This document shows, one piece after another, positions 1 to 64,000 of a DNA stretch of 64,000 bases (its first letter is position 1; each line of letters opens with the position of its first letter). The notes beneath the pieces are model-generated. The model was not told where the DNA came from. It saw only the letters and a list, made by a program, of their open reading frames with translations, and did no database searches. A program made the translations under genes and the position numbers. The stretch is from NCBI GenBank assembly GCA_017577405.1, contig PIUA01000023.1, forward strand, positions 62,001-126,000, read 5' to 3'. This stretch comes from Bacillota bacterium (GTDB taxonomy: Bacteria; Bacillota; Limnochordia; Limnochordales; Limnochordaceae).

Positions 1-104
1 AGGCGTTCGACCACAGTTCACCGCCCTTCGCCATCGGTGGGAGCATTATACCATGCCCGTGGTGCCCCTTCCTAGGGCTTGTCCCGCGGCGCCCGCACCG
101 GAGG

Positions 105-833
105 CTACAGGCCCCAGGAGTAGTAGTTGAAGAGCCCCGCCAGCCGGAAGAAGGCGTTGGTGTAGAGCATCACCCCCACCGCGGCCACCAGGGTGCCGCT
201 GGCCAGGGAGATCCACCGGCTGTGGCGGGTGAGGCGGGGGAGCCACTCCTGGAACCGGCCAATGAGGAGGGCCATGACCAGGAAGGGCAGCCCCATGCCC
301 AGGGAGTAGGCGAGGAGCAGGATGACGCCCTGCCAGAGGGTTTGCTGGGTTCCGGCCAGGAAGAGGATGGAGGCCAGGGCGGGTCCCACGCAGGGGGTCC
401 AGCCCGCGGCGAAGGCCATCCCGACGGGAAAGGCCCCCAGGGGCCCCCGGGGCAGGCGCCCCAGATCGAGCCGCCGCTCCTGGTCCAGGAAGGGCATGGG
501 GACCAGCCCCGTCAGGTAGATGCCGAAGAGGATGACCAAAATCCCCGCGAGTTTGCGGATGACGTCCTGGTAGACGAGGAGCAGGCGGCCTAGAGCCGTC
601 GCGGTGGCGCCGAAGGCGACGAAGACGAGGGTGAAGCCCAGGATGAAGAGCACCGCCCCCGCCAGCACCCGGTGCCGGAAGCGGCTGGCGCCGCCCCCCG
701 CGCTCAGCTCCCCCAGGCTCAAACCCGAGAGGTAGCTCACATAGGCGGGAATCAGGGCCAGAACGCAGGGCGAGACCACCGACGCGGCCCCAGCCAGGAA
801 GGCGATGGGGAGCCCGATCTCGGTCCCAGGCAC
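105..833 (-). CDS. ccdA: CcdA/DsbD-family cytochrome c biogenesis (thiol-disulfide) membrane protein
   Basis: Multi-TM ORF with SPCVLALIPAYVSYLSG and AAGWTPCVGPALASIL motifs typical of CcdA. The GTG at 833 has a GAGGGGGG Shine-Dalgarno; the ORF-track start is a TTG at 857. Confidence 0.85.
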   Translation of the reverse strand: MPGTEIGLPIAFLAGAASVVSPCVLALIPAYVSYLSGLSLGELSAGGGASRFRHRVLAGAVLFILGFTLVFVAFGATATALGRLLLVYQDVIRKLAGILVILFGIYLTGLVPMPFLDQERRLDLGRLPRGPLGAFPVGMAFAAGWTPCVGPALASILFLAGTQQTLWQGVILLLAYSLGMGLPFLVMALLIGRFQEWLPRLTRHSRWISLASGTLVAAVGVMLYTNAFFRLAGLFNYYSWGL

Positions 834-840
834 AGAAATA

Positions 841-883
841 CCCCCCTCGGGTACCAACTCATCCCATTATAGCCCGAGGGGGG
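841..883 (-). promoter_or_regulatory. 11-bp inverted repeat (cccccctcggg / cccgagggggg) with a -10-like TATAAT in its 21-nt loop, upstream of ccdA
   Basis: Arms 841-851 and 873-883 are perfectly complementary. On the minus strand, TTGAAG (890-895), an 18-nt spacer and TATAAT (866-871) overlap the repeat. Confidence 0.6.
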
Positions 884-891
884 ATGCCGCT

Positions 892-2133
892 TCAACCCTG
901 CCCGGCGACGGGCGCCCGTTCCCGGGCGACGACGGCCACCGTGTCCCGGGCGATGACCACCTCTTCGTCGGTGGGGATGACATAGACGGGCACCCGGCTG
1001 GCGGGCGTGGAGATGAGGGCCTCGCCCTTGGCTTGGCGGTTGGCTTCCGGATCCAACTCGACGCCCAGGTAGGTCAGCCCGGCGCAGACCATCTCCCGGA
1101 CCCGGGGTGAGTGCTCGCCGATCCCGGCGGTGAAGGCGATGGCGTCCACCCCATTGAGGGCCGCGGCGTAGGCGCCGATGTACTTCCGGATCCGGTAGGT
1201 GAACATCTCCAGGGCCAGGGCAGCGCCCTCATCGCCCTGCTCCGCGCCTGCCTCGATCTCCCGCATGTCGGAGGCGGTGCCCGAGATGCCCAGCAGGCCG
1301 CTGTGCTTGTTGAGCATGGCGTCCGCCTCGGCCAGCGACAGCTCCTCCCGGGCCATGATGTAGAGGAGTGCGCCGGCGTCCACGTCGCCGGACCGAGTTC
1401 CCATCATCAGGCCTTCCAGGGGGGTGAAGCCCATGGAGGTGTCGATGGAGTGGTCCCCCAGGACCGCGGCGATGCTGGCGCCGTTGCCCAGGTGGCAGGT
1501 GATGATCTTGGGCGTCCCTTCGCCGCCCAGGAGGGTCCGGACTCGCTCAGCCACGTACCGGTGGGACGAGCCGTGGAAGCCGTACCGGCGGACGGCGTAC
1601 CGCTCGTACAGAAGCCGCGGGAGTGCGTACAGGTAGGCGTGCTGAGGCATGCGCGCGTGGAAGGCTGTGTCGAAGACGGCCACCTGCGGCACTCCCGGCA
1701 GGAGCCCTTCGGCCGCCTCGATCCCCGACAGGTTGTGGGGATTGTGGAGGGGCGCCAGCTCCGTCAGCTCCCGGATGGTCGCCTTCACCTCCGGCGTCAC
1801 CAGGACCGACTCCTGGAAAGCCTCGCCCCCGTGGACCACCCGGTGGCCCACCGCGCCGATCTCGTCAATCCGCTCCAAGACGGCTGTGCCCCGTTCCTGG
1901 TCGGTGAGCAGGCGGAGCACCTGCTGAATGGCCGTGGTGTGGTCCAGGATCTCCTGCTGGAGCTGGTACGGCTCCCGCCCCGGAACCCGGTGGGTGACCA
2001 GCGCATCCTCCATGCCGATCCGCTCCACCTGGCCCGAGGCCAGGACCGTCTCCGCGGGCATGTCGTACAGCTTGTACTTCACCGACGAACTGCCCGAGTT
2101 CAGAACAAAAACCTTCACAGTGTCCACCCCCAT
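892..2133 (-). CDS. ackA: Acetate kinase
   Basis: VFVLNSGSSSVKYKLYDM N-terminus, GYRVVHGGE-like and THLGNG-like (CHLGNGASIAAV) motifs, FTAGIGEHSPRVRE. Confidence 0.97.
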   Translation of the reverse strand: MGVDTVKVFVLNSGSSSVKYKLYDMPAETVLASGQVERIGMEDALVTHRVPGREPYQLQQEILDHTTAIQQVLRLLTDQERGTAVLERIDEIGAVGHRVVHGGEAFQESVLVTPEVKATIRELTELAPLHNPHNLSGIEAAEGLLPGVPQVAVFDTAFHARMPQHAYLYALPRLLYERYAVRRYGFHGSSHRYVAERVRTLLGGEGTPKIITCHLGNGASIAAVLGDHSIDTSMGFTPLEGLMMGTRSGDVDAGALLYIMAREELSLAEADAMLNKHSGLLGISGTASDMREIEAGAEQGDEGAALALEMFTYRIRKYIGAYAAALNGVDAIAFTAGIGEHSPRVREMVCAGLTYLGVELDPEANRQAKGEALISTPASRVPVYVIPTDEEVVIARDTVAVVARERAPVAGQG

Positions 2134-2178
2134 GCCGGCTCTCCGGCCCCCTCCGGGTCATCCTCCCGTTCTGTGGCC

Positions 2179-3072
2179 TCACCCGTCGACCCGGCGTCCC
2201 TCTTCATCATAACGGAAAAAGCCTTGGCCTGTCTTGACACCCAGGTTGCCCGCCCGGACGTACTTCTTGAGCAGCGGGCACGGGCGGAACTTGACATCAC
2301 CGTACTCCCGGAAGAGCCGCTCCATGGCCACCAGGACCGAATCCAAGCCCATGCGGTCCGCCATCTCCAAGGGCCCCATGCGGAAGCGGTAGCCCAGGCG
2401 CATGGCGGTGTCGATGTCCTCCGGCGAGGCGACCCCCTCCATGACGCAGTACATGGCCTCGTTGAGCAGGGGCATGATCAGCCGGGTGGTGACGTACCCG
2501 GGCGACTCGTAGACCTCCACGGGCACCTTGGCCGCCTTCTCCATCAGCGTCCGGGCCCGCTGGACGCTGGCCTCCGACGTGTGCAGGCCCCGGATGATCT
2601 CCACAATGGGCATCTCCGTCACCGGGTTGACGAAGTGCAGGCCCAGGACCCGCTCGGGGTGTTGGGTGACGGCCGCCAATTCGGTGATGCTCAAGGTGGA
2701 GGTGTTGCTGGCGAGAAGCTGCTCCGGCGATGATTGGGCGTCCAGCTGGCGGAAGAGCGCCTTCTTCACCTCGAGGTCTTCGGTGACCGCCTCGATCACC
2801 AGCTCCGCCGGGGCGACGGCCTCCAGCGAGAGGGTGGGCGAAATCCGCTTGAGGATCACCCGCTTCTCGGCCTCGGTGATCGCCCATTTCTCCAGACGTT
2901 GATCCAAGCGGGTCTCGATGGTCTCCATCGAGCGCTTGAGGGCCGCGCCATCCACGTCCACCAGGATCACATCAAAACCCTGCTGGGCGAGGTGCTGCGC
3001 GAGGCTCGTCCCCATCGTACCCGCACCCACCACTCCCACGCGCGGTGCTGCCACCCCGCTCCCTCCTGACAA
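2179..3072 (-). CDS. 3-hydroxyacyl-CoA (3-hydroxybutyryl-CoA) dehydrogenase
   Basis: GVVGAGTMGTSLAQ Rossmann motif, SNTSTLSITELA, GLHFVNPVTEMPIVEIIRG, C-terminal 3HCDH domain. Confidence 0.93.
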   Translation of the reverse strand: MSGGSGVAAPRVGVVGAGTMGTSLAQHLAQQGFDVILVDVDGAALKRSMETIETRLDQRLEKWAITEAEKRVILKRISPTLSLEAVAPAELVIEAVTEDLEVKKALFRQLDAQSSPEQLLASNTSTLSITELAAVTQHPERVLGLHFVNPVTEMPIVEIIRGLHTSEASVQRARTLMEKAAKVPVEVYESPGYVTTRLIMPLLNEAMYCVMEGVASPEDIDTAMRLGYRFRMGPLEMADRMGLDSVLVAMERLFREYGDVKFRPCPLLKKYVRAGNLGVKTGQGFFRYDEEGRRVDG

Positions 3073-3088
3073 CCGTTGGTGTTTTCGA

Positions 3089-3117
3089 TTGAGGCTGTTC
3101 CCTCACGGTCTTATTCT
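3089..3117 (+). promoter_or_regulatory. SigA-like promoter upstream of the DUF1015 gene
   Basis: TTGAGG (3089-3094), 17 nt, TATTCT (3112-3117). Confidence 0.5.
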
Positions 3118-3259
3118 GTAGGTGCGCCCGCTCTCCCCTCCTGGGCTGAAGGAGATGGGGAGGGCTGGCACGAATCACGTGGGCAACGCCGGCCCGGATC
3201 ATCTTGCCGCCCCCGAACCTGCTGACTTCGAGCCCCAGCCCTGGGAGGAGGTTGGTCGC

Positions 3260-6072
<2,813 letters not shown>

Positions 6073-6131
6073 GGCGGTGAGCAGGTGTCCGCCGGCTCAC
6101 CGGGTGGGCGGCTTGGGAAGGGGGGAGCAGG

Positions 6132-7256
6132 GTGGCGGCGTGGCGGGTGGCCCGGGTGATGGGCATTCCCATCGAGATCCACGCCTCGTGGACCATTGTG
6201 TTCGCGTTCTTGGGGAGCAGCCTGAGCCTCGGCTACTTTCCCTTGGCCTACCCGGGGCAGAGCGGCCTGGTCTACGGCATTCTCGGCGTGGTGACCACCC
6301 TTCTGGTCTTCGCCTCCCTGCTCCTCCACGAGCTGAGCCACTCCCTGGTCGCCCGGGAGCACAACCTGCCCATCGCCCGCATCACCCTCTTCATCTTCGG
6401 GGGCGTGGCCCACGCCCGGGGGGAGCCTCCCGGTCCCCGGGCTGAGTTCCGGATCGCCATCGCCGGCCCCTTGGCCAGCCTCCTGGTGGCGCTGCTGGCC
6501 CGGCTCGTCCAGGAAGGGGCCCGGATCGGGGGGCTGGGGCAGGGTCTGGAGGCGGTGGCGGGTTACCTCTACGGGGTCAACCTAATGCTCGCTTTGGTCA
6601 ACTTGGTCCCTGCCTTTCCCCTGGACGGCGGCCGGATCCTCCGGGCCCTCCTCTGGTCCCGCACGGGCAGCCTCCTCCGGGCCACCCGCTGGGCCGCCCG
6701 CCTGGGGCGCGGCTTCGCCCACCTGCTGATCCTGGCCGGGCTCTTCCTGGTCTTCTTTGGTCCCTGGCTCAACGGGCTCTGGTTCGTCTTCTTGGGCTGG
6801 TTCCTGCTCCAGGCGGCCCAGGGGAGCGAGGTCAACGTGGAGCTGACCGAGACCTTGCGGGGGCTGACGGTGGCCGACGTGATGGAGCCCCAGTTCCTGG
6901 CCGTCCGGCGGGAGATGCCCTTGGATCACTTCGTGGACCGGTACCTGACCCGGTCCAGCCAGGAGGTCTTCCCGGTGATGGATGGGGCCGTCCCCCTGGG
7001 TGTGGTGGGCCTGAGCGAGATCCGCCAGGTGGCCCGGGAGGAGTGGCCCCAGACCACGGTCCAGAGCGTCCGCCGGCCTCTGGAGCCCCTCCAGCTCGTG
7101 GCGCCCAGCCTGCCCGCCATGGAGGCGGCCCGCCGCCTGGCCGTGACCGGCACGCCCCTCCTGGTGGTGGAGGATGGCCAGCTGGTGGGCCTGGTGACCG
7201 CCCGCGGCCTGAGCCGCCTGATCGACATCCGGCGCGAGGTCTTGATGGCCCGCTGA
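6132..7256 (+). CDS. Site-2 protease family (M50) zinc metalloprotease with C-terminal CBS domains
   Basis: HELSH zinc motif, NLVPAFPLDGGRILRA, multiple TMs. Confidence 0.92.
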   Translation: MAAWRVARVMGIPIEIHASWTIVFAFLGSSLSLGYFPLAYPGQSGLVYGILGVVTTLLVFASLLLHELSHSLVAREHNLPIARITLFIFGGVAHARGEPPGPRAEFRIAIAGPLASLLVALLARLVQEGARIGGLGQGLEAVAGYLYGVNLMLALVNLVPAFPLDGGRILRALLWSRTGSLLRATRWAARLGRGFAHLLILAGLFLVFFGPWLNGLWFVFLGWFLLQAAQGSEVNVELTETLRGLTVADVMEPQFLAVRREMPLDHFVDRYLTRSSQEVFPVMDGAVPLGVVGLSEIRQVAREEWPQTTVQSVRRPLEPLQLVAPSLPAMEAARRLAVTGTPLLVVEDGQLVGLVTARGLSRLIDIRREVLMAR

Positions 7257-7300
7257 GGCCCGCCAGGGCCCGGCGCCGAGCCCGAGGGGAGGATGAGCCT

Positions 7301-8176
7301 GTGGAGCTGATCCTGGGTGAGTACCGCCTTCCACTTGGCCAGCGCACCTATGTGATGGGGATCCTGAATGTGACGCCCGACTCCTTCTCCGACGGCGGCC
7401 AGTACCTGGACCCGGGCCGGGCGGTGGCTCGGGGTCTGGAGATGGTGGCCCAAGGGGCGGATCTGATCGATGTGGGCGGGGAGTCAACCCGCCCCGGGGC
7501 CGAGCCGGTCCCCGTGGAGGAGGAGCTCCGGCGGGTGATCCCCGTCATCCGCCGTCTCGCCCGGGAGGTCCGGGTGCCCATCTCCATCGACACCTACAAG
7601 GCCCGGGTGGCGGAGGCGGCCGTGGACGCAGGCGCCCGCCTCCTCAACGACATCTCCGCCGGCCGCTTCGACCCCGAGATGCCCCGGCTGGCCGCCCGGA
7701 CAGGCCTCCCCTTGGTGGTCATGCACATGAAAGGGACCCCCCGGACCATGCAGGAGGCGCCCTGGTACGAGGATGTGGTGGGCGAGGTGGATCAGTTCTT
7801 CCGGGAGCGGATCCAGGCCCTGACCGAGGCGGGGGTGGCTCGGGAGCAGCTCATCCTCGATCCCGGCCTGGGCTTTGGCAAGCGGACCCAGGACAACCTG
7901 GTCCTGCTGGGCCAGCTGGGGCGGTTCCGCCACTGGGGCCTGCCCCTCCTGGTGGGCCCCTCCCGCAAGTCCTTCCTGGGCGAGGTCCTGGGCACGCCGC
8001 CCCAGGATCGCCTGGAGGGAACCCTGGCCGCGGTGGTGACGGCCGTGGTGCAGGGGGCCGACCTGGTCCGGGTCCACGACGTGGAGGCCATCGACCGGGC
8101 CCGGCGGGTGGTGGACGCGTTGGTCCGCGCCGATCCGGTCGCCGCGGCGGCCGCCCAGGGCGGGGAGAACCGATGA
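7301..8176 (+). CDS. folP: Dihydropteroate synthase
   Basis: MGILNVTPDSFSDGG, DVGGESTRPGAEPV, LDPGLGFGK, GPSRKSFLG; GTG start at 7301. Confidence 0.97.
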   Translation: MELILGEYRLPLGQRTYVMGILNVTPDSFSDGGQYLDPGRAVARGLEMVAQGADLIDVGGESTRPGAEPVPVEEELRRVIPVIRRLAREVRVPISIDTYKARVAEAAVDAGARLLNDISAGRFDPEMPRLAARTGLPLVVMHMKGTPRTMQEAPWYEDVVGEVDQFFRERIQALTEAGVAREQLILDPGLGFGKRTQDNLVLLGQLGRFRHWGLPLLVGPSRKSFLGEVLGTPPQDRLEGTLAAVVTAVVQGADLVRVHDVEAIDRARRVVDALVRADPVAAAAAQGGENR

Positions 8177-8709
8177 AGGAGCCGTCGCGGACCGCCGGAG
8201 TCCGCCGGGCCTTCCTGGGCCTGGGGTCCAACCTGGGGGATCGGCAGAGGTTCCTGGAGACGGCCCTGGCCCGGATCGACCAGCTCCCGGCCACCGCCCT
8301 CCGGCGGACCAGCAGCCTCTACGAGACGGAGCCGTGGGGTGGGGTGCCCCAGCCGGCCTACTTGAATCTGGTAGCGGAGATCGAGACGGGCCTGGGTCCC
8401 GAGGCTTTGCTGGCTGAGGTGTTGCGCATCGAAAGGGAGATGGGGCGGGTCCGCACCGTGCGTTGGGGCCCCCGGATCATCGACGTGGATCTGCTCTGGA
8501 TGGAGGGCGAAGCGCGCCAGACGCCGGAGCTCACCCTTCCCCACCCGCGTCTGGTGGAGCGGGCCTTCGTCCTGGTCCCCCTGGCCGAGCTGGATGCCCA
8601 CCTGCTGGTCCGAGGGCGCCCGGTGGCCGCCTGGCTCGCCGAGCTGCCCCGCTCCGAGGGGGATGTGGTCCGGGTGTCTGGGCCCCTCCGGCCGGGCTTC
8701 AGGTCTTGA
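8173..8709 (+). CDS. folK: 2-amino-4-hydroxy-6-hydroxymethyldihydropteridine pyrophosphokinase
   Basis: FLGLGSNLGDR, SSLYETEPWG, WGPRIIDVDLLW, LPHPRLVERAFVL. Confidence 0.96.
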   Translation: MKEPSRTAGVRRAFLGLGSNLGDRQRFLETALARIDQLPATALRRTSSLYETEPWGGVPQPAYLNLVAEIETGLGPEALLAEVLRIEREMGRVRTVRWGPRIIDVDLLWMEGEARQTPELTLPHPRLVERAFVLVPLAELDAHLLVRGRPVAAWLAELPRSEGDVVRVSGPLRPGFRS

Positions 8710-9025
8710 TGAACTGGTCCACGTTGAGGACGAAGACGGTGGCCCCGCCCGACTCGATCTCGATGGGCATGCTCACCGAGGTGGGCAGTTCCGGTGAGGG
8801 TTGGGGCAAGAGCCGCTTCTGCCGGGTGCAGATCCGCCGGATGGTGGTGAGCACGGGCTCCACCTGATCATCCTCCACCCCGATGAGGAGGGTGGTGTTG
8901 CCCCGCAGGAGGAACCCACCCGTGGAGGCGAGCTTGGTGGCCTGGAAGCCCTGCTCCACCAAGGAGTCCATCAAGGGGCTGGCGCTTTCGTCCTCGACCA
9001 CCGCGAGGATCAGCTTCATGGTCAT
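8699..9025 (-). CDS. darA: Cyclic-di-AMP receptor (DarA/PstA-like, PII-like fold)
   Basis: MKLILAVVEDES...LASTGGFLLRGNTTLLIGVEDDQVEPVL matches the DarA/PstA pattern. The stop overlaps the folK 3' end. Confidence 0.85.
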   Translation of the reverse strand: MTMKLILAVVEDESASPLMDSLVEQGFQATKLASTGGFLLRGNTTLLIGVEDDQVEPVLTTIRRICTRQKRLLPQPSPELPTSVSMPIEIESGGATVFVLNVDQFIKT

Positions 9026-9159
9026 AACCCCTTTCCGCCCAGGGTGCCCCTCACCTATTGGCCGTCGAGCGGCCAGGCTCCTCCCCGGGCCCACCGTCGG
9101 GCCCTCTCTGATCGGGCAGGAATCTGTCCCCCAACAGGGAATAGATCTCAATACGCATC

Positions 9160-9579
9160 GTGGCAAGAGTGGCGCTTGCGGCTCTGGGAGGAAGGGGTCG
9201 ACCGCTCGTGGAGCGAGCGTTCCGTGTCGTAGCAGCTGGCCTCATCGCCATGTTCATCCTCTTGGCCTGGGCGATCGTGGCCATTCCAGGCAGCCTCTTG
9301 GTCAAACTAATCCTGTTCTTCGTCCTCACCGCGTCCGCCTTCGGCATCACCCTGGTGATGACCACCGAGAGCCCGGTGGCCGATGCGGTCCTCAGGCCGC
9401 CCTGGGCTGACGAGGCGGCGGGCGGGCCCGCGCCCAGCGACGACGACGGGGCTGGGGCGCCGGCGGCCAAGCCCGTCCGGGCTCGGGCTCGACGGGCCGC
9501 CGAGGAGGGCGGCGACGGGGAGCCGGTTGGGGCCCCCGCGGCCGGGCGGGCCCAGGGCGATGAGGCTCCCGGCAGCTGA
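9160..9579 (+). CDS. Hypothetical membrane protein (two TMs, charged Ala/Gly-rich C-terminus)
   Basis: Two hydrophobic helices (VAAGLIAMFILLAWAIVAI, KLILFFVLTASAFGITLVM); start uncertain. Confidence 0.5.
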   Translation: MARVALAALGGRGRPLVERAFRVVAAGLIAMFILLAWAIVAIPGSLLVKLILFFVLTASAFGITLVMTTESPVADAVLRPPWADEAAGGPAPSDDDGAGAPAAKPVRARARRAAEEGGDGEPVGAPAAGRAQGDEAPGS

Positions 9580-9635
9580 GGGCGGTTCGGTCCCGGCCCG
9601 GTCCGTGGGGCGCGTCTTGCCAGACGGAACAGGTC

Positions 9636-9665
9636 TTGCCGGCTGGCGATAATAGATGGTATTCT
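9636..9665 (+). promoter_or_regulatory. Possible SigA promoter for the nuo operon
   Basis: TTGCCG (9636-9641), 18 nt, TATTCT (9660-9665). Confidence 0.4.
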
Positions 9666-9745
9666 GACATAGAGTAGGGTGGACTCAATGCAGAGGTCTC
9701 CGGCTTGGCCGGAGTGGGCGCGGGCGACCGGACGCCCGCATCATC

Positions 9746-10153
9746 GTGGGCTGGATTGTGCCACGGTTCACATACTGGGGGCGAGTCGTCGTGGAGGCGT
9801 ATCTGCCGGTCCTCATCTACTTGGGCGTGGCCGCGGCCGTTCCGCTGCTCATCACCGGTCTCATCGAGGCGATGGCCCGGCGCCGGCGCCCCCGGCACGA
9901 TGACCCGCAGAAGTACCTCACCTATGAGAGCGGCTATCCCACCCCGCCCATCCCCGGGAGGATCCCCATCAAGTTCTACCTGATCGCCATGCTCTTTGTC
10001 GTCTTCGATGTGGAGGCGGCCGTCTTCTACCCGTGGGCCGTCAACCTGCGGGCACTGGGGGTCTTCGGCCTCTGGGAAGTGGTGGCCTTCGTCCTGGTGC
10101 TGGCGGTGGGCTACGCCTACGTCTGGAAGAGGGGGGGATTCCAGTGGAAGTGA
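9746..10153 (+). CDS. nuoA: NADH-quinone oxidoreductase subunit A
   Basis: [37 protein letters not shown]. Confidence 0.95.
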
Positions 10154-10629
10154 CCAACGAGCCGTTCTTGGTCACCCGGCTGGACCAGTTCGCGCGGTGG
10201 GCCCAGAAGTCATCCCTGTGGCCCCTCACCTTCGGCCTGGCCTGTTGTGCCATCGAGATGATGAACATGGTCTCCCCCCGATACGACGCCGCCCGGTTCG
10301 GCGCCGAGGTTTTCCGGGCGTCGCCCCGCCAGGCCGACCTGCTCATCGTCTCGGGGCGGCTCTCCCACAAGATGGTGCCGGTGATCCGGCAGATCTACGC
10401 GCAGATGCCGGAGCCCAAGTGGGTGGTGGCCATGGGGGCCTGCGCGTCCAGCGGCGGCATCTTCGACAACTACGCCATCGTCCAGGGTGTGGACCAGGTG
10501 ATCCCCGTCGACGTCTACGTGCCCGGATGCCCGCCCACCCCGGACGCCGTCCTCCACGCGGTCCTCAGGCTTCAGGAGGAGATCGTCCAGGGGGACCCGC
10601 AGGCGGGGGTGATCCGCCGCCATGGGTGA
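10144..10629 (+). CDS. nuoB: NADH-quinone oxidoreductase subunit B
   Basis: [31 protein letters not shown] cluster N2 ligands; GTG start overlaps nuoA. Confidence 0.96.
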
Positions 10630-11302
10630 CCCGCGCGTCCGTCCCCCCGGGGCGCCGCCCGGAGGGGGGGCGGCCAGCCCCGCTCCCTGGCTGGAGGCGA
10701 TCCTGGCCGCGGCCCCTGGCCAGGTGGAGCGGCTTGAACCTTGCTACGGCATCGAAAGCCTCCGGGTGGCGCCTACCGCCCTGCTGGCGGTCGCTGACTC
10801 GATCCGGGAGGCCGGCTTCACCATGTGCCTGGATGTGGGCGGGGTCGACTACCTGCCCCGGCAGCCCCGTTTCGAGGTGGTCTACCACTTCCTGGCCCTC
10901 CAGGGCGACGGCCGGCCCGAGCAGCCGCGACGCCTCCAGCTGCGGGTGCCCGTCCCGGAGGAGGCGCCGGAGGTGCCTTCCATCGCCCACCTCTGGCCTT
11001 CGGCCAACTGGGCTGAGCGGGAGGTGTATGACCTCTTCGGGATCCGCTTTACGGGCCACCCCGACCTGCGGCGGATCCTGATGCCCGATGACTGGGAGGG
11101 TCATCCCCTCCGGAAGGATTACCCCCTGCGGGGCCCCCGGGATCGGGCGGCGGCCACCTTGCCCCAGGGGGAGCAGTTCGATTTTCTCCAGGCCCGGCGG
11201 CCCCAGCCCCTGGCCCACGCCCGTGGGGGCTGGCGACCCGACCCGGGAGCCGGCGGCAGCGAGGCGGAGGGGAGGGATGGCCATGATGGCGCGGGAGCCT
11301 GA
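10622..11302 (+). CDS. nuoC: NADH-quinone oxidoreductase subunit C
   Basis: [45 protein letters not shown]. Confidence 0.95.
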
Positions 11303-12560
11303 ACCGTTGGCGCCCAGCCCTGCCGAGGGGACGGCCCGGCAGGAGGTGGAGGCTTTGGCCCTTGCCCCGCTCCCCAAGGACCAAGAGGCGCCGCTCGAGG
11401 AGCGGCTCACCCTCAGCATCGGCCCCCACCATCCCAGCACCCACGGGGTTCTCCGGGTGGTGGTGGAGCTGGAGGGGGAGACGGTGGTGAAGGCCACCCC
11501 CGAGATCGGGTTCCTCCATACGGGCATCGAGAAGAACGCGGAGTACCTCCTCTGGCAGCAGGCCATCACCGTCCTGGACCGGATGGACTACCTCTCGCCC
11601 CTCTCCAACAACCTGGGCTACGTTCTGGCGGTGGAGAAGCTCCTGGGCCTGGAGGTGCCCGAGCGGGCCCGGGTGGTCCGGGTGATCCTCGCGGAACTCC
11701 AGCGGATCGCCAGCCATCTGGTCTGGTTGGGAACCACCGCCCTCGATCTCGGTGCCCAGAGCGTCTACTTCTACGCCTTTGAGCTGCGGGAGGGGATCCT
11801 GGACCTCTTTGAGGAGGCCAGCGGGGCCCGGATGAACCCCAGCTACTTCCGGGTCGGGGGGCTGGCCCAAGACCTGCCCGAGGACTGGGAGGCGATGGCC
11901 CGGGCCTTCCTGGCCAAGTTCCCCAAGCGGATGGCCGAGTTCCGGGCCCTGTTGGATCGGAACCCCATCTGGATTGACCGGACCAAGGGGATCGGGGTGT
12001 TGACGGCCCAACAGGCCATAGCCCTGGGGCTGACGGGGCCCCTCCTGCGGGCGTCAGGCGTCAACTACGATGTCCGCCGGGCTTTCCCCTACTGCGGCTA
12101 CGAGCGGTACGAGTTTGAGGTGCCCCTGGGGACCCAAGGGGACGCGTACGACCGGTACCTGGTCCGGATGCGGGAGATGGAGGAGAGCGCCCGCATCGTC
12201 GAGCAGGCTCTGGCTGAACTGGAGCCCGGGCCGGTGATGGTGGACGACCGGAAGATCGCCCTGCCGCCCAAAGAGGAGCTCAAGGTGAGCATGGAGGCGT
12301 TGATCCACCACTTCAAGCTGGTAGCCCACGGCTTCGAGGTGCCTGCGGGGGCCGTCTATCAGGCCATCGAGTCGCCCCGGGGCGAGATCGGCTTCTATGT
12401 CGTCTCCAGCGGCGGCACCAGGCCCTGGCGGGTTCGGGTCCGGCCGCCTTCGTTCTACAACGTGCAGGCCATCCCGGCCATGGCCGAAGGCCACCTGGTG
12501 GCCGACCTGGTGGCAATCCTGGCCACCATCGACCCTGTCTTTGGCGAGGTGGACCGATGA
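11277..12560 (+). CDS. nuoD: NADH-quinone oxidoreductase subunit D
   Basis: IGPHHPSTHGVLR, PEIGFLHTGIEK, YPYCGYERYEFEVPLGTQGD-like, SPRGEIGFYVVSSGG. Confidence 0.97.
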   Translation: MAMMAREPEPLAPSPAEGTARQEVEALALAPLPKDQEAPLEERLTLSIGPHHPSTHGVLRVVVELEGETVVKATPEIGFLHTGIEKNAEYLLWQQAITVLDRMDYLSPLSNNLGYVLAVEKLLGLEVPERARVVRVILAELQRIASHLVWLGTTALDLGAQSVYFYAFELREGILDLFEEASGARMNPSYFRVGGLAQDLPEDWEAMARAFLAKFPKRMAEFRALLDRNPIWIDRTKGIGVLTAQQAIALGLTGPLLRASGVNYDVRRAFPYCGYERYEFEVPLGTQGDAYDRYLVRMREMEESARIVEQALAELEPGPVMVDDRKIALPPKEELKVSMEALIHHFKLVAHGFEVPAGAVYQAIESPRGEIGFYVVSSGGTRPWRVRVRPPSFYNVQAIPAMAEGHLVADLVAILATIDPVFGEVDR

Positions 12561-13082
12561 TGGAGAAGCAGGCCGTGTCGTGGGTCGTGGAGCGGCACGA
12601 GGAGATCGAGGCCCTCATCAACCGGTATCCCGAACGGCGGTCGGCGGTCCTCCCCCTCCTGCACCTGGCTCAGGAGGCCCGGGGGTACCTGGCCACCGAG
12701 GATGTGGAGGCGGTGGCCGAGCTGGTCGGCATGACCCCCTCGGAAGTGACCGGCATCGTCTCCTTCTACTCCCTGCTCCACCGGCAGCCCCGGGGCCGGT
12801 ACACCCTCACCCTTTGTCAGAACCTGCCCTGCGTGCTCGCGGGCGCGGAGGCCCTGGCCCAGCACCTGCGGCAGAGGCTGGGGATCGCGCCGGGTGAGAC
12901 CACACCCGACGGGCTCTTGACCTTGGAGGAGACCCACGAGTGCCTGGCCGCCTGCGACGGGGCGCCGGTAGTGCAGGTGAACCTGGAGTACGCCACCCAC
13001 ATGACCCCCGAGAAGGTGGACCGGCTCCTGGAGGCCCTCCGGGCGGCCAGCCAAGAGGCGGCGGCCCCAGACGGGGAGGAGG

Positions 13083-13102
<20 letters not shown>
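12557..13102 (+). CDS. nuoE: NADH-quinone oxidoreductase subunit E
   Basis: VVGMTPSEVTGIVSFYSLLHRQPRGRYTLTLCQNLPC, ETHECLAACDGAPVVQVN. Confidence 0.94.
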
Positions 13103-14368
<1,266 letters not shown>

Positions 14369-14372
<4 letters not shown>

Positions 14373-16819
14373 GCGGCGAGCGGGTCAGCCTCACCATCGA
14401 CGGCCGGGCCGTGCAGGTGCCGCCGGGAACCCTGGTGCTCGATGCGGCGCGCCAGGCGGGCGTGGAGATTCCCGTCTTCTGCTCGCACGACCAGCTGGAT
14501 CCCGTGGCGGTCTGCCGGATCTGCCTGGTGGAGGTGGAAGGGTCCCGGAAGTTGGTCCCCGCCTGCAGCGAGCGGGTGCGGGAGGGGATGGTGGTCCGGA
14601 CCGACACCCCCCAGGTGGCCGAGGCCCGGAAGAGCGTTCTGGAGTTCCTCTTGATCAACCACCCCCTCGACTGCCCTGTTTGCGATAAGGGCGGGGAGTG
14701 TGATCTCCAGGACCTGACCTACCAGTACGGGCCCGCCTTGAGCCGGCTGGCCGACGCCAAGATGCGCAAGCCCAAGGCGGTGGACCTGGGGCCTTTCATC
14801 GTCCTGGACGAGGAGCGGTGCATCCTCTGCCGGCGATGCACCCGCTTCGACCACCAGGTGGCCCAGGAGCGGACCCTGGTGGTGGGCCAGCGGGCCCATG
14901 AGGCCCTCATCACCACTGCCGAGGGGGTGCCCTACGCCTCGGTCTTCTCCGGCAACACCATCGAGCTCTGCCCCGTGGGGGCCCTCACCTCCAAGTTCTA
15001 CCGCTTCCGGGCCCGGCCCTGGGACCTGGTCCGGGTGGATGAGATCTGCCACGGCTGCCCCGTGGGCTGCCATATCCAGCTTCACTTCCGGGCCAACGTG
15101 GAGGGGGCCCGGCTCGAGCGGGTGGTGAGCCGCCCCTTTGAGCCCATCGATGACGGTTGGCTCTGCGACCGGGGGCGGTTCAACTACGGCTTCGTCCAGT
15201 CGCCCGAACGGATCGCCCAGCCCCTGGTCCGCCCCCTGGGGGCGCCCCGGGGCACCCTGGTCCCCACCAGCTGGGAGGAGGCCTTCCGGCGGGTGGTGGG
15301 CCGCCTCCAGGAGGTGCTGGCCACCCAGGGACCCCAGGGGGTGGGCTTCATCGGCGGCGGCCGCCTGACCAACGAGGAGGCCTACCTCCTCCAGCGCCTG
15401 GCCCGGCAGGTGGTGGGCACGGAGAACGTCGATCACCGGGTGGCCGGTGAAGCGGCCGCCTCCCTCGATGTGGCTCCGGGCCGGATCACCGACCTGGACC
15501 GGGCGGCGGTCATCCTGGTGGTGGGGGCCCATCCGGGCCAGAGCGCGCCGGTGGTCGACCTGCGGATCCGGCGGGCGGCGGCCCGCCAGGGCGCCCTCCT
15601 CCTCACTCTGGGTCCCGTCGATCCGGAGCTGCGGGTGCCGCACCAGTTCCTGCCCGCGGCGCCGGGCCACCTGGCCGACAGGCTGGAGGCCCTCGCCCAA
15701 AGCTTGGCAGGCGGCGGGGAAGGCGTGCCGCCCCGGGTGGCCCAGGAGCTCCACGAGCGGGAGGGCTTGCTGGTCGCCCTCTGGGACGGCCGGGAGGCGG
15801 CGGCCGGCCGGGCCCTGGCCGCGTTCCTCCAGACCTGGCAGGCCCAGGGGCGGGAAGCCAGGCTGCTGGTGGTGGGCGATCAGGCGAACAGCCGGGGGGC
15901 GGAAGCCGCGGGCCTGCGGCCCGACCTCCTGCCCGGCTACCGGCTGGCGGCTGATCCCGAGGCCCGCCGGCAGGCGGGGCTGGCGCCCGAGCCGGCGGCT
16001 CCGGGGCTCTCCACCCAGGCCATGCTGGAGCACGCGGTTGCGGGCCGGCTGGGCTTCCTCTACCTGGTGGGGGCCAACCTGGTGGAGACCTTCCCCGACC
16101 GGGCCCTGGCGACGGCGGCCCTCGAGAGCGAGGCCTTCGTGGTCGTCCAGGACCTCTTTCTGACGGAGACTGCCCGCCTGGCGGACGTGGTCCTGCCCGC
16201 CGCTCCCTTCACCGCCCGCGCGGGCCACCTGACCAACCTGGAGGGCCGGGTGCAGGCGACAGGCCCCCGGAGCACCGACCCGGCCGCGGGGCTCCCGGTG
16301 GAGGCCTGGACCGACGGCCAGATCTTCGAGCACCTGGGGGAGGCCCTCCAGGGCCGGCCCCTGGTGGCGGGGGCGGGGGAGCTGGCGACGGCCTTGGCCG
16401 CGGCCGGTCTGGGCTCTGGAACCTTCGCCGGCGCCCTGCCGGTGGCCCTGTTGCACGAGGCGTCGGACGGGAGCCCGACACCCTCGGGTTCTGGCGAAGG
16501 CTTGGTCGCCGCCCCCTTGCCGACCATCCACGGCGGCGGGGGCACCAGCCGCTTCGACCGGGCGTACGGGGAGCGGCGGCCCCTAGCGGCGGTGGTCTAC
16601 CTCAACCCGGAGGATGCCCAGCGCTGGGGCGTCGTGCCGGGCGACCGGGTGGGGCTGGAGGCAGGGGATGGGGTGGTGGAGGCGGAGGTCCAGGTCACCC
16701 GGCGGGTGATGGCGGGGGTCCTGGGGGTCCCCCGGGGGGTACCAGGTCTGGCCTGGAACCGCCTGACGGGCGCGGGCCGGGTGCGGGTCCGGGGCCGGCT
16801 CCTGGAGGAGGTGGGCTGA
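14369..16819 (+). CDS. nuoG: NADH-quinone oxidoreductase subunit G (with molybdopterin-fold domain)
   Basis: 2Fe-2S FCSHDQLDPVAVCRICLVEV, DCPVCDKGGECDLQD, RCILCRRCTRF, N7-type CHGCPVGC. Confidence 0.96.
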
Positions 16820-16820
16820 G

Positions 16821-17786
16821 GTGGAGGCGTGGTGGCTGCTCCTCGTCAAGTCGGTGGGGCTGGTGCTTCTCCTCTTCCTGATCTTCGCCTACCTGATGCT
16901 CTTCGAGCGGAAGTTCCTGGGCTTCTTCCAGCTCCGGCACGGGCCCAACCGGACGGGCCCCTGGGGGCTCCTCCAGCCCTTCGCCGACGCGGTGAAGCTG
17001 GTCTTCAAGGAGGACATCATCCCCGCCTCGGCTGACCGGCTCATCTACCGGCTGGCGCCCATGATCAGCCTCTTTGTCGCCTTGGCCGCCTACGTGGTCA
17101 TCCCGGTGGCGCCCTCCAGCGGCTCCTTCCGGTGGGGGATCGCCGACCCCAACGCGGGCCTGCTGCTCCTTCTGGCCATCCTCTCCCTGGGCGTCTACGG
17201 GATCGCCCTGGGCGGGTGGGCCTCCCAGGGGAAGTACACCCTCTTGGGCGCCCTGCGCTCCACGGCCCAGGCCATCAGCTACGAGCTGGCCATGGCCATG
17301 AGCCTGGTGGGGGTGCTCATCCTGGCCGGGTCGGTCCGGCTCGACGACATCGTGGCCGCCCAGGCCCGGGTGCCCTTCATCGTCCTCCAGCCCGTGGGCG
17401 CCCTCATCTTCCTGATCTGCATCGTCGCCGAGACCAACCGGGCACCCTTCGACCTGCCCGAGGGGGAGACGGAGCTGGTGGGCGGCTACCACACTGAGTA
17501 CTCGGGCCTCCGCTTCGCCATGTACTACATGGCCGAGTACATCAACATGATTGTCATGGCCAGCCTCCTGACCCATCTCTACCTGGGCGGCTGGCACGGC
17601 CCGCTCCTGCCGCCCGTGGTCTGGTTTGCCCTGAAGGTGGCCGCCGTCCTCTTCCTCTTCATCTGGCTGCGGGCCACCTTGCCCCGCTTCCGCTACGATC
17701 GGCTGATGAGCTTCGGATGGAAGGTGCTGCTGCCGCTCGCGGCCCTCAACCTCTTGGTGACCGCGGCCGTGGTGGTGCTGGCATAG
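16821..17786 (+). CDS. nuoH: NADH-quinone oxidoreductase subunit H
   Basis: RHGPNRTGPWGLLQPFADAVKLVFKE, ETNRAPFDLPEGETELVGGYHTEYSG. Confidence 0.97.
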   Translation: MEAWWLLLVKSVGLVLLLFLIFAYLMLFERKFLGFFQLRHGPNRTGPWGLLQPFADAVKLVFKEDIIPASADRLIYRLAPMISLFVALAAYVVIPVAPSSGSFRWGIADPNAGLLLLLAILSLGVYGIALGGWASQGKYTLLGALRSTAQAISYELAMAMSLVGVLILAGSVRLDDIVAAQARVPFIVLQPVGALIFLICIVAETNRAPFDLPEGETELVGGYHTEYSGLRFAMYYMAEYINMIVMASLLTHLYLGGWHGPLLPPVVWFALKVAAVLFLFIWLRATLPRFRYDRLMSFGWKVLLPLAALNLLVTAAVVVLA

Positions 17787-17797
17787 GGGGGATCGCC

Positions 17798-18316
17798 GTG
17801 CTCAAGGAGCTGGTCATCGGTCTGGAGACCACCCTGAAGAACTTTTTCCGGCCCAAGGTGACCATCGCCTACCCGGAGGAGAAGAAGCCCCGGTCTGAGC
17901 GGTTCCGGGGCCGGCACGAGCTCCGGCGGTACGCCAACGGGCTGGAGATGTGCATTGGCTGCGAGCTCTGCCAGGTCGCCTGCCCGGCCAACGCCATCAC
18001 GGTCCAGGCGGCGGAGAACGACCCGGCCAATCCCCGCTCGCCGGGCGAACGGTACGCCTACGAGTGGCGGGTCGACTTGCTCCGGTGCATCTTCTGCGGC
18101 TTCTGCGAGGAGGCGTGCCCCACCGGCGCGCTCCGCCTCACCCAGGAGTTCGAGCTGGCCGACGTGACCCGGCAGAGCCTGGTCTGGGGCCGGGAGAAGC
18201 TGGTCTCGGACCAACGGACCGACATCCCCGTGCCGGAGGCGGTCTACCCCGAGTTCCGGGGGCACCAGCCCCTGGCGGTGATCCAGCCGGGCGCCCAGGG
18301 GCGTGGGGAAGCATGA
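17798..18316 (+). CDS. nuoI: NADH-quinone oxidoreductase subunit I
   Basis: Two 4Fe-4S motifs CIGCELCQVACPANAI and CIFCGFCEEACPTGAL; GTG start at 17798. Confidence 0.96.
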   Translation: MLKELVIGLETTLKNFFRPKVTIAYPEEKKPRSERFRGRHELRRYANGLEMCIGCELCQVACPANAITVQAAENDPANPRSPGERYAYEWRVDLLRCIFCGFCEEACPTGALRLTQEFELADVTRQSLVWGREKLVSDQRTDIPVPEAVYPEFRGHQPLAVIQPGAQGRGEA

Positions 18317-18846
18317 TGGTCCTCTTCTTCCTCCTGGGAAGCCTGATGGCGGTGGCGGGCGCTTCGGGCGTGGTGGTGGCCCGGAAGCCGGTCCACGGCG
18401 TGATCGGCATGATCCTCAACTTCTTGGGCCTGGCCCTCCTCTACGTGAGCCTGCAGGCCGAGTTCCTGGCCGTGGTCCAGATCATCGTCTACGCGGGCGC
18501 GGTGATGGTCCTCTTCCTCTTCGTGGTCGCGCTCTTGACCGCGCACGCCAAACCCCCTGCCATGGGTCCCAGCCCCTTACGGGGCCAGGGATGGCGGGCC
18601 GGGCTGGTGGCGGTCCTGCTGCTGACCGCCCTGCTGCCGGTGGGGGTGGTTGTCCCGGGCCGGGCCGAGCCCTGGGAGGGCGACTTCGGCGGGGTGGTCC
18701 GGTTCGGTCAGGAGCTGTTGACCACTCATCTGCTGGCCTTTGAGGCCCTGGCCCTGGTCCTGATGGTGGCCGTGATCGGGGTGGTCATCCTGGTGGGCCG
18801 CCCGCCCCAAAGGCGGCGGGGCGCCCGGGGCGAGGGGGGGTCGTGA
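18313..18846 (+). CDS. nuoJ: NADH-quinone oxidoreductase subunit J
   Basis: PVHGVIGMILNFLGLALLYVSLQAEFLAVVQIIVYAGAVMVLFLFVV. Confidence 0.95.
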   Translation: MMVLFFLLGSLMAVAGASGVVVARKPVHGVIGMILNFLGLALLYVSLQAEFLAVVQIIVYAGAVMVLFLFVVALLTAHAKPPAMGPSPLRGQGWRAGLVAVLLLTALLPVGVVVPGRAEPWEGDFGGVVRFGQELLTTHLLAFEALALVLMVAVIGVVILVGRPPQRRRGARGEGGS

Positions 18847-18847
18847 G

Positions 18848-19153
18848 ATGCCGCTGGCTGCCTACCTCTTGGTCAGTCTGGTCCTCTTCGTGCTGGGTGG
18901 GCTGGGCCTCATGATCCGGCGGAACCCGCTGGTCCTCCTCATGTGCGTGGAGCTCATGTGGAACGGGGCCAACCTGGCCTTCGTCGCCCTGGGGCGGGGG
19001 CTGGAGGCCATGTCCGCCCATGTCTTCGCCTTCGTGGTGATCACCGTGGCCGCGGCCGAGGTGGCCATCGGCCTGGCTATTCTGGTGCTGGTCTTCCGGG
19101 GGAAGGCCCGCCAGGACGTGGACGAGGTCAATCTCCTGGGAGAACGAGGCTAG
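18848..19153 (+). CDS. nuoK: NADH-quinone oxidoreductase subunit K
   Basis: RRNPLVLLMCVELMWNGANLAFVA, AAAEVAIGLAILVLVFR. Confidence 0.96.
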   Translation: MPLAAYLLVSLVLFVLGGLGLMIRRNPLVLLMCVELMWNGANLAFVALGRGLEAMSAHVFAFVVITVAAAEVAIGLAILVLVFRGKARQDVDEVNLLGERG

Positions 19154-19166
19154 GGAGGCCGTCGCG

Positions 19167-21047
19167 ATGGTGTCATCTTCGTACCTTCCGGGGATCCTCC
19201 TCTGGCCGCTGGCCGGGGCGGTGGTGACCGCGCTGGGGCGGCACCGCTTCAGCCAGCGAAGCCTGGCCGCCATCGGGTCGGGCACGGTGGGGCTGGCCTT
19301 CCTCCACGGGGTCGCGGCCTGGCTCCAGCTGCGCTCCCTCGATCCTGGGCAGGTTCTGGTCTTCCCCCTCTGGCGCTGGGCCGCGGGTGGGGAGCTGGCG
19401 GTCACCCTGGGCCTCTGGGGCGATCCCCTGGCCCTCTGGTGGGCGCTCATCGTGACGGGGGTGGGTTTCCTCATCCACCTCTACTCCGCCGGGTACATGG
19501 CGGGAGATCCGTCCTTTGGCCGCTACTACGCCCAGCTCAACTACTTCGTCTTCGCCATGAGCCTCTTGGTCCTGAGCGACGGGCTCGTGGGCCTCATCCT
19601 GGGCTGGGGGAACGTGGGGCTCGCCTCCTACCTCCTCATCGGCTTCTGGCACCGGCGGGACGCGGCCCGGCGGGCGGCCACCAAGGCCTTTCTCATCACC
19701 CAGGCGGGGGAGGTGGCCATGCTCCTGGGCCTCTTCTGGGCGGCGGCCGCCTTCGGGGAGCTCCACTACCCGGCCCTCTTCGCCCGCCTGGAGGGGGTGC
19801 CCCAGGGGACCCTGACGGCCATCAGCCTCCTCCTCTTGGTGGGGGCCGTCGCCAAGTCGGCTCAGCTTCCCCTCCACACTTGGCTGCCCGACGCGATGCA
19901 GGGGCCGACCCCCGTGAGCGCGCTCATCCACGCGGCGACCATGGTCACCGCCGGGGTCTTCCTGGTCTGCCGGATGTGGCCCCTCTTTTCGGCCTCGGGC
20001 GTGGCCCTCCAGGTGGTCGCCTGGGTGGGCGGGCTGACCGCCCTCTTCGGCGCGGTGGTGGCCGGGGCCCAGTGGGACATCAAGCGGGTCTTGGCCTACT
20101 CCACCATGAGCCAGGTGGGCTACATGCTGCTGGGCGCGGGCGTGGGCGCCTTCGCCGCCAGTGCCTTCCACTTCTTCACCCACGCCTTCTTCAAGGCCCT
20201 CCTCTTCCTGGCCGCGGGCGTGGTCATCCACCGGCTCGACGGGGAGCAGGACCTCCGGCGGATGGGAGGGCTGCGGCGGTCCATGCCCTTCACCTTCGCC
20301 AGCTTCCTCGTGGGCCTGGGCGCGCTGGCGGGCCTGCCGCCCTTGGCGGGCTTCTTCAGCAAGGATGAGATCCTGGCCGCCACCCGCCAGGCGGGTGAGC
20401 CCCTCCTCTGGGCCTTGGGCGTGGCGGCCGCGGCCTTGACGGCCTACTACAGCTTCCGCCTTCTGGCCTTGGCGTTCCTGGGGCCCGAGGGGCCCGCGGT
20501 GCAGGCCACCTCTTCCCGGCGGGCGGGAGGGGAGGGGCCCTGGACCATGCTCCTGCCCGTCGGCCTCCTGCTGGTGGGCGCCGTCGCCGCCGGGTGGCTG
20601 GCCATTCCGGGCGTGACCGCGGTGCCGGCTCAGGTCCTGGAGGGGACCTTCCGGGGCCAGGCCTTCCATCCCGAGGGGGACAGCCTCACCCTCACGGCCA
20701 GCCTCCTGGCCGCGCTGGTGGGGATGGGGGTGGCCCTGGCGCGGTTCCGGCCGTCCCGGCCCGTGCCGCAGGTGGGGCCGCCGGGTCTGGCGGAGGCCGG
20801 CTTCGAGCTGGACCGACTCTTCCGGCACCTCACCGTGGAGCCTGGCCTGGCCCTGGCCCGGGTGGTTGCTTGGGTGGACCGCCGGGGTGTGGACGGCCTG
20901 GTCAACGGCCTGGCGTGGCTGACAGGTCAGGCTGGGGAGCGGGTCAGGCGGCTCCACCGGGGCCAGGTGCGCCGGTCGGTGGTCACCCTCTTGGGTGGGG
21001 CCGCGCTCCTCCTGGTGGGCTCCCTCTGGCTTCTCAGCTCGTTCTAA
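19167..21047 (+). CDS. nuoL: NADH-quinone oxidoreductase subunit L
   Basis: 626 aa; HLYSAGYMAGD, AKSAQLPLHTWLPDAMQGPTPVSALIHAATMVTAG, DIKRVLAYSTMSQVGYM, LPPLAGFFSKDEI. Confidence 0.96.
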   Translation: MVSSSYLPGILLWPLAGAVVTALGRHRFSQRSLAAIGSGTVGLAFLHGVAAWLQLRSLDPGQVLVFPLWRWAAGGELAVTLGLWGDPLALWWALIVTGVGFLIHLYSAGYMAGDPSFGRYYAQLNYFVFAMSLLVLSDGLVGLILGWGNVGLASYLLIGFWHRRDAARRAATKAFLITQAGEVAMLLGLFWAAAAFGELHYPALFARLEGVPQGTLTAISLLLLVGAVAKSAQLPLHTWLPDAMQGPTPVSALIHAATMVTAGVFLVCRMWPLFSASGVALQVVAWVGGLTALFGAVVAGAQWDIKRVLAYSTMSQVGYMLLGAGVGAFAASAFHFFTHAFFKALLFLAAGVVIHRLDGEQDLRRMGGLRRSMPFTFASFLVGLGALAGLPPLAGFFSKDEILAATRQAGEPLLWALGVAAAALTAYYSFRLLALAFLGPEGPAVQATSSRRAGGEGPWTMLLPVGLLLVGAVAAGWLAIPGVTAVPAQVLEGTFRGQAFHPEGDSLTLTASLLAALVGMGVALARFRPSRPVPQVGPPGLAEAGFELDRLFRHLTVEPGLALARVVAWVDRRGVDGLVNGLAWLTGQAGERVRRLHRGQVRRSVVTLLGGAALLLVGSLWLLSSF

Positions 21048-21068
21048 TCCGTGGTGGGAGGGCCGACC

Positions 21069-22586
21069 ATGCCTGTCGATCTGGACTTCACCGCTGCCGC
21101 ACCACTCCTGGCCCTGGCTGGTGGGGGCTTGGCCGTCCTCCTGGCCGACCTCTTCCTGCCGGTGCCCAAGGCGCGCCCCTGGCTCTTCGGGCTGACCCTG
21201 GCGAGCCTGGTCCTCGCCGCCTGGTGGACGCTGGGGCTCTCCCAGGCGGGACCGGCCCAGAGCCATCTTGCCGGTCCCGTGGAAGCGTTCGGGGGAGCCC
21301 TTTGGGGAGACCGGCTGGGGCTCGCGCTCAACCTGGTCATCCTGGCTGCCGCCCTTCTGGCCACCGGCCTCAGCCTGGGCCGGCGGGAGGAGGATGTGTC
21401 GGGGTACCTGGCCCTCCTCCTCTGGGCGGCCGCGGGCATGATGCTGGTGGGTGGGGCGGGCGACCTGATGGTCTTTTTCGTCGCCCTGGAGCTCCTCTCC
21501 CTGAGCCTCTACGTGCTGGTCGCCTTCGCGCCCCACGCCCAGGCCCGGGAAGCGGCCTTCAAGTACTTCCTCCTGGGCTCGGCCGCCTCAGCCCTGTTCG
21601 TCTTGGGCGCGGCCTTTCTCTTTGGGGCGGCCGGGGGCCTGGGGTTCCGGGACCTGGCCGCGGTGGCCCGGGTGGGGACCGGTGACCCCCTCTTCCTCGC
21701 GGGGAGCTCCCTGGTGCTGGCCGGTTTGGCCTTCAAGCTGGCCCTGGTCCCCTTCCACGTCTGGGTGCCCGACGTCTACCAGGGCGCGGCCACGCCCGTC
21801 ACCGCCTTCATGTCCGTGGGGACCAAGGCCGCGGCCCTGGCCGGGCTCATCCGGTTCCTCATCAGCCTCGTGCCCCCAGACGCCCCGGCCGCCGGCCCAG
21901 TCCTTGCCCCCCTGTGGGTCATGGCCCTCCTGAGCATGCTGGTGGGCACCCTGGCCGCCCTGGGCCAGACCAACATCAAGCGGATCCTGGGCTACTCCGG
22001 GATCGCCCACGCGGGCTACCTGGTGATGGCCCTGCCCAACCTCACCGCGGCCGGCTTGGAAGCTGCCTTCTTCTACCTGGGGGCGTACACGGTGACCAAC
22101 CTGGGGGCCTTCGGGGTGGTGGCCTGGCTCGAAGCCGAGGGCCGGCCCGGGAGCGAGCTGCAGGCCTATACCGGTCTCTTCTACGAGAAGCCGTGGCTCG
22201 CCGCCCTTATGACCCTCTTCCTCGTCTCCCTGGCGGGGATCGCCCCCACCGCGGGCTTTGTGGGCAAGCTCCTGCTCCTGAAGGCGGTCTTGGGTGCTCA
22301 GGCGGGACCCTGGGGGTGGGCCCTCATCGGGGGGCTGGTGGTGACCACGGTCATCTCGGCCTTTGTCTACCTGCGGGTGGTCCGGCAGATGGTCCTGCCC
22401 GTTGCCTCCCAGGGGCAGCTTCAGCCCGCGGAGGTGGCCGCCGCAAGCGGGGGCCTGGCGGCGGGACGGGGGGTGCTGGCCGGGATCGGTCTCGTCTTGC
22501 TGGTGAGCGCCTGGGGGACGCTCCAGCTGGGCCTCTGGCCCCAGAGCCTGCTGCCGTGGGTGACGGGGCTCCTCCCGCCCCTGTGA
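21069..22586 (+). CDS. nuoN: NADH-quinone oxidoreductase subunit N
   Basis: LELLSLSLYVLVAF, PFHVWVPDVYQGAATPVTAFMSVGTKAAA, NIKRILGYSGIAHAGYL, GIAPTAGFVGKLLLLKA. Confidence 0.95.
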   Translation: MPVDLDFTAAAPLLALAGGGLAVLLADLFLPVPKARPWLFGLTLASLVLAAWWTLGLSQAGPAQSHLAGPVEAFGGALWGDRLGLALNLVILAAALLATGLSLGRREEDVSGYLALLLWAAAGMMLVGGAGDLMVFFVALELLSLSLYVLVAFAPHAQAREAAFKYFLLGSAASALFVLGAAFLFGAAGGLGFRDLAAVARVGTGDPLFLAGSSLVLAGLAFKLALVPFHVWVPDVYQGAATPVTAFMSVGTKAAALAGLIRFLISLVPPDAPAAGPVLAPLWVMALLSMLVGTLAALGQTNIKRILGYSGIAHAGYLVMALPNLTAAGLEAAFFYLGAYTVTNLGAFGVVAWLEAEGRPGSELQAYTGLFYEKPWLAALMTLFLVSLAGIAPTAGFVGKLLLLKAVLGAQAGPWGWALIGGLVVTTVISAFVYLRVVRQMVLPVASQGQLQPAEVAAASGGLAAGRGVLAGIGLVLLVSAWGTLQLGLWPQSLLPWVTGLLPPL

Positions 22587-22657
22587 GGGGCGGCGCCCTC
22601 CGGGGCTGAAGGGGGCCGACGGGGAGGGCCGGAAGAGGACGGGGAAGGCCAAACGCA

Positions 22658-22690
22658 ACGAGGGGACGGTTCATCGAACCGTCCCCTCGT
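22658..22690. terminator. Perfect 15-bp-stem hairpin (acgaggggacggttc-atc-gaaccgtcccctcgt) between convergent nuoN and tRNA-Leu
   Basis: Perfect inverted repeat with 3-nt loop. On the minus strand it is followed by TGCGTTTGG and starts 5 nt beyond the tRNA CCA. Confidence 0.8.
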
Positions 22691-22695
22691 GCCTC

Positions 22696-22783
22696 TGGTG
22701 CCGAAGGCGGGACTCGAACCCGCACGGGCGCAAGGCCCACTGCGCCCTGAACGCAGCGCGTCTGCCAATTCCACCACTTCGGC
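22696..22783 (-). tRNA. tRNA-Leu (anticodon CAG), CCA encoded
   Basis: gccgaagtggtggaattggcagacgcgctgcgttCAGggcgcagtgggccttgcgcccgtgcgggttcgagtcccgccttcggcacca: acceptor, anticodon, variable and T arms all pair. Confidence 0.97.
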
Positions 22784-22799
22784 CCGACTGGCGTAGCCT

Positions 22800-22828
22800 A
22801 GTATAGCAGAGGCCGGGGAGGCTGTCAA
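22800..22828 (-). promoter_or_regulatory. SigA promoter for tRNA-Leu
   Basis: Minus strand TTGACA (22823-22828), 17 nt, TATACT (22800-22805), about 17 nt upstream of the tRNA 5' end. Confidence 0.85.
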
Positions 22829-23155
22829 CGCGTCTTCGCGCCGGAAGGGAGGCAAATCGTTCCGGCCGGTCGGACCGGCCCCCCAGGAGGCCCCGGTGGG
22901 TTCCCCCAGGGCGGGACGAAGCCCGCGGGCAGCCCTGCGAACACGGAATCCTGCACCGTTCTGCATTTTCCTACGTACGAACTTGAAACCTCGAGGCCAG
23001 CAGGGTAATATTCAGAAGGGATGGATGGACCGGGCCCGGTTTCGTCTAGCGGGACGATCTCAGTCCCGCGGTGCCCGAGGGCGATCACCTGTGGCTTCCC
23101 GCCATCTGCATCCACCCGCGGAGACCGTCTTTGAGAAAAGCCCCACAAGAACGAG

Positions 23156-23184
23156 TTGACGGTCGGCGATTTCACCAGTATAAT
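23156..23184 (+). promoter_or_regulatory. SigA promoter for codY
   Basis: TTGACG (23156-23161), 17 nt, TATAAT (23179-23184). Confidence 0.8.
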
Positions 23185-23275
23185 TGCTAAAGAGGAAGAG
23201 TTTTGCTGCAGTTGTTACCGTTTCGGCTGCCGCCCCATGGGGCGGGGGCCGCACTACGAGGGGAGAGATGGTTGC

Positions 23276-24061
23276 GTGCTCAAGAAGATGCAGAAAATCA
23301 GCCGGGTTCTGCAAGCGGCCGGGACTGAGCTGGAGCTGGTTGACCTGGCTGTTGCCCTGCGTGACTCCTACGAGGCGGAGACGTCGGTCTACATCATCAG
23401 CCCCAGCGGCAAGGTGCTGGGACATGCCCTGATGGGCGACCTCCCGGAGACCTCCTTCGACGCCGAGTGGATCGAGGCAAGGAAGCTGCCCGATGAGATG
23501 GCCACCGCCCTGTTGAAGGTGGGCGCGCTCTCCACGGGCGCGGAAGTGGCCAAGGTGCTCAACACCGACCTGCCGGCGGTCATCCTGCCGCTCATCGGCT
23601 CAGGCCGTCGGGTGGGCACCTTGCTTCTGGTCCGCATGAAGGGTTCCTTCTCGGAGGAGGAGCTGGCCCTGGCCGACTACGCGGCCACCGCGGCGGGGAT
23701 GATCATCGGCCAGGCGATCCAGGATCAGGAGGAGGACAAGGCCGAGGAGAAGCGCATGGCCCGCTCGGCCATCCGGAGCCTCTCCTACTCGGAGATTCTG
23801 GCGATGCAGCACATCTTCGATCACTTGGAGGGCGACGAGGGTTTGGTGGTCGCCAGCCGCATCGCCGACGAGGCGGGCATCACCCGCTCGGTCATCGTCA
23901 ACGCGCTCCGGAAGCTGGCTTCGGCCAACGTCATCGAGTCCCGCTCTCTGGGGATGAAGGGAACCTACCTGCGCATCCTCAACAAGGAGGTCCGCAACGA
24001 GCTGGAGCGCCAGCGCTACCCCTATCTGAGCGGCTCCCAGCTCATGAAGAAGCAGGCCTAA
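23276..24061 (+). CDS. codY: GTP-sensing pleiotropic transcriptional repressor CodY
   Basis: N-terminal GAF domain plus HTH EGLVVASRIADEAGITRSVIVNALRKLASANVIESRSLGMKGTYLRILN; GTG start at 23276. Confidence 0.96.
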   Translation: MLKKMQKISRVLQAAGTELELVDLAVALRDSYEAETSVYIISPSGKVLGHALMGDLPETSFDAEWIEARKLPDEMATALLKVGALSTGAEVAKVLNTDLPAVILPLIGSGRRVGTLLLVRMKGSFSEEELALADYAATAAGMIIGQAIQDQEEDKAEEKRMARSAIRSLSYSEILAMQHIFDHLEGDEGLVVASRIADEAGITRSVIVNALRKLASANVIESRSLGMKGTYLRILNKEVRNELERQRYPYLSGSQLMKKQA

Positions 24062-24078
24062 CCCGCCAGCTCCCCTGT

Positions 24079-25305
24079 TTACCGGGACTGGGGACCCGCC
24101 CGTCGGGTCCCTTTGTCGTTGGTTTTCCGCTCCCGGGCCTGGGGGTCGGGCTGTTGGGCGGCCAGGAGCCGGGCCCGCCGGATGATGGGCCGGCCCGCCC
24201 GGGTGTTCAGCTGATCCTGAAGCCGGTCCAGGAGGCTCTCCTCGGCCCGGTCGAAGAGGGAGAGCTGGGGCGTCTCCGTCAGCTCGGAAAGGGCCAGCCC
24301 CAGGAGGCGGATGGGTCCCCGCAGGCTCTTCCGGTGCAAGAGCTCCAACCCGTACTGGAAGATGGCCAGGTCGCTCTGGAAGGCTTGGGGGGCGGTGAGG
24401 CTCCGGGTCTGGTTGACGAAGGGGTCGAAGCGGAGCTTGAGGGTGATCCGCCGGGCCCAGAGCCCCCGGCGCCGGAGGCGGCGGCCCACCTCCTCACTGA
24501 TCTCGGCCAGGGCCGCCTCCGCTGCCTCCAGCCCCACCAGGCTCTCTTCGAAGGTGACCTCGTGGCTCAAAGACTTCTCCGGCGCCGCTTCGGGGCAGAC
24601 GGGCCGGTCGTCGTGCCCCCAAGCCAGGCGGGCCAGGAGCCGGCCCCGGTCGCCCAGGAGCCGAACCAGCTGATCCTCCGAGGCCGCCTGCACATCACCG
24701 ACGGTGCGGAAACCCAGACGCTCCAGCTGGGCGGCCGTTTTGGGACCCACCCCCCAAAGCTCGCTGACGGGCATGGGGGCCAGGGCCCGGACCGCCTCCT
24801 CCCAGGTCCAGACCACCAGCCCGTCCGGCTTGCCCGTGCCGCAGGCAATCTTGGCCAGGCTCTTGTTGGGCGCGATGCCGACGGAGGCCGTCAGCCCCGT
24901 GGCCTCCCGGATGGCCTCCTTGAGGGCCTGGCCCATGGCCTGGGGGTCGGGGTAGTGGGTGGCCACGGGCGTCATGTCCAGAAAGGCTTCATCGATGGAG
25001 ATGGGCTCCACCAGGGGGGTGAACCGCTCCAGCACCTCCCGCACCTGGCGGGAGACCTGCCGGTAGCGGGGCATGTCCACCGGCAGGAAGACCGCGTGGG
25101 GGCAGAGCCGCCGGGCCACCTGGATGGGCTGGGCCGACCGGACCCCGTAGCGGCGCGCCTCATAGTTGCAGGTGGAGACCACCCCTCGGCGAGACGTGGG
25201 AGGCGCGCCGACGATGACCGGCTTGCCTGCCAGTTCCGGCCGGTCCCGAATCTCGACGGCGGCGAAGAAGGCGTCCATATCGATGTGCACGATGAATCGT
25301 TCCAT
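24079..25305 (-). CDS. dinB: DNA polymerase IV (Y family)
   Basis: FIVHIDMDAFFAAVE, SIDEAFLDMT, ASVGIAPNKSLAKIACGTGKPDG. Confidence 0.95.
   Translation of the reverse strand: MERFIVHIDMDAFFAAVEIRDRPELAGKPVIVGAPPTSRRGVVSTCNYEARRYGVRSAQPIQVARRLCPHAVFLPVDMPRYRQVSRQVREVLERFTPLVEPISIDEAFLDMTPVATHYPDPQAMGQALKEAIREATGLTASVGIAPNKSLAKIACGTGKPDGLVVWTWEEAVRALAPMPVSELWGVGPKTAAQLERLGFRTVGDVQAASEDQLVRLLGDRGRLLARLAWGHDDRPVCPEAAPEKSLSHEVTFEESLVGLEAAEAALAEISEEVGRRLRRRGLWARRITLKLRFDPFVNQTRSLTAPQAFQSDLAIFQYGLELLHRKSLRGPIRLLGLALSELTETPQLSLFDRAEESLLDRLQDQLNTRAGRPIIRRARLLAAQQPDPQARERKTNDKGTRRAGPQSR
24091..24120 (+). terminator. Rho-independent terminator of codY, inside the 3' end of convergent dinB
   Basis: gggacccg-cccgt-cgggtccc (8-bp stem) followed by tttgtcgtt. 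Confidence 0.7.
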
Positions 25306-25378
25306 GGTCCCCTCCCGGGCGGCCTTCCGGGCCCCCCCTCCCTATGATAAGATAAGCGCCAAGGGGGCGGATGCGGAC

Positions 25379-26683
25379 GTGCAGCAGCGGGAGCTGGTGG
25401 TCCTGGCCGGCCTGAAAGCCTCCGGCGATCCTGAAGCCGACAGCCTCTTCCGGGAGCTGGCTCGGCTGGCTGAGGCCGCCGGCGGCACGGTGGTGGGGGA
25501 GGTGACCTCCAGCCGCTCCAGACCCCATCCAGCCACCTTTATCGGCCCGGGCAAGGTGGAGGAGCTGCTGGCCCTGGTCCTGCGGACCGGGGCCAAACTG
25601 GTCATCTTCAATGACGAGCTGAGCCCGGCCCAGGTGCGCAACCTCACCAACATCCTGAAGTGCCGGGTGATCGACCGCACCCAGTTGATTTTGGACATCT
25701 TCGCCCAGCGGGCCCGCAGCCGGGAAGGGAAGCTCCAGGTAGAGCTGGCCCAGCTGGAGTACCTCCTTCCCCGCCTGAGCAGCACCGTCGAGGAGCTCTC
25801 CCGCCTGGGCGGCGGGATCGGCACCCGCGGCCCGGGGGAGACCCAGCTGGAGAAGGATCGCCGGCGGGTGCGCCGCCGTCTGGCCCACATCCGCCGGGAG
25901 CTGGCCGCCTTCGAGGCCACCCGGCAGGTGCAGCGGGCGCCCCGGAAGCGGAACCAGACCCCGGTGGTGGCCCTGGTGGGCTACACCAACGCCGGCAAGT
26001 CGACCCTCTTCAACCGGCTCACCGGAGCCCAGGTGAGCGCGCAGGACCGCCTTTTTGAGACGCTGGACCCCACCCTCCGGCGGCTCCAGCTGGGTCCGGG
26101 AGAAGAGGTGATCCTGGCGGACACCGTAGGCTTCTTGCGCCGCCTGCCCCACCGGCTGGTGGCCGCCTTCCGCGCCACCTTGGAAGAGGTGGTGGAGGCC
26201 GACCTGCTCCTCCACGTGGTTGACGCCTCCGACCCCGAGTACGGCCAGCAGATGGCGGCCGTCGAGCAGGTGTTGGACGAGCTGGGGGTGACCGCCCCCC
26301 AGCTGGTGGTCTTCAACAAGATGGATCAGGTGGGGACCCAGCGCTTCCGCAGCTTCGCGGTGACCGCTCCTTCTGTGGCCATCAGCGCCCGGGAGGGGTG
26401 GGGCCTGGACCGCCTCGTCCAGATGATCCGGGAGCACTTGCCCGATCCCTTGGTGGTCCGGGAGTTTGTGGTGCCCTACAGCGAGGCCCGGGTCTTGGGG
26501 TGGCTCCAAGGGAGCGGCCGGGTCCTCGCCCACGTTTACGAGCCTGATGCGGTCCGGTTGCGGGTCGAGCTGCGGGCGTCGCTGGCCGAGCGGGTCCAGG
26601 CCGCCCTGGCGGCCCGGTCCCCAGAAGGGGTGCCGGCCTCCGCCGGCAGCCGGCAGTCCCGGCCCGAGACGGAGGAACGCTGA
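25379..26683 (+). CDS. hflX: GTPase HflX
   Basis: [71 protein letters not shown] at 25379 avoids overlap with dinB. Confidence 0.95.
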
Positions 26684-26709
26684 AGGGACTCCGGCGGAAG
26701 GGGAGAGTT

Positions 26710-27372
26710 ATGGAACCAGGTTTGGCCCCTGTGTCTGCCCGCCTGGAAGTGATCGTCGGCTCCATGTTCAGCGGCAAGACGGAGGAGCTGATCCGGCGGG
26801 TGAAGCGGGCCCGGATCGCCCGCCTGAAGGTGCAAGTCTTCAAGCCCCAGCTGGACGACCGATACGGCCGGAGCCGGGTCGCCTCCCACGATGGGGGCGC
26901 GCTGGAGGCCGAGCCCGTCAGCGGGGCGGCGGAACTCCTGGAGCGGGTGGCCCCCGACACCCAGGTGGTGGCCATCGATGAGGTCCAGTTCTTCAGCCGG
27001 GCCATCGTGGCCGCCTGCGAGCAGCTGGTTGCGTCGGGCCGGCGGGTCATCTGCGCCGGCTTGGACATGGACTTTCGCGGTGAGCCCTTCGGGCCCGTGC
27101 CGGAGCTGATGGCCCGGGCCGAAGAGGTGCTGAAGCTGGCGGCCATCTGCGTCCGCTGCGGCCGCCCTGCCAGCCGCACCCAGCGGCTCATTGGCGGGCA
27201 GCCGGCCCGCTACACCGATCCGGTCATTCTGGTGGGGGCCCAGGAGGTGTACGAGGCCCGCTGCCGCTGGTGCCACCAGGTGCCGGGGCGGCCGCCGATG
27301 GAAGTGGACGGGCTGCGGCAGGGCCTGCAGCCCCTGACCCCTGGGCCCGAAGGGGGGAGGGAGGATGGGTGA
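26710..27372 (+). CDS. tdk: Thymidine kinase
   Basis: [47 protein letters not shown]. Confidence 0.96.
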
Positions 27373-28435
27373 GCGGCTTCAGGAGCTGATCGACCGGTAC
27401 GAAGAGCTGACCCGCCAGTTGATGGATCCCGACCTCCTGGCCGACGGCCGCCGCTACGAGCAGGTGGCCCGGGCCCAGGCGGAGCTGCGGCCCATCGTGG
27501 AGCACATCCGGGCGGGGGAGCGGTTGGACCGGGAGCTGGCCGACGCCCGGCAGCTGGCCCAGGAGGCGGACGATCCGGAATTGAAGGCCTTGGCCCAGGA
27601 GGAGGTGGAGCGGCTGACCAAGGCCCGGGAGGCCTGGGAGCTGGAACTCCGCAAGCTCCTCATCCCCAAGGATCCCAACGACGAGCGGAACGTGCTGGTG
27701 GAGATCCGGGCCGGCGCCGGGGGCGAGGAGGCGGCCCTCTTCGCGGCCGACCTGCTCCGCATGTACACCCGTTACGCGGAGCGGCAGGGCTGGCGGGTGG
27801 AGCTGATGAGCAGCACGCCCACGGAGCTGGGGGGCTTCAAAGAGGTGATCGTCCAGCTCTCGGGCCGGGGCGCCTACAGCCAGCTCAAGTTCGAAAGCGG
27901 CGTCCACCGGGTGCAGCGGGTCCCCATCACCGAGTCGGGCGGCCGGATCCACACCTCCACGGCCACCGTGGCCGTCCTGCCCGAGGCGGAGGAGGTGGAC
28001 GTGGTCATCGACCCGCAGGATCTCCGGATCGACATCTTCCGGGCCAGCGGTCATGGGGGCCAGAGCGTTAACACCACCGACTCGGCGGTGCGGATCACCC
28101 ACCTGCCGACGGGGCTGGTGGTCACCTGTCAGGATGAACGGTCCCAGCTGAAGAACAAGGAGAAGGCCTTAAGGGTCCTCCGGGCCCGCCTCTTGGACCG
28201 GGCCCGCCGGGAGCAGGCCGCGCAGCTGGCCGAGTCCCGCCGGAGCCAGGTGGGGACGGGGGAGCGGAGCGAGCGGATCCGCACCTACAACTTCCCCCAG
28301 GGCCGGGTGACGGACCACCGGTTCGGCCTCACCCTCTACAAGCTGGAGGCCGTTCTGGACGGGGAGCTGGACGAGCTGATCGAGGCGGCCCGGGCGGCGG
28401 AGCAGGAGCGGCTCCTCCAGGAGGTTCAGGTGTGA
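27365..28435 (+). CDS. prfA: Peptide chain release factor 1
   Basis: [28 protein letters not shown] (GGQ motif), [14 protein letters not shown]. Confidence 0.98.
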
Positions 28436-29295
28436 GCCGGCCCACCGTCCTTGAACTTCTCCGCCTGGCCACCGGCTACCTCCGGGAGAAGGGGGTGGCC
28501 CAGCCCCGGCTTGACGCGGAGGTCCTCCTGGGGCACGCGCTCCAGATGGAGCGGATCATGCTCTACGTTCACCACGACCGCCCCCTGGAGCCCCACGAGG
28601 TGGATGTCTACCGGACCCTCATCGCCCGCCGGGGCCGGCGGGAGCCCGTCGCCTACCTGATGGGGGAGAAGGAGTTCTTCGGGAGGTCCTTCCAGGTCGA
28701 TCCCCGGGTGCTCATCCCCCGGCCCGAAACGGAGCACCTGGTGGAGGTGGCCTTGGCCTTCGCCATCGGCGAGGGTCCCGTCCGGGGCTGGGATGTGGGG
28801 ACGGGCAGCGGCATCCTGGCTGTGACCCTGGCGGCTGAACTGCCTGACAGCCACTGGCTGGCCACCGACCTGTCGGCCGATGCCCTCGCGGTCGCCCGGG
28901 CCAACGCGGAGCGCCACGGGGTGGCCGACCGGATCCGGTTCCTCGAAGGAGATCTCTGGGCCGGCACCAAACCCGACGGCAGCTGGGACCTGATCGTCTC
29001 CAACCCTCCCTACCTGACGGACCACGAGATGGCCCACCTGGCCCCGGAAATCCGCTACGAGCCCCGCCAGGCCCTGGCCGGGGGCCCCGACGGCTTGCAG
29101 GTGATCCGCCGGCTGGTCCAGCAGGCGTGGGCCTTCCTCCGCCCGGGGGGCCTCCTGGCCTTCGAGATCGGCGCCGGCCAGGCGGAGGCGTGCCGGCAGC
29201 TCCTGGCGGAGGCGGGGCAGTACGAGGGGATCCGGGTTCTCCCGGACCATGCCGGCCACCCCCGGGTCGTCTGCGGCCTCCGGACCAGCCCCTGA
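28432..29295 (+). CDS. prmC: Peptide chain release factor N(5)-glutamine methyltransferase
   Basis: [36 protein letters not shown]. Confidence 0.96.
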
Positions 29296-29312
29296 GAAGG
29301 AGGCTCCTGGCT

Positions 29313-30386
29313 ATGGATTCCCTTCCCACCCGCCTTCTTCGGGTCAACCCCCTTCAGCCCGACCCTGGGATCATCCGGGAGGCGGCCGCGATCCTGCGGG
29401 CAGGCGGCCTGGTCGCCTTTCCCACCGAGACGGTCTACGGCCTGGGGGCTCTCGCCACCGACCGGCAGGCCCTCCGGCGGATCTTCGCGGCCAAGGGGCG
29501 GCCCGCGGACAACCCCCTCATCCTCCACGTGGCCCATCCCCAGGAGCTGGCCACCCTCGCCCGGGAGCTGCCGCCGGCCGCCTGGACCCTGGCCCGAGCC
29601 TTCTGGCCTGGGCCCCTCACCCTGGTGGTCCCCCGGGCCCCTCAGGTGCCCGATGAGGCAACGGCTGGCCTGCCGACGGTGGCCGTCCGCCTGCCCGACC
29701 ATCCCGTGGCCCGGGCCCTCATCGAGGCGGCCGGCGCGGCCGTCGCCGCGCCCAGCGCCAACACCTCGGGCCGGCCCAGTCCCACCACCGCCCAGGATGT
29801 GTGGGAGGACCTGGCCGGGAAGGTGGAGCTGATCCTGGACGGTGGGCCGACGGGGGTGGGCGTGGAGTCGACGGTGGTGGACGTGACCGGACCCCACCCG
29901 GTGGTCCTCCGTCCCGGGGGCGTGAGCGTGGAAGCGTTGGAGGGGTTGGTGGGGCGGGTGACCATCGACCCGGCCGTGGAGGGGAAGCCCCTGGACGGGC
30001 CGGCCCGCTCCCCCGGGATGAAGTACCGGCACTACGCGCCCCAGGCCCCGGCCCTGCTGCTGGAGGGTTCGCCTGAGGCCATCGCCCGGCGGGTGGTGGA
30101 GCTGGCCTGGGAGGCGGCCCGGGAGGGCCGGCGGGTGGGCGCGGTGGTGATGGCGGAGGAAGGGAGCCTGCTGGAGGGCCGGCTGCCCGATGGGGCCGTC
30201 TTGCGGATCCTTGCCTCCCGGGACGCGCCCGAGGAGGCGGCCCACCGGCTCTACGGGGCCCTGCGGGCGATGGACCGGCTGGGCGTCGACCGGGTGCTCC
30301 TGGCGGCCCCCGAAGCCCGGGGGGTGGGTCTGGCGGTGCGGGACCGGATGTACCGGGCCGCGGGCTGGCGGGTGGAGCAGGTCTGA
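29313..30386 (+). CDS. tsaC: L-threonylcarbamoyladenylate synthase (Sua5/YwlC type)
   Basis: GGLVAFPTETVYGLGA, AKGRPADNPLILHV, APSANTSGRPSPTTAQDV, SPGMKYRHYAP. Confidence 0.95.
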   Translation: MDSLPTRLLRVNPLQPDPGIIREAAAILRAGGLVAFPTETVYGLGALATDRQALRRIFAAKGRPADNPLILHVAHPQELATLARELPPAAWTLARAFWPGPLTLVVPRAPQVPDEATAGLPTVAVRLPDHPVARALIEAAGAAVAAPSANTSGRPSPTTAQDVWEDLAGKVELILDGGPTGVGVESTVVDVTGPHPVVLRPGGVSVEALEGLVGRVTIDPAVEGKPLDGPARSPGMKYRHYAPQAPALLLEGSPEAIARRVVELAWEAAREGRRVGAVVMAEEGSLLEGRLPDGAVLRILASRDAPEEAAHRLYGALRAMDRLGVDRVLLAAPEARGVGLAVRDRMYRAAGWRVEQV

Positions 30387-30425
30387 CGGCGCCGGCCCCG
30401 GGAGGCGGAGCTCATGGGGGCCTGA

Positions 30426-30698
30426 TCAACGGCTGGACCGCCGGTAGGGCACCCGGCGCTCGTCGGCCCGCTGGGCCGCCCGCACGAAGAGGTGCTCGGC
30501 CCCCGTGTAACCGCAGCGGCGGCAGTGGACCTCCCGCTCGGGGCCCCGGGGTGGGCCCAGAAGCTCCATGGTGTTGGATTCGTAGGTGATGGCGCCCGTT
30601 TCGGCGTCCTTGACCACCGCCCGGGCGAGACGGAAAACCAGGTCGAACTGGGTGCGATTGGACCGGCAGATCGGGCATAGATACGGACGGTCGACCAT
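30426..30698 (-). CDS. Small zinc-ribbon protein (90 aa)
   Basis: CPIC...CRRC cysteine pairs: MVDRPYLCPICRSN...VHCRRCGYTGAEHLF. Confidence 0.7.
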   Translation of the reverse strand: MVDRPYLCPICRSNRTQFDLVFRLARAVVKDAETGAITYESNTMELLGPPRGPEREVHCRRCGYTGAEHLFVRAAQRADERRVPYRRSSR

Positions 30699-30723
30699 GC
30701 GCTTCCCCTCCTCCCCTAGGAAT

Positions 30724-30751
30724 GCCCGCCTGGGGCGGGCGACTCCCGCCC
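30724..30751 (+). promoter_or_regulatory. Two mutually exclusive GC hairpins upstream of the ywlE-rpiB fusion
   Basis: GCCCGCC(30724-30730)/GGCGGGC(30734-30740) competes with GGGCGGG(30733-30739)/CCCGCCC(30745-30751). Confidence 0.3.
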
Positions 30752-30855
30752 GGTTCAGGGCAGGAGAGTGGCCGCCCCGGGTGGAAGCGGAGGGGGGAGC
30801 GAGCCGGGCAGGGGTCGCCCCGGCACGGGAGAGGCCAGGGAGGGGACGTGGCAGG

Positions 30856-32426
<1,571 letters not shown>

Positions 32427-32521
32427 GCGGGCTGCCAGCTGGCGCCAAAGCTGGCCGGCATCGGCGTTGAGCCTCCCCCGGATCTCCACTAGAATGGAAG
32501 CAGCATGAAACGCGACAGGGG

Positions 32522-33604
32522 GTGAGGCCTGTGGCCTGGGTCGAAGGGGCGCCGGTGGTCTGGGGGGCGGCCCTGGTGGTGGCGTTGGCCACGAGCCTCG
32601 CCCTCTCCCCGGTGCTCGCCCGCCTGGCCCGCCGGCTGGGGTGGGTGGAGCGCCCCTCGAGTCGCCGGATCCACCGGGAGCCCACGCCCAACTTGGGCGG
32701 CGTGGCCATCTTTGTCGCCTTCTTTGGGGGGATGACCCTGACGGGCCTGCCCTGGCCCGGCGGCCCTGCCTTGCCTCTGGCCGCCCTGGTCCTCCTCTTC
32801 GCGGGTCTGGTGGACGACCGGTACCCCCTCCCCGCCTGGGCCAAGCTCCTGGCCCAAGCGGCCGTCTCCCTCTGGGTGGCCCTGGCCGGGGTGCGGATCG
32901 AGTTTGTCACCCACCCCCTCGGAGGGATGATCGCCCTCCGGGGCTGGGCGGTGCCCGTCACCGTCTTCTGGCTGGTGCTGATGGCCAACATGATCAACCT
33001 GATCGACGGGCTGGACGGTTTGGCGGCGGGGGTGGCCAGCATCGCCACGGTGCCCCTCCTCATTCTGGCCCTCCAGCGGGGACAGGCCTGGCCGGCCGCG
33101 GCGGCCGCCGTGCTCCTGGCGAGCCTCCTCGGCTTTCTCCGGCACAACTTCCCGCCGGCGCGGATCTTCATGGGGGACGCGGGCGCCCAGTTCACCGGGT
33201 GGATGCTGGGGGTCATCACCGCCGAAGGGGCCCTCAAGGGCGCGGCCACCTTGGCCATCGCCGTGCCTCTGATGGCCCTCGGCCTGCCCCTGTTCGACAC
33301 CTGCTTCGCCGTGCTCCGCCGCTGGCGCCGGGGGGACCCTTTTTACAAGGGGGATTTGGGCCACATTCACCACCGCCTCCTGGCCCTGGGCCTCACCCCC
33401 CGGCGGGTGGTGGTGATCCTCTACGTGATCAGCGGCCTGCTGGCCGTGGCCAGCCTGGGTTTGGCCTTCCTGAAGCCGTGGGCGGCGCTCCTTGCCCTGG
33501 CCGGAGCGGGGTTGGTCCTGGCCGGGCTGGCCCGGCCTCTGGGCGTTCTGGGCGGTTCCCAGCCCCGGAGTCATCCGGGCGGCCACGGCCCTGCGGCCTC
33601 GTAA
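32522..33604 (+). CDS. Undecaprenyl-phosphate glycosyl-1-phosphate transferase (MraY/WecA/TagO family)
   Basis: PNLGGVAIFVAF, NMINLIDGLDGLAAG, FMGDAGAQFTGWMLG, KGDLGHIHHRLLALG. Confidence 0.92.
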   Translation: MRPVAWVEGAPVVWGAALVVALATSLALSPVLARLARRLGWVERPSSRRIHREPTPNLGGVAIFVAFFGGMTLTGLPWPGGPALPLAALVLLFAGLVDDRYPLPAWAKLLAQAAVSLWVALAGVRIEFVTHPLGGMIALRGWAVPVTVFWLVLMANMINLIDGLDGLAAGVASIATVPLLILALQRGQAWPAAAAAVLLASLLGFLRHNFPPARIFMGDAGAQFTGWMLGVITAEGALKGAATLAIAVPLMALGLPLFDTCFAVLRRWRRGDPFYKGDLGHIHHRLLALGLTPRRVVVILYVISGLLAVASLGLAFLKPWAALLALAGAGLVLAGLARPLGVLGGSQPRSHPGGHGPAAS

Positions 33605-33665
33605 GAACGCCTGCCAGGACCCGAAGGATCTGGAAAACAAATAGGAATCAATACCGCATTGGGGA

Positions 33666-33694
33666 TTGAAATGGCAGGATCCTTGGACTATAAT
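33666..33694 (+). promoter_or_regulatory. SigA promoter for the atp operon
   Basis: TTGAAA (33666-33671), 17 nt, TATAAT (33689-33694). Confidence 0.8.
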
Positions 33695-33756
33695 TGGCCT
33701 CGGTGTGCGAGCTGCCTGAGGGCGGGCCCTGCAGGCCGGTGGGGAGGGCGGTTCCC

Positions 33757-34056
33757 GTGAACCGAGGCCTCTCTGACTGGACGCGATACGGGACCATTGG
33801 CTTTTCTTGGGTCTTCCTCACGGCAGTTCTTTTGTATGCGGGATACCGGGGCGGGCAGTGGCTCGATGCTCGATGGGGGACGGAGCCTGTCGGCCTGGTC
33901 CTGGGCCTGGTGGCGGCGGTGGCGCTAAGTCTCACCACCCTGATCCAGGAGTTGCGGGCGGTCTCCACAGCCATGGGCATCAACGCTGGGCCCCAGGATG
34001 GTCGGGAGGAGGAACCCCCATCGCCGAAGTCGGGGCGACATCCGGGGAACGAGTAG
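33757..34056 (+). CDS. AtpZ/AtpI-family protein
   Basis: GFSWVFLTAVLLYAGYRGGQWLDARWGTEPVGLVLGLVAAVALSL, first gene of the atp operon. Confidence 0.8.
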   Translation: MNRGLSDWTRYGTIGFSWVFLTAVLLYAGYRGGQWLDARWGTEPVGLVLGLVAAVALSLTTLIQELRAVSTAMGINAGPQDGREEEPPSPKSGRHPGNE

Positions 34057-34097
34057 AGGTCCGCCTGCTCCGCCAGCAGCCGCGGGACCTGTTCTGG

Positions 34098-34445
34098 ATG
34101 GCTCTGGCAGGCCTGGCGCTGGCCGGGCTGGCCTGGGTGGCGGGCTGGCCGGCGGGGGCGTTGGGGATCCTTTTGGGCACACCCATCGGCCTGATCAATC
34201 ACGCCTTGACCATGCCTCTGGCCCGAGGCAGGGCCGAGGACCGGCTGACCAAGAGCCTCGCCTGGCGGCTGCCCCTCCGGTTGGTGCTGGCGGCGGCAGG
34301 GTTGGTTGTCGGGTACCGGATCAGCCTCGACACCATGATCGGGGTGGCGGTGGGCGCCACCCTCGAGGTTCTCTTCTACACCCTGACGGCCATCCTCACC
34401 CTTCTCCGCTCCGTTGGTGGGAGGTCCCGATCCAGGCATGATTGA
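34098..34445 (+). CDS. atpI: ATP synthase subunit I-like membrane protein
   Basis: Four hydrophobic helices, precedes and overlaps atpB. Start uncertain; no ATG/GTG/TTG shortly upstream in frame. Confidence 0.65.
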   Translation: MALAGLALAGLAWVAGWPAGALGILLGTPIGLINHALTMPLARGRAEDRLTKSLAWRLPLRLVLAAAGLVVGYRISLDTMIGVAVGATLEVLFYTLTAILTLLRSVGGRSRSRHD

Positions 34446-35121
34446 AGCGTTACAGCACGTCATTGCGCACGTTCTCCGCTACGAGGTCTTCCGCATTGGG
34501 CCCGTGGTGATCACCTCCACCGTTGTGACCACATGGGTGGCGATGGCGCTCCTGCTGGGCCTGGTCTATCTCCTCACCCGGCGGGGCTTCGAGGAGCGGC
34601 CCCGGGGGGCCCAAGCTTTCCTGGAGATTGTCGTCGAGTTTTTCTACGGCATGGCGGAGCAGTTCATGGGCCGCGAGGGCCGGAAGTATGCCTGGCTCTA
34701 TGGCGGCCTTTTCATCGCCATTCTCTTCCTGAACTATGCCTGGATGATTCCCGGCGCGATCCCGCCCACCAGTGATCTGATGACCCCCGTCGCCCTGGCG
34801 GTGGTGGCCGTCCCCATGACCTGGGTCTGCGCTGTCCGGAAGAAGGGTGTCAAGGGGTGGCTCCGCCACTTCATCTTGCCGTCGGTGGCCCTGCTCCCGC
34901 TCAACATTCTCGAGCAGCTGGTCCGGATCTTTTCGCTCAGTGTTCGTCTCTTTGGCAACATGTTTGGCGAGGAGATGGTGACCATGACCCTGGGCACCAT
35001 GCTCCCGCTCTTTGGCCCCCTGCCCATCATGGCCCTTGGCCTCATCTTCGGGGCCGTGCAGGCCTACGTCTTCAGCGTCCTCACGGTGAGCTACCTCGCT
35101 GAGATGGTGCAAGGGCATTGA
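34438..35121 (+). CDS. atpB: F-type ATP synthase subunit a
   Basis: SLSVRLFGNMFGEEMV (conserved Arg helix), LIFGAVQAYVFSVLTVSYLAEMV. Confidence 0.96.
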   Translation: MIEALQHVIAHVLRYEVFRIGPVVITSTVVTTWVAMALLLGLVYLLTRRGFEERPRGAQAFLEIVVEFFYGMAEQFMGREGRKYAWLYGGLFIAILFLNYAWMIPGAIPPTSDLMTPVALAVVAVPMTWVCAVRKKGVKGWLRHFILPSVALLPLNILEQLVRIFSLSVRLFGNMFGEEMVTMTLGTMLPLFGPLPIMALGLIFGAVQAYVFSVLTVSYLAEMVQGH

Positions 35122-35176
35122 ATGCGGTCCGAGAACGGTCGCAGCACGCGCCGCGATTTGGAAGGGAGGGAAACCG

Positions 35177-35392
35177 GTGGAGTTTCTCACGGTAGCACTG
35201 GCCGTCGCGTTGCCGGCGATGGTCTCCGCCTTCAGCCAGGGATGGGCGACCACCCGTGCTATGGACAACATGGGCCGTCAGCCCGAAGCAGCCGGTGACA
35301 TCCGCTCGACGCTCCTGGTGGCGCTGGCGTTCATGGAGGCCTTGACCCTTTTCGCCATGATCGTCGCCATCCTCATTTGGACCAAGGTCTGA
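35177..35392 (+). CDS. atpE: F-type ATP synthase subunit c
   Basis: 71-aa helical hairpin with MGRQPEA loop and carboxylate LAFMEALTLFAMIVAIL. Confidence 0.96.
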   Translation: MEFLTVALAVALPAMVSAFSQGWATTRAMDNMGRQPEAAGDIRSTLLVALAFMEALTLFAMIVAILIWTKV

Positions 35393-35481
35393 TGGGGTGG
35401 GAGCGGTTGGCGGGTGGGGCCGCCGGCGGTGCCGGCGGCCCTCCCCTGGCGGCTTGGGAGCAAGGAGAGGGGTAGCGACCC

Positions 35482-36030
35482 GTGTTCGACTGGACCTTCG
35501 TGGTCCACGCCGCGGCTGAGGGCGAGGCGGTCAACCCCCTCAGCTTCGACTTGTGGACCTTTCTGTTTCAATTGATCAACGTGGCTGTCGTCCTGGTGGC
35601 CCTCTACTACATGCTCTTCCGCCCCCTGGGGAACATGATCCGGGCTCGGGAGGAGAAGGTGGCCCGGACCCTGGATGAGGCGAGCGACGCCAGGCAACGG
35701 GCGGCCGAGCTGGAAGCCCGCTACGAGCAGAAGCTGAAGGAGGCCCAGCGGGAGATCCAGCGGATGATGGAGGAGGCCCAGCAGGCGTCGGAACGGCGTC
35801 GCCAGGAGCTGCTGGCCCAGGCTCAGGCGGAGGCGGAGCAGACCCTCCAGCGGGCCAAGGAGGAGATTGCTCGGGAGCGGGAGCTGGCGGTGGCGGCCAT
35901 CCGCCAGGAGATGGCCAGCTTGGCCGTGGCGGCCGCCAGCCAGGTGGTGGGCCGTTCCCTCAATGATGAGGACCAGCGTCGCCTGGTGGAGGAGTTCCTT
36001 GAGAAGACCGGGTCGGTGAAGGGCTCATGA
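35482..36030 (+). CDS. atpF: F-type ATP synthase subunit b
   Basis: N-terminal TM then long charged helix; position between c and delta. Confidence 0.94.
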   Translation: MFDWTFVVHAAAEGEAVNPLSFDLWTFLFQLINVAVVLVALYYMLFRPLGNMIRAREEKVARTLDEASDARQRAAELEARYEQKLKEAQREIQRMMEEAQQASERRRQELLAQAQAEAEQTLQRAKEEIARERELAVAAIRQEMASLAVAAASQVVGRSLNDEDQRRLVEEFLEKTGSVKGS

Positions 36031-36563
36031 GGGGGGGCAAGCTGGCCCGGCGGTACGCCCAGGCCCTGGCCGAGCTGGCCGCGGAGCGGGGCCTCCTGGA
36101 ATCGATCGTGGCCGGGGCGCAGCTGGTGGGGGAGGTCCTCCAGCAGGAGCCCTCCCTGGTCTGGGCTCTGGCCGATGAACGGGTGCCGCTGGAGGAGCGC
36201 CTCAGCCGCCTGCGGGAGCTCTTCGGGGACCGGCTCCCGCCGCTTTTCCACCACTTCTTCCGGCTGGTGCTCACCAAGGGGCGGGCCCCGATCCTGCCCG
36301 AGATCTGCACCGAGATCCCCCATGCGGCCGACCGCCTGCAGGGGGTGGTGGAGGCGGACGTGACCGTCGCCAAGCCCCTGCCCGAGGACCAGCAGGAGGC
36401 GCTCCGGCTGCGCCTGGAGGAGCTCACCGGCCAGACGGTCCGGCTGGTGGTCCAGGAGGATCCCAGCCTCCTGGGCGGCGTGGTGGTCCGGATGGGGGAT
36501 TTGGTCCTGGACGGGAGCGTGGCGACGCGGCTGAAGCGCCTGGAAGCACAGCTCCGGAACTGA
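36027..36563 (+). CDS. atpH: F-type ATP synthase subunit delta
   Basis: LARRYAQALAELA, TVRLVVQEDPSLLGGVVVRMGDLVLDGSVATRLKRL. Confidence 0.95.
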   Translation: MRGGKLARRYAQALAELAAERGLLESIVAGAQLVGEVLQQEPSLVWALADERVPLEERLSRLRELFGDRLPPLFHHFFRLVLTKGRAPILPEICTEIPHAADRLQGVVEADVTVAKPLPEDQQEALRLRLEELTGQTVRLVVQEDPSLLGGVVVRMGDLVLDGSVATRLKRLEAQLRN

Positions 36564-36596
36564 CAGGTAGCGGGAGCGACAGGATGGGGTGAGGGC

Positions 36597-38114
36597 ATGG
36601 CCATTCGGCCCGATGAGATTACAGCGATTCTGAAGCAGCAGATCGAGCGCTTTGAGCGGGAGATCGACGTTCAAAACGTGGGCACCGTCATCAGCGTCGG
36701 TGACGGCGTGGCCCGGGTCTGGGGCCTGGAGGATGCGGTGGCCAGCGAGCTCCTCGAGTTCCCCGGAGGCGTCTACGGCATCGCCCTCAACTTGGAGGAG
36801 GACAACATCGGCGCCGTCCTCCTGGGCCCCTACACCCAGATCAAGGAGGGTGACACCGTCCGGCGGACGGGCCGGGTGGTGGAGGTGCCCGTCGGGGAGG
36901 CTCTGCTGGGCCGGGTGGTCAACCCCCTGGGCCAGCCCTTGGACGGCAAGGGGCCCATCGAGACCGACCGGTTCCGGCCCATTGAGGCCCGGGCACCCGG
37001 CGTAGTGGACCGTCAGAACGTGAAGGAGCCCCTCCAGACCGGCCTGAAGGCCATCGACTCCATGATCCCCATCGGCCGCGGCCAGCGGGAGCTGATCATC
37101 GGCGACCGGCAGACGGGGAAGACGGCCCTGGCGGTGGACACCATCATCAACCAGCGGGACCAGGATGTCATCTGCATCTATGTGGCCATCGGCCAGAAAG
37201 CCTCGACGGTGGCCGGCGTGGTCCAGGCGCTGGAGCGGCACGACGCCATGAAGTACACCATCGTGGTCTCCGCCACCGCGGCCGACCCCGCGCCCCTGCT
37301 CTACATCGCTCCCTACGCCGGCTGCGCCATGGGTGAGGAGTTCATGTATCAGGGCAAGGACGTGCTGGTGGTCTACGACGACCTCTCCAAGCACGCCGCC
37401 GCCTACCGGGAGCTCTCCCTCATCCTCCGGCGGCCGCCCGGACGGGAAGCCTTCCCCGGTGACGTCTTCTACCTGCACTCGCGGCTTCTGGAGCGGGCGG
37501 CTAAGCTGAGCGACGAGCTGGGTGGGGGCTCGCTGACCGCGCTCCCCATCGTGGAGACCCAGGCCAACGACATCTCGGCCTACATCCCGACCAACGTCAT
37601 CTCCATCACCGACGGCCAGATCTACCTGGAACCCGACCTCTTCTACGCCGGCATCCGGCCCGCCATCAACGTGGGCCGGTCCGTCAGCCGGGTGGGCGGC
37701 GACGCTCAGGTGAAGGCCATGCGCCAGGTGGCCGGCCGCCTGCGCCTCGACCTCTCCCAGTACCGGGAGCTGGCGGCCTTCGCCCAGTTCGGGTCGGACC
37801 TGGACCGGGCCACTCAGGCCCAACTGGCCCGGGGCGAGCGGATGACGGAGATTCTCAAGCAGGAGCAGTACGCGCCCATGCCCGTGGAGGAGCAGGTGGC
37901 CATCATCTTCGCGGGCGTGAACGGGCTCCTGGACGATCTGGCGACGGAGCTCATCCGGCCCTTTGAGAAGGCGTTCCTGGAGCACCTCCGCACCGAAAAG
38001 CCCGAGATCCTCCAGGAGATCCGGGAGAAGAAGGTCCTGGACGCCTCCCTCGAGGAGCGCTTGAAGGACGCGGTGCTCCAGTTCAAGGAGCGCTTCCGGA
38101 GCAGCCAGCCGTAA
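36597..38114 (+). CDS. atpA: F-type ATP synthase subunit alpha
   Basis: [33 protein letters not shown]. Confidence 0.98.
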
Positions 38115-38126
38115 GGAGCTAAGACC

Positions 38127-39023
38127 ATGGCACACGGAGCACGTGAGATCAGGCGGCGCATCGCCAGCATCCAATCGACCCAGCAGATCACCAAGGCCAT
38201 GGAGATGGTGGCCGCCGCCCGGCTCCGCCGGAGCCAGGGCCGGGTGCTCTCGGCCAGGCCCTTCGCCGACAAGCTCCATGCCGTGCTGGCCCGGGCGGTG
38301 GCGGCGGTGGACGCCTCCCGCTACCGCCATCCCCTGCTGGAGGCGCCCGAGCCCCATCGGCCGCCCCTCTACGTGGTGATCACCGCCGATCGGGGCCTGG
38401 CGGGCCCCTACAACGCCAACGTGATCCGCTACGCCGTCAACCTGCGGGAGCAGCACCCGGAGATGGGCGTGGTGGTGGTGGGGCGGCGGGGTCGGGACGC
38501 CTTCCAGCGGCTGGGTTGGGAGCTGGAAGGGGTCTTCCTCCACCTGGGGGACGAGGTCCCCTTCAGCGCGGCGCAGGAGATCGCCCGGCTGGTGAGCCAG
38601 GCCTTCATGGACGGCCGGTACGCCTCGGTCCACCTGGTCTACAACGCTTTTGTCAACACGGTCACCCACCCGACGGTGGAGGTGACCCTCCTGCCCATCG
38701 AAACCGCCGCCCAAGCGGCGGAGGTGGGCGACGGTGGCTCGGGCGAGCCCGAGGAGACAGTGGAGGCGTACCTCTACGAGCCGTCGCCCCAGGCGGTCCT
38801 GGACATCCTGCTCCCCCGGTTTGTGGACGTGGCCGTCTACCAGGCCCTCCTGGAGGCGAAGACCAGCGAATTCGCCAGCCGCATGACGGCCATGAAGAAT
38901 GCTTCGGAGAACGCCCAGGAGCTCATCCGGGAGCTGACCCTCTCCCTCAACCGGGCGCGGCAGGCGGGGATTACCACGGAGATTACAGAGATTGTGGGCG
39001 GCGCGGAAGCGCTGGCGGAGTGA
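38127..39023 (+). CDS. atpG: F-type ATP synthase subunit gamma
   Basis: REIRRRIASIQSTQQITKAMEMVAAARLRR, ITADRGLAGPYNANV. Confidence 0.97.
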   Translation: MAHGAREIRRRIASIQSTQQITKAMEMVAAARLRRSQGRVLSARPFADKLHAVLARAVAAVDASRYRHPLLEAPEPHRPPLYVVITADRGLAGPYNANVIRYAVNLREQHPEMGVVVVGRRGRDAFQRLGWELEGVFLHLGDEVPFSAAQEIARLVSQAFMDGRYASVHLVYNAFVNTVTHPTVEVTLLPIETAAQAAEVGDGGSGEPEETVEAYLYEPSPQAVLDILLPRFVDVAVYQALLEAKTSEFASRMTAMKNASENAQELIRELTLSLNRARQAGITTEITEIVGGAEALAE

Positions 39024-40492
<1,469 letters not shown>

Positions 40493-40493
<1 letters not shown>

Positions 40494-40897
40494 TGGAGCG
40501 CCTGCTGGAGCTGGAAGTGATCACCGCGGAACGGCGGGTCCTCCACGAACGGGCGGAGTCCATCATCCTGCCCGCGGCCAACGGGTACCTGGGCATCCTG
40601 CCCGGCCATGCGCCCATGATCGCCGGGTTGACGGTGGGGGTCCTCCAGTTCGGCCCCTACGGCAACGAGAAGCGGCGGATGGCCATCAGCGGTGGCTTCG
40701 CGGAGGTCGCCCACGACCGGGTGACGGTGCTGGCCGATACGGCCGAGCTGGCGGAGGAGATCGACCTGGAGCGGGCCCTGCGGGCCAGAGCCCGGGCGGA
40801 GGAGCGGCTCCGGAGCCGCCGGCCCGACATCGACTACCACCGGGCGGAGATGGCCCTCCGGCGGGCCCTCAACCGGATCAAGGCCGCCCAGGGCTGA
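40493..40897 (+). CDS. atpC: F-type ATP synthase subunit epsilon
   Basis: LLELEVITAERRVLHERAESIILPAANGYLGILPGHAPMIAGL. Confidence 0.97.
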
Positions 40898-40945
40898 GGA
40901 TCCCCCGACCGGCGCTTCTCCTCGGACGGTGGCGCTCTTCGGGTC

Positions 40946-40968
40946 AGGGCCGGCATCATGCCGGCCCT
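40946..40968 (+). terminator. GC-rich hairpin after atpC
   Basis: agggccggc-atcat-gccggccct; no strong U-tract. Confidence 0.5.
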
Positions 40969-41063
40969 GCGCCGTTCCTGCTCCCTCTGTCTGCCTGCCC
41001 TCGCCCACGCCCAGCCTTCGGAACCAACCCCTCGCCCCTGGTGAACCTCTCGCCGGCCCGTCG

Positions 41064-41093
41064 GTATAGCCCTGCGGCCTGCTGGCAAGAATA
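41064..41093 (+). promoter_or_regulatory. SigF-like forespore promoter upstream of ywmB-spoIIQ
   Basis: GTATA (41064-41068), 15 nt, GGCAAGAATA (41084-41093), fits GYATA-N15-GGnnAnAnTw. Confidence 0.6.
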
Positions 41094-41124
41094 GGCACGC
41101 ACGGCAGGACGTGCAGGGGAGAGG

Positions 41125-41886
41125 ATGACCGTGGACCGGGGCCTCGCTCCAGAGACAGGCGCCGCAGGAGCTCGGGAACCCTCCCGCCCCCCAGTGGGAC
41201 GGCGCCTGCGGCAGAGCCTCATCCAAGCCGCGCTGGCCACCCTCGTCCTTCTGCTGCTCCAAGGGGCGGGCGGTCGGCTGGAGAAGCCAGCGGGTCTCTT
41301 TGATCGCGCCATCCTTGCCTTCCAGACGTCGACAGCCCACCTGGTGGCCTACGATCTCGGCGCCGGCAGCCGCCTTCCCGTGGAGGGCGCCGGGTTTCGG
41401 GGCTTGGAGCGGCTTCTGGACCGGGTCTGGCAAGCGCTGGCTCGAGGGGGCGAGCCCGATCACAGGGTGGCTACCCGGGAGGGGGACCTCCTGCTCCTGA
41501 GGGGGACCAGGGAGACGGCGTGGGGGCGCTGGCAGGTGACCGTTCTCCGGGAGGACGGCGCCCCCTGGGCGACGGTCTGGGTGCGGGCGACGGGAACCTC
41601 GCCGGAAGGTCTCCACCACCAGGCCCGCCAGCTGGTGCGGGGCTCAGGCCGGCTCCAACCGGCCGCGGGGCGGTGGCTCTACGTCCGCTTGGAAGGACGG
41701 TATCCCACGCCCTTGAGCGGACCGGCCCGCCAGGTGGTGGGGGCGAGCCTCGCCCGGACCCTGGGGCCCGATCCTTCCCTCCGCATCCACCTGACGGCCG
41801 TTGACCAGACAACACAGCTCGTCATCGAGTCTGCGGGCCCTTCCCCGGCGGACCTGCCGCTGCCAACCTACGCTCAAGCGAGGTGA
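41125..41886 (+). CDS. YwmB-like (TATA-box-binding-fold, DUF1779) protein
   Basis: Position after atpC and before spoIIQ as ywmB in Bacillus; N-terminal TM/signal, secreted domain of matching size. Confidence 0.55.
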   Translation: MTVDRGLAPETGAAGAREPSRPPVGRRLRQSLIQAALATLVLLLLQGAGGRLEKPAGLFDRAILAFQTSTAHLVAYDLGAGSRLPVEGAGFRGLERLLDRVWQALARGGEPDHRVATREGDLLLLRGTRETAWGRWQVTVLREDGAPWATVWVRATGTSPEGLHHQARQLVRGSGRLQPAAGRWLYVRLEGRYPTPLSGPARQVVGASLARTLGPDPSLRIHLTAVDQTTQLVIESAGPSPADLPLPTYAQAR

Positions 41887-41892
41887 GTCTTC

Positions 41893-42804
41893 ATGCGGGA
41901 AAGGCTGAAAGCCCTCTGGCAGCAGGCCCGCATCCCCGCGGGAAGCGGGTGGAGCCGGCTGAGCCGTGCCAGCCGCCGCCTGGGGCGGGGGCTCGGTTGG
42001 GCCTTGGCCTGGGCCGCCAGGGGCTTGGGCAGGGCCCTGCGGAACACCTTCAGCTGGCAGGGCGGGCTGCTGGCGGCTCGCTGGATCGTGGTCCTGACGG
42101 TGGTGGCAGGCCTGGGCTACTTCCTGGGCCGGTCCCGGCCCGACCTGGTGCCGGCCATGCCCTGGGAGGCGGCCGACGGGGAGCGGATGGTCCAGAGCCC
42201 CACCCTCGTGGCGCCCCGGACGGATGACATCCTTTCGGGGGTGGATGAGATCCTCCCCGCGGCCGACTCGGGGCCCGGGCTCCCTGAAGCCCCCCTCGAT
42301 CCGGTGAGCGTGGAGGCCCCTGGTCCTTTCCAGGGCCCCCAGGTCCCCGGTGGGGAAGCGGCTGAGGCGAGCCAGGCCAGCCCGGCGGCCATCCCCCTGG
42401 CCGATCTCTCCCAGATGACCCTCCCCGTCACGGGCAGCCTGGGCCAGGCGTACGCCTGGCGGCGGGATCCGGGTACCCAGGCGTGGCGCCTCCACGACGG
42501 CGTCGACTTGATCGCCGGTCCCAGGCAGCTGGTGGTGGCCGCGCTGCCCGGGCGGGTGGTCCGGGTCTTCCCGCTGGCCACCGGCGGTCTGGGGGTCTGG
42601 GTGGAGCACAGCGGGGGGTGGACCACTCGGTATGAATCCCTCAGTGAGGTCTTCGTGGTGGAAGGCCAGGCCGTCGCCCAGGGTCAGGCCGTCGGCCGGG
42701 TGGGCCGGCTGGATGACGGGCTGAGCCTCGGGGTCCACTTCAGCCTCTACCGGGACGGCCAGCCCCACGACCCGGCCCGGTTTCTCCCGGCCCTTCGTCC
42801 CTGA
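41893..42804 (+). CDS. spoIIQ: SpoIIQ-like M23/LytM-domain membrane protein
   Basis: Single N-terminal TM, C-terminal LytM domain (HDGVDLIAG...YESLSEVFVVEGQAVAQGQAVGRVG), directly upstream of spoIIID-mbl. Confidence 0.8.
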   Translation: MRERLKALWQQARIPAGSGWSRLSRASRRLGRGLGWALAWAARGLGRALRNTFSWQGGLLAARWIVVLTVVAGLGYFLGRSRPDLVPAMPWEAADGERMVQSPTLVAPRTDDILSGVDEILPAADSGPGLPEAPLDPVSVEAPGPFQGPQVPGGEAAEASQASPAAIPLADLSQMTLPVTGSLGQAYAWRRDPGTQAWRLHDGVDLIAGPRQLVVAALPGRVVRVFPLATGGLGVWVEHSGGWTTRYESLSEVFVVEGQAVAQGQAVGRVGRLDDGLSLGVHFSLYRDGQPHDPARFLPALRP

Positions 42805-42811
42805 GGCCTGG

Positions 42812-42834
42812 GGGCCCGGCCTCTGGCCGGGCCC
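42812..42834 (+). terminator. Hairpin after spoIIQ
   Basis: gggcccggcc-tct-ggccgggccc, perfect 10-bp stem; no U-tract. Confidence 0.5.
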
Positions 42835-42986
42835 TCGGCCGCCTGGCCGCCCCGAGGCTCGGGGGCCTCCCCCGGACTCGGGCCCCTCCCGCCCGGGTCA
42901 TTCAGGCTCCGCATAAAGGTGGGCCCCCGGAGGTCCGGCGCGGGTGGGGGAAGGGGCTCCTGGTGCGCCTTTCCCGTCGCGCCCCA

Positions 42987-43014
42987 GCATATTCACCGGC
43001 GCCCCACATAGACA
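42987..43014 (+). promoter_or_regulatory. SigE-like mother-cell promoter upstream of spoIIID
   Basis: GCATATT (42987-42993), 13 nt, CATAGACA (43007-43014); one or two mismatches to KMATATT-N-CATACAnT. Confidence 0.5.
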
Positions 43015-43046
43015 TGGACCACAGGAGGCGGCGAGGGGGCGCGGCG

Positions 43047-43307
43047 ATGCGGGAGTACATCAGGAAAAGGGTTCTGGAGATCAGCGCCTACATCGTCGAC
43101 ACCAACGCGACGGTGAGGCAGGCGGCCAGCGTCTTCGGCGTCAGCAAGTCCACCGTGCATAAAGATGTCACTGAGCGGTTGCCGCGGGTGAATGCGGAGC
43201 TGGCCCTCCGGGTGAAGCGGGTCTTGGAGCGGAACAAGGCGGAGCGGCACATCCGGGGGGGCGAGGCGACCCGCCAGAAGTACCGGGGGGAGCGGAAAGT
43301 CTCCTGA
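43047..43307 (+). CDS. spoIIID: Sporulation transcriptional regulator SpoIIID
   Basis: MREYIRKRVLEISAYIVDTNATVRQAASVFGVSKSTVHKDVTERLPRVNAELALRVKRVLERNKAERHIRGGEATRQKY. Confidence 0.97.
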   Translation: MREYIRKRVLEISAYIVDTNATVRQAASVFGVSKSTVHKDVTERLPRVNAELALRVKRVLERNKAERHIRGGEATRQKYRGERKVS

Positions 43308-43426
43308 ACTCTGCCCCACAGCCAAAAGGGGTGACTTTTCGGCACGATCCGGCATAAGGGAAGGATTTACCAGGCCCAGGCTCGAAACTGTGGCCAGCCC
43401 AAGGGGGATTGGGAGGACGATCCAGG

Positions 43427-44467
43427 GTGGCACTCTTCAGCCGGGGCATCGGGATTGATCTGGGCACAGCCAATCTTGTGGTCTATGTGGAAGGGAAAGG
43501 CATTCTCCTGCAGGAGCCGTCGGTGGTGGCCGTCCGGGTCGAGGATGGCGAGTTGGTCGCCGTCGGCGAGGAAGCCTACCAGATGATGGGGCGGACCCCG
43601 GGGGTCTACGAGACGGTCCACCCCCTGCAAGACGGGGTGATCGCCCACTTCGACCTCACCCAGAAACTCCTGGTCCACGCCATGCAGCGGGCCCTGGGGC
43701 GGATCCCCCTGGTCCGCCCTGACGTGGTCGTCTGCATTCCCGCAGGGATCACCAGTGTGGAACGGCGGGCGGTGGTGGACGCGGTCCTTGCTGCGGGGGC
43801 CCGCCACTGCGAGCTGATCAGCGAGCCCATGGCCGCCGCCTTGGGCGCCGGCTTGGAGGTGACCCACCCCCGGGGCCGGATGGTGATCGACGCCGGCGGC
43901 GGCACCACCGACATCGCCGTCCTCTCCATGGGCCAGGAGGTGGTGGCCACCTCCATCCGGGTGGGGAGCACCGACTTTGACTCGGCCATCGCCCGCCACT
44001 TGGAGCGGACCCACCAGCTGGTGGTCGGCCCCCGCACGGCCGAGCAGCTGAAGATCCAGGTGGGGGCGGCCCGGCCCACCTCTGAGGTCCGGGCTCTGGA
44101 GGTGAGCGGCTTCCACCGGCCCTCGGGCCTGCCCAAGCGCCTCCAGGTGACCAGCGATGAGCTCTTCCCCGCGTTGGACGAGCCCATCCAGGCCATCCTC
44201 GACGGGATCCGCTGGGTGCTGGAGCGGACGCCGCCGGAGATGGCGGCGGACATCTACGAGGATGGGATCCTCCTGACGGGCGGCGGGGCCCTCCTGCGCG
44301 ACTTCCCCGAACGGGTGGCCGACGAGCTGGGCGTACCCACCCGGCTGGCCGAGGATCCCTTGACGTGCGTCGCCCGGGGGACGTGGGCGGCCCTGGAGAT
44401 GGTCCGCCGCCGGGGCAAGGAGCTCCCCTCCCTCTTTGTGGGCGAGGCGGCCACGACCCGGGAGTGA
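43427..44467 (+). CDS. mbl: MreB/Mbl-family rod-shape actin homologue
   Basis: GIGIDLGTANLVVYVEGKGI, VCIPAGITSVERRAV, IDAGGGTTDIAVLSMG, LTGGGALLRDFPERV. Confidence 0.95.
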   Translation: MALFSRGIGIDLGTANLVVYVEGKGILLQEPSVVAVRVEDGELVAVGEEAYQMMGRTPGVYETVHPLQDGVIAHFDLTQKLLVHAMQRALGRIPLVRPDVVVCIPAGITSVERRAVVDAVLAAGARHCELISEPMAAALGAGLEVTHPRGRMVIDAGGGTTDIAVLSMGQEVVATSIRVGSTDFDSAIARHLERTHQLVVGPRTAEQLKIQVGAARPTSEVRALEVSGFHRPSGLPKRLQVTSDELFPALDEPIQAILDGIRWVLERTPPEMAADIYEDGILLTGGGALLRDFPERVADELGVPTRLAEDPLTCVARGTWAALEMVRRRGKELPSLFVGEAATTRE

Positions 44468-44501
44468 GGCCAGCCCGCCTCCTTCTGGCTTGACAGCGCG
44501 C

Positions 44502-44528
44502 TCAAGGATCGCTCCCGCTTGCCGATGA
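44502..44528 (+). promoter_or_regulatory. SigD-like (flagellar) promoter upstream of flhO
   Basis: TCAA (44502-44505), 15 nt, GCCGATGA (44521-44528); near match to TAAA-N15-GCCGATAT. Confidence 0.5.
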
Positions 44529-44606
44529 TGGAACCAGACACTCCCTCGGGACCTTTGGCTTGATCGGCAGGTTCGGTGCGGGCCTGGAAGGAAGGAGGGC
44601 GTCCGC

Positions 44607-45437
44607 TTGCTGCGCGGCTTGTACACCGCCGCCTCAGGGATGCTGGCCCAAGCGGTCCGCTTGGAGCTGGAGACCAACAACCTGGCCAACGTCTCCACCA
44701 CGGGGTACAAGGCGGATCAGGCTGAGCTGGTCAGCTTCCCCACCCTCTTGCTCCGCCGGGTGGGGGGCGAAGGAGGGGATCCTGAGCCGCTCCATCCCCT
44801 GGGAGTGGAGGTGCGCACCCGGCCTGAGGGCCTGGACCGGCTCCCCTTCCGGGAGGCGCCGGTGGTGGGCCCCCTGGGCACCGGTGTGTATGTGGAGGGG
44901 GTCTACACCTCCTTCCAGCAAGGCCCCTTGCGGGAGACGGGCAACCCCCTGGACCTGGCCTTGGAGGGTCCGGGGTTCTTCGCGCTGGAGACGCCGGCGG
45001 GCGTCCGCTACACCCGGGCGGGCAGCTTCGTCCTGGACAGCGAGGGCTACCTGGCTGACCTTCGGGGGAACCGGGTCTTGGGGGTGGACGGGCCCATCCA
45101 GGTCGGCTTGGAAGGGGCGGTCGCCGTCGGCCAGGATGGCACGGTCTTTGTGGACGGGGCCCTGGTGGGCCAGCTGTTGATTGTGGATTTCGCCGACCCC
45201 AACGGGGAGCTGCGGAAGGAGGGGGCGACCCTCTTGGCCCCTCTGGAGGGCGCGGAACCTCTGGCGGCCGACGGGACCCGGGTGGCCCAGGGGATGCTCG
45301 AGGGTTCGACGGTTCAGGTGGTGGAGAGCCTGGTCCGCCTCATTGAGCTGCAGCGGGCCTACGAGTCGAGCCAGCGGGTGGTCCGCTCCTACGACGAGAC
45401 CTTGGATCAGACGGTGAATGAGCTGGGACGGATCTAA
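44607..45437 (+). CDS. flhO: Flagellar basal-body rod protein (FlhO/FlgF-FlgG family)
   Basis: MLRGLYTAASGMLAQAVRLELETNNLANVSTTGYKAD; C-terminal VQVVESLVRLIELQRAYESSQRVVRSYDETL; TTG start. Confidence 0.93.
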   Translation: MLRGLYTAASGMLAQAVRLELETNNLANVSTTGYKADQAELVSFPTLLLRRVGGEGGDPEPLHPLGVEVRTRPEGLDRLPFREAPVVGPLGTGVYVEGVYTSFQQGPLRETGNPLDLALEGPGFFALETPAGVRYTRAGSFVLDSEGYLADLRGNRVLGVDGPIQVGLEGAVAVGQDGTVFVDGALVGQLLIVDFADPNGELRKEGATLLAPLEGAEPLAADGTRVAQGMLEGSTVQVVESLVRLIELQRAYESSQRVVRSYDETLDQTVNELGRI

Positions 45438-45567
45438 CGGGCAGGCAGGCACGTGGCTTGGGGGAGAGGGCTGAGGCTGGACCGCGTGGCGGAGGTCTCT
45501 CGCCACTGACCGATCGAGGTGGCGACCTTTCCCCTTGACCTGCCTCCCGAGCACGGGAGGGAGACCG

Positions 45568-46356
45568 ATGCTTCGCTCGCTTTGGACGGCTGCCTCAGGG
45601 ATGGCGGGGCAGCAGTTCAACATCGACACCATCTCCAACAACCTGGCCAACGTCAACACCACCGGGTACAAGAAGAACCGGGTGGATTTCGAAGACCTCC
45701 TCTACCAGACGGTCCGCTTCGCCGGCACCCCCGTCACCGCCGGCGCCCAGATCCCCGTGGGGCTCCAGGTGGGCCACGGGGTGCGGCCCATCGCCACCCA
45801 GAAAATCTTCACGCCCGGGTCCTTCAAGCAGACGGAGAACCCCCTGGATCTGGCCATCGAGGGGGACGGCTTCTTCCAGGTGCTCCTGCCGGACGGCACC
45901 ATCGCCTACACCCGGGACGGCTCCTTCAAGCGGGACGGCCTGGGCCGGATCGTCACCTCCGACGGCTTCGCCCTCGAGCCGGAGATCATCATCCCGGAAG
46001 ACGCCGTCGATGTGACCATCGGTTCCGACGGGACCGTCTCCGTCCTCTTGCCCGGTGACAGTGAACCCCAGATGGTGGGCCAGATCGAGCTGGTCCGGTT
46101 CGTCAACCCCGCGGGCTTGAGCAGCCTGGGCCGGAACCTCTACGTGGAGACGGCCGCTTCGGGCCCGCCCATGGTGAGCACACCGGGCTTGGACGGTTTC
46201 GGCACCTTGGCCCAGGGCTGGCTGGAGATGTCCAACGTCCAGGTGGTGGAGGAGATGGTCAACCTGATCATCGCCCAGCGGGCGTACGAGACCAACTCCC
46301 GGGCCATCCAAGCTTCCGATGAGATGCTGCAGACGGCCAACAGCTTGAGGCGGTAG
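45568..46356 (+). CDS. flgG: Flagellar distal rod protein FlgG/FlhP
   Basis: [48 protein letters not shown]...[31 protein letters not shown]. Confidence 0.95.
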
Positions 46357-46382
46357 CCCTTGAGGGGGTAGGAGGGAAGACC

Positions 46383-47066
46383 ATGACCCGTCGCGGTGAG
46401 CAAGGGTGGCGTTCGGTTTTGGGCGCGCTCTTGCTGCTCGTGGTGCTGGCGGCACCCGGTGAACCGGCGGCGGGCGCGTCTTCGGAGGAGCCGGCCATCC
46501 CTGAGGGCCCGGCCCGGGTGATCCTGCCCGAGGTGGTGGAGGTGCCGGGCGGGACCGTCACCCTGGGCGATGTGGCCCAGATCGAAGGGCCGCCCGAGCT
46601 CGTCGACCGGTTGGCTCAGGTGCCGGTGGGGGCGGCGCCCCTGCCGGGCCGGAGCCGTTGGCTGGCCACGGGCTACCTGGCCGTCCGTTTCCGGCAGGCG
46701 GGGATCGACCCCGACCAGGTGGTGGTGGACGGGCCTGAGCGGGTGCAGCTGGTCACGCCGGCCGCCCCCGCCAGCACCGCCCCCACCAGCCCAGCCCCCC
46801 GCGGGCTGGAGCCGGGGGTGAGCCCGGCGGTGGGGGCGGGCCCGCCCCTGGTGGCCCGGGACGAGCAGGTCACCCTGGAGGCGGTGGCCGGCAGCGTGGT
46901 GGTCCAGGTGCCCGCCCGGGCCCTGGCTCCCGGCCGTCTGGGCGAGCGGATCCGGGTGCGCAACCTGACCAGCGGCCTGGACGTGGAGGCGGTGGTGGTC
47001 GGCCCGGGCTGGGTCCGGGTCGAGGCAGGCAGCGAGACCGGGTGGGGTGAGGAGGTGCCGCAGTGA
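46383..47066 (+). CDS. flgA: Flagellar P-ring assembly protein FlgA-like (SAF domain)
   Basis: Signal peptide, repeated SAF-like region, ARALAPGRLGERIRVRNLTSGLDVEAVVVGPGWVRV; adjacent to flgH/flgI. Confidence 0.85.
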   Translation: MTRRGEQGWRSVLGALLLLVVLAAPGEPAAGASSEEPAIPEGPARVILPEVVEVPGGTVTLGDVAQIEGPPELVDRLAQVPVGAAPLPGRSRWLATGYLAVRFRQAGIDPDQVVVDGPERVQLVTPAAPASTAPTSPAPRGLEPGVSPAVGAGPPLVARDEQVTLEAVAGSVVVQVPARALAPGRLGERIRVRNLTSGLDVEAVVVGPGWVRVEAGSETGWGEEVPQ

Positions 47067-47680
47067 GAGACGGTGGGTCCCTAAAGAGGCGGCGGCGGGT
47101 CCAGGCGCTCCTGATCGCGGCCAGCGTGCTGCTCGCCGGTGTCGGGTGGGCTCCCAGAGCGGCCGCCCAATCCCTCTGGCCGGTGGAGGGGGCGCCCTCC
47201 CTCTTCGCCGACCGGAAGGCGAGCCGGACGGGGGACCTGGTCACCCTGGTCATCCAGGAGTGGACCGAGGGGCGCCAGTCGGCAGTGACGAGCACCAGCA
47301 GCGACCACCAGACGTCTCTTTCCCCGGCGAGCGTGCTCACCCAGTGGATCCCCGGGCTGAGCCTGTCGGCCAGCCAGAGTGGCGAGGGCAACGGGAGCAC
47401 CCGGCGGGGCAGCTCCCTGGAAGCCCGGCTGACGGCCCGGGTGGTGGAGGTGACCCCTGAAGGGAACCTCCGCATCGAGGGGAGCCGGGAGATCGTCATC
47501 AACGGGGACAAGCAGCGCCTGACCATCACGGGCCTGGTCCGGCCTGAGGACATCAGCGCCAACAACACCGTCCTCTCCTCGTACTTGGCCGATGCCAGGA
47601 TCGAGCTGGACGGCGAGGGGCCCGTGGGCGACCTGCAGGATCCGGGCCTCTTGACCCGGCTCTTCAACTGGCTCTTTTAG
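47063..47680 (+). CDS. flgH: Flagellar L-ring protein FlgH
   Basis: SLFADRKASRTGDLVTLVIQE...LEARLTARVVEVTPEGNLRIEGSREIVINGDKQRLTITGLVRPEDISANNTVLSSYLADARI. Confidence 0.95.
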   Translation: MRDGGSLKRRRRVQALLIAASVLLAGVGWAPRAAAQSLWPVEGAPSLFADRKASRTGDLVTLVIQEWTEGRQSAVTSTSSDHQTSLSPASVLTQWIPGLSLSASQSGEGNGSTRRGSSLEARLTARVVEVTPEGNLRIEGSREIVINGDKQRLTITGLVRPEDISANNTVLSSYLADARIELDGEGPVGDLQDPGLLTRLFNWLF

Positions 47681-47685
47681 CGCTG

Positions 47686-48822
47686 GTGGAGGGGCGGGCT
47701 CCGGGAGGGGTGAGACCAGTGATCACGGTGGGACGTGCAAACGAGCAGGCCTGGCTTGGGGCGGCGCTGGTGACGCTCCTGGGCCTCCTCCTGGCGGCGG
47801 CCTTCCTTCCGGGCCCGGTTGGCGCCCAGGCCGAGGCCGCCTTCGCCCTGGGCGATCCGGTGGTCCGGATCAAAGAATTGGTGGAAGTGGAGGGCGTCCG
47901 GCCCAACCAGCTGGTGGGCTTGGGCCTGGTGGTGGGCCTGAACGGCACGGGCGATTCCCAGCGGAATGAGGCCAACGTCCGCATGGTGGCCAACATGTTG
48001 GAGCGGTTCGGGCTCCGGGTGGAGCCCCGGGACCTCATCCTCCGGAACGTGGCGGCCGTCACCGTCACCGCGGAGCTGCCTCCCTTCGCCCGTCCGGGGA
48101 GCACCATCGATGTGACCGTCGCCTCCTTCGGCGACGCCCGGAGCCTGGCGGGAGGGCTCCTCCTGCAGACACCCCTCCTGGGCGCCGATGGCCAGGTCTA
48201 CGCGGTGGCCCAAGGTTCCCTCACCCTGGGCGGCGGCACCTCCAGCCGCTACGCCCGCACCAGCTCCGTCCACCCCCTGGTGGCCGTCCTTCCCGGCGGG
48301 GCCTACGTGGAGCGGGCGGTACCGGGAGCCGTCTTGCCCTCGGAGCTCCGCCTCCTCCTCCGGCGGCCCGACTTCATCACCGCCAGTCGGATCGTGGCCG
48401 CCATCGAGGAGGCGTACGGCCCAGGGACGGCGGTGGCCGAGGACAGCGGGAGCATCCGGCTCATCCCGCCTGACGCGCTGGCCCAGCGGGCCGTCGACTT
48501 CCTGGCCGACGTGTTGGAGCTGACGGTCGTCCCCGACAGCGGCGGCCGGGTGGTGGTCGATGAGCGGACGGGGACGGTGGTCATCGGGCACCGGGTCCGC
48601 ATTTCGCCCGTGGCCGTCGCCCACCGGGGCGTTCAGGTGGAGGTGGGCCGGTCCGCCCGCCGGGCCAATCCGGGGGAGGCGGTCCACCTCCTGGACGGCG
48701 GCACCGTGGACGAGCTGGTGGCCGCCCTCAACGCGGCCGGGGCCGGGCCCGACGACCTGGTAGCCATTCTCCGGGCCGTGGCTGAAGCGGGCGCGCTCCA
48801 CGGCCAGCTGGAGGTCCGGTGA
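47686..48822 (+). CDS. flgI: Flagellar P-ring protein FlgI
   Basis: RIKELVEVEGVRPNQLVGLGLVVGLNGTGDS, RNVAAVTVTAELPPFARPGSTIDVTVASFGDARSLAGGLLLQTPL. Confidence 0.97.
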   Translation: MEGRAPGGVRPVITVGRANEQAWLGAALVTLLGLLLAAAFLPGPVGAQAEAAFALGDPVVRIKELVEVEGVRPNQLVGLGLVVGLNGTGDSQRNEANVRMVANMLERFGLRVEPRDLILRNVAAVTVTAELPPFARPGSTIDVTVASFGDARSLAGGLLLQTPLLGADGQVYAVAQGSLTLGGGTSSRYARTSSVHPLVAVLPGGAYVERAVPGAVLPSELRLLLRRPDFITASRIVAAIEEAYGPGTAVAEDSGSIRLIPPDALAQRAVDFLADVLELTVVPDSGGRVVVDERTGTVVIGHRVRISPVAVAHRGVQVEVGRSARRANPGEAVHLLDGGTVDELVAALNAAGAGPDDLVAILRAVAEAGALHGQLEVR

Positions 48823-49157
48823 GCATGGATCCGCTCGGGTATCTTCCCGCCCCGCTGTCCTCCTGGCGGCCCGCCCGGCCCGATCCCCCTCGCTCCCGCC
48901 AGGAGGCGGAGACAGTCGCCCGGGAGCTGGAAGCCGTCTTCCTATCCGAACTCCTCAAGAGCCTCGAGGCCACCCTCCCCAGCGGGAGCCTTCTGGGCCC
49001 CGGGGGGTCCCCCATCCGGGCGGGACTGGTCCGGGACGAGCTGGCCCGCTTCTTGGCCCAGCAGGGCGGCATTGGCCTGGCTGACGTGATCCTGAACAGC
49101 CTGGACCTGCCCCCTGAGGGTGGGGAGGAGAGTGGCGAGCCCTCCGAGAAACTCTAA
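48819..49157 (+). CDS. FlgJ-like rod-binding protein (no hydrolase domain)
   Basis: VARELEAVFLSELLKSLEATLPSG...LVRDELARFLAQQGGIGLADVIL. Confidence 0.88.
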   Translation: MSMDPLGYLPAPLSSWRPARPDPPRSRQEAETVARELEAVFLSELLKSLEATLPSGSLLGPGGSPIRAGLVRDELARFLAQQGGIGLADVILNSLDLPPEGGEESGEPSEKL

Positions 49158-49213
49158 CCCAGCCTTTCGATGCCAGCGCGTCCCGACGCTGGGCGGGGAG
49201 TGTGGTCTGACTG

Positions 49214-50383
49214 GTGGATGGTGAGGCCCGTCGGTCGGTGAGCCAGCCAGGGCGGTGGTGGGTGGCCCCCCTGCTGATCTGGCTGGTCTTCTCGTGCTTG
49301 GGGGTCGCCCTGCCCCATCCGGCGGCCGGGGCGGGAGCCGGCGGGCAGCTCCAGATCGGAGAGCCGTGGGAGATCTGGGTGGGGTACGGGGTCCGTTTCG
49401 GGCTGCTCACCATCGAGACGCCCGCTGGGCCCGCCCGGGCCCAGTACCTCCGGGTGGATACCCGTCTGGACGGGGTCCAGGTCCGGCCCGTGCTGGCTGG
49501 GGCCACCCTGGAGGGCCGGGCCACGGTGGGTCAGATGGTCCGGGAGCACGGCGCCTTGGCCGGGGTGAATGGCACCTATTTCGCCGCCGGCCGCCCCTTG
49601 GGTCTCCTTCTCCTGGACGGCCAGATGCACAGCCAGCCCATCCTCTCCCGGACGGCCCTATTCTTTGGCCGGGGGCCCTTCGGCGAGGCCCGCTGGTGGA
49701 TCGGCCCCGCCACCTTCCAAGGGGAGGTGGCGGGCCGGGAGGGGACCCGCCCCCTGGCGGCCGTCAACCGGGCGCCGGGCATCCAGGAGCTGGCCGTTTT
49801 CACCCCCCTGGCCGGCGCGGTGGCCCGGGTGCCTGAGGGCGGGGCCGCCTGGGCAGTGGTGGACGGCCAGGTGGTGGCCACGTCCGTGGGGGAGTCCCTG
49901 CCCATTCCGCCCGACGGGTACGTCATCGTGGCCGGTGCCCAGGCCGAGGCGCCGTGGCCCGTGATGCCCGGGATCCCCTTGGAGGCCCGGTGGGGCCTGG
50001 CGGAGGCGATCCCCCTGGACCACCTGGAGTGGGCAGTGGGGGGTGGGCCCCGCTTGCTGCGGGCCGGGCGTGTGGATGTGACCGCGGAGGCCGAGCGGTT
50101 TCAGCCCGACGTGGCCCGGAGCCGGGCACCCCGGACGGCAGCCGGCGTGGACAGTCGGGGCCGGCTCATCCTGCTCACCGTCAACGGGCGTCAGGCCTCC
50201 AGCGTCGGCCTCACCCTGACCGAACTGGCCGAGGTCATGGCCTCCCTGGGCGCCCAGGACGCGCTCAACCTGGACGGCGGCGGGTCCAGCACCATGGTGC
50301 TTCGCGGCGACTTGTTCAATCTTCCGTCCGACGGGCGGGAGCGACCTGTGGCCAACGCGCTCTTGGTCTTCACCGATCGCTGA
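49214..50383 (+). CDS. Phosphodiester glycosidase (NAGPA/DUF2233) family secreted protein
   Basis: GVNGTYFAAGRPLGLLLLDGQ...LGAQDALNLDGGGSSTMVLRGDLFNLPSDGRERPVANALLVF. Confidence 0.87.
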   Translation: MDGEARRSVSQPGRWWVAPLLIWLVFSCLGVALPHPAAGAGAGGQLQIGEPWEIWVGYGVRFGLLTIETPAGPARAQYLRVDTRLDGVQVRPVLAGATLEGRATVGQMVREHGALAGVNGTYFAAGRPLGLLLLDGQMHSQPILSRTALFFGRGPFGEARWWIGPATFQGEVAGREGTRPLAAVNRAPGIQELAVFTPLAGAVARVPEGGAAWAVVDGQVVATSVGESLPIPPDGYVIVAGAQAEAPWPVMPGIPLEARWGLAEAIPLDHLEWAVGGGPRLLRAGRVDVTAEAERFQPDVARSRAPRTAAGVDSRGRLILLTVNGRQASSVGLTLTELAEVMASLGAQDALNLDGGGSSTMVLRGDLFNLPSDGRERPVANALLVFTDR

Positions 50384-50413
50384 TTCCCGCCTCCCGGAGA
50401 GAGGGAGAGATCC

Positions 50414-52369
50414 ATGCCCTTCACAAGGCTGAAGGCGCACGCGCTTTGGCTCCTGGTAGCGGCCCTCCTGGGCCTGACAGCGCCGGCAGGGGCCGCCCCC
50501 ATCTGGAACGGCCAGCTCTTCCCCGTGGAAGAGGTGGTGCCCGGTCTCCGGGGGACGGGGTACACCGTCATCGGGGGAACGGATATCGAAGCCTTTGACG
50601 TTCTCTTCCTCGGGGTCCTCCCCGGGGCGGGGCCGGCGGGTGACCTCCTCCTGGTGGAGACGTCCGGCCCCCTCATCGAGCAGACAGGCGGCATCGCCTC
50701 CGGCATGAGCGGCAGCCCTGTCTTCGTGGACGGCCGCTTGGTGGGCGCCATCGCCTACGGCTTTGGCTACGCCGATCACCGGATCGGCCTGGTGACGCCC
50801 ATCGGCGACATGCTCCGGGTTCTGGAGCGGATGGGGGCTGAGGACGCGGCGGCCCAGGCGCCCTCGCCCGCGGGACCCCGCCAGGTAGCCTTCGCTCCCG
50901 ATGAGGCCACGGCCGCCCAGCTTCTCGCCCAACTGCCGCCAGGCACCGAGGTGCTGGTCCCCCTGGCCACGCCGCTGATGGCGGGCGGGTTCGGGCCCCG
51001 GGCCCTCCACCTGGTGGAGGGGTGGGCGAAGCGGCTCCTTGGGGGTCCCTTCCTCACCGTGCCCACAGGGACGGCCCCCGCCTCGGTCCAGCCGGGGACG
51101 GTCTCTTTCCAGCCGGGGAGCGCCTTTGGCGTCCAGCTCCTGGGCGGTGATGTGAGCCTCTCGGCCCTGGGTACCGTCACCTGGACCGATGGGGACCGGT
51201 TCCTGGGGCTGGGCCATCCCTTCCTCAACGGGGGCGCCGTCCATTGGGTGACCAGCGGCGCCGCCATCCTCCGGACCGTCTCCAGTGCCCAGATGCCCTT
51301 CAAGGTGGGCGTGGTGACCGACCCGGCGGGCACCCTGACCCAGGACCGGGCGGCCGGGGTGGCCGGGCGCTTGGGCCCCCTCCCCGAGCGGGTCCAGGTG
51401 GCGGTCCGGGTCACTGACCTGGACCATCCCCAGGGGGAGACCCCCCAACGGTTCAGCTTCTGGGCCGTGGACGACCCCTGGCTCCTGCCCGATCTGGTCA
51501 CCGTCGGGGTCCTCCAGGCCCTGGACCAGGGGATCGACCGCATCGGCCCCGGTACCGCCCGGGTCCTCTTCCGCCTGGAGGCGGAGAGCCTCCCCCAAAC
51601 CCTGGTCCGGGACAACATGGTCTACTCCGAATCGGACGTCTCCGCCCTGGCCGTGGGCGAGCTCCTGGAAGGGGTGGAGCTGCTGGCGGCCAATCCCTTC
51701 CGGGAAGTGCCCCTCCGCCGGGTGGAGGTGGAAGCCCGCATCACCCGCCAGCCCCAAGTGGCCCAGATCGTGGAGGTTCGCCCCGCGGCCACCCGGGTGG
51801 CCGCCGGCGACTCGGTCCTCATCGAGGTGGAGCTCCAGACCTACCGGGGCCCCCGGGAGACGCGGGCGATCCGCCTCACCATCCCGCCGGGCACCCCCGC
51901 CGGCCGGGTGGCGGTGACGGTCCGGGGTGGGTATAGCACCAGCCCTTCGGCCGTGGTCCATGCTGAGCTCTTTGCCGAGGAGAAAACGGGCGAGCCGGTG
52001 GAGGAAGGTCTCCCCCTGCCCGAGGGCGGCTCCCTGGAGGAGCAGCTGGAGACCTTCCGGACCCGGGAGCGGAACTACGAGCTGGTGGCCGAGTTCTACC
52101 CGCCCTTCGGCCCGCTGCCGCCGGCGGAGTCCCAGGCCGGCGCGGAGAACCCGGCCCGGACCGAAGGGGAGGGGGCGCCGATGGCGGAGGAGGATCGGGA
52201 CCAGCCCCGCAGCCATCAGCCCAGCCTGCCCGGCAACGGGAAGCCTGTCCAGGCCCGCCTGGCCACCGACTGGGTCATCCGGGGATCGGACCAGTTCGAG
52301 CTGGAGATCGTCGAGCCAGTCCAGGAAGAGGAACCCGCGGCAGAGGCTCCCGGTTCCACCCCCTTCTGA
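50414..52369 (+). CDS. SpoIVB-type peptidase S55 domain protein, exported
   Basis: Signal peptide; TGGIASGMSGSPVFVDGRLVGAIAYGF (Ser motif) near residue 100; GDRFLGLGHPFLNGGAVHWVTSGAAILRTV near residue 266. Confidence 0.82.
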   Translation: MPFTRLKAHALWLLVAALLGLTAPAGAAPIWNGQLFPVEEVVPGLRGTGYTVIGGTDIEAFDVLFLGVLPGAGPAGDLLLVETSGPLIEQTGGIASGMSGSPVFVDGRLVGAIAYGFGYADHRIGLVTPIGDMLRVLERMGAEDAAAQAPSPAGPRQVAFAPDEATAAQLLAQLPPGTEVLVPLATPLMAGGFGPRALHLVEGWAKRLLGGPFLTVPTGTAPASVQPGTVSFQPGSAFGVQLLGGDVSLSALGTVTWTDGDRFLGLGHPFLNGGAVHWVTSGAAILRTVSSAQMPFKVGVVTDPAGTLTQDRAAGVAGRLGPLPERVQVAVRVTDLDHPQGETPQRFSFWAVDDPWLLPDLVTVGVLQALDQGIDRIGPGTARVLFRLEAESLPQTLVRDNMVYSESDVSALAVGELLEGVELLAANPFREVPLRRVEVEARITRQPQVAQIVEVRPAATRVAAGDSVLIEVELQTYRGPRETRAIRLTIPPGTPAGRVAVTVRGGYSTSPSAVVHAELFAEEKTGEPVEEGLPLPEGGSLEEQLETFRTRERNYELVAEFYPPFGPLPPAESQAGAENPARTEGEGAPMAEEDRDQPRSHQPSLPGNGKPVQARLATDWVIRGSDQFELEIVEPVQEEEPAAEAPGSTPF

Positions 52370-52504
52370 CTCCCGGAACAGGAATTACAGGCCCTTTTCC
52401 GGGAGGATGGGTCTGGGCCGCCACGAACCTATGGCTTGGCGCCGGCTCGAGCCGGGCCGGGGACCTTCACCCTGGAGCTGCCAACGACGAGTGGGGGCGT
52501 TCAC

Positions 52505-54223
52505 GTGCGACCAATGAGGAATCAGACCATGCATCGTCTCAGGATCCTGACCTGGCTGCTGGTGGGGCTGATGATCAGCCTGGGGCCGGCCGCTGCGGTC
52601 CAGGCCCAGGAGGCGACGGAGCCCATCGTCCAGTCCATTGCGGTCCGGGGCAACCAGCGGGTCCCGGCCGAGGTGATCCTGGACCAGATCAAGGCCAGCC
52701 GCATCGGCCGGCCCGTGGACCCTGAGGCCCTCCAGAAGGATGCCCAAGCCATCCTGGAGCTGGGAACCATTGAGAGCGTCAGCTTCCAGATGCCCGTGGT
52801 GCCCGGCGGGATCCAGCTGGTCTTCGTGGTGGAGGAGCTGCCCGTCTTGACCCGGGTGGTCCTGGAAGGGCTGGAGGGTCTGGACGAGCAGGCGCTCCTC
52901 GCGGAGACGGGGCTGGTGACGGGTGAGGTCCTCGACCTGCACGAGGTTCAGAACGCCCTCGCCACCATCCAGTACCAGGCGCTGGAACAGGAGGGGCTCC
53001 TGATCCGGCCCACCCAGACCCCGACCTGGAACGATGAGGGCGTCCTCACCCTCGCCTTCGCGCCTGTCCGGTTGAACGAGATCCGGGTGGAGGGGAACCA
53101 GAAGACCCTGGACTACGTCATCCTGCGGGAGATGCGTATCAAGCCCGGGGACCCCATCGACCTGAAGGTGGTCGACCGGGGCTTGCGGGACGTCCTCCAG
53201 CTGGGATACTTCGACCAGGTGAGCCGGAGCTTCGCTGAGACGGGCGACCCCGAGACCTTGGACCTGATCGTCCACGTCCAGGAGCGGAAGACAGGGATGG
53301 CCAGCCTGGGGGTCACCTGGAGCTCGCCGGGGGGCTTCGGCGGGTATGTGGACGTCTCGGACGTCAACTTCCTGGGCCGGGGCCAGGAGGCGGGCGTGAA
53401 GATCTCGGTGGCCCGTTCCTCCAGCGAGTACGAGCTCCGCTTCCGGGAGCCGTACCTGACCGACAGCGGCCTCTCCCTCGGGGTGAGCCTCTTCCACCGG
53501 AACCGGGTGGACACCAAGCACCCGTCCCAGAGCTGGTACCACGACCTGGGGCTGAGCCTCAGCCTGGGCCACCCCGTCGGGAGCTACAGCCGCCTCATCG
53601 GGACCTTCTCCATGGACACCCGGACCTACGACGAAAAGGCGTACGACCCAGACCTGGGCAGATTTGCCAACAGCAGCTACCGGTCCTTTGAGCTGGCCCT
53701 GGCCACCGACACCACCGACCACCCCTTCTTCCCCACGACGGGGTACCGGAACCGGCTCTCGGTCACCTTCGGCGGCGGGCTTCTGGGCGGTGACTGGAGC
53801 CACCAGATCTACCAAGAGACCTTCAGCCGCTACATCAAGGTGGGGAGCTCCAACCAGACCCTGGCCTTCCGCCTCAGCACCGGCTGGCTGAACGGCGAGG
53901 CCCGGCGGAGCGAGCAGTTCTGGGTGGGCGGCTCCGAGACCCTGCGGGGGTACGACTACGGCGAGTTCGTGGGGCACGCCAAGCTGGTGGCCAACGCGGA
54001 GTACCGGTTCCCCATCGCGGATCAGGTCCAGGGCGTCTTCTTCGTGGACGCGGGCCGGGCGTGGGACTTTGAGAAGGACGAAGCGGTCCGGCTGGCCGAC
54101 CTGGAGGTGGGGTACGGCTTCGGCATCCGGCTGAACACGCCCATCGGCATGCTCCGCCTCGACTACGGCATGAGCGCCGATCGGCCGGGCCAGCCCTACA
54201 TCAGCATTGGACAGACCTTCTGA
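52505..54223 (+). CDS. bamA: Outer-membrane protein assembly factor BamA (Omp85), three POTRA repeats
   Basis: Signal peptide, three POTRA-like repeats, C-terminal barrel with WVGGSETLRGYDYGEF and RLDYGMS...YISIGQTF. Confidence 0.93.
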   Translation: MRPMRNQTMHRLRILTWLLVGLMISLGPAAAVQAQEATEPIVQSIAVRGNQRVPAEVILDQIKASRIGRPVDPEALQKDAQAILELGTIESVSFQMPVVPGGIQLVFVVEELPVLTRVVLEGLEGLDEQALLAETGLVTGEVLDLHEVQNALATIQYQALEQEGLLIRPTQTPTWNDEGVLTLAFAPVRLNEIRVEGNQKTLDYVILREMRIKPGDPIDLKVVDRGLRDVLQLGYFDQVSRSFAETGDPETLDLIVHVQERKTGMASLGVTWSSPGGFGGYVDVSDVNFLGRGQEAGVKISVARSSSEYELRFREPYLTDSGLSLGVSLFHRNRVDTKHPSQSWYHDLGLSLSLGHPVGSYSRLIGTFSMDTRTYDEKAYDPDLGRFANSSYRSFELALATDTTDHPFFPTTGYRNRLSVTFGGGLLGGDWSHQIYQETFSRYIKVGSSNQTLAFRLSTGWLNGEARRSEQFWVGGSETLRGYDYGEFVGHAKLVANAEYRFPIADQVQGVFFVDAGRAWDFEKDEAVRLADLEVGYGFGIRLNTPIGMLRLDYGMSADRPGQPYISIGQTF

Positions 54224-54262
54224 CCCGGCACCGGGGGGAAGGGCATCAGAGGAGGGGCCAAG

Positions 54263-54823
54263 GTGGTACGGGAACATGGAGGGAGCTGGGGGACCGTCGT
54301 CGCCAGCCGCGCCGTCGTCGCGCTGCTGGCGGCGCTGGTCTTTCTCGCCCCTGCGGGGGCAGGGGCCCAGGGGGAGGGGCCGGCCGTCGGCTACGTGGAC
54401 CTGCAGGTGATCCAAGCCCAGTACCTGCTGCCCAACCTGCAGCCGTCTCTGGCCGCACTGGAGCAACGGCTGATCGAACTCCAGGCCAAGTTTGACGAGG
54501 AGAGCGTGGGCCTGGACGACGAGGCCAAGCAGGCCCTCTTCAACGTGTACCAGGCGGAGCTCAACGCGCAATCGGCCGGGGTGGAGCGTTTCGAGGAGGA
54601 ACTGAAGGCCAACATCGCGGCCGCCATCGCCTCGGTGGCCGCCGAGCACGGGGTCTCCACGGTTCTGGCCAAGGACGTGGTCCTCACCGTGACCGGGGAC
54701 CATGGGCTGCCGCGGGTGATGACCCAGCCGCTGGTCCTCCACGGGGGCATCGATCTGACGGGCCCCGTCCTGCGCCGGTTGGGTGTCCAACTGGCCTCCC
54801 CGGAGAACGGTGAGGAAGGATAA
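54263..54823 (+). CDS. OmpH/Skp-family periplasmic chaperone
   Basis: Signal peptide, GYVDLQVIQAQY, central coiled coil, VLAKDVVLTV near the C-terminus; follows bamA. Confidence 0.85.
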   Translation: MVREHGGSWGTVVASRAVVALLAALVFLAPAGAGAQGEGPAVGYVDLQVIQAQYLLPNLQPSLAALEQRLIELQAKFDEESVGLDDEAKQALFNVYQAELNAQSAGVERFEEELKANIAAAIASVAAEHGVSTVLAKDVVLTVTGDHGLPRVMTQPLVLHGGIDLTGPVLRRLGVQLASPENGEEG

Positions 54824-54871
54824 GCCTTGCGGCGCCAGGCAGACGCCTCCCGCCTGGGGAGATTACAATAG

Positions 54872-55228
54872 GTGGAGAGCCCGCGCGCGGGCCAATGGGA
54901 AGAGGAGGCGGGACCCTTGGTCGACGAGGCGACGGTCCGTGAAGCCTTGAAGGTGGTCATTGACCCCGAATTGGGCATGAACGTGGTCGATTTGGGGCTG
55001 ATTTACGGGGTGGAGATCGACGAGGCCAAAGGGCACGTCCACGTGAAGATGACCCTCACCACCCCCGGGTGCCCCCTGTACGCCACCATCAACGATCAGG
55101 TCCACGCGGCGGTCAAGCCTCTGCCCGGCGTCAACTCGGTGGAGACGGAGCTGGTCTGGGATCCCCCCTGGACGCCGGAGATGATGAGCGAAGAGGCGAA
55201 GCGGCTCCTGCGCTGGGGCATCCGCTGA
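54872..55228 (+). CDS. MIP18/DUF59-family Fe-S assembly factor (SufT/PaaD-like)
   Basis: VREALKVVIDPELGMNVVDLGLIYGVEID...MTLTTPGCPLYATI...VETELVWDPPWTPEMMSEEAKRLL. Confidence 0.93.
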   Translation: MESPRAGQWEEEAGPLVDEATVREALKVVIDPELGMNVVDLGLIYGVEIDEAKGHVHVKMTLTTPGCPLYATINDQVHAAVKPLPGVNSVETELVWDPPWTPEMMSEEAKRLLRWGIR

Positions 55229-55277
55229 GACGGGCCAGGCCCAGGAGCGCCAAGGCAGGGAGGCAGGAGGGAGAGCG

Positions 55278-56390
55278 GTGGAGCGCCACGCGGAGGAGCT
55301 GGCCGCCCGGCTGGGGGGCCAGCTGGACGGCCCGGCTGACCTGGTGGTGACGGGGCCCGCCCCCTTGGACGAGGCGGGGCCGCGCCATGTGGCCTATCTG
55401 GATCAAGGCCAGCCCTGGGCCCGGGCGGAGCAGAGCCGGGCCGGCCTCCTCCTGGCCCCCCGCAGCCTCCGGGATCAGGTGAAGACGACCCGCCCCGTCA
55501 TCTGGGTGGACCATCCCCGGGTCGCCTTCGCCCAGGTGCTGGCCCTCTTTCAGGAGCCGGGCTGGTTGGAGGAAGGGATCCATCCCACGGCCTGTGTCGC
55601 CCCCGACGCGGAGCTGGGGGAGCGGGTCCGGGTGGGTCCCTACGTCTTTATCGGGCCCGGCGCCCGCATCGGCGCGGGCACCTGGCTCTACCCGGGAGCC
55701 CGGGTGGGGCGGGGGGCGGTGGTGGGCCGCGACTGTCTTCTGCGGGAGAACAGCGTGGTGGCCGACCGGGTCCACTTGGGGGACCGGGTCATCCTCCAGC
55801 CGGGGGCGGTGGTGGGGGCCGACGGATTTGGCTACGCCACCGACGGAACGGGAACGCACCACAAAATCCCCCATTTGGGCACCGTGGTGGTGGAGGATGA
55901 TGTGGAGATCGGCGCCAACAGTACCATTGACCGGGGGACCCTGGGGGCGACGGTCATCGGGCGGGGGACCAAGATCGACAACCTGGTCCACGTGGCCCAC
56001 AACGTCCAGATCGGGGAAAACTGCCTGCTGGTTGCCCAGGTGGGGGTGGCGGGGAGCGCCCGGCTGGGTCGAGGGGTGATCCTGGCGGGCCAGGCGGGCG
56101 TCAGCGACCATGTCCGGCTGGCCGACGGGACCATGGTCGCGGCCCAGGCCGGCGTCTTGAAAGATGTGGACGGGGGTCTGGTCTCGGGGCTCCCGGCTCG
56201 GCCCCACGGGGAGCAGATGCGGATGCTTGCCGCCCAGCGGCGGGTGCCCCAGCTCTTGCGGGAGGTGGCCGCCCTGCGGGCCGAGGTGGCCCTCCTCCGG
56301 GACCAGCTCGCCTTCCTTCGGGGCGAGCGGGCGGGGGAGTCCTTGAGCAGGGACGAGGGGCCGGCACGGGGAACCACGGGGGAAGAGTGA
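55278..56390 (+). CDS. lpxD: UDP-3-O-(3-hydroxyacyl)glucosamine N-acyltransferase
   Basis: Hexapeptide left-handed beta-helix, GADGFGYATDGTGTHHKIPHLGTVVVEDDVEIGANSTIDRGTLGATVIGRGTKIDNLVHVAHNVQIGENCLL. Confidence 0.96.
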   Translation: MERHAEELAARLGGQLDGPADLVVTGPAPLDEAGPRHVAYLDQGQPWARAEQSRAGLLLAPRSLRDQVKTTRPVIWVDHPRVAFAQVLALFQEPGWLEEGIHPTACVAPDAELGERVRVGPYVFIGPGARIGAGTWLYPGARVGRGAVVGRDCLLRENSVVADRVHLGDRVILQPGAVVGADGFGYATDGTGTHHKIPHLGTVVVEDDVEIGANSTIDRGTLGATVIGRGTKIDNLVHVAHNVQIGENCLLVAQVGVAGSARLGRGVILAGQAGVSDHVRLADGTMVAAQAGVLKDVDGGLVSGLPARPHGEQMRMLAAQRRVPQLLREVAALRAEVALLRDQLAFLRGERAGESLSRDEGPARGTTGEE

Positions 56391-56408
56391 GAGCTTGAGG
56401 CGAGTGAG

Positions 56409-57071
56409 GTGACCTATGTGGTGAGGCAAGGGAGGCGTTGGCGGGGGATTCTGGCCGCCGTGCTGGCTGCCGTGTTCTTCGTTCCCGTCCCGGTGGGGGC
56501 CGGGGGGACCACGTCGGGCCTGACGGGTTTGGTGGAGGTGAAGACGGCCGATGTGTTGCCGCCGGAGAGCCTTCGCCTCTCCCTCTACTACAACAGCCGG
56601 TCCTCGGCGTTCCAGCCGGCGGTTGCCTTCGGCATCGTGCCGGGGTTGGAGGTGGCGGTCAACGGGTCGACGGGCGGTCGGGGTGGCGACGGCACCCTGG
56701 GCTTGGGGGCCAAGATCGGGGTGCTGGCCGAGACCCGGGATCTGCCGGGCCTGGCCCTGGGCTTTACCTGGGGCGGTGTGGACTCCCCCAGCTTCTTCGG
56801 CACGTTGAGCAAGCGCCTGAGCAACCTCTGGCGCCTCCACGGGGGTCTCACCACAGGGAGCGACCACCCCTTCTTCATCGGCCTGAGCGGGCTGCTCAAC
56901 CCCGTCCAGGCGGGGGGCGGTTTCCCGCCCACCACCCTCTTGATTGAGGCCGACGGCGACTCCCTCTTGGTGGGGACCCGCTTCAACCTGGCTGCCGGAT
57001 TCGACGCGACCTTGGCCCTGCGGAGTCTCGAATCCTTCCAAGTGGGCGTCAGTTACCAAACCAGTTTCTAG
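56409..57071 (+). CDS. Small putative outer-membrane beta-barrel protein (YjbH-like)
   Basis: Signal peptide, alternating beta pattern, terminal Phe (FQVGVSYQTSF); follows lpxD. Confidence 0.65.
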   Translation: MTYVVRQGRRWRGILAAVLAAVFFVPVPVGAGGTTSGLTGLVEVKTADVLPPESLRLSLYYNSRSSAFQPAVAFGIVPGLEVAVNGSTGGRGGDGTLGLGAKIGVLAETRDLPGLALGFTWGGVDSPSFFGTLSKRLSNLWRLHGGLTTGSDHPFFIGLSGLLNPVQAGGGFPPTTLLIEADGDSLLVGTRFNLAAGFDATLALRSLESFQVGVSYQTSF

Positions 57072-57109
57072 AAGCCTCTCATCATCTTTTCCAATCCCGT
57101 CGGAGCTTG

Positions 57110-57148
57110 CCGGGAGCGGCACCACTTGCTGGCCGGGGCCGCTCCCGG
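57110..57148 (+). terminator. 11-bp-stem hairpin ending the bamA-lpxD-OMP transcription unit
   Basis: ccgggagcggc (57110-57120) / gccgctcccgg (57138-57148), followed by tctgtgtt. Confidence 0.55.
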
Positions 57149-57152
57149 TCTG

Positions 57153-57161
57153 TGTTATAAT
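57153..57161 (+). promoter_or_regulatory. Extended -10 promoter for the permease-ABC-lpxC operon
   Basis: TGTTATAAT (TGn-TATAAT), 27 nt upstream of the GTG start; the hairpin above occupies the -35 region. Confidence 0.6.
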
Positions 57162-57187
57162 CCGCGCGGCTCACCACGAAAGGGACG

Positions 57188-59212
57188 GTGTCCGTGCGGA
57201 TTCTTCTCCAAGATGGTTTCGGAAAACACTTGATTCTCCTCTGGCTTCTGGCCGCCCTCCTCACCACGGGAGGAGCGTGGGCCGGCGCGCGCGTGGCCAG
57301 GGTATACCTCGGCCGGACGGTCGATGAGGCCCTGGGCGACGCTGGGGCCTACGACGCCATCCTCCACTGGCGTTCTGAAACGGCTTTCCAAAGTTTGTCC
57401 GAAGCGGAAGAGCTTCTCGCCGCGGCCTACCCCGGCGTCCGGCTCCACCGGGGGCCGGAGGTGGTGGGGAACGCCAACCTCTTCGTGGCCCTTCCTGAGA
57501 GCGCCCGGACGGCCGCCGGCCTGGAGGAACTGCCTCAGGCGGTGCGGGAGCTGCCCGGGTACAACGGGATCACCTACCTGGTGGAGCCCTCCATCGATCT
57601 GGCGGGGGTGCCCCCGGGCCTGGAAGAGGAGCTGACCCGGCAGGTGGCGGCCATCCCGGGGGTCGCCTTCGTCTTCTGGCACGGAACCACCCTCACCGCC
57701 GTTCTGGAGGGAGCGGGGCAGCTCCCTGAGGTCTCCCGCCGGTTGGAGGAGCTGGTGGAGGCCCAGAGCCTGGTGGAGGTCATCCTGGCCCAGGAGGGCC
57801 CGGCCGATGCCCAGGCCCTCGCCGATCGCCTGACAGCCGGGACGGGCCTCCCCTTCCACCCGCTGGGTGAGAGCGCGGAAGGGGCCCATCTGGCGGGGGC
57901 CGTCGCCCGGCTGGGCCAGCTCCTTCCCCTCCTGCGGGAGGAGACGGGGCTGAAGGCGGCCTTCGGCCAGACGGCCCAGGAGCTGCGGCAACTGGCCCAG
58001 GCGGTGGCCGAAGGGCAGGGGGCCGCCCGGTCCGCCATCCAGGCGGGCCAGGAGACGACCGCCCAGATCCAGACCGCGCTCCATCAGGTGGAGAGCCTCC
58101 AGGCCCGGGTCGACCAGCTGGCCCAGGAGCTGGCCAGCCCCCAGGGGCGGAGCACCACCCTGGGGCTCCTGGCCCAGATTCTGATGGAGAACCTGGTGGG
58201 TGGGACCGCCCAGGCGGCCCCCGGGCGACCGGCCACCCGGGAGGGGGCGGAGGATCCCCTGGCCGCGGTGGAGGCCCTCGACGGGGAGGGGCTGGCCGCC
58301 TTCCAGGGCGAGTTGGAGACGCTGCAGGCGAGCCTGGAGGCCATGGATCCGGCGGCCTTGGAGGCGGCCGCGGGCCGGTTGGAGGCGGCCATGGACCGTC
58401 TCCCTGAGTTGACCGACCAAGAGGTGGAGGAGCTGGCCGGTCTCCTTGCCCAATGGGGCTCGGACCTGGGCGAGTCGGGCGAGCGCCTCGCCTTCCTGGT
58501 GACGGGACCCGTGGCGGCAGAAGCCCTAACCCAAAGGATTGAAGACGCGCTGGGCGATGAGCAGCAGGGGGTGCGGGTGCTTCCTCCGGCAGCGGTGCGG
58601 CCCAGCCCCCGGGCCAGCCTGATGCAGATGCTCCACCAGGCCCAGGGGCTGGTAGCGGGGCTGTTGGTCATCGGGTTGGGCGGGGCCCATCTCCTCCTGG
58701 ACCTGTCGGTCATCCGTCAGGGGGCCCGCACCTTGGGCCGCCTCCAGCCCCGTCGGCCCGCAGGACGGCAGGGGACCCGACCCCTCCGGCGCTGGAGCAG
58801 GGGGGGTTTCGACGGAACCTGGTGGCTCGCCATGGTCTGGGGCGGCTCCCTCCTGACGGTGGCCGCCACCCTCTCGGGGGCCCAGCTGCCGTGGGTGGAC
58901 GGGAAGGGTACCTTCCTGCTGGGCGCGGTCCTGGCCCTCCTCGCCTGGGCCCTGGCGGGCCGGATCAACCCCGTCCGGGCCGAAGAGGTGGAGCTGGCGG
59001 TGGCGGCCGGGCTGACCCCCGTCCAGGTGATGGAGGCGGTCATCCTGCCCGAGGCCCGCCCCTCCCTGCTGGGCCTGATGACCCGGAATGGGCGGCTCCT
59101 GGAGGGGCCGGGCGATCCCCGGCGGCCCTTCTGGGCCCGGCTGGGCGAGACGATCCGAGGAAGGAGGCGGATCCATGGCGACGGCCACGGAGCGGGTCCC
59201 GGGCGCCCCTGA
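57188..59212 (+). CDS. Membrane protein with large extracytoplasmic coiled-coil domain and EAA-like cytoplasmic motif; putative ABC permease partner
   Basis: N-terminal TM, about 400-aa coiled-coil-rich region, about three C-terminal TMs, then EEVELAVAAGLTPVQVMEAVILPEARPSLL resembling the EAA---G---------I-LP loop. Overlaps the downstream ABC ATPase gene. Confidence 0.6.
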   Translation: MSVRILLQDGFGKHLILLWLLAALLTTGGAWAGARVARVYLGRTVDEALGDAGAYDAILHWRSETAFQSLSEAEELLAAAYPGVRLHRGPEVVGNANLFVALPESARTAAGLEELPQAVRELPGYNGITYLVEPSIDLAGVPPGLEEELTRQVAAIPGVAFVFWHGTTLTAVLEGAGQLPEVSRRLEELVEAQSLVEVILAQEGPADAQALADRLTAGTGLPFHPLGESAEGAHLAGAVARLGQLLPLLREETGLKAAFGQTAQELRQLAQAVAEGQGAARSAIQAGQETTAQIQTALHQVESLQARVDQLAQELASPQGRSTTLGLLAQILMENLVGGTAQAAPGRPATREGAEDPLAAVEALDGEGLAAFQGELETLQASLEAMDPAALEAAAGRLEAAMDRLPELTDQEVEELAGLLAQWGSDLGESGERLAFLVTGPVAAEALTQRIEDALGDEQQGVRVLPPAAVRPSPRASLMQMLHQAQGLVAGLLVIGLGGAHLLLDLSVIRQGARTLGRLQPRRPAGRQGTRPLRRWSRGGFDGTWWLAMVWGGSLLTVAATLSGAQLPWVDGKGTFLLGAVLALLAWALAGRINPVRAEEVELAVAAGLTPVQVMEAVILPEARPSLLGLMTRNGRLLEGPGDPRRPFWARLGETIRGRRRIHGDGHGAGPGRP

Positions 59213-59960
59213 GCGGCTCCTGGGCGAGGAGGTCCTGCGGGTGCGGGGCCTGGTCAAGCGGTTCGGCTCCACCCAGGCCATCCGGGGTGTCGATTTGGAG
59301 GTCCGGTCCGGCGAGGTGGTGGTCCTCCTAGGGCCCAGCGGCTGCGGCAAGTCCACCCTTCTGCGGTGCATTGCCGGCCTGGAAGCGCCCGACCAGGGGA
59401 CGGTGACCATCGGCGGGCTGGACGTGGCCGAACTGACCCCTCGGGAGCTGCCGCTCCTCCGGCGCCGGATCGGCTTTGTCTTCCAGGGATCCCATCTGGT
59501 CCGGCGGCTCACCGCCCGTCAGAACGTGGCCCTGGGCCTGGTGGCCGGGGGAACGCCCCGGGATGAGGCCTTGGCCCAGGCCGACGGGGCCCTGGAGCAG
59601 GTGGGGATGGCCTGGGCCGCGGAGCGGCTGCCCGATCAGCTCTCCGGGGGCGAGCGCCAGCGGGTGGCCATCGCCCGGGCCCTGGTGAACGACCCGCTCC
59701 TGATGCTCTGGGACGAGCCCACCGCCTCCCTGGACCCGGTGGTCGCCCACGAGATCCTCCAGCTGATGGAGCAGGTGGTGGCCCAGACGGAGCGGGCCAT
59801 GCTGATGGTCACCCACCAGGTGGGCTTCGCCCGCAAGGTCGCCCACCGGCTGGTCTTCATGGACGGCGGCCGGGTGGTGGAGGCGGGGCCGCCCGAGGAG
59901 GTGCTGGCCCACCCCACCTCCCCCGTGGCCCGGCGCTACCAGGCCCTCCTGGGGGCGTGA
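59175..59960 (+). CDS. ABC transporter ATP-binding protein (GlnQ/polar amino-acid-type sequence)
   Basis: Walker A GPSGCGKST, LSGGERQRVAIARAL, DEPTASLDP; SD aaggagg before ATG 59175. Confidence 0.93.
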   Translation: MATATERVPGAPERLLGEEVLRVRGLVKRFGSTQAIRGVDLEVRSGEVVVLLGPSGCGKSTLLRCIAGLEAPDQGTVTIGGLDVAELTPRELPLLRRRIGFVFQGSHLVRRLTARQNVALGLVAGGTPRDEALAQADGALEQVGMAWAAERLPDQLSGGERQRVAIARALVNDPLLMLWDEPTASLDPVVAHEILQLMEQVVAQTERAMLMVTHQVGFARKVAHRLVFMDGGRVVEAGPPEEVLAHPTSPVARRYQALLGA

Positions 59961-60046
59961 GGGACGGGCTGGGGCCAGGCAGCAGGGAGCCCTGGTGGGT
60001 TGCCGAATGCTGGAGCAGCGGAAGATATGGGAAGGGGGCCGTCTCG

Positions 60047-60919
60047 ATGCGGCAGGAGACCATCGCGCGGCCGGTGGAACTGGAAGGGAAGGGGATCCAC
60101 TCGGGCCGGTGGAGCCGGATCCGCCTGGAACCGGCCCCGCAGGGCGGCGGCATCCGGTTCGTCCGCAGCGACCTTCCTGGGCAGCCGGTCATCCCCGCCA
60201 GCCCTGACGCGGTGGTGGCCACCCGCCGGTCGACCACCCTGGGGGTGGGCGAAGCCCGGGTCCAGACGGTGGAGCACCTCCTGGCAGCCCTGGCGGGGAT
60301 GGGGCTGTGGCATGTGGAGGTGCAGGTCTGGGGCGAGGAACTGCCCGCCGGCGACGGGAGCGTGGCCACCTTCACCCGCCTTCTGAGTGAGGCGGGGCGG
60401 CGGGAGATCGAACCCGACGGGGAGGCCCTGCCCGTCCGGCCCATTCCCGCGCCGGTGCTGGTGGAGGAGGGCGGCGCGACCTTGGTCGCGCTGCCGCCCA
60501 GCGCGGACGAGGAGGCGACCCTGGCCCTCCGGTATGTTTTCCTGAGCCAGCACCGGAGCCTGGCCAGCCAGCAGTACAGCTTCCGCTTCCACCACGACGG
60601 GGATGAGCACCAGCCCTTCCTCCAGGAGGTGGCCCCGGCCCGGACCGTCGCCTTTCTGAGCGAGGTGGAGGCCCTCCGGCGGGAGGGGTTGGCCATGGGC
60701 GAGCCGGGGATGGCCGTGCTGGTCGGTGAGGAGAAGATCCTGACCGCGCTCCGCTTTCCCGACGAGGTGGCCCGGCATAAGTTGGCGGATCTCTTGGGCG
60801 ACTTGGCGGTCCTGGGGCCGCTGGCCGGCACCGTGATCGGCATTGCCTCGGGGCATGCGTTGAACCGCCGCCTGGCCCAAACCCTTTCAGCGGTCTTTCA
60901 AGGAGGAGAGTCGGAATGA
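60047..60919 (+). CDS. lpxC: UDP-3-O-acyl-N-acetylglucosamine deacetylase
   Basis: GKGIHSGRWSRIRLEPA, TVEHLLAALAGMG, GDGSVATF, ARHKLADLLGDLAVLG (HKxxDxxGD); ATG at 60047. Confidence 0.96.
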   Translation: MRQETIARPVELEGKGIHSGRWSRIRLEPAPQGGGIRFVRSDLPGQPVIPASPDAVVATRRSTTLGVGEARVQTVEHLLAALAGMGLWHVEVQVWGEELPAGDGSVATFTRLLSEAGRREIEPDGEALPVRPIPAPVLVEEGGATLVALPPSADEEATLALRYVFLSQHRSLASQQYSFRFHHDGDEHQPFLQEVAPARTVAFLSEVEALRREGLAMGEPGMAVLVGEEKILTALRFPDEVARHKLADLLGDLAVLGPLAGTVIGIASGHALNRRLAQTLSAVFQGGESE

Positions 60920-61938
60920 AGGCCATCATTCCCGTGGCGGGCGTAGGGACACGGCTGCGGCCCCAAACCCACACCGTCCCCAAGGCCCTGGTGCCCGTGG
61001 CGGGCAAGCCCATCCTGGCCCACATCTTGGATCGGCTGCTGCCTTTGGGGGTCGACGAGCTGGTCCTGGTGGTGGGCTACCTGGGTGAGAAAGTGGTCGA
61101 GTATGTGCGCGGGCGCTACCGCTTCCAGGTCCACGTGGTGGAGCAGCAGGAGCGCAAGGGCCTGGGCCATGCCATCCACCTCACCCGGCCGGTGGTGGCC
61201 GACGATGAGCCGGTGCTCATCGTCCTGGGCGACACCATTGTGGAGGCCGACCTGCAGCCGGTGGTCGCCGGGGGCCAGAACGCCATCGCGGTCCGCCGGG
61301 TGGAGGATCCCCGCCGGTTTGGCATTGCGGAGGTGGAGCACGGCCGGGTGGTCCGGCTGGTGGAGAAGCCCGATGAGCCCACCTCCAACCTGGCCCTGGT
61401 GGGCATCTACTACCTGACCCAGCCGGGGCTGCTCTACCGGGCCCTGGAGCGGGTGATTGAGGAGGGGCGGAAGGTCAAGGGCGAGTACCAGCTGACCGAC
61501 GGGCTTCAGATCATGGTGGAGGAAGGGGCGGAGCTGACCACCTTTGAGGTGGAGACCTGGCACGACTGCGGCAACCCCGACACCCTCCTGGAGACCAACC
61601 GGGTCCTCCTGGAGCGGTCCCCGGGGTGGGCGGGGCCCTTCGAGGGCTCCATCATCCGGCCGCCGGTGGCCATCGACCCCAGCGCGGAGGTGCGGGCCTC
61701 CATCATCGGGCCCTACGTCTCCATCGGGGCGGGGGCGGTCATTGCCAACTCCATCGTCAGCGACAGCATCATCGGTGAAGGCGCCCGGGTGGACGGGGTG
61801 CTGCTCCGCCACTCCCTGGTGGGCGAGGAGGCCCGGGTCCAGGGGAGCGCGAGCCGGCTGAACATCGGGGACCACTCGGAGATTGTCATCGGCTCGGGAA
61901 GCGTGGACGAGCCGGAGCGGGGGCTGGTGCAGGGGTGA
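60916..61938 (+). CDS. Sugar-1-phosphate nucleotidyltransferase with C-terminal left-handed beta-helix
   Basis: MKAIIPVAGVGTRLRPQTHTVPKALVPVAGKPIL, YQLTDGLQ, hexapeptide repeats. Confidence 0.9.
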   Translation: MKAIIPVAGVGTRLRPQTHTVPKALVPVAGKPILAHILDRLLPLGVDELVLVVGYLGEKVVEYVRGRYRFQVHVVEQQERKGLGHAIHLTRPVVADDEPVLIVLGDTIVEADLQPVVAGGQNAIAVRRVEDPRRFGIAEVEHGRVVRLVEKPDEPTSNLALVGIYYLTQPGLLYRALERVIEEGRKVKGEYQLTDGLQIMVEEGAELTTFEVETWHDCGNPDTLLETNRVLLERSPGWAGPFEGSIIRPPVAIDPSAEVRASIIGPYVSIGAGAVIANSIVSDSIIGEGARVDGVLLRHSLVGEEARVQGSASRLNIGDHSEIVIGSGSVDEPERGLVQG

Positions 61939-62732
61939 GCGTCGCCATCCATCCGACAGCCCAGGTCGACCGGCGGGCCGAGCTGGCCGACGGCGTGAAG
62001 GTCGGCCCTTATGCCATCATTGAGGGGCCTGTCCAGGTGGGGGAGGGGACGGAGATCGGCCCCCACGTGGTCATCTACGGGCCCACCCGCCTGGGACGCC
62101 GGAACCGGATCGGCGCGGGGGCGGCGCTGGGCCTGGCGCCCCAGGATCTGAGCTACCGGGGCGAGCCCACCGAACTGGTGGTGGGCGACGACAACGAGAT
62201 TCGGGAGCATGTGACCATCAGCCGGGGGACGGTCAAGGGAGGCGGCGTCACCCGCATCGGCAACCAGTGCTACCTGATGAACGCCAGCCACGTGGGCCAC
62301 GACGTGCAAATGGGCGACCGGGTGATCCTCACCGGCTACGCGGGCCTGGCCGGCCACAGCCGGATCGGGGACGGGGCGGTCATCGGGGGCATGGCCGGCA
62401 TTCACCAGTTCGTCTCGGTGGGCCGGCTGGCCATGGTCGGGGGGTTGGCCATGGTCCGCCAGGACGTGCCCCCCTTCACCCTGGTGGCGGGCAACCCGGC
62501 GCGCGCCTACGGCTTGAACGTGGTGGGGCTCCGCCGGGCGGGCATGCCGGCCCAGACTCGGTCCTTGCTGAAGCAGGCCTACCGGCTGCTCTTCCGGTCG
62601 GGCTTGCGCCTGGAGGAGGCCTTGGCCCAGATTGAAGCCCTGGGGTCGGTCCCGGAGCTGGCCGAGCTGGTCGCTTTTGCCCGGGCTTCCCAGCGGGGGC
62701 TCGTGCGGGCGGGGGCGGACCATGACGACTGA
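61935..62732 (+). CDS. lpxA: Acyl-[ACP]-UDP-N-acetylglucosamine O-acyltransferase
   Basis: VAIHPTAQVDRRAELADGVKVGPYAIIEG, ASHVGHDVQMGDRVILTGYAGLAGHSRIGDGAVIGGMAGIHQFVSVG; GTG start. Confidence 0.96.
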   Translation: MSVAIHPTAQVDRRAELADGVKVGPYAIIEGPVQVGEGTEIGPHVVIYGPTRLGRRNRIGAGAALGLAPQDLSYRGEPTELVVGDDNEIREHVTISRGTVKGGGVTRIGNQCYLMNASHVGHDVQMGDRVILTGYAGLAGHSRIGDGAVIGGMAGIHQFVSVGRLAMVGGLAMVRQDVPPFTLVAGNPARAYGLNVVGLRRAGMPAQTRSLLKQAYRLLFRSGLRLEEALAQIEALGSVPELAELVAFARASQRGLVRAGADHDD

Positions 62733-63618
62733 GCGCGCGCCCCAGGGGGCGGATGAGATCCAGGGTGTGGCCATGGATGAGATCCAGGGTGTGGCCATCC
62801 TGGCGGGCAACGGGCGGCTCCCTACCGAGGCGGCCGCACGGCTCTGCCGGCTGGGCGCGCCGCCCCTGGTCCTCGCGGTGGGCCCTGAGGTGGATCCGGA
62901 GCTGCCCCAGTACGCCCGGGCCTACCACCGGCTGCCCGTGGGCCAGTGGGGGGAGGTGCGGCGGCTCCTGGTGGAAGGCGGGGTCCGCCGGGTGGCGCTC
63001 TTGGGTAAGGTGCCCAAGGTGAACCTCTACCATACGGCCATCGACCAGGCCCTGGCGGAGCTCCTGGCGGAGCTGCCCGCCCTCAACGACGACGCCATCA
63101 TGCTGGCCCTGGTGGATGACCTGTTGCGGATGGGCTTTGAGATCCCCACCCAGGCGTGGGCCCTTCCCCACCTGCTGATGCCCGAGGGCCAGCTGACCCA
63201 GACGGGGCTCACCCCCGAGGAACGGCGGGACATCGGCATCGGCTTCCGGGTGGCGCGGGAGATCGGGCGGCTCGACCTGGGCCAGACGGTGGTGGTCAAG
63301 GACCGGGCGGTGCTGGCGGTGGAGGCCATCGAAGGGACCGACCCCTGCATCCTGCGGGGTGGGGCCCTGGGCGGTCCGGGGGCGGTGGTGGTCAAGGTGC
63401 GCAAGCCCACCCAGGATGCCCGCTTCGACCTGCCCACCATGGGCCTGGACACCGTCACCGTGGCCAAGCAGGCGGGGGTGCGGGTTCTGGCCCTGGAGGC
63501 GGGCGAGACCATTCTGGTCGACCGGGAGCGGGTGATCGAGGAGGCCGATCGGGCCGGGATTTGCCTGATCGGGGTGCGGGAGGAGAAGGCGACGACGTGG
63601 GGGGTGTGGCCCGGGTGA
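62722..63618 (+). CDS. lpxI: UDP-2,3-diacylglucosamine pyrophosphatase LpxI
   Basis: VAILAGNGRLPTEAAARLCRLG...GKVPKVNLYH...QTVVVKDRAVLAVEAIEGTDPCILRGG...PTMGLDTVTVAKQAGVRVLALEAGETILVD. Confidence 0.95.
   Translation: MTTERAPQGADEIQGVAMDEIQGVAILAGNGRLPTEAAARLCRLGAPPLVLAVGPEVDPELPQYARAYHRLPVGQWGEVRRLLVEGGVRRVALLGKVPKVNLYHTAIDQALAELLAELPALNDDAIMLALVDDLLRMGFEIPTQAWALPHLLMPEGQLTQTGLTPEERRDIGIGFRVAREIGRLDLGQTVVVKDRAVLAVEAIEGTDPCILRGGALGGPGAVVVKVRKPTQDARFDLPTMGLDTVTVAKQAGVRVLALEAGETILVDRERVIEEADRAGICLIGVREEKATTWGVWPG
62752..62799 (+). repeat. 24-bp in-frame tandem duplication at the lpxI 5' end
   Basis: gatgagatccagggtgtggccatg followed by gatgagatccagggtgtggccatc; encodes DEIQGVAM-DEIQGVAI. Confidence 0.95.
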
Positions 63619-64000
63619 GGCGGGCGGACCGGAAGCGGATCATGATGGTGGCAGGCGAGGCGTCGGGCGACCTTCACGGCGCCGCCCTGGCGCGCGCTCT
63701 GCACGCCGCCGCGCCGGTCCGGCTTTACGGGTTGGGGGGGCCCCAGATGCGCCGGGCCCGGGTCCGGATCCTCTTCGACCCGACCCGCCTGGGGAGCATC
63801 GGCTGGAGCGAGTCCCTCCGCCGCTACCCCGTCTTCAAGCGGCTCTTCGTCCGGGTCTGCCGGATCCTGGAGCGAACCCGGCCCGACTGCCTGGTCCTCA
63901 TCGACTCCCCCGCCTTCAACATGCGCCTGGCAGAGGTGGCCCACCAGCTGGGCATCCCCGCCGTCTACTACTTTGCCCCCACGGCCTGGGCCTACGGCCG
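63615..64000 (+). CDS. lpxB: Lipid-A-disaccharide synthase (3' end beyond window)
   Basis: RIMMVAGEASGDLHGAALARAL...GLGGPQMRRA...CLVLIDSPAFNMRLA...VYYFAPTAWAYGR. Confidence 0.95.
   Translation, partial: MRRADRKRIMMVAGEASGDLHGAALARALHAAAPVRLYGLGGPQMRRARVRILFDPTRLGSIGWSESLRRYPVFKRLFVRVCRILERTRPDCLVLIDSPAFNMRLAEVAHQLGIPAVYYFAPTAWAYG

Follow-up and report, generated by a model that had tools for sequence, protein, structure and literature searches.

A predicted exported serine protease related to SpoIVB (S55), with its two barrels in swapped order and its gene linked to outer-membrane genes in diderm Bacillota

In the structure of SpoIVB (MEROPS S55, PF05580, TIGR02860, PDB 9lnf), His236 lies near residue 378, and the presumed acid, Asp363, is ~24 Å away (PMC12502668). 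HtrA, DegP, DegS, and MarP (clan PA, S1C), which adopt the chymotrypsin fold, are periplasmic quality-control or signaling proteases. The outer membrane has been lost repeatedly in the phylum, and the cluster of outer-membrane genes in diderm Firmicutes has been described in a paper whose main text does not mention S55 (PMC5007114).

A related protein has been recorded in Veillonella parvula. According to PMC5491611, Vpar_0521 is one of 78 outer-membrane proteins, is well conserved in diderm Firmicutes, and carries an N-terminal SpoIVB domain with a role to be determined; a C-terminal DUF1090 was also reported. The same paper gives 990 proteins for the outer-membrane extract, many of them acknowledged false positives, and numbers Vpar_0519 (DUF2233), 0525 (TolC), 0526 (TamB), and 0527 (BamA) as neighbors. 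We liken Vpar_0521 to the protein analyzed here by its description and numbering, which fit the NAGPA - S55 - tolC - tamB - bamA order described below. Because Vpar_0521 is listed in the outer-membrane proteome, the protein and its possible outer-membrane role have been noted previously; no mention of an order swap or a triad was found in the accessible portion of PMC5491611.

The window, the whole 64,000-nucleotide stretch of DNA that was analyzed, contains an open reading frame preceded by a plausible ribosome-binding site, ggagagagggagag (Table 1). The motifs that a first-pass annotation had read near residues 100 and 266 of an exported S55 homologue were located at residues 97–102 (GMSGSP) and 265–270 (GLGHPF), behind a Sec signal peptide in which inspection of the sequence revealed no lipobox cysteine. 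The assignment to S55 goes beyond chance: PF05580 matches at 40 bits (cut-off 25), and both motif residues are kept in 113–114 of 114 relatives. This Pfam match covers residues 51–117 and corresponds to model positions 127–194 of 210, the Ser half only. Model positions 1–126 are unmatched in the native order, with the Ser at 99 and the His at 268. The score against TIGR02860, the NCBIfam SpoIVB equivalog, is 37.9 bits, below the cut-off of 305. Pfam searches found no PDZ domain and no match to PF13365 (Trypsin_2, HtrA/DegP) at E 1, and a promoter/terminator scan at the locus gave no signal over chance.

Table 1. Positions in the window of the predicted protease gene, its parts, and its neighbors.
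Feature	Position	Strand	Basis or remark
NAGPA (DUF2233) protein, conserved upstream neighbor	49214..50383	+	PF09992 E 3e-38; synteny
Exported permuted S55-type serine protease (predicted)	50414..52369	+	651 aa; predicted from sequence
Sec signal peptide, residues 1-28, MPFTRLKAHALWLLVAALLGLTAPAGAA	50414..50497	+	read off sequence
Ser-carrying barrel, residues 31-135, equivalent to SpoIVB S55 C-terminal half	50504..50818	+	hhalign, Foldseek
GMSGSP, residues 97-102, candidate nucleophile S99	50702..50719	+	S99 in 114/114 homologues
Connector, residues 136-227: remainder of helix 130-143, then variable linker between barrels	50819..51094	+	AlphaFold DSSP, alignment
His-carrying barrel, residues 228-335, equivalent to SpoIVB S55 N-terminal half	51095..51418	+	hhalign E 1e-3 to 1e-4, six-strand order
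GLGHPF, residues 265-270, candidate catalytic H268	51206..51223	+	H268 kept in 113 of 114 homologues; SpoIVB His236 aligns here
QDR motif, residues 310-312, candidate catalytic D311 ending barrel strand five	51341..51349	+	D311, R312 114/114
Residues 336-430, helical/beta extension; residues 431-651, C-terminal beta domain plus low-complexity tail	51419..52366	+	
bamA (Omp85), next gene downstream	52436..54223	+	PF01103 E 4e-51; Pfam, NCBIfam
ompH/skp-like	54263..54823	+	PF03938 weak, below cut-off
lpxD	55278..56390	+	PF04613, hexapeptide repeats

The motif order is inverted in this protein, since the His precedes the Ser in the SpoIVB of the same genome and in 30 further SpoIVB proteins. The first-pass annotation had taken this inversion for a circular permutation, and three lines of evidence now support that proposal: profile-profile comparison of each half, a re-ordering test, and the modeled strand order. 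Using hhalign, we compared a profile of 77 window-type proteins with a profile of 31 SpoIVB proteins. The SpoIVB Ser half aligned on residues 31–135 (E 1e-22), and the His half aligned best on residues 252–315, C-terminal to the Ser half, with the SpoIVB catalytic His falling on H268. The His-half alignment indicates modest homology (E 1e-3 over the whole protein and 2e-4 over the segment; HH probability 20–57%). Its score was reached by 0 of 200 column shuffles (maximum 21.9 versus 26.2 observed), and an enlarged set of 114 sequences gave the same outcome in 300 shuffles (maximum 22.1 versus 26.4). Cross comparisons of the His half with the Ser half, and the reverse, returned no hhalign match. 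Placing the halves in the SpoIVB order produced one alignment of 195 columns at E 7e-24; the native order allowed only a single half to align with SpoIVB at a time. An HMMER profile search of the PDB matched the Ser half only. Relative to SpoIVB, the two halves of the S55 fold occur in swapped order, and both are homologous.

AlphaFold2 with the 77-sequence alignment yielded a model with pLDDT 85 and pTM 0.83, and a single-sequence model (pLDDT 37) was set aside. The first modeled barrel comprises strands 46–52, 58–73, 76–84, 102–105, 108–116, and 124–129, with three strands on either side of S99, and is followed by helix 130–143. The second comprises strands 237–245, 248–259, 262–265, 274–289, 296–312, and 315–320; three of these precede H268, two lie between H268 and D311, and one follows. 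The strand order within each modeled barrel fits that of chymotrypsin, with the barrels in swapped sequence, and we take the strand positions of S99, H268, and D311 to be those of chymotrypsin Ser195, His57, and Asp102. Foldseek matched the Ser barrel to SpoIVB 9lnf (106 columns, 2.0 Å, prob 1.00) and also listed the trypsin-like proteases MarP, MucD, and DegS. The Foldseek alignments each covered a single half, as is to be expected of a method that aligns sequentially.

Most of the 114 homologues are 30–45% identical to the 651-aa protein, and K297 (114 of 114) is as constant as the most conserved motif residues in Table 1. One homologue (L044:2717-5146) has a T replacing the catalytic His (GFGTSVL), retains the Ser and the Asp, and is possibly an inactive copy. 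The D311 motif aligned with Asn290 (N290) of B. subtilis SpoIVB. Because the post-His motif alone (QDR versus kN in SpoIVB) scored non-significantly, at 13.8 against shuffles of up to 19.9, this hypothetical D311–Asn290 correspondence draws on strand position and motif spacing.

The distribution of the protein was surveyed across a sample of 200 genomes of the phylum, 50 with and 150 without Omp85. The full-length form was present in 48/50 Omp85-positive and 0/150 Omp85-negative genomes, with a Fisher p of 2.5e-44 that is inflated because the genomes share ancestry. Both exceptions, G032 and G074, belong to one family and are incomplete (86% and 72%). A short form (~340–390 aa) with the Ser-then-His order and the triad retained was found in three Omp85-negative genomes (L143:1694-2860, L144:1-1329, and L145:5613-6710), where it displays GASGSP or GTSGSP together with AFGHP and QDR motifs but has neither an evident signal peptide nor the C-terminal domain. 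These monoderm relatives lack the region past ~residue 420 and thereby delimit a permuted core of ~residues 30–420. A plasmid tblastn search for the permuted protein gave no match. The near confinement of the long form to Omp85-positive genomes points away from sporulation and toward a hitherto unstudied protease that helps build the outer membrane, and the almost one-to-one pairing marks it as a likely unrecognized component of outer-membrane biogenesis.

The gene neighborhood shows the same association. The first-pass annotation had situated the gene between a NAGPA gene and bamA-ompH, and the profile matches agree: PF09992 upstream and PF01103 downstream, then an OmpH-like gene (sub-cut-off) and lpxD. 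A scan of genome contigs retrieved 504 relatives, the best 80 of which come from Limnochordia-type MAGs, Negativicutes, Halanaerobiia, and one Armatimonadota MAG. Omp85 was encoded downstream on the same strand, 1–12.4 kb off, in all 40 contigs carrying both S55 and Omp85. Among loci with enough flank, the upstream gene was mreB, flgI, or NAGPA in 55 of 57, and the downstream gene was bamA or an ABC ATPase in 58 of 59. The order is NAGPA - S55 - mlaE - ABC ATPase - mlaD - tolC - tamB in Pelosinus and S55 - tamB - bamA in Orenia. At Halanaerobium and Veillonellaceae loci without flagellar genes nearby, mreB was the nearest upstream gene among those searched for. Negativicutes and Halanaerobiia each form one group in the gene tree; horizontal spread as the main history is accordingly disfavored, and the pattern fits old vertical inheritance with the diderm outer-membrane gene cluster.

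Several further features of these loci were recorded. TamB (PF04357) was not found in the window's own genome, which is 86% complete. In the Armatimonadota MAG, tamB and an ECF-like sigma gene are closely preceded by a tandem pair of permuted S55-type genes (L108:8103-11689), both of which encode the Ser, the His, and the Asp. A 674-aa reading frame at 57188-59212 of the window also lies downstream in the related loci L054, L066, L067, and L100. The annotation counterpart of the NAGPA/DUF2233 protein (49214-50383), the conserved upstream partner, is Vpar_0519, which is likewise in the outer-membrane proteome (PMC5491611).

A search for a separate classical spoIVB in the same genome was successful. 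It encodes an ordinary SpoIVB of 441 aa with PDZ and S55 domains (G000:C11), which scores 352.9 bits with TIGR02860, above the cut-off, and is followed directly by spo0A (TIGR02875). Pfam and NCBIfam were run on these two genes; the gene upstream was read, from sequence alone, as the 3' end of recN. This locus excludes the permuted gene as the sole spoIVB of its genome, and the spoIVB-spo0A order is absent at the permuted gene's locus. Of 100 genomes tested for both spoIVB and spoIVA, four (G029, G036, G071, and G081) keep the long protein in the absence of both genes. The view that the permuted protein is not a sigma-K protein is supported, because a separate spoIVB adjoins spo0A and the permuted gene tracks Omp85 rather than sporulation. 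The first-pass annotation had favored quality control of outer-membrane proteins over the sigma-K checkpoint; the latter half of that statement is supported, and quality control as the specific role is plausible, although the linkage (mlaEFD, tolC, tamB, bamA, and ompH) is to outer-membrane biogenesis generally and the genome already has five HtrA-type matches. A "SpoIVB" domain annotation in diderm Bacillota thus does not by itself imply sporulation.

We consider it likely that the protein is an exported S55/chymotrypsin-type serine protease with circularly permuted barrels, no PDZ domain, and a different C-terminal beta domain. The Ser barrel with S99 comes first in the chain, and the His barrel with H268 and D311, which is probably the acid, comes second. 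Folding would bring together the same active site as in SpoIVB. We infer that the protein would most likely be proteolytically active, as a serine protease located in the periplasm or at the inner outer-membrane face, with its proteolysis and substrate in the service of outer-membrane biogenesis. Outer-membrane protein quality control is one possibility; processing of lipoproteins or of Tam/Mla components and stress signaling are others.

A role as a signaling (site-1) protease, which senses envelope stress in a SpoIVB- or DegS-like manner and triggers regulated intramembrane proteolysis, would agree with the function of SpoIVB, the nearest relative of known role (PMC12502668), with the listing of DegS in the fold search, and with the ECF-like sigma gene after tamB in L108. 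We nevertheless regard it as fairly unlikely, since Pfam detects no PDZ domain and the conserved neighbors found, among the genes searched for systematically, are structural outer-membrane-biogenesis genes. It is also unlikely, to a somewhat greater degree, that the permuted fold is a catalytically dead S55-like scaffold that binds partners such as Mla, Tam, or Bam proteins without cleaving them. L044, with a T for H268 and with S99 and D311 kept, would suit such a scaffold, and SpoIVB itself was crystallized with a displaced acid (PMC12502668). However, scaffolds seldom retain a whole triad, whereas S99, H268, and D311 are kept in 113–114 of 114 homologues at mostly 30–45% identity, the monoderm short forms included.

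The inverted order could also be coincidental, with S55 represented by the Ser half only and the GHPF stretch belonging to an unrelated domain. Pfam detects residues 51–117 only, and in absolute terms the match of the His half scores low. Yet 0 of 200 shuffles score as high, the His register is exact, this half-barrel has its strands in the N-barrel order, and H268 is almost never replaced; the conserved Ser would, moreover, lack a base without the His half. These observations make coincidence improbable. Even further from what we expect is a function in sporulation, with the protein serving as a second SpoIVB in the forespore or at the outer membrane of the spore. Homology to SpoIVB and the sporulating habit of the majority of hosts speak for such a function, against which the full-length form occurs in 0/150 Omp85-negative genomes, many of them spoIVA-positive among the 100 tested, is present in the four genomes devoid of spoIVB and spoIVA, and is reported from the non-sporulating Veillonella (PMC5491611). 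We hold this explanation to be very improbable.

A speculative extension of the permuted-protease reading, which we judge doubtful, is that the outer-membrane-linked form keeps a complete Ser-His-Asp triad from the diderm ancestor of Bacillota. SpoIVB would then be a derived sister that shed the acid (Asn290 at the D311 position) upon recruitment of an envelope protease to the forespore intermembrane space. If true, this history would account for the absence of a triad acid from the crystal structure of SpoIVB and would connect a sporulation checkpoint with outer-membrane biogenesis, and D311 versus Asn290 is a candidate answer to the reported lack of a catalytic acid in SpoIVB.

The order swap, the triad, and the tight outer-membrane linkage appear new relative to prior reports. 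No report of the swap, the triad, or the phylum-wide Omp85 pairing was found in a search of mainly open-access literature, nor did that search find a described case of a circularly permuted trypsin-like or PA-clan protease; circular permutation in a protease of the chymotrypsin type would be out of the ordinary. V. parvula is genetically tractable (PMC10665443), and its homologue is open to direct testing.

HtrA, DegP, DegS, and MarP have the chymotrypsin fold that is predicted for the permuted protein but are unpermuted and mostly equipped with PDZ domains, and the permuted protein has no PF13365 match. Five separate PF13365 (HtrA-type) matches in its own genome rule out substitution for an absent HtrA; the permuted protease does not replace HtrA-type proteins, because those are also present. 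With SpoIVB it has in common two related barrels, the GMSGSP serine motif, the GH histidine motif, and export to an intermembrane space. Unlike SpoIVB, it has swapped barrels, lacks PDZ, carries an additional C-terminal beta domain, and shows an Asp where SpoIVB has N290 in the aligned motif, a short alignment that is non-significant alone. The permuted gene is linked to outer-membrane genes, and the SpoIVB gene to spo0A.
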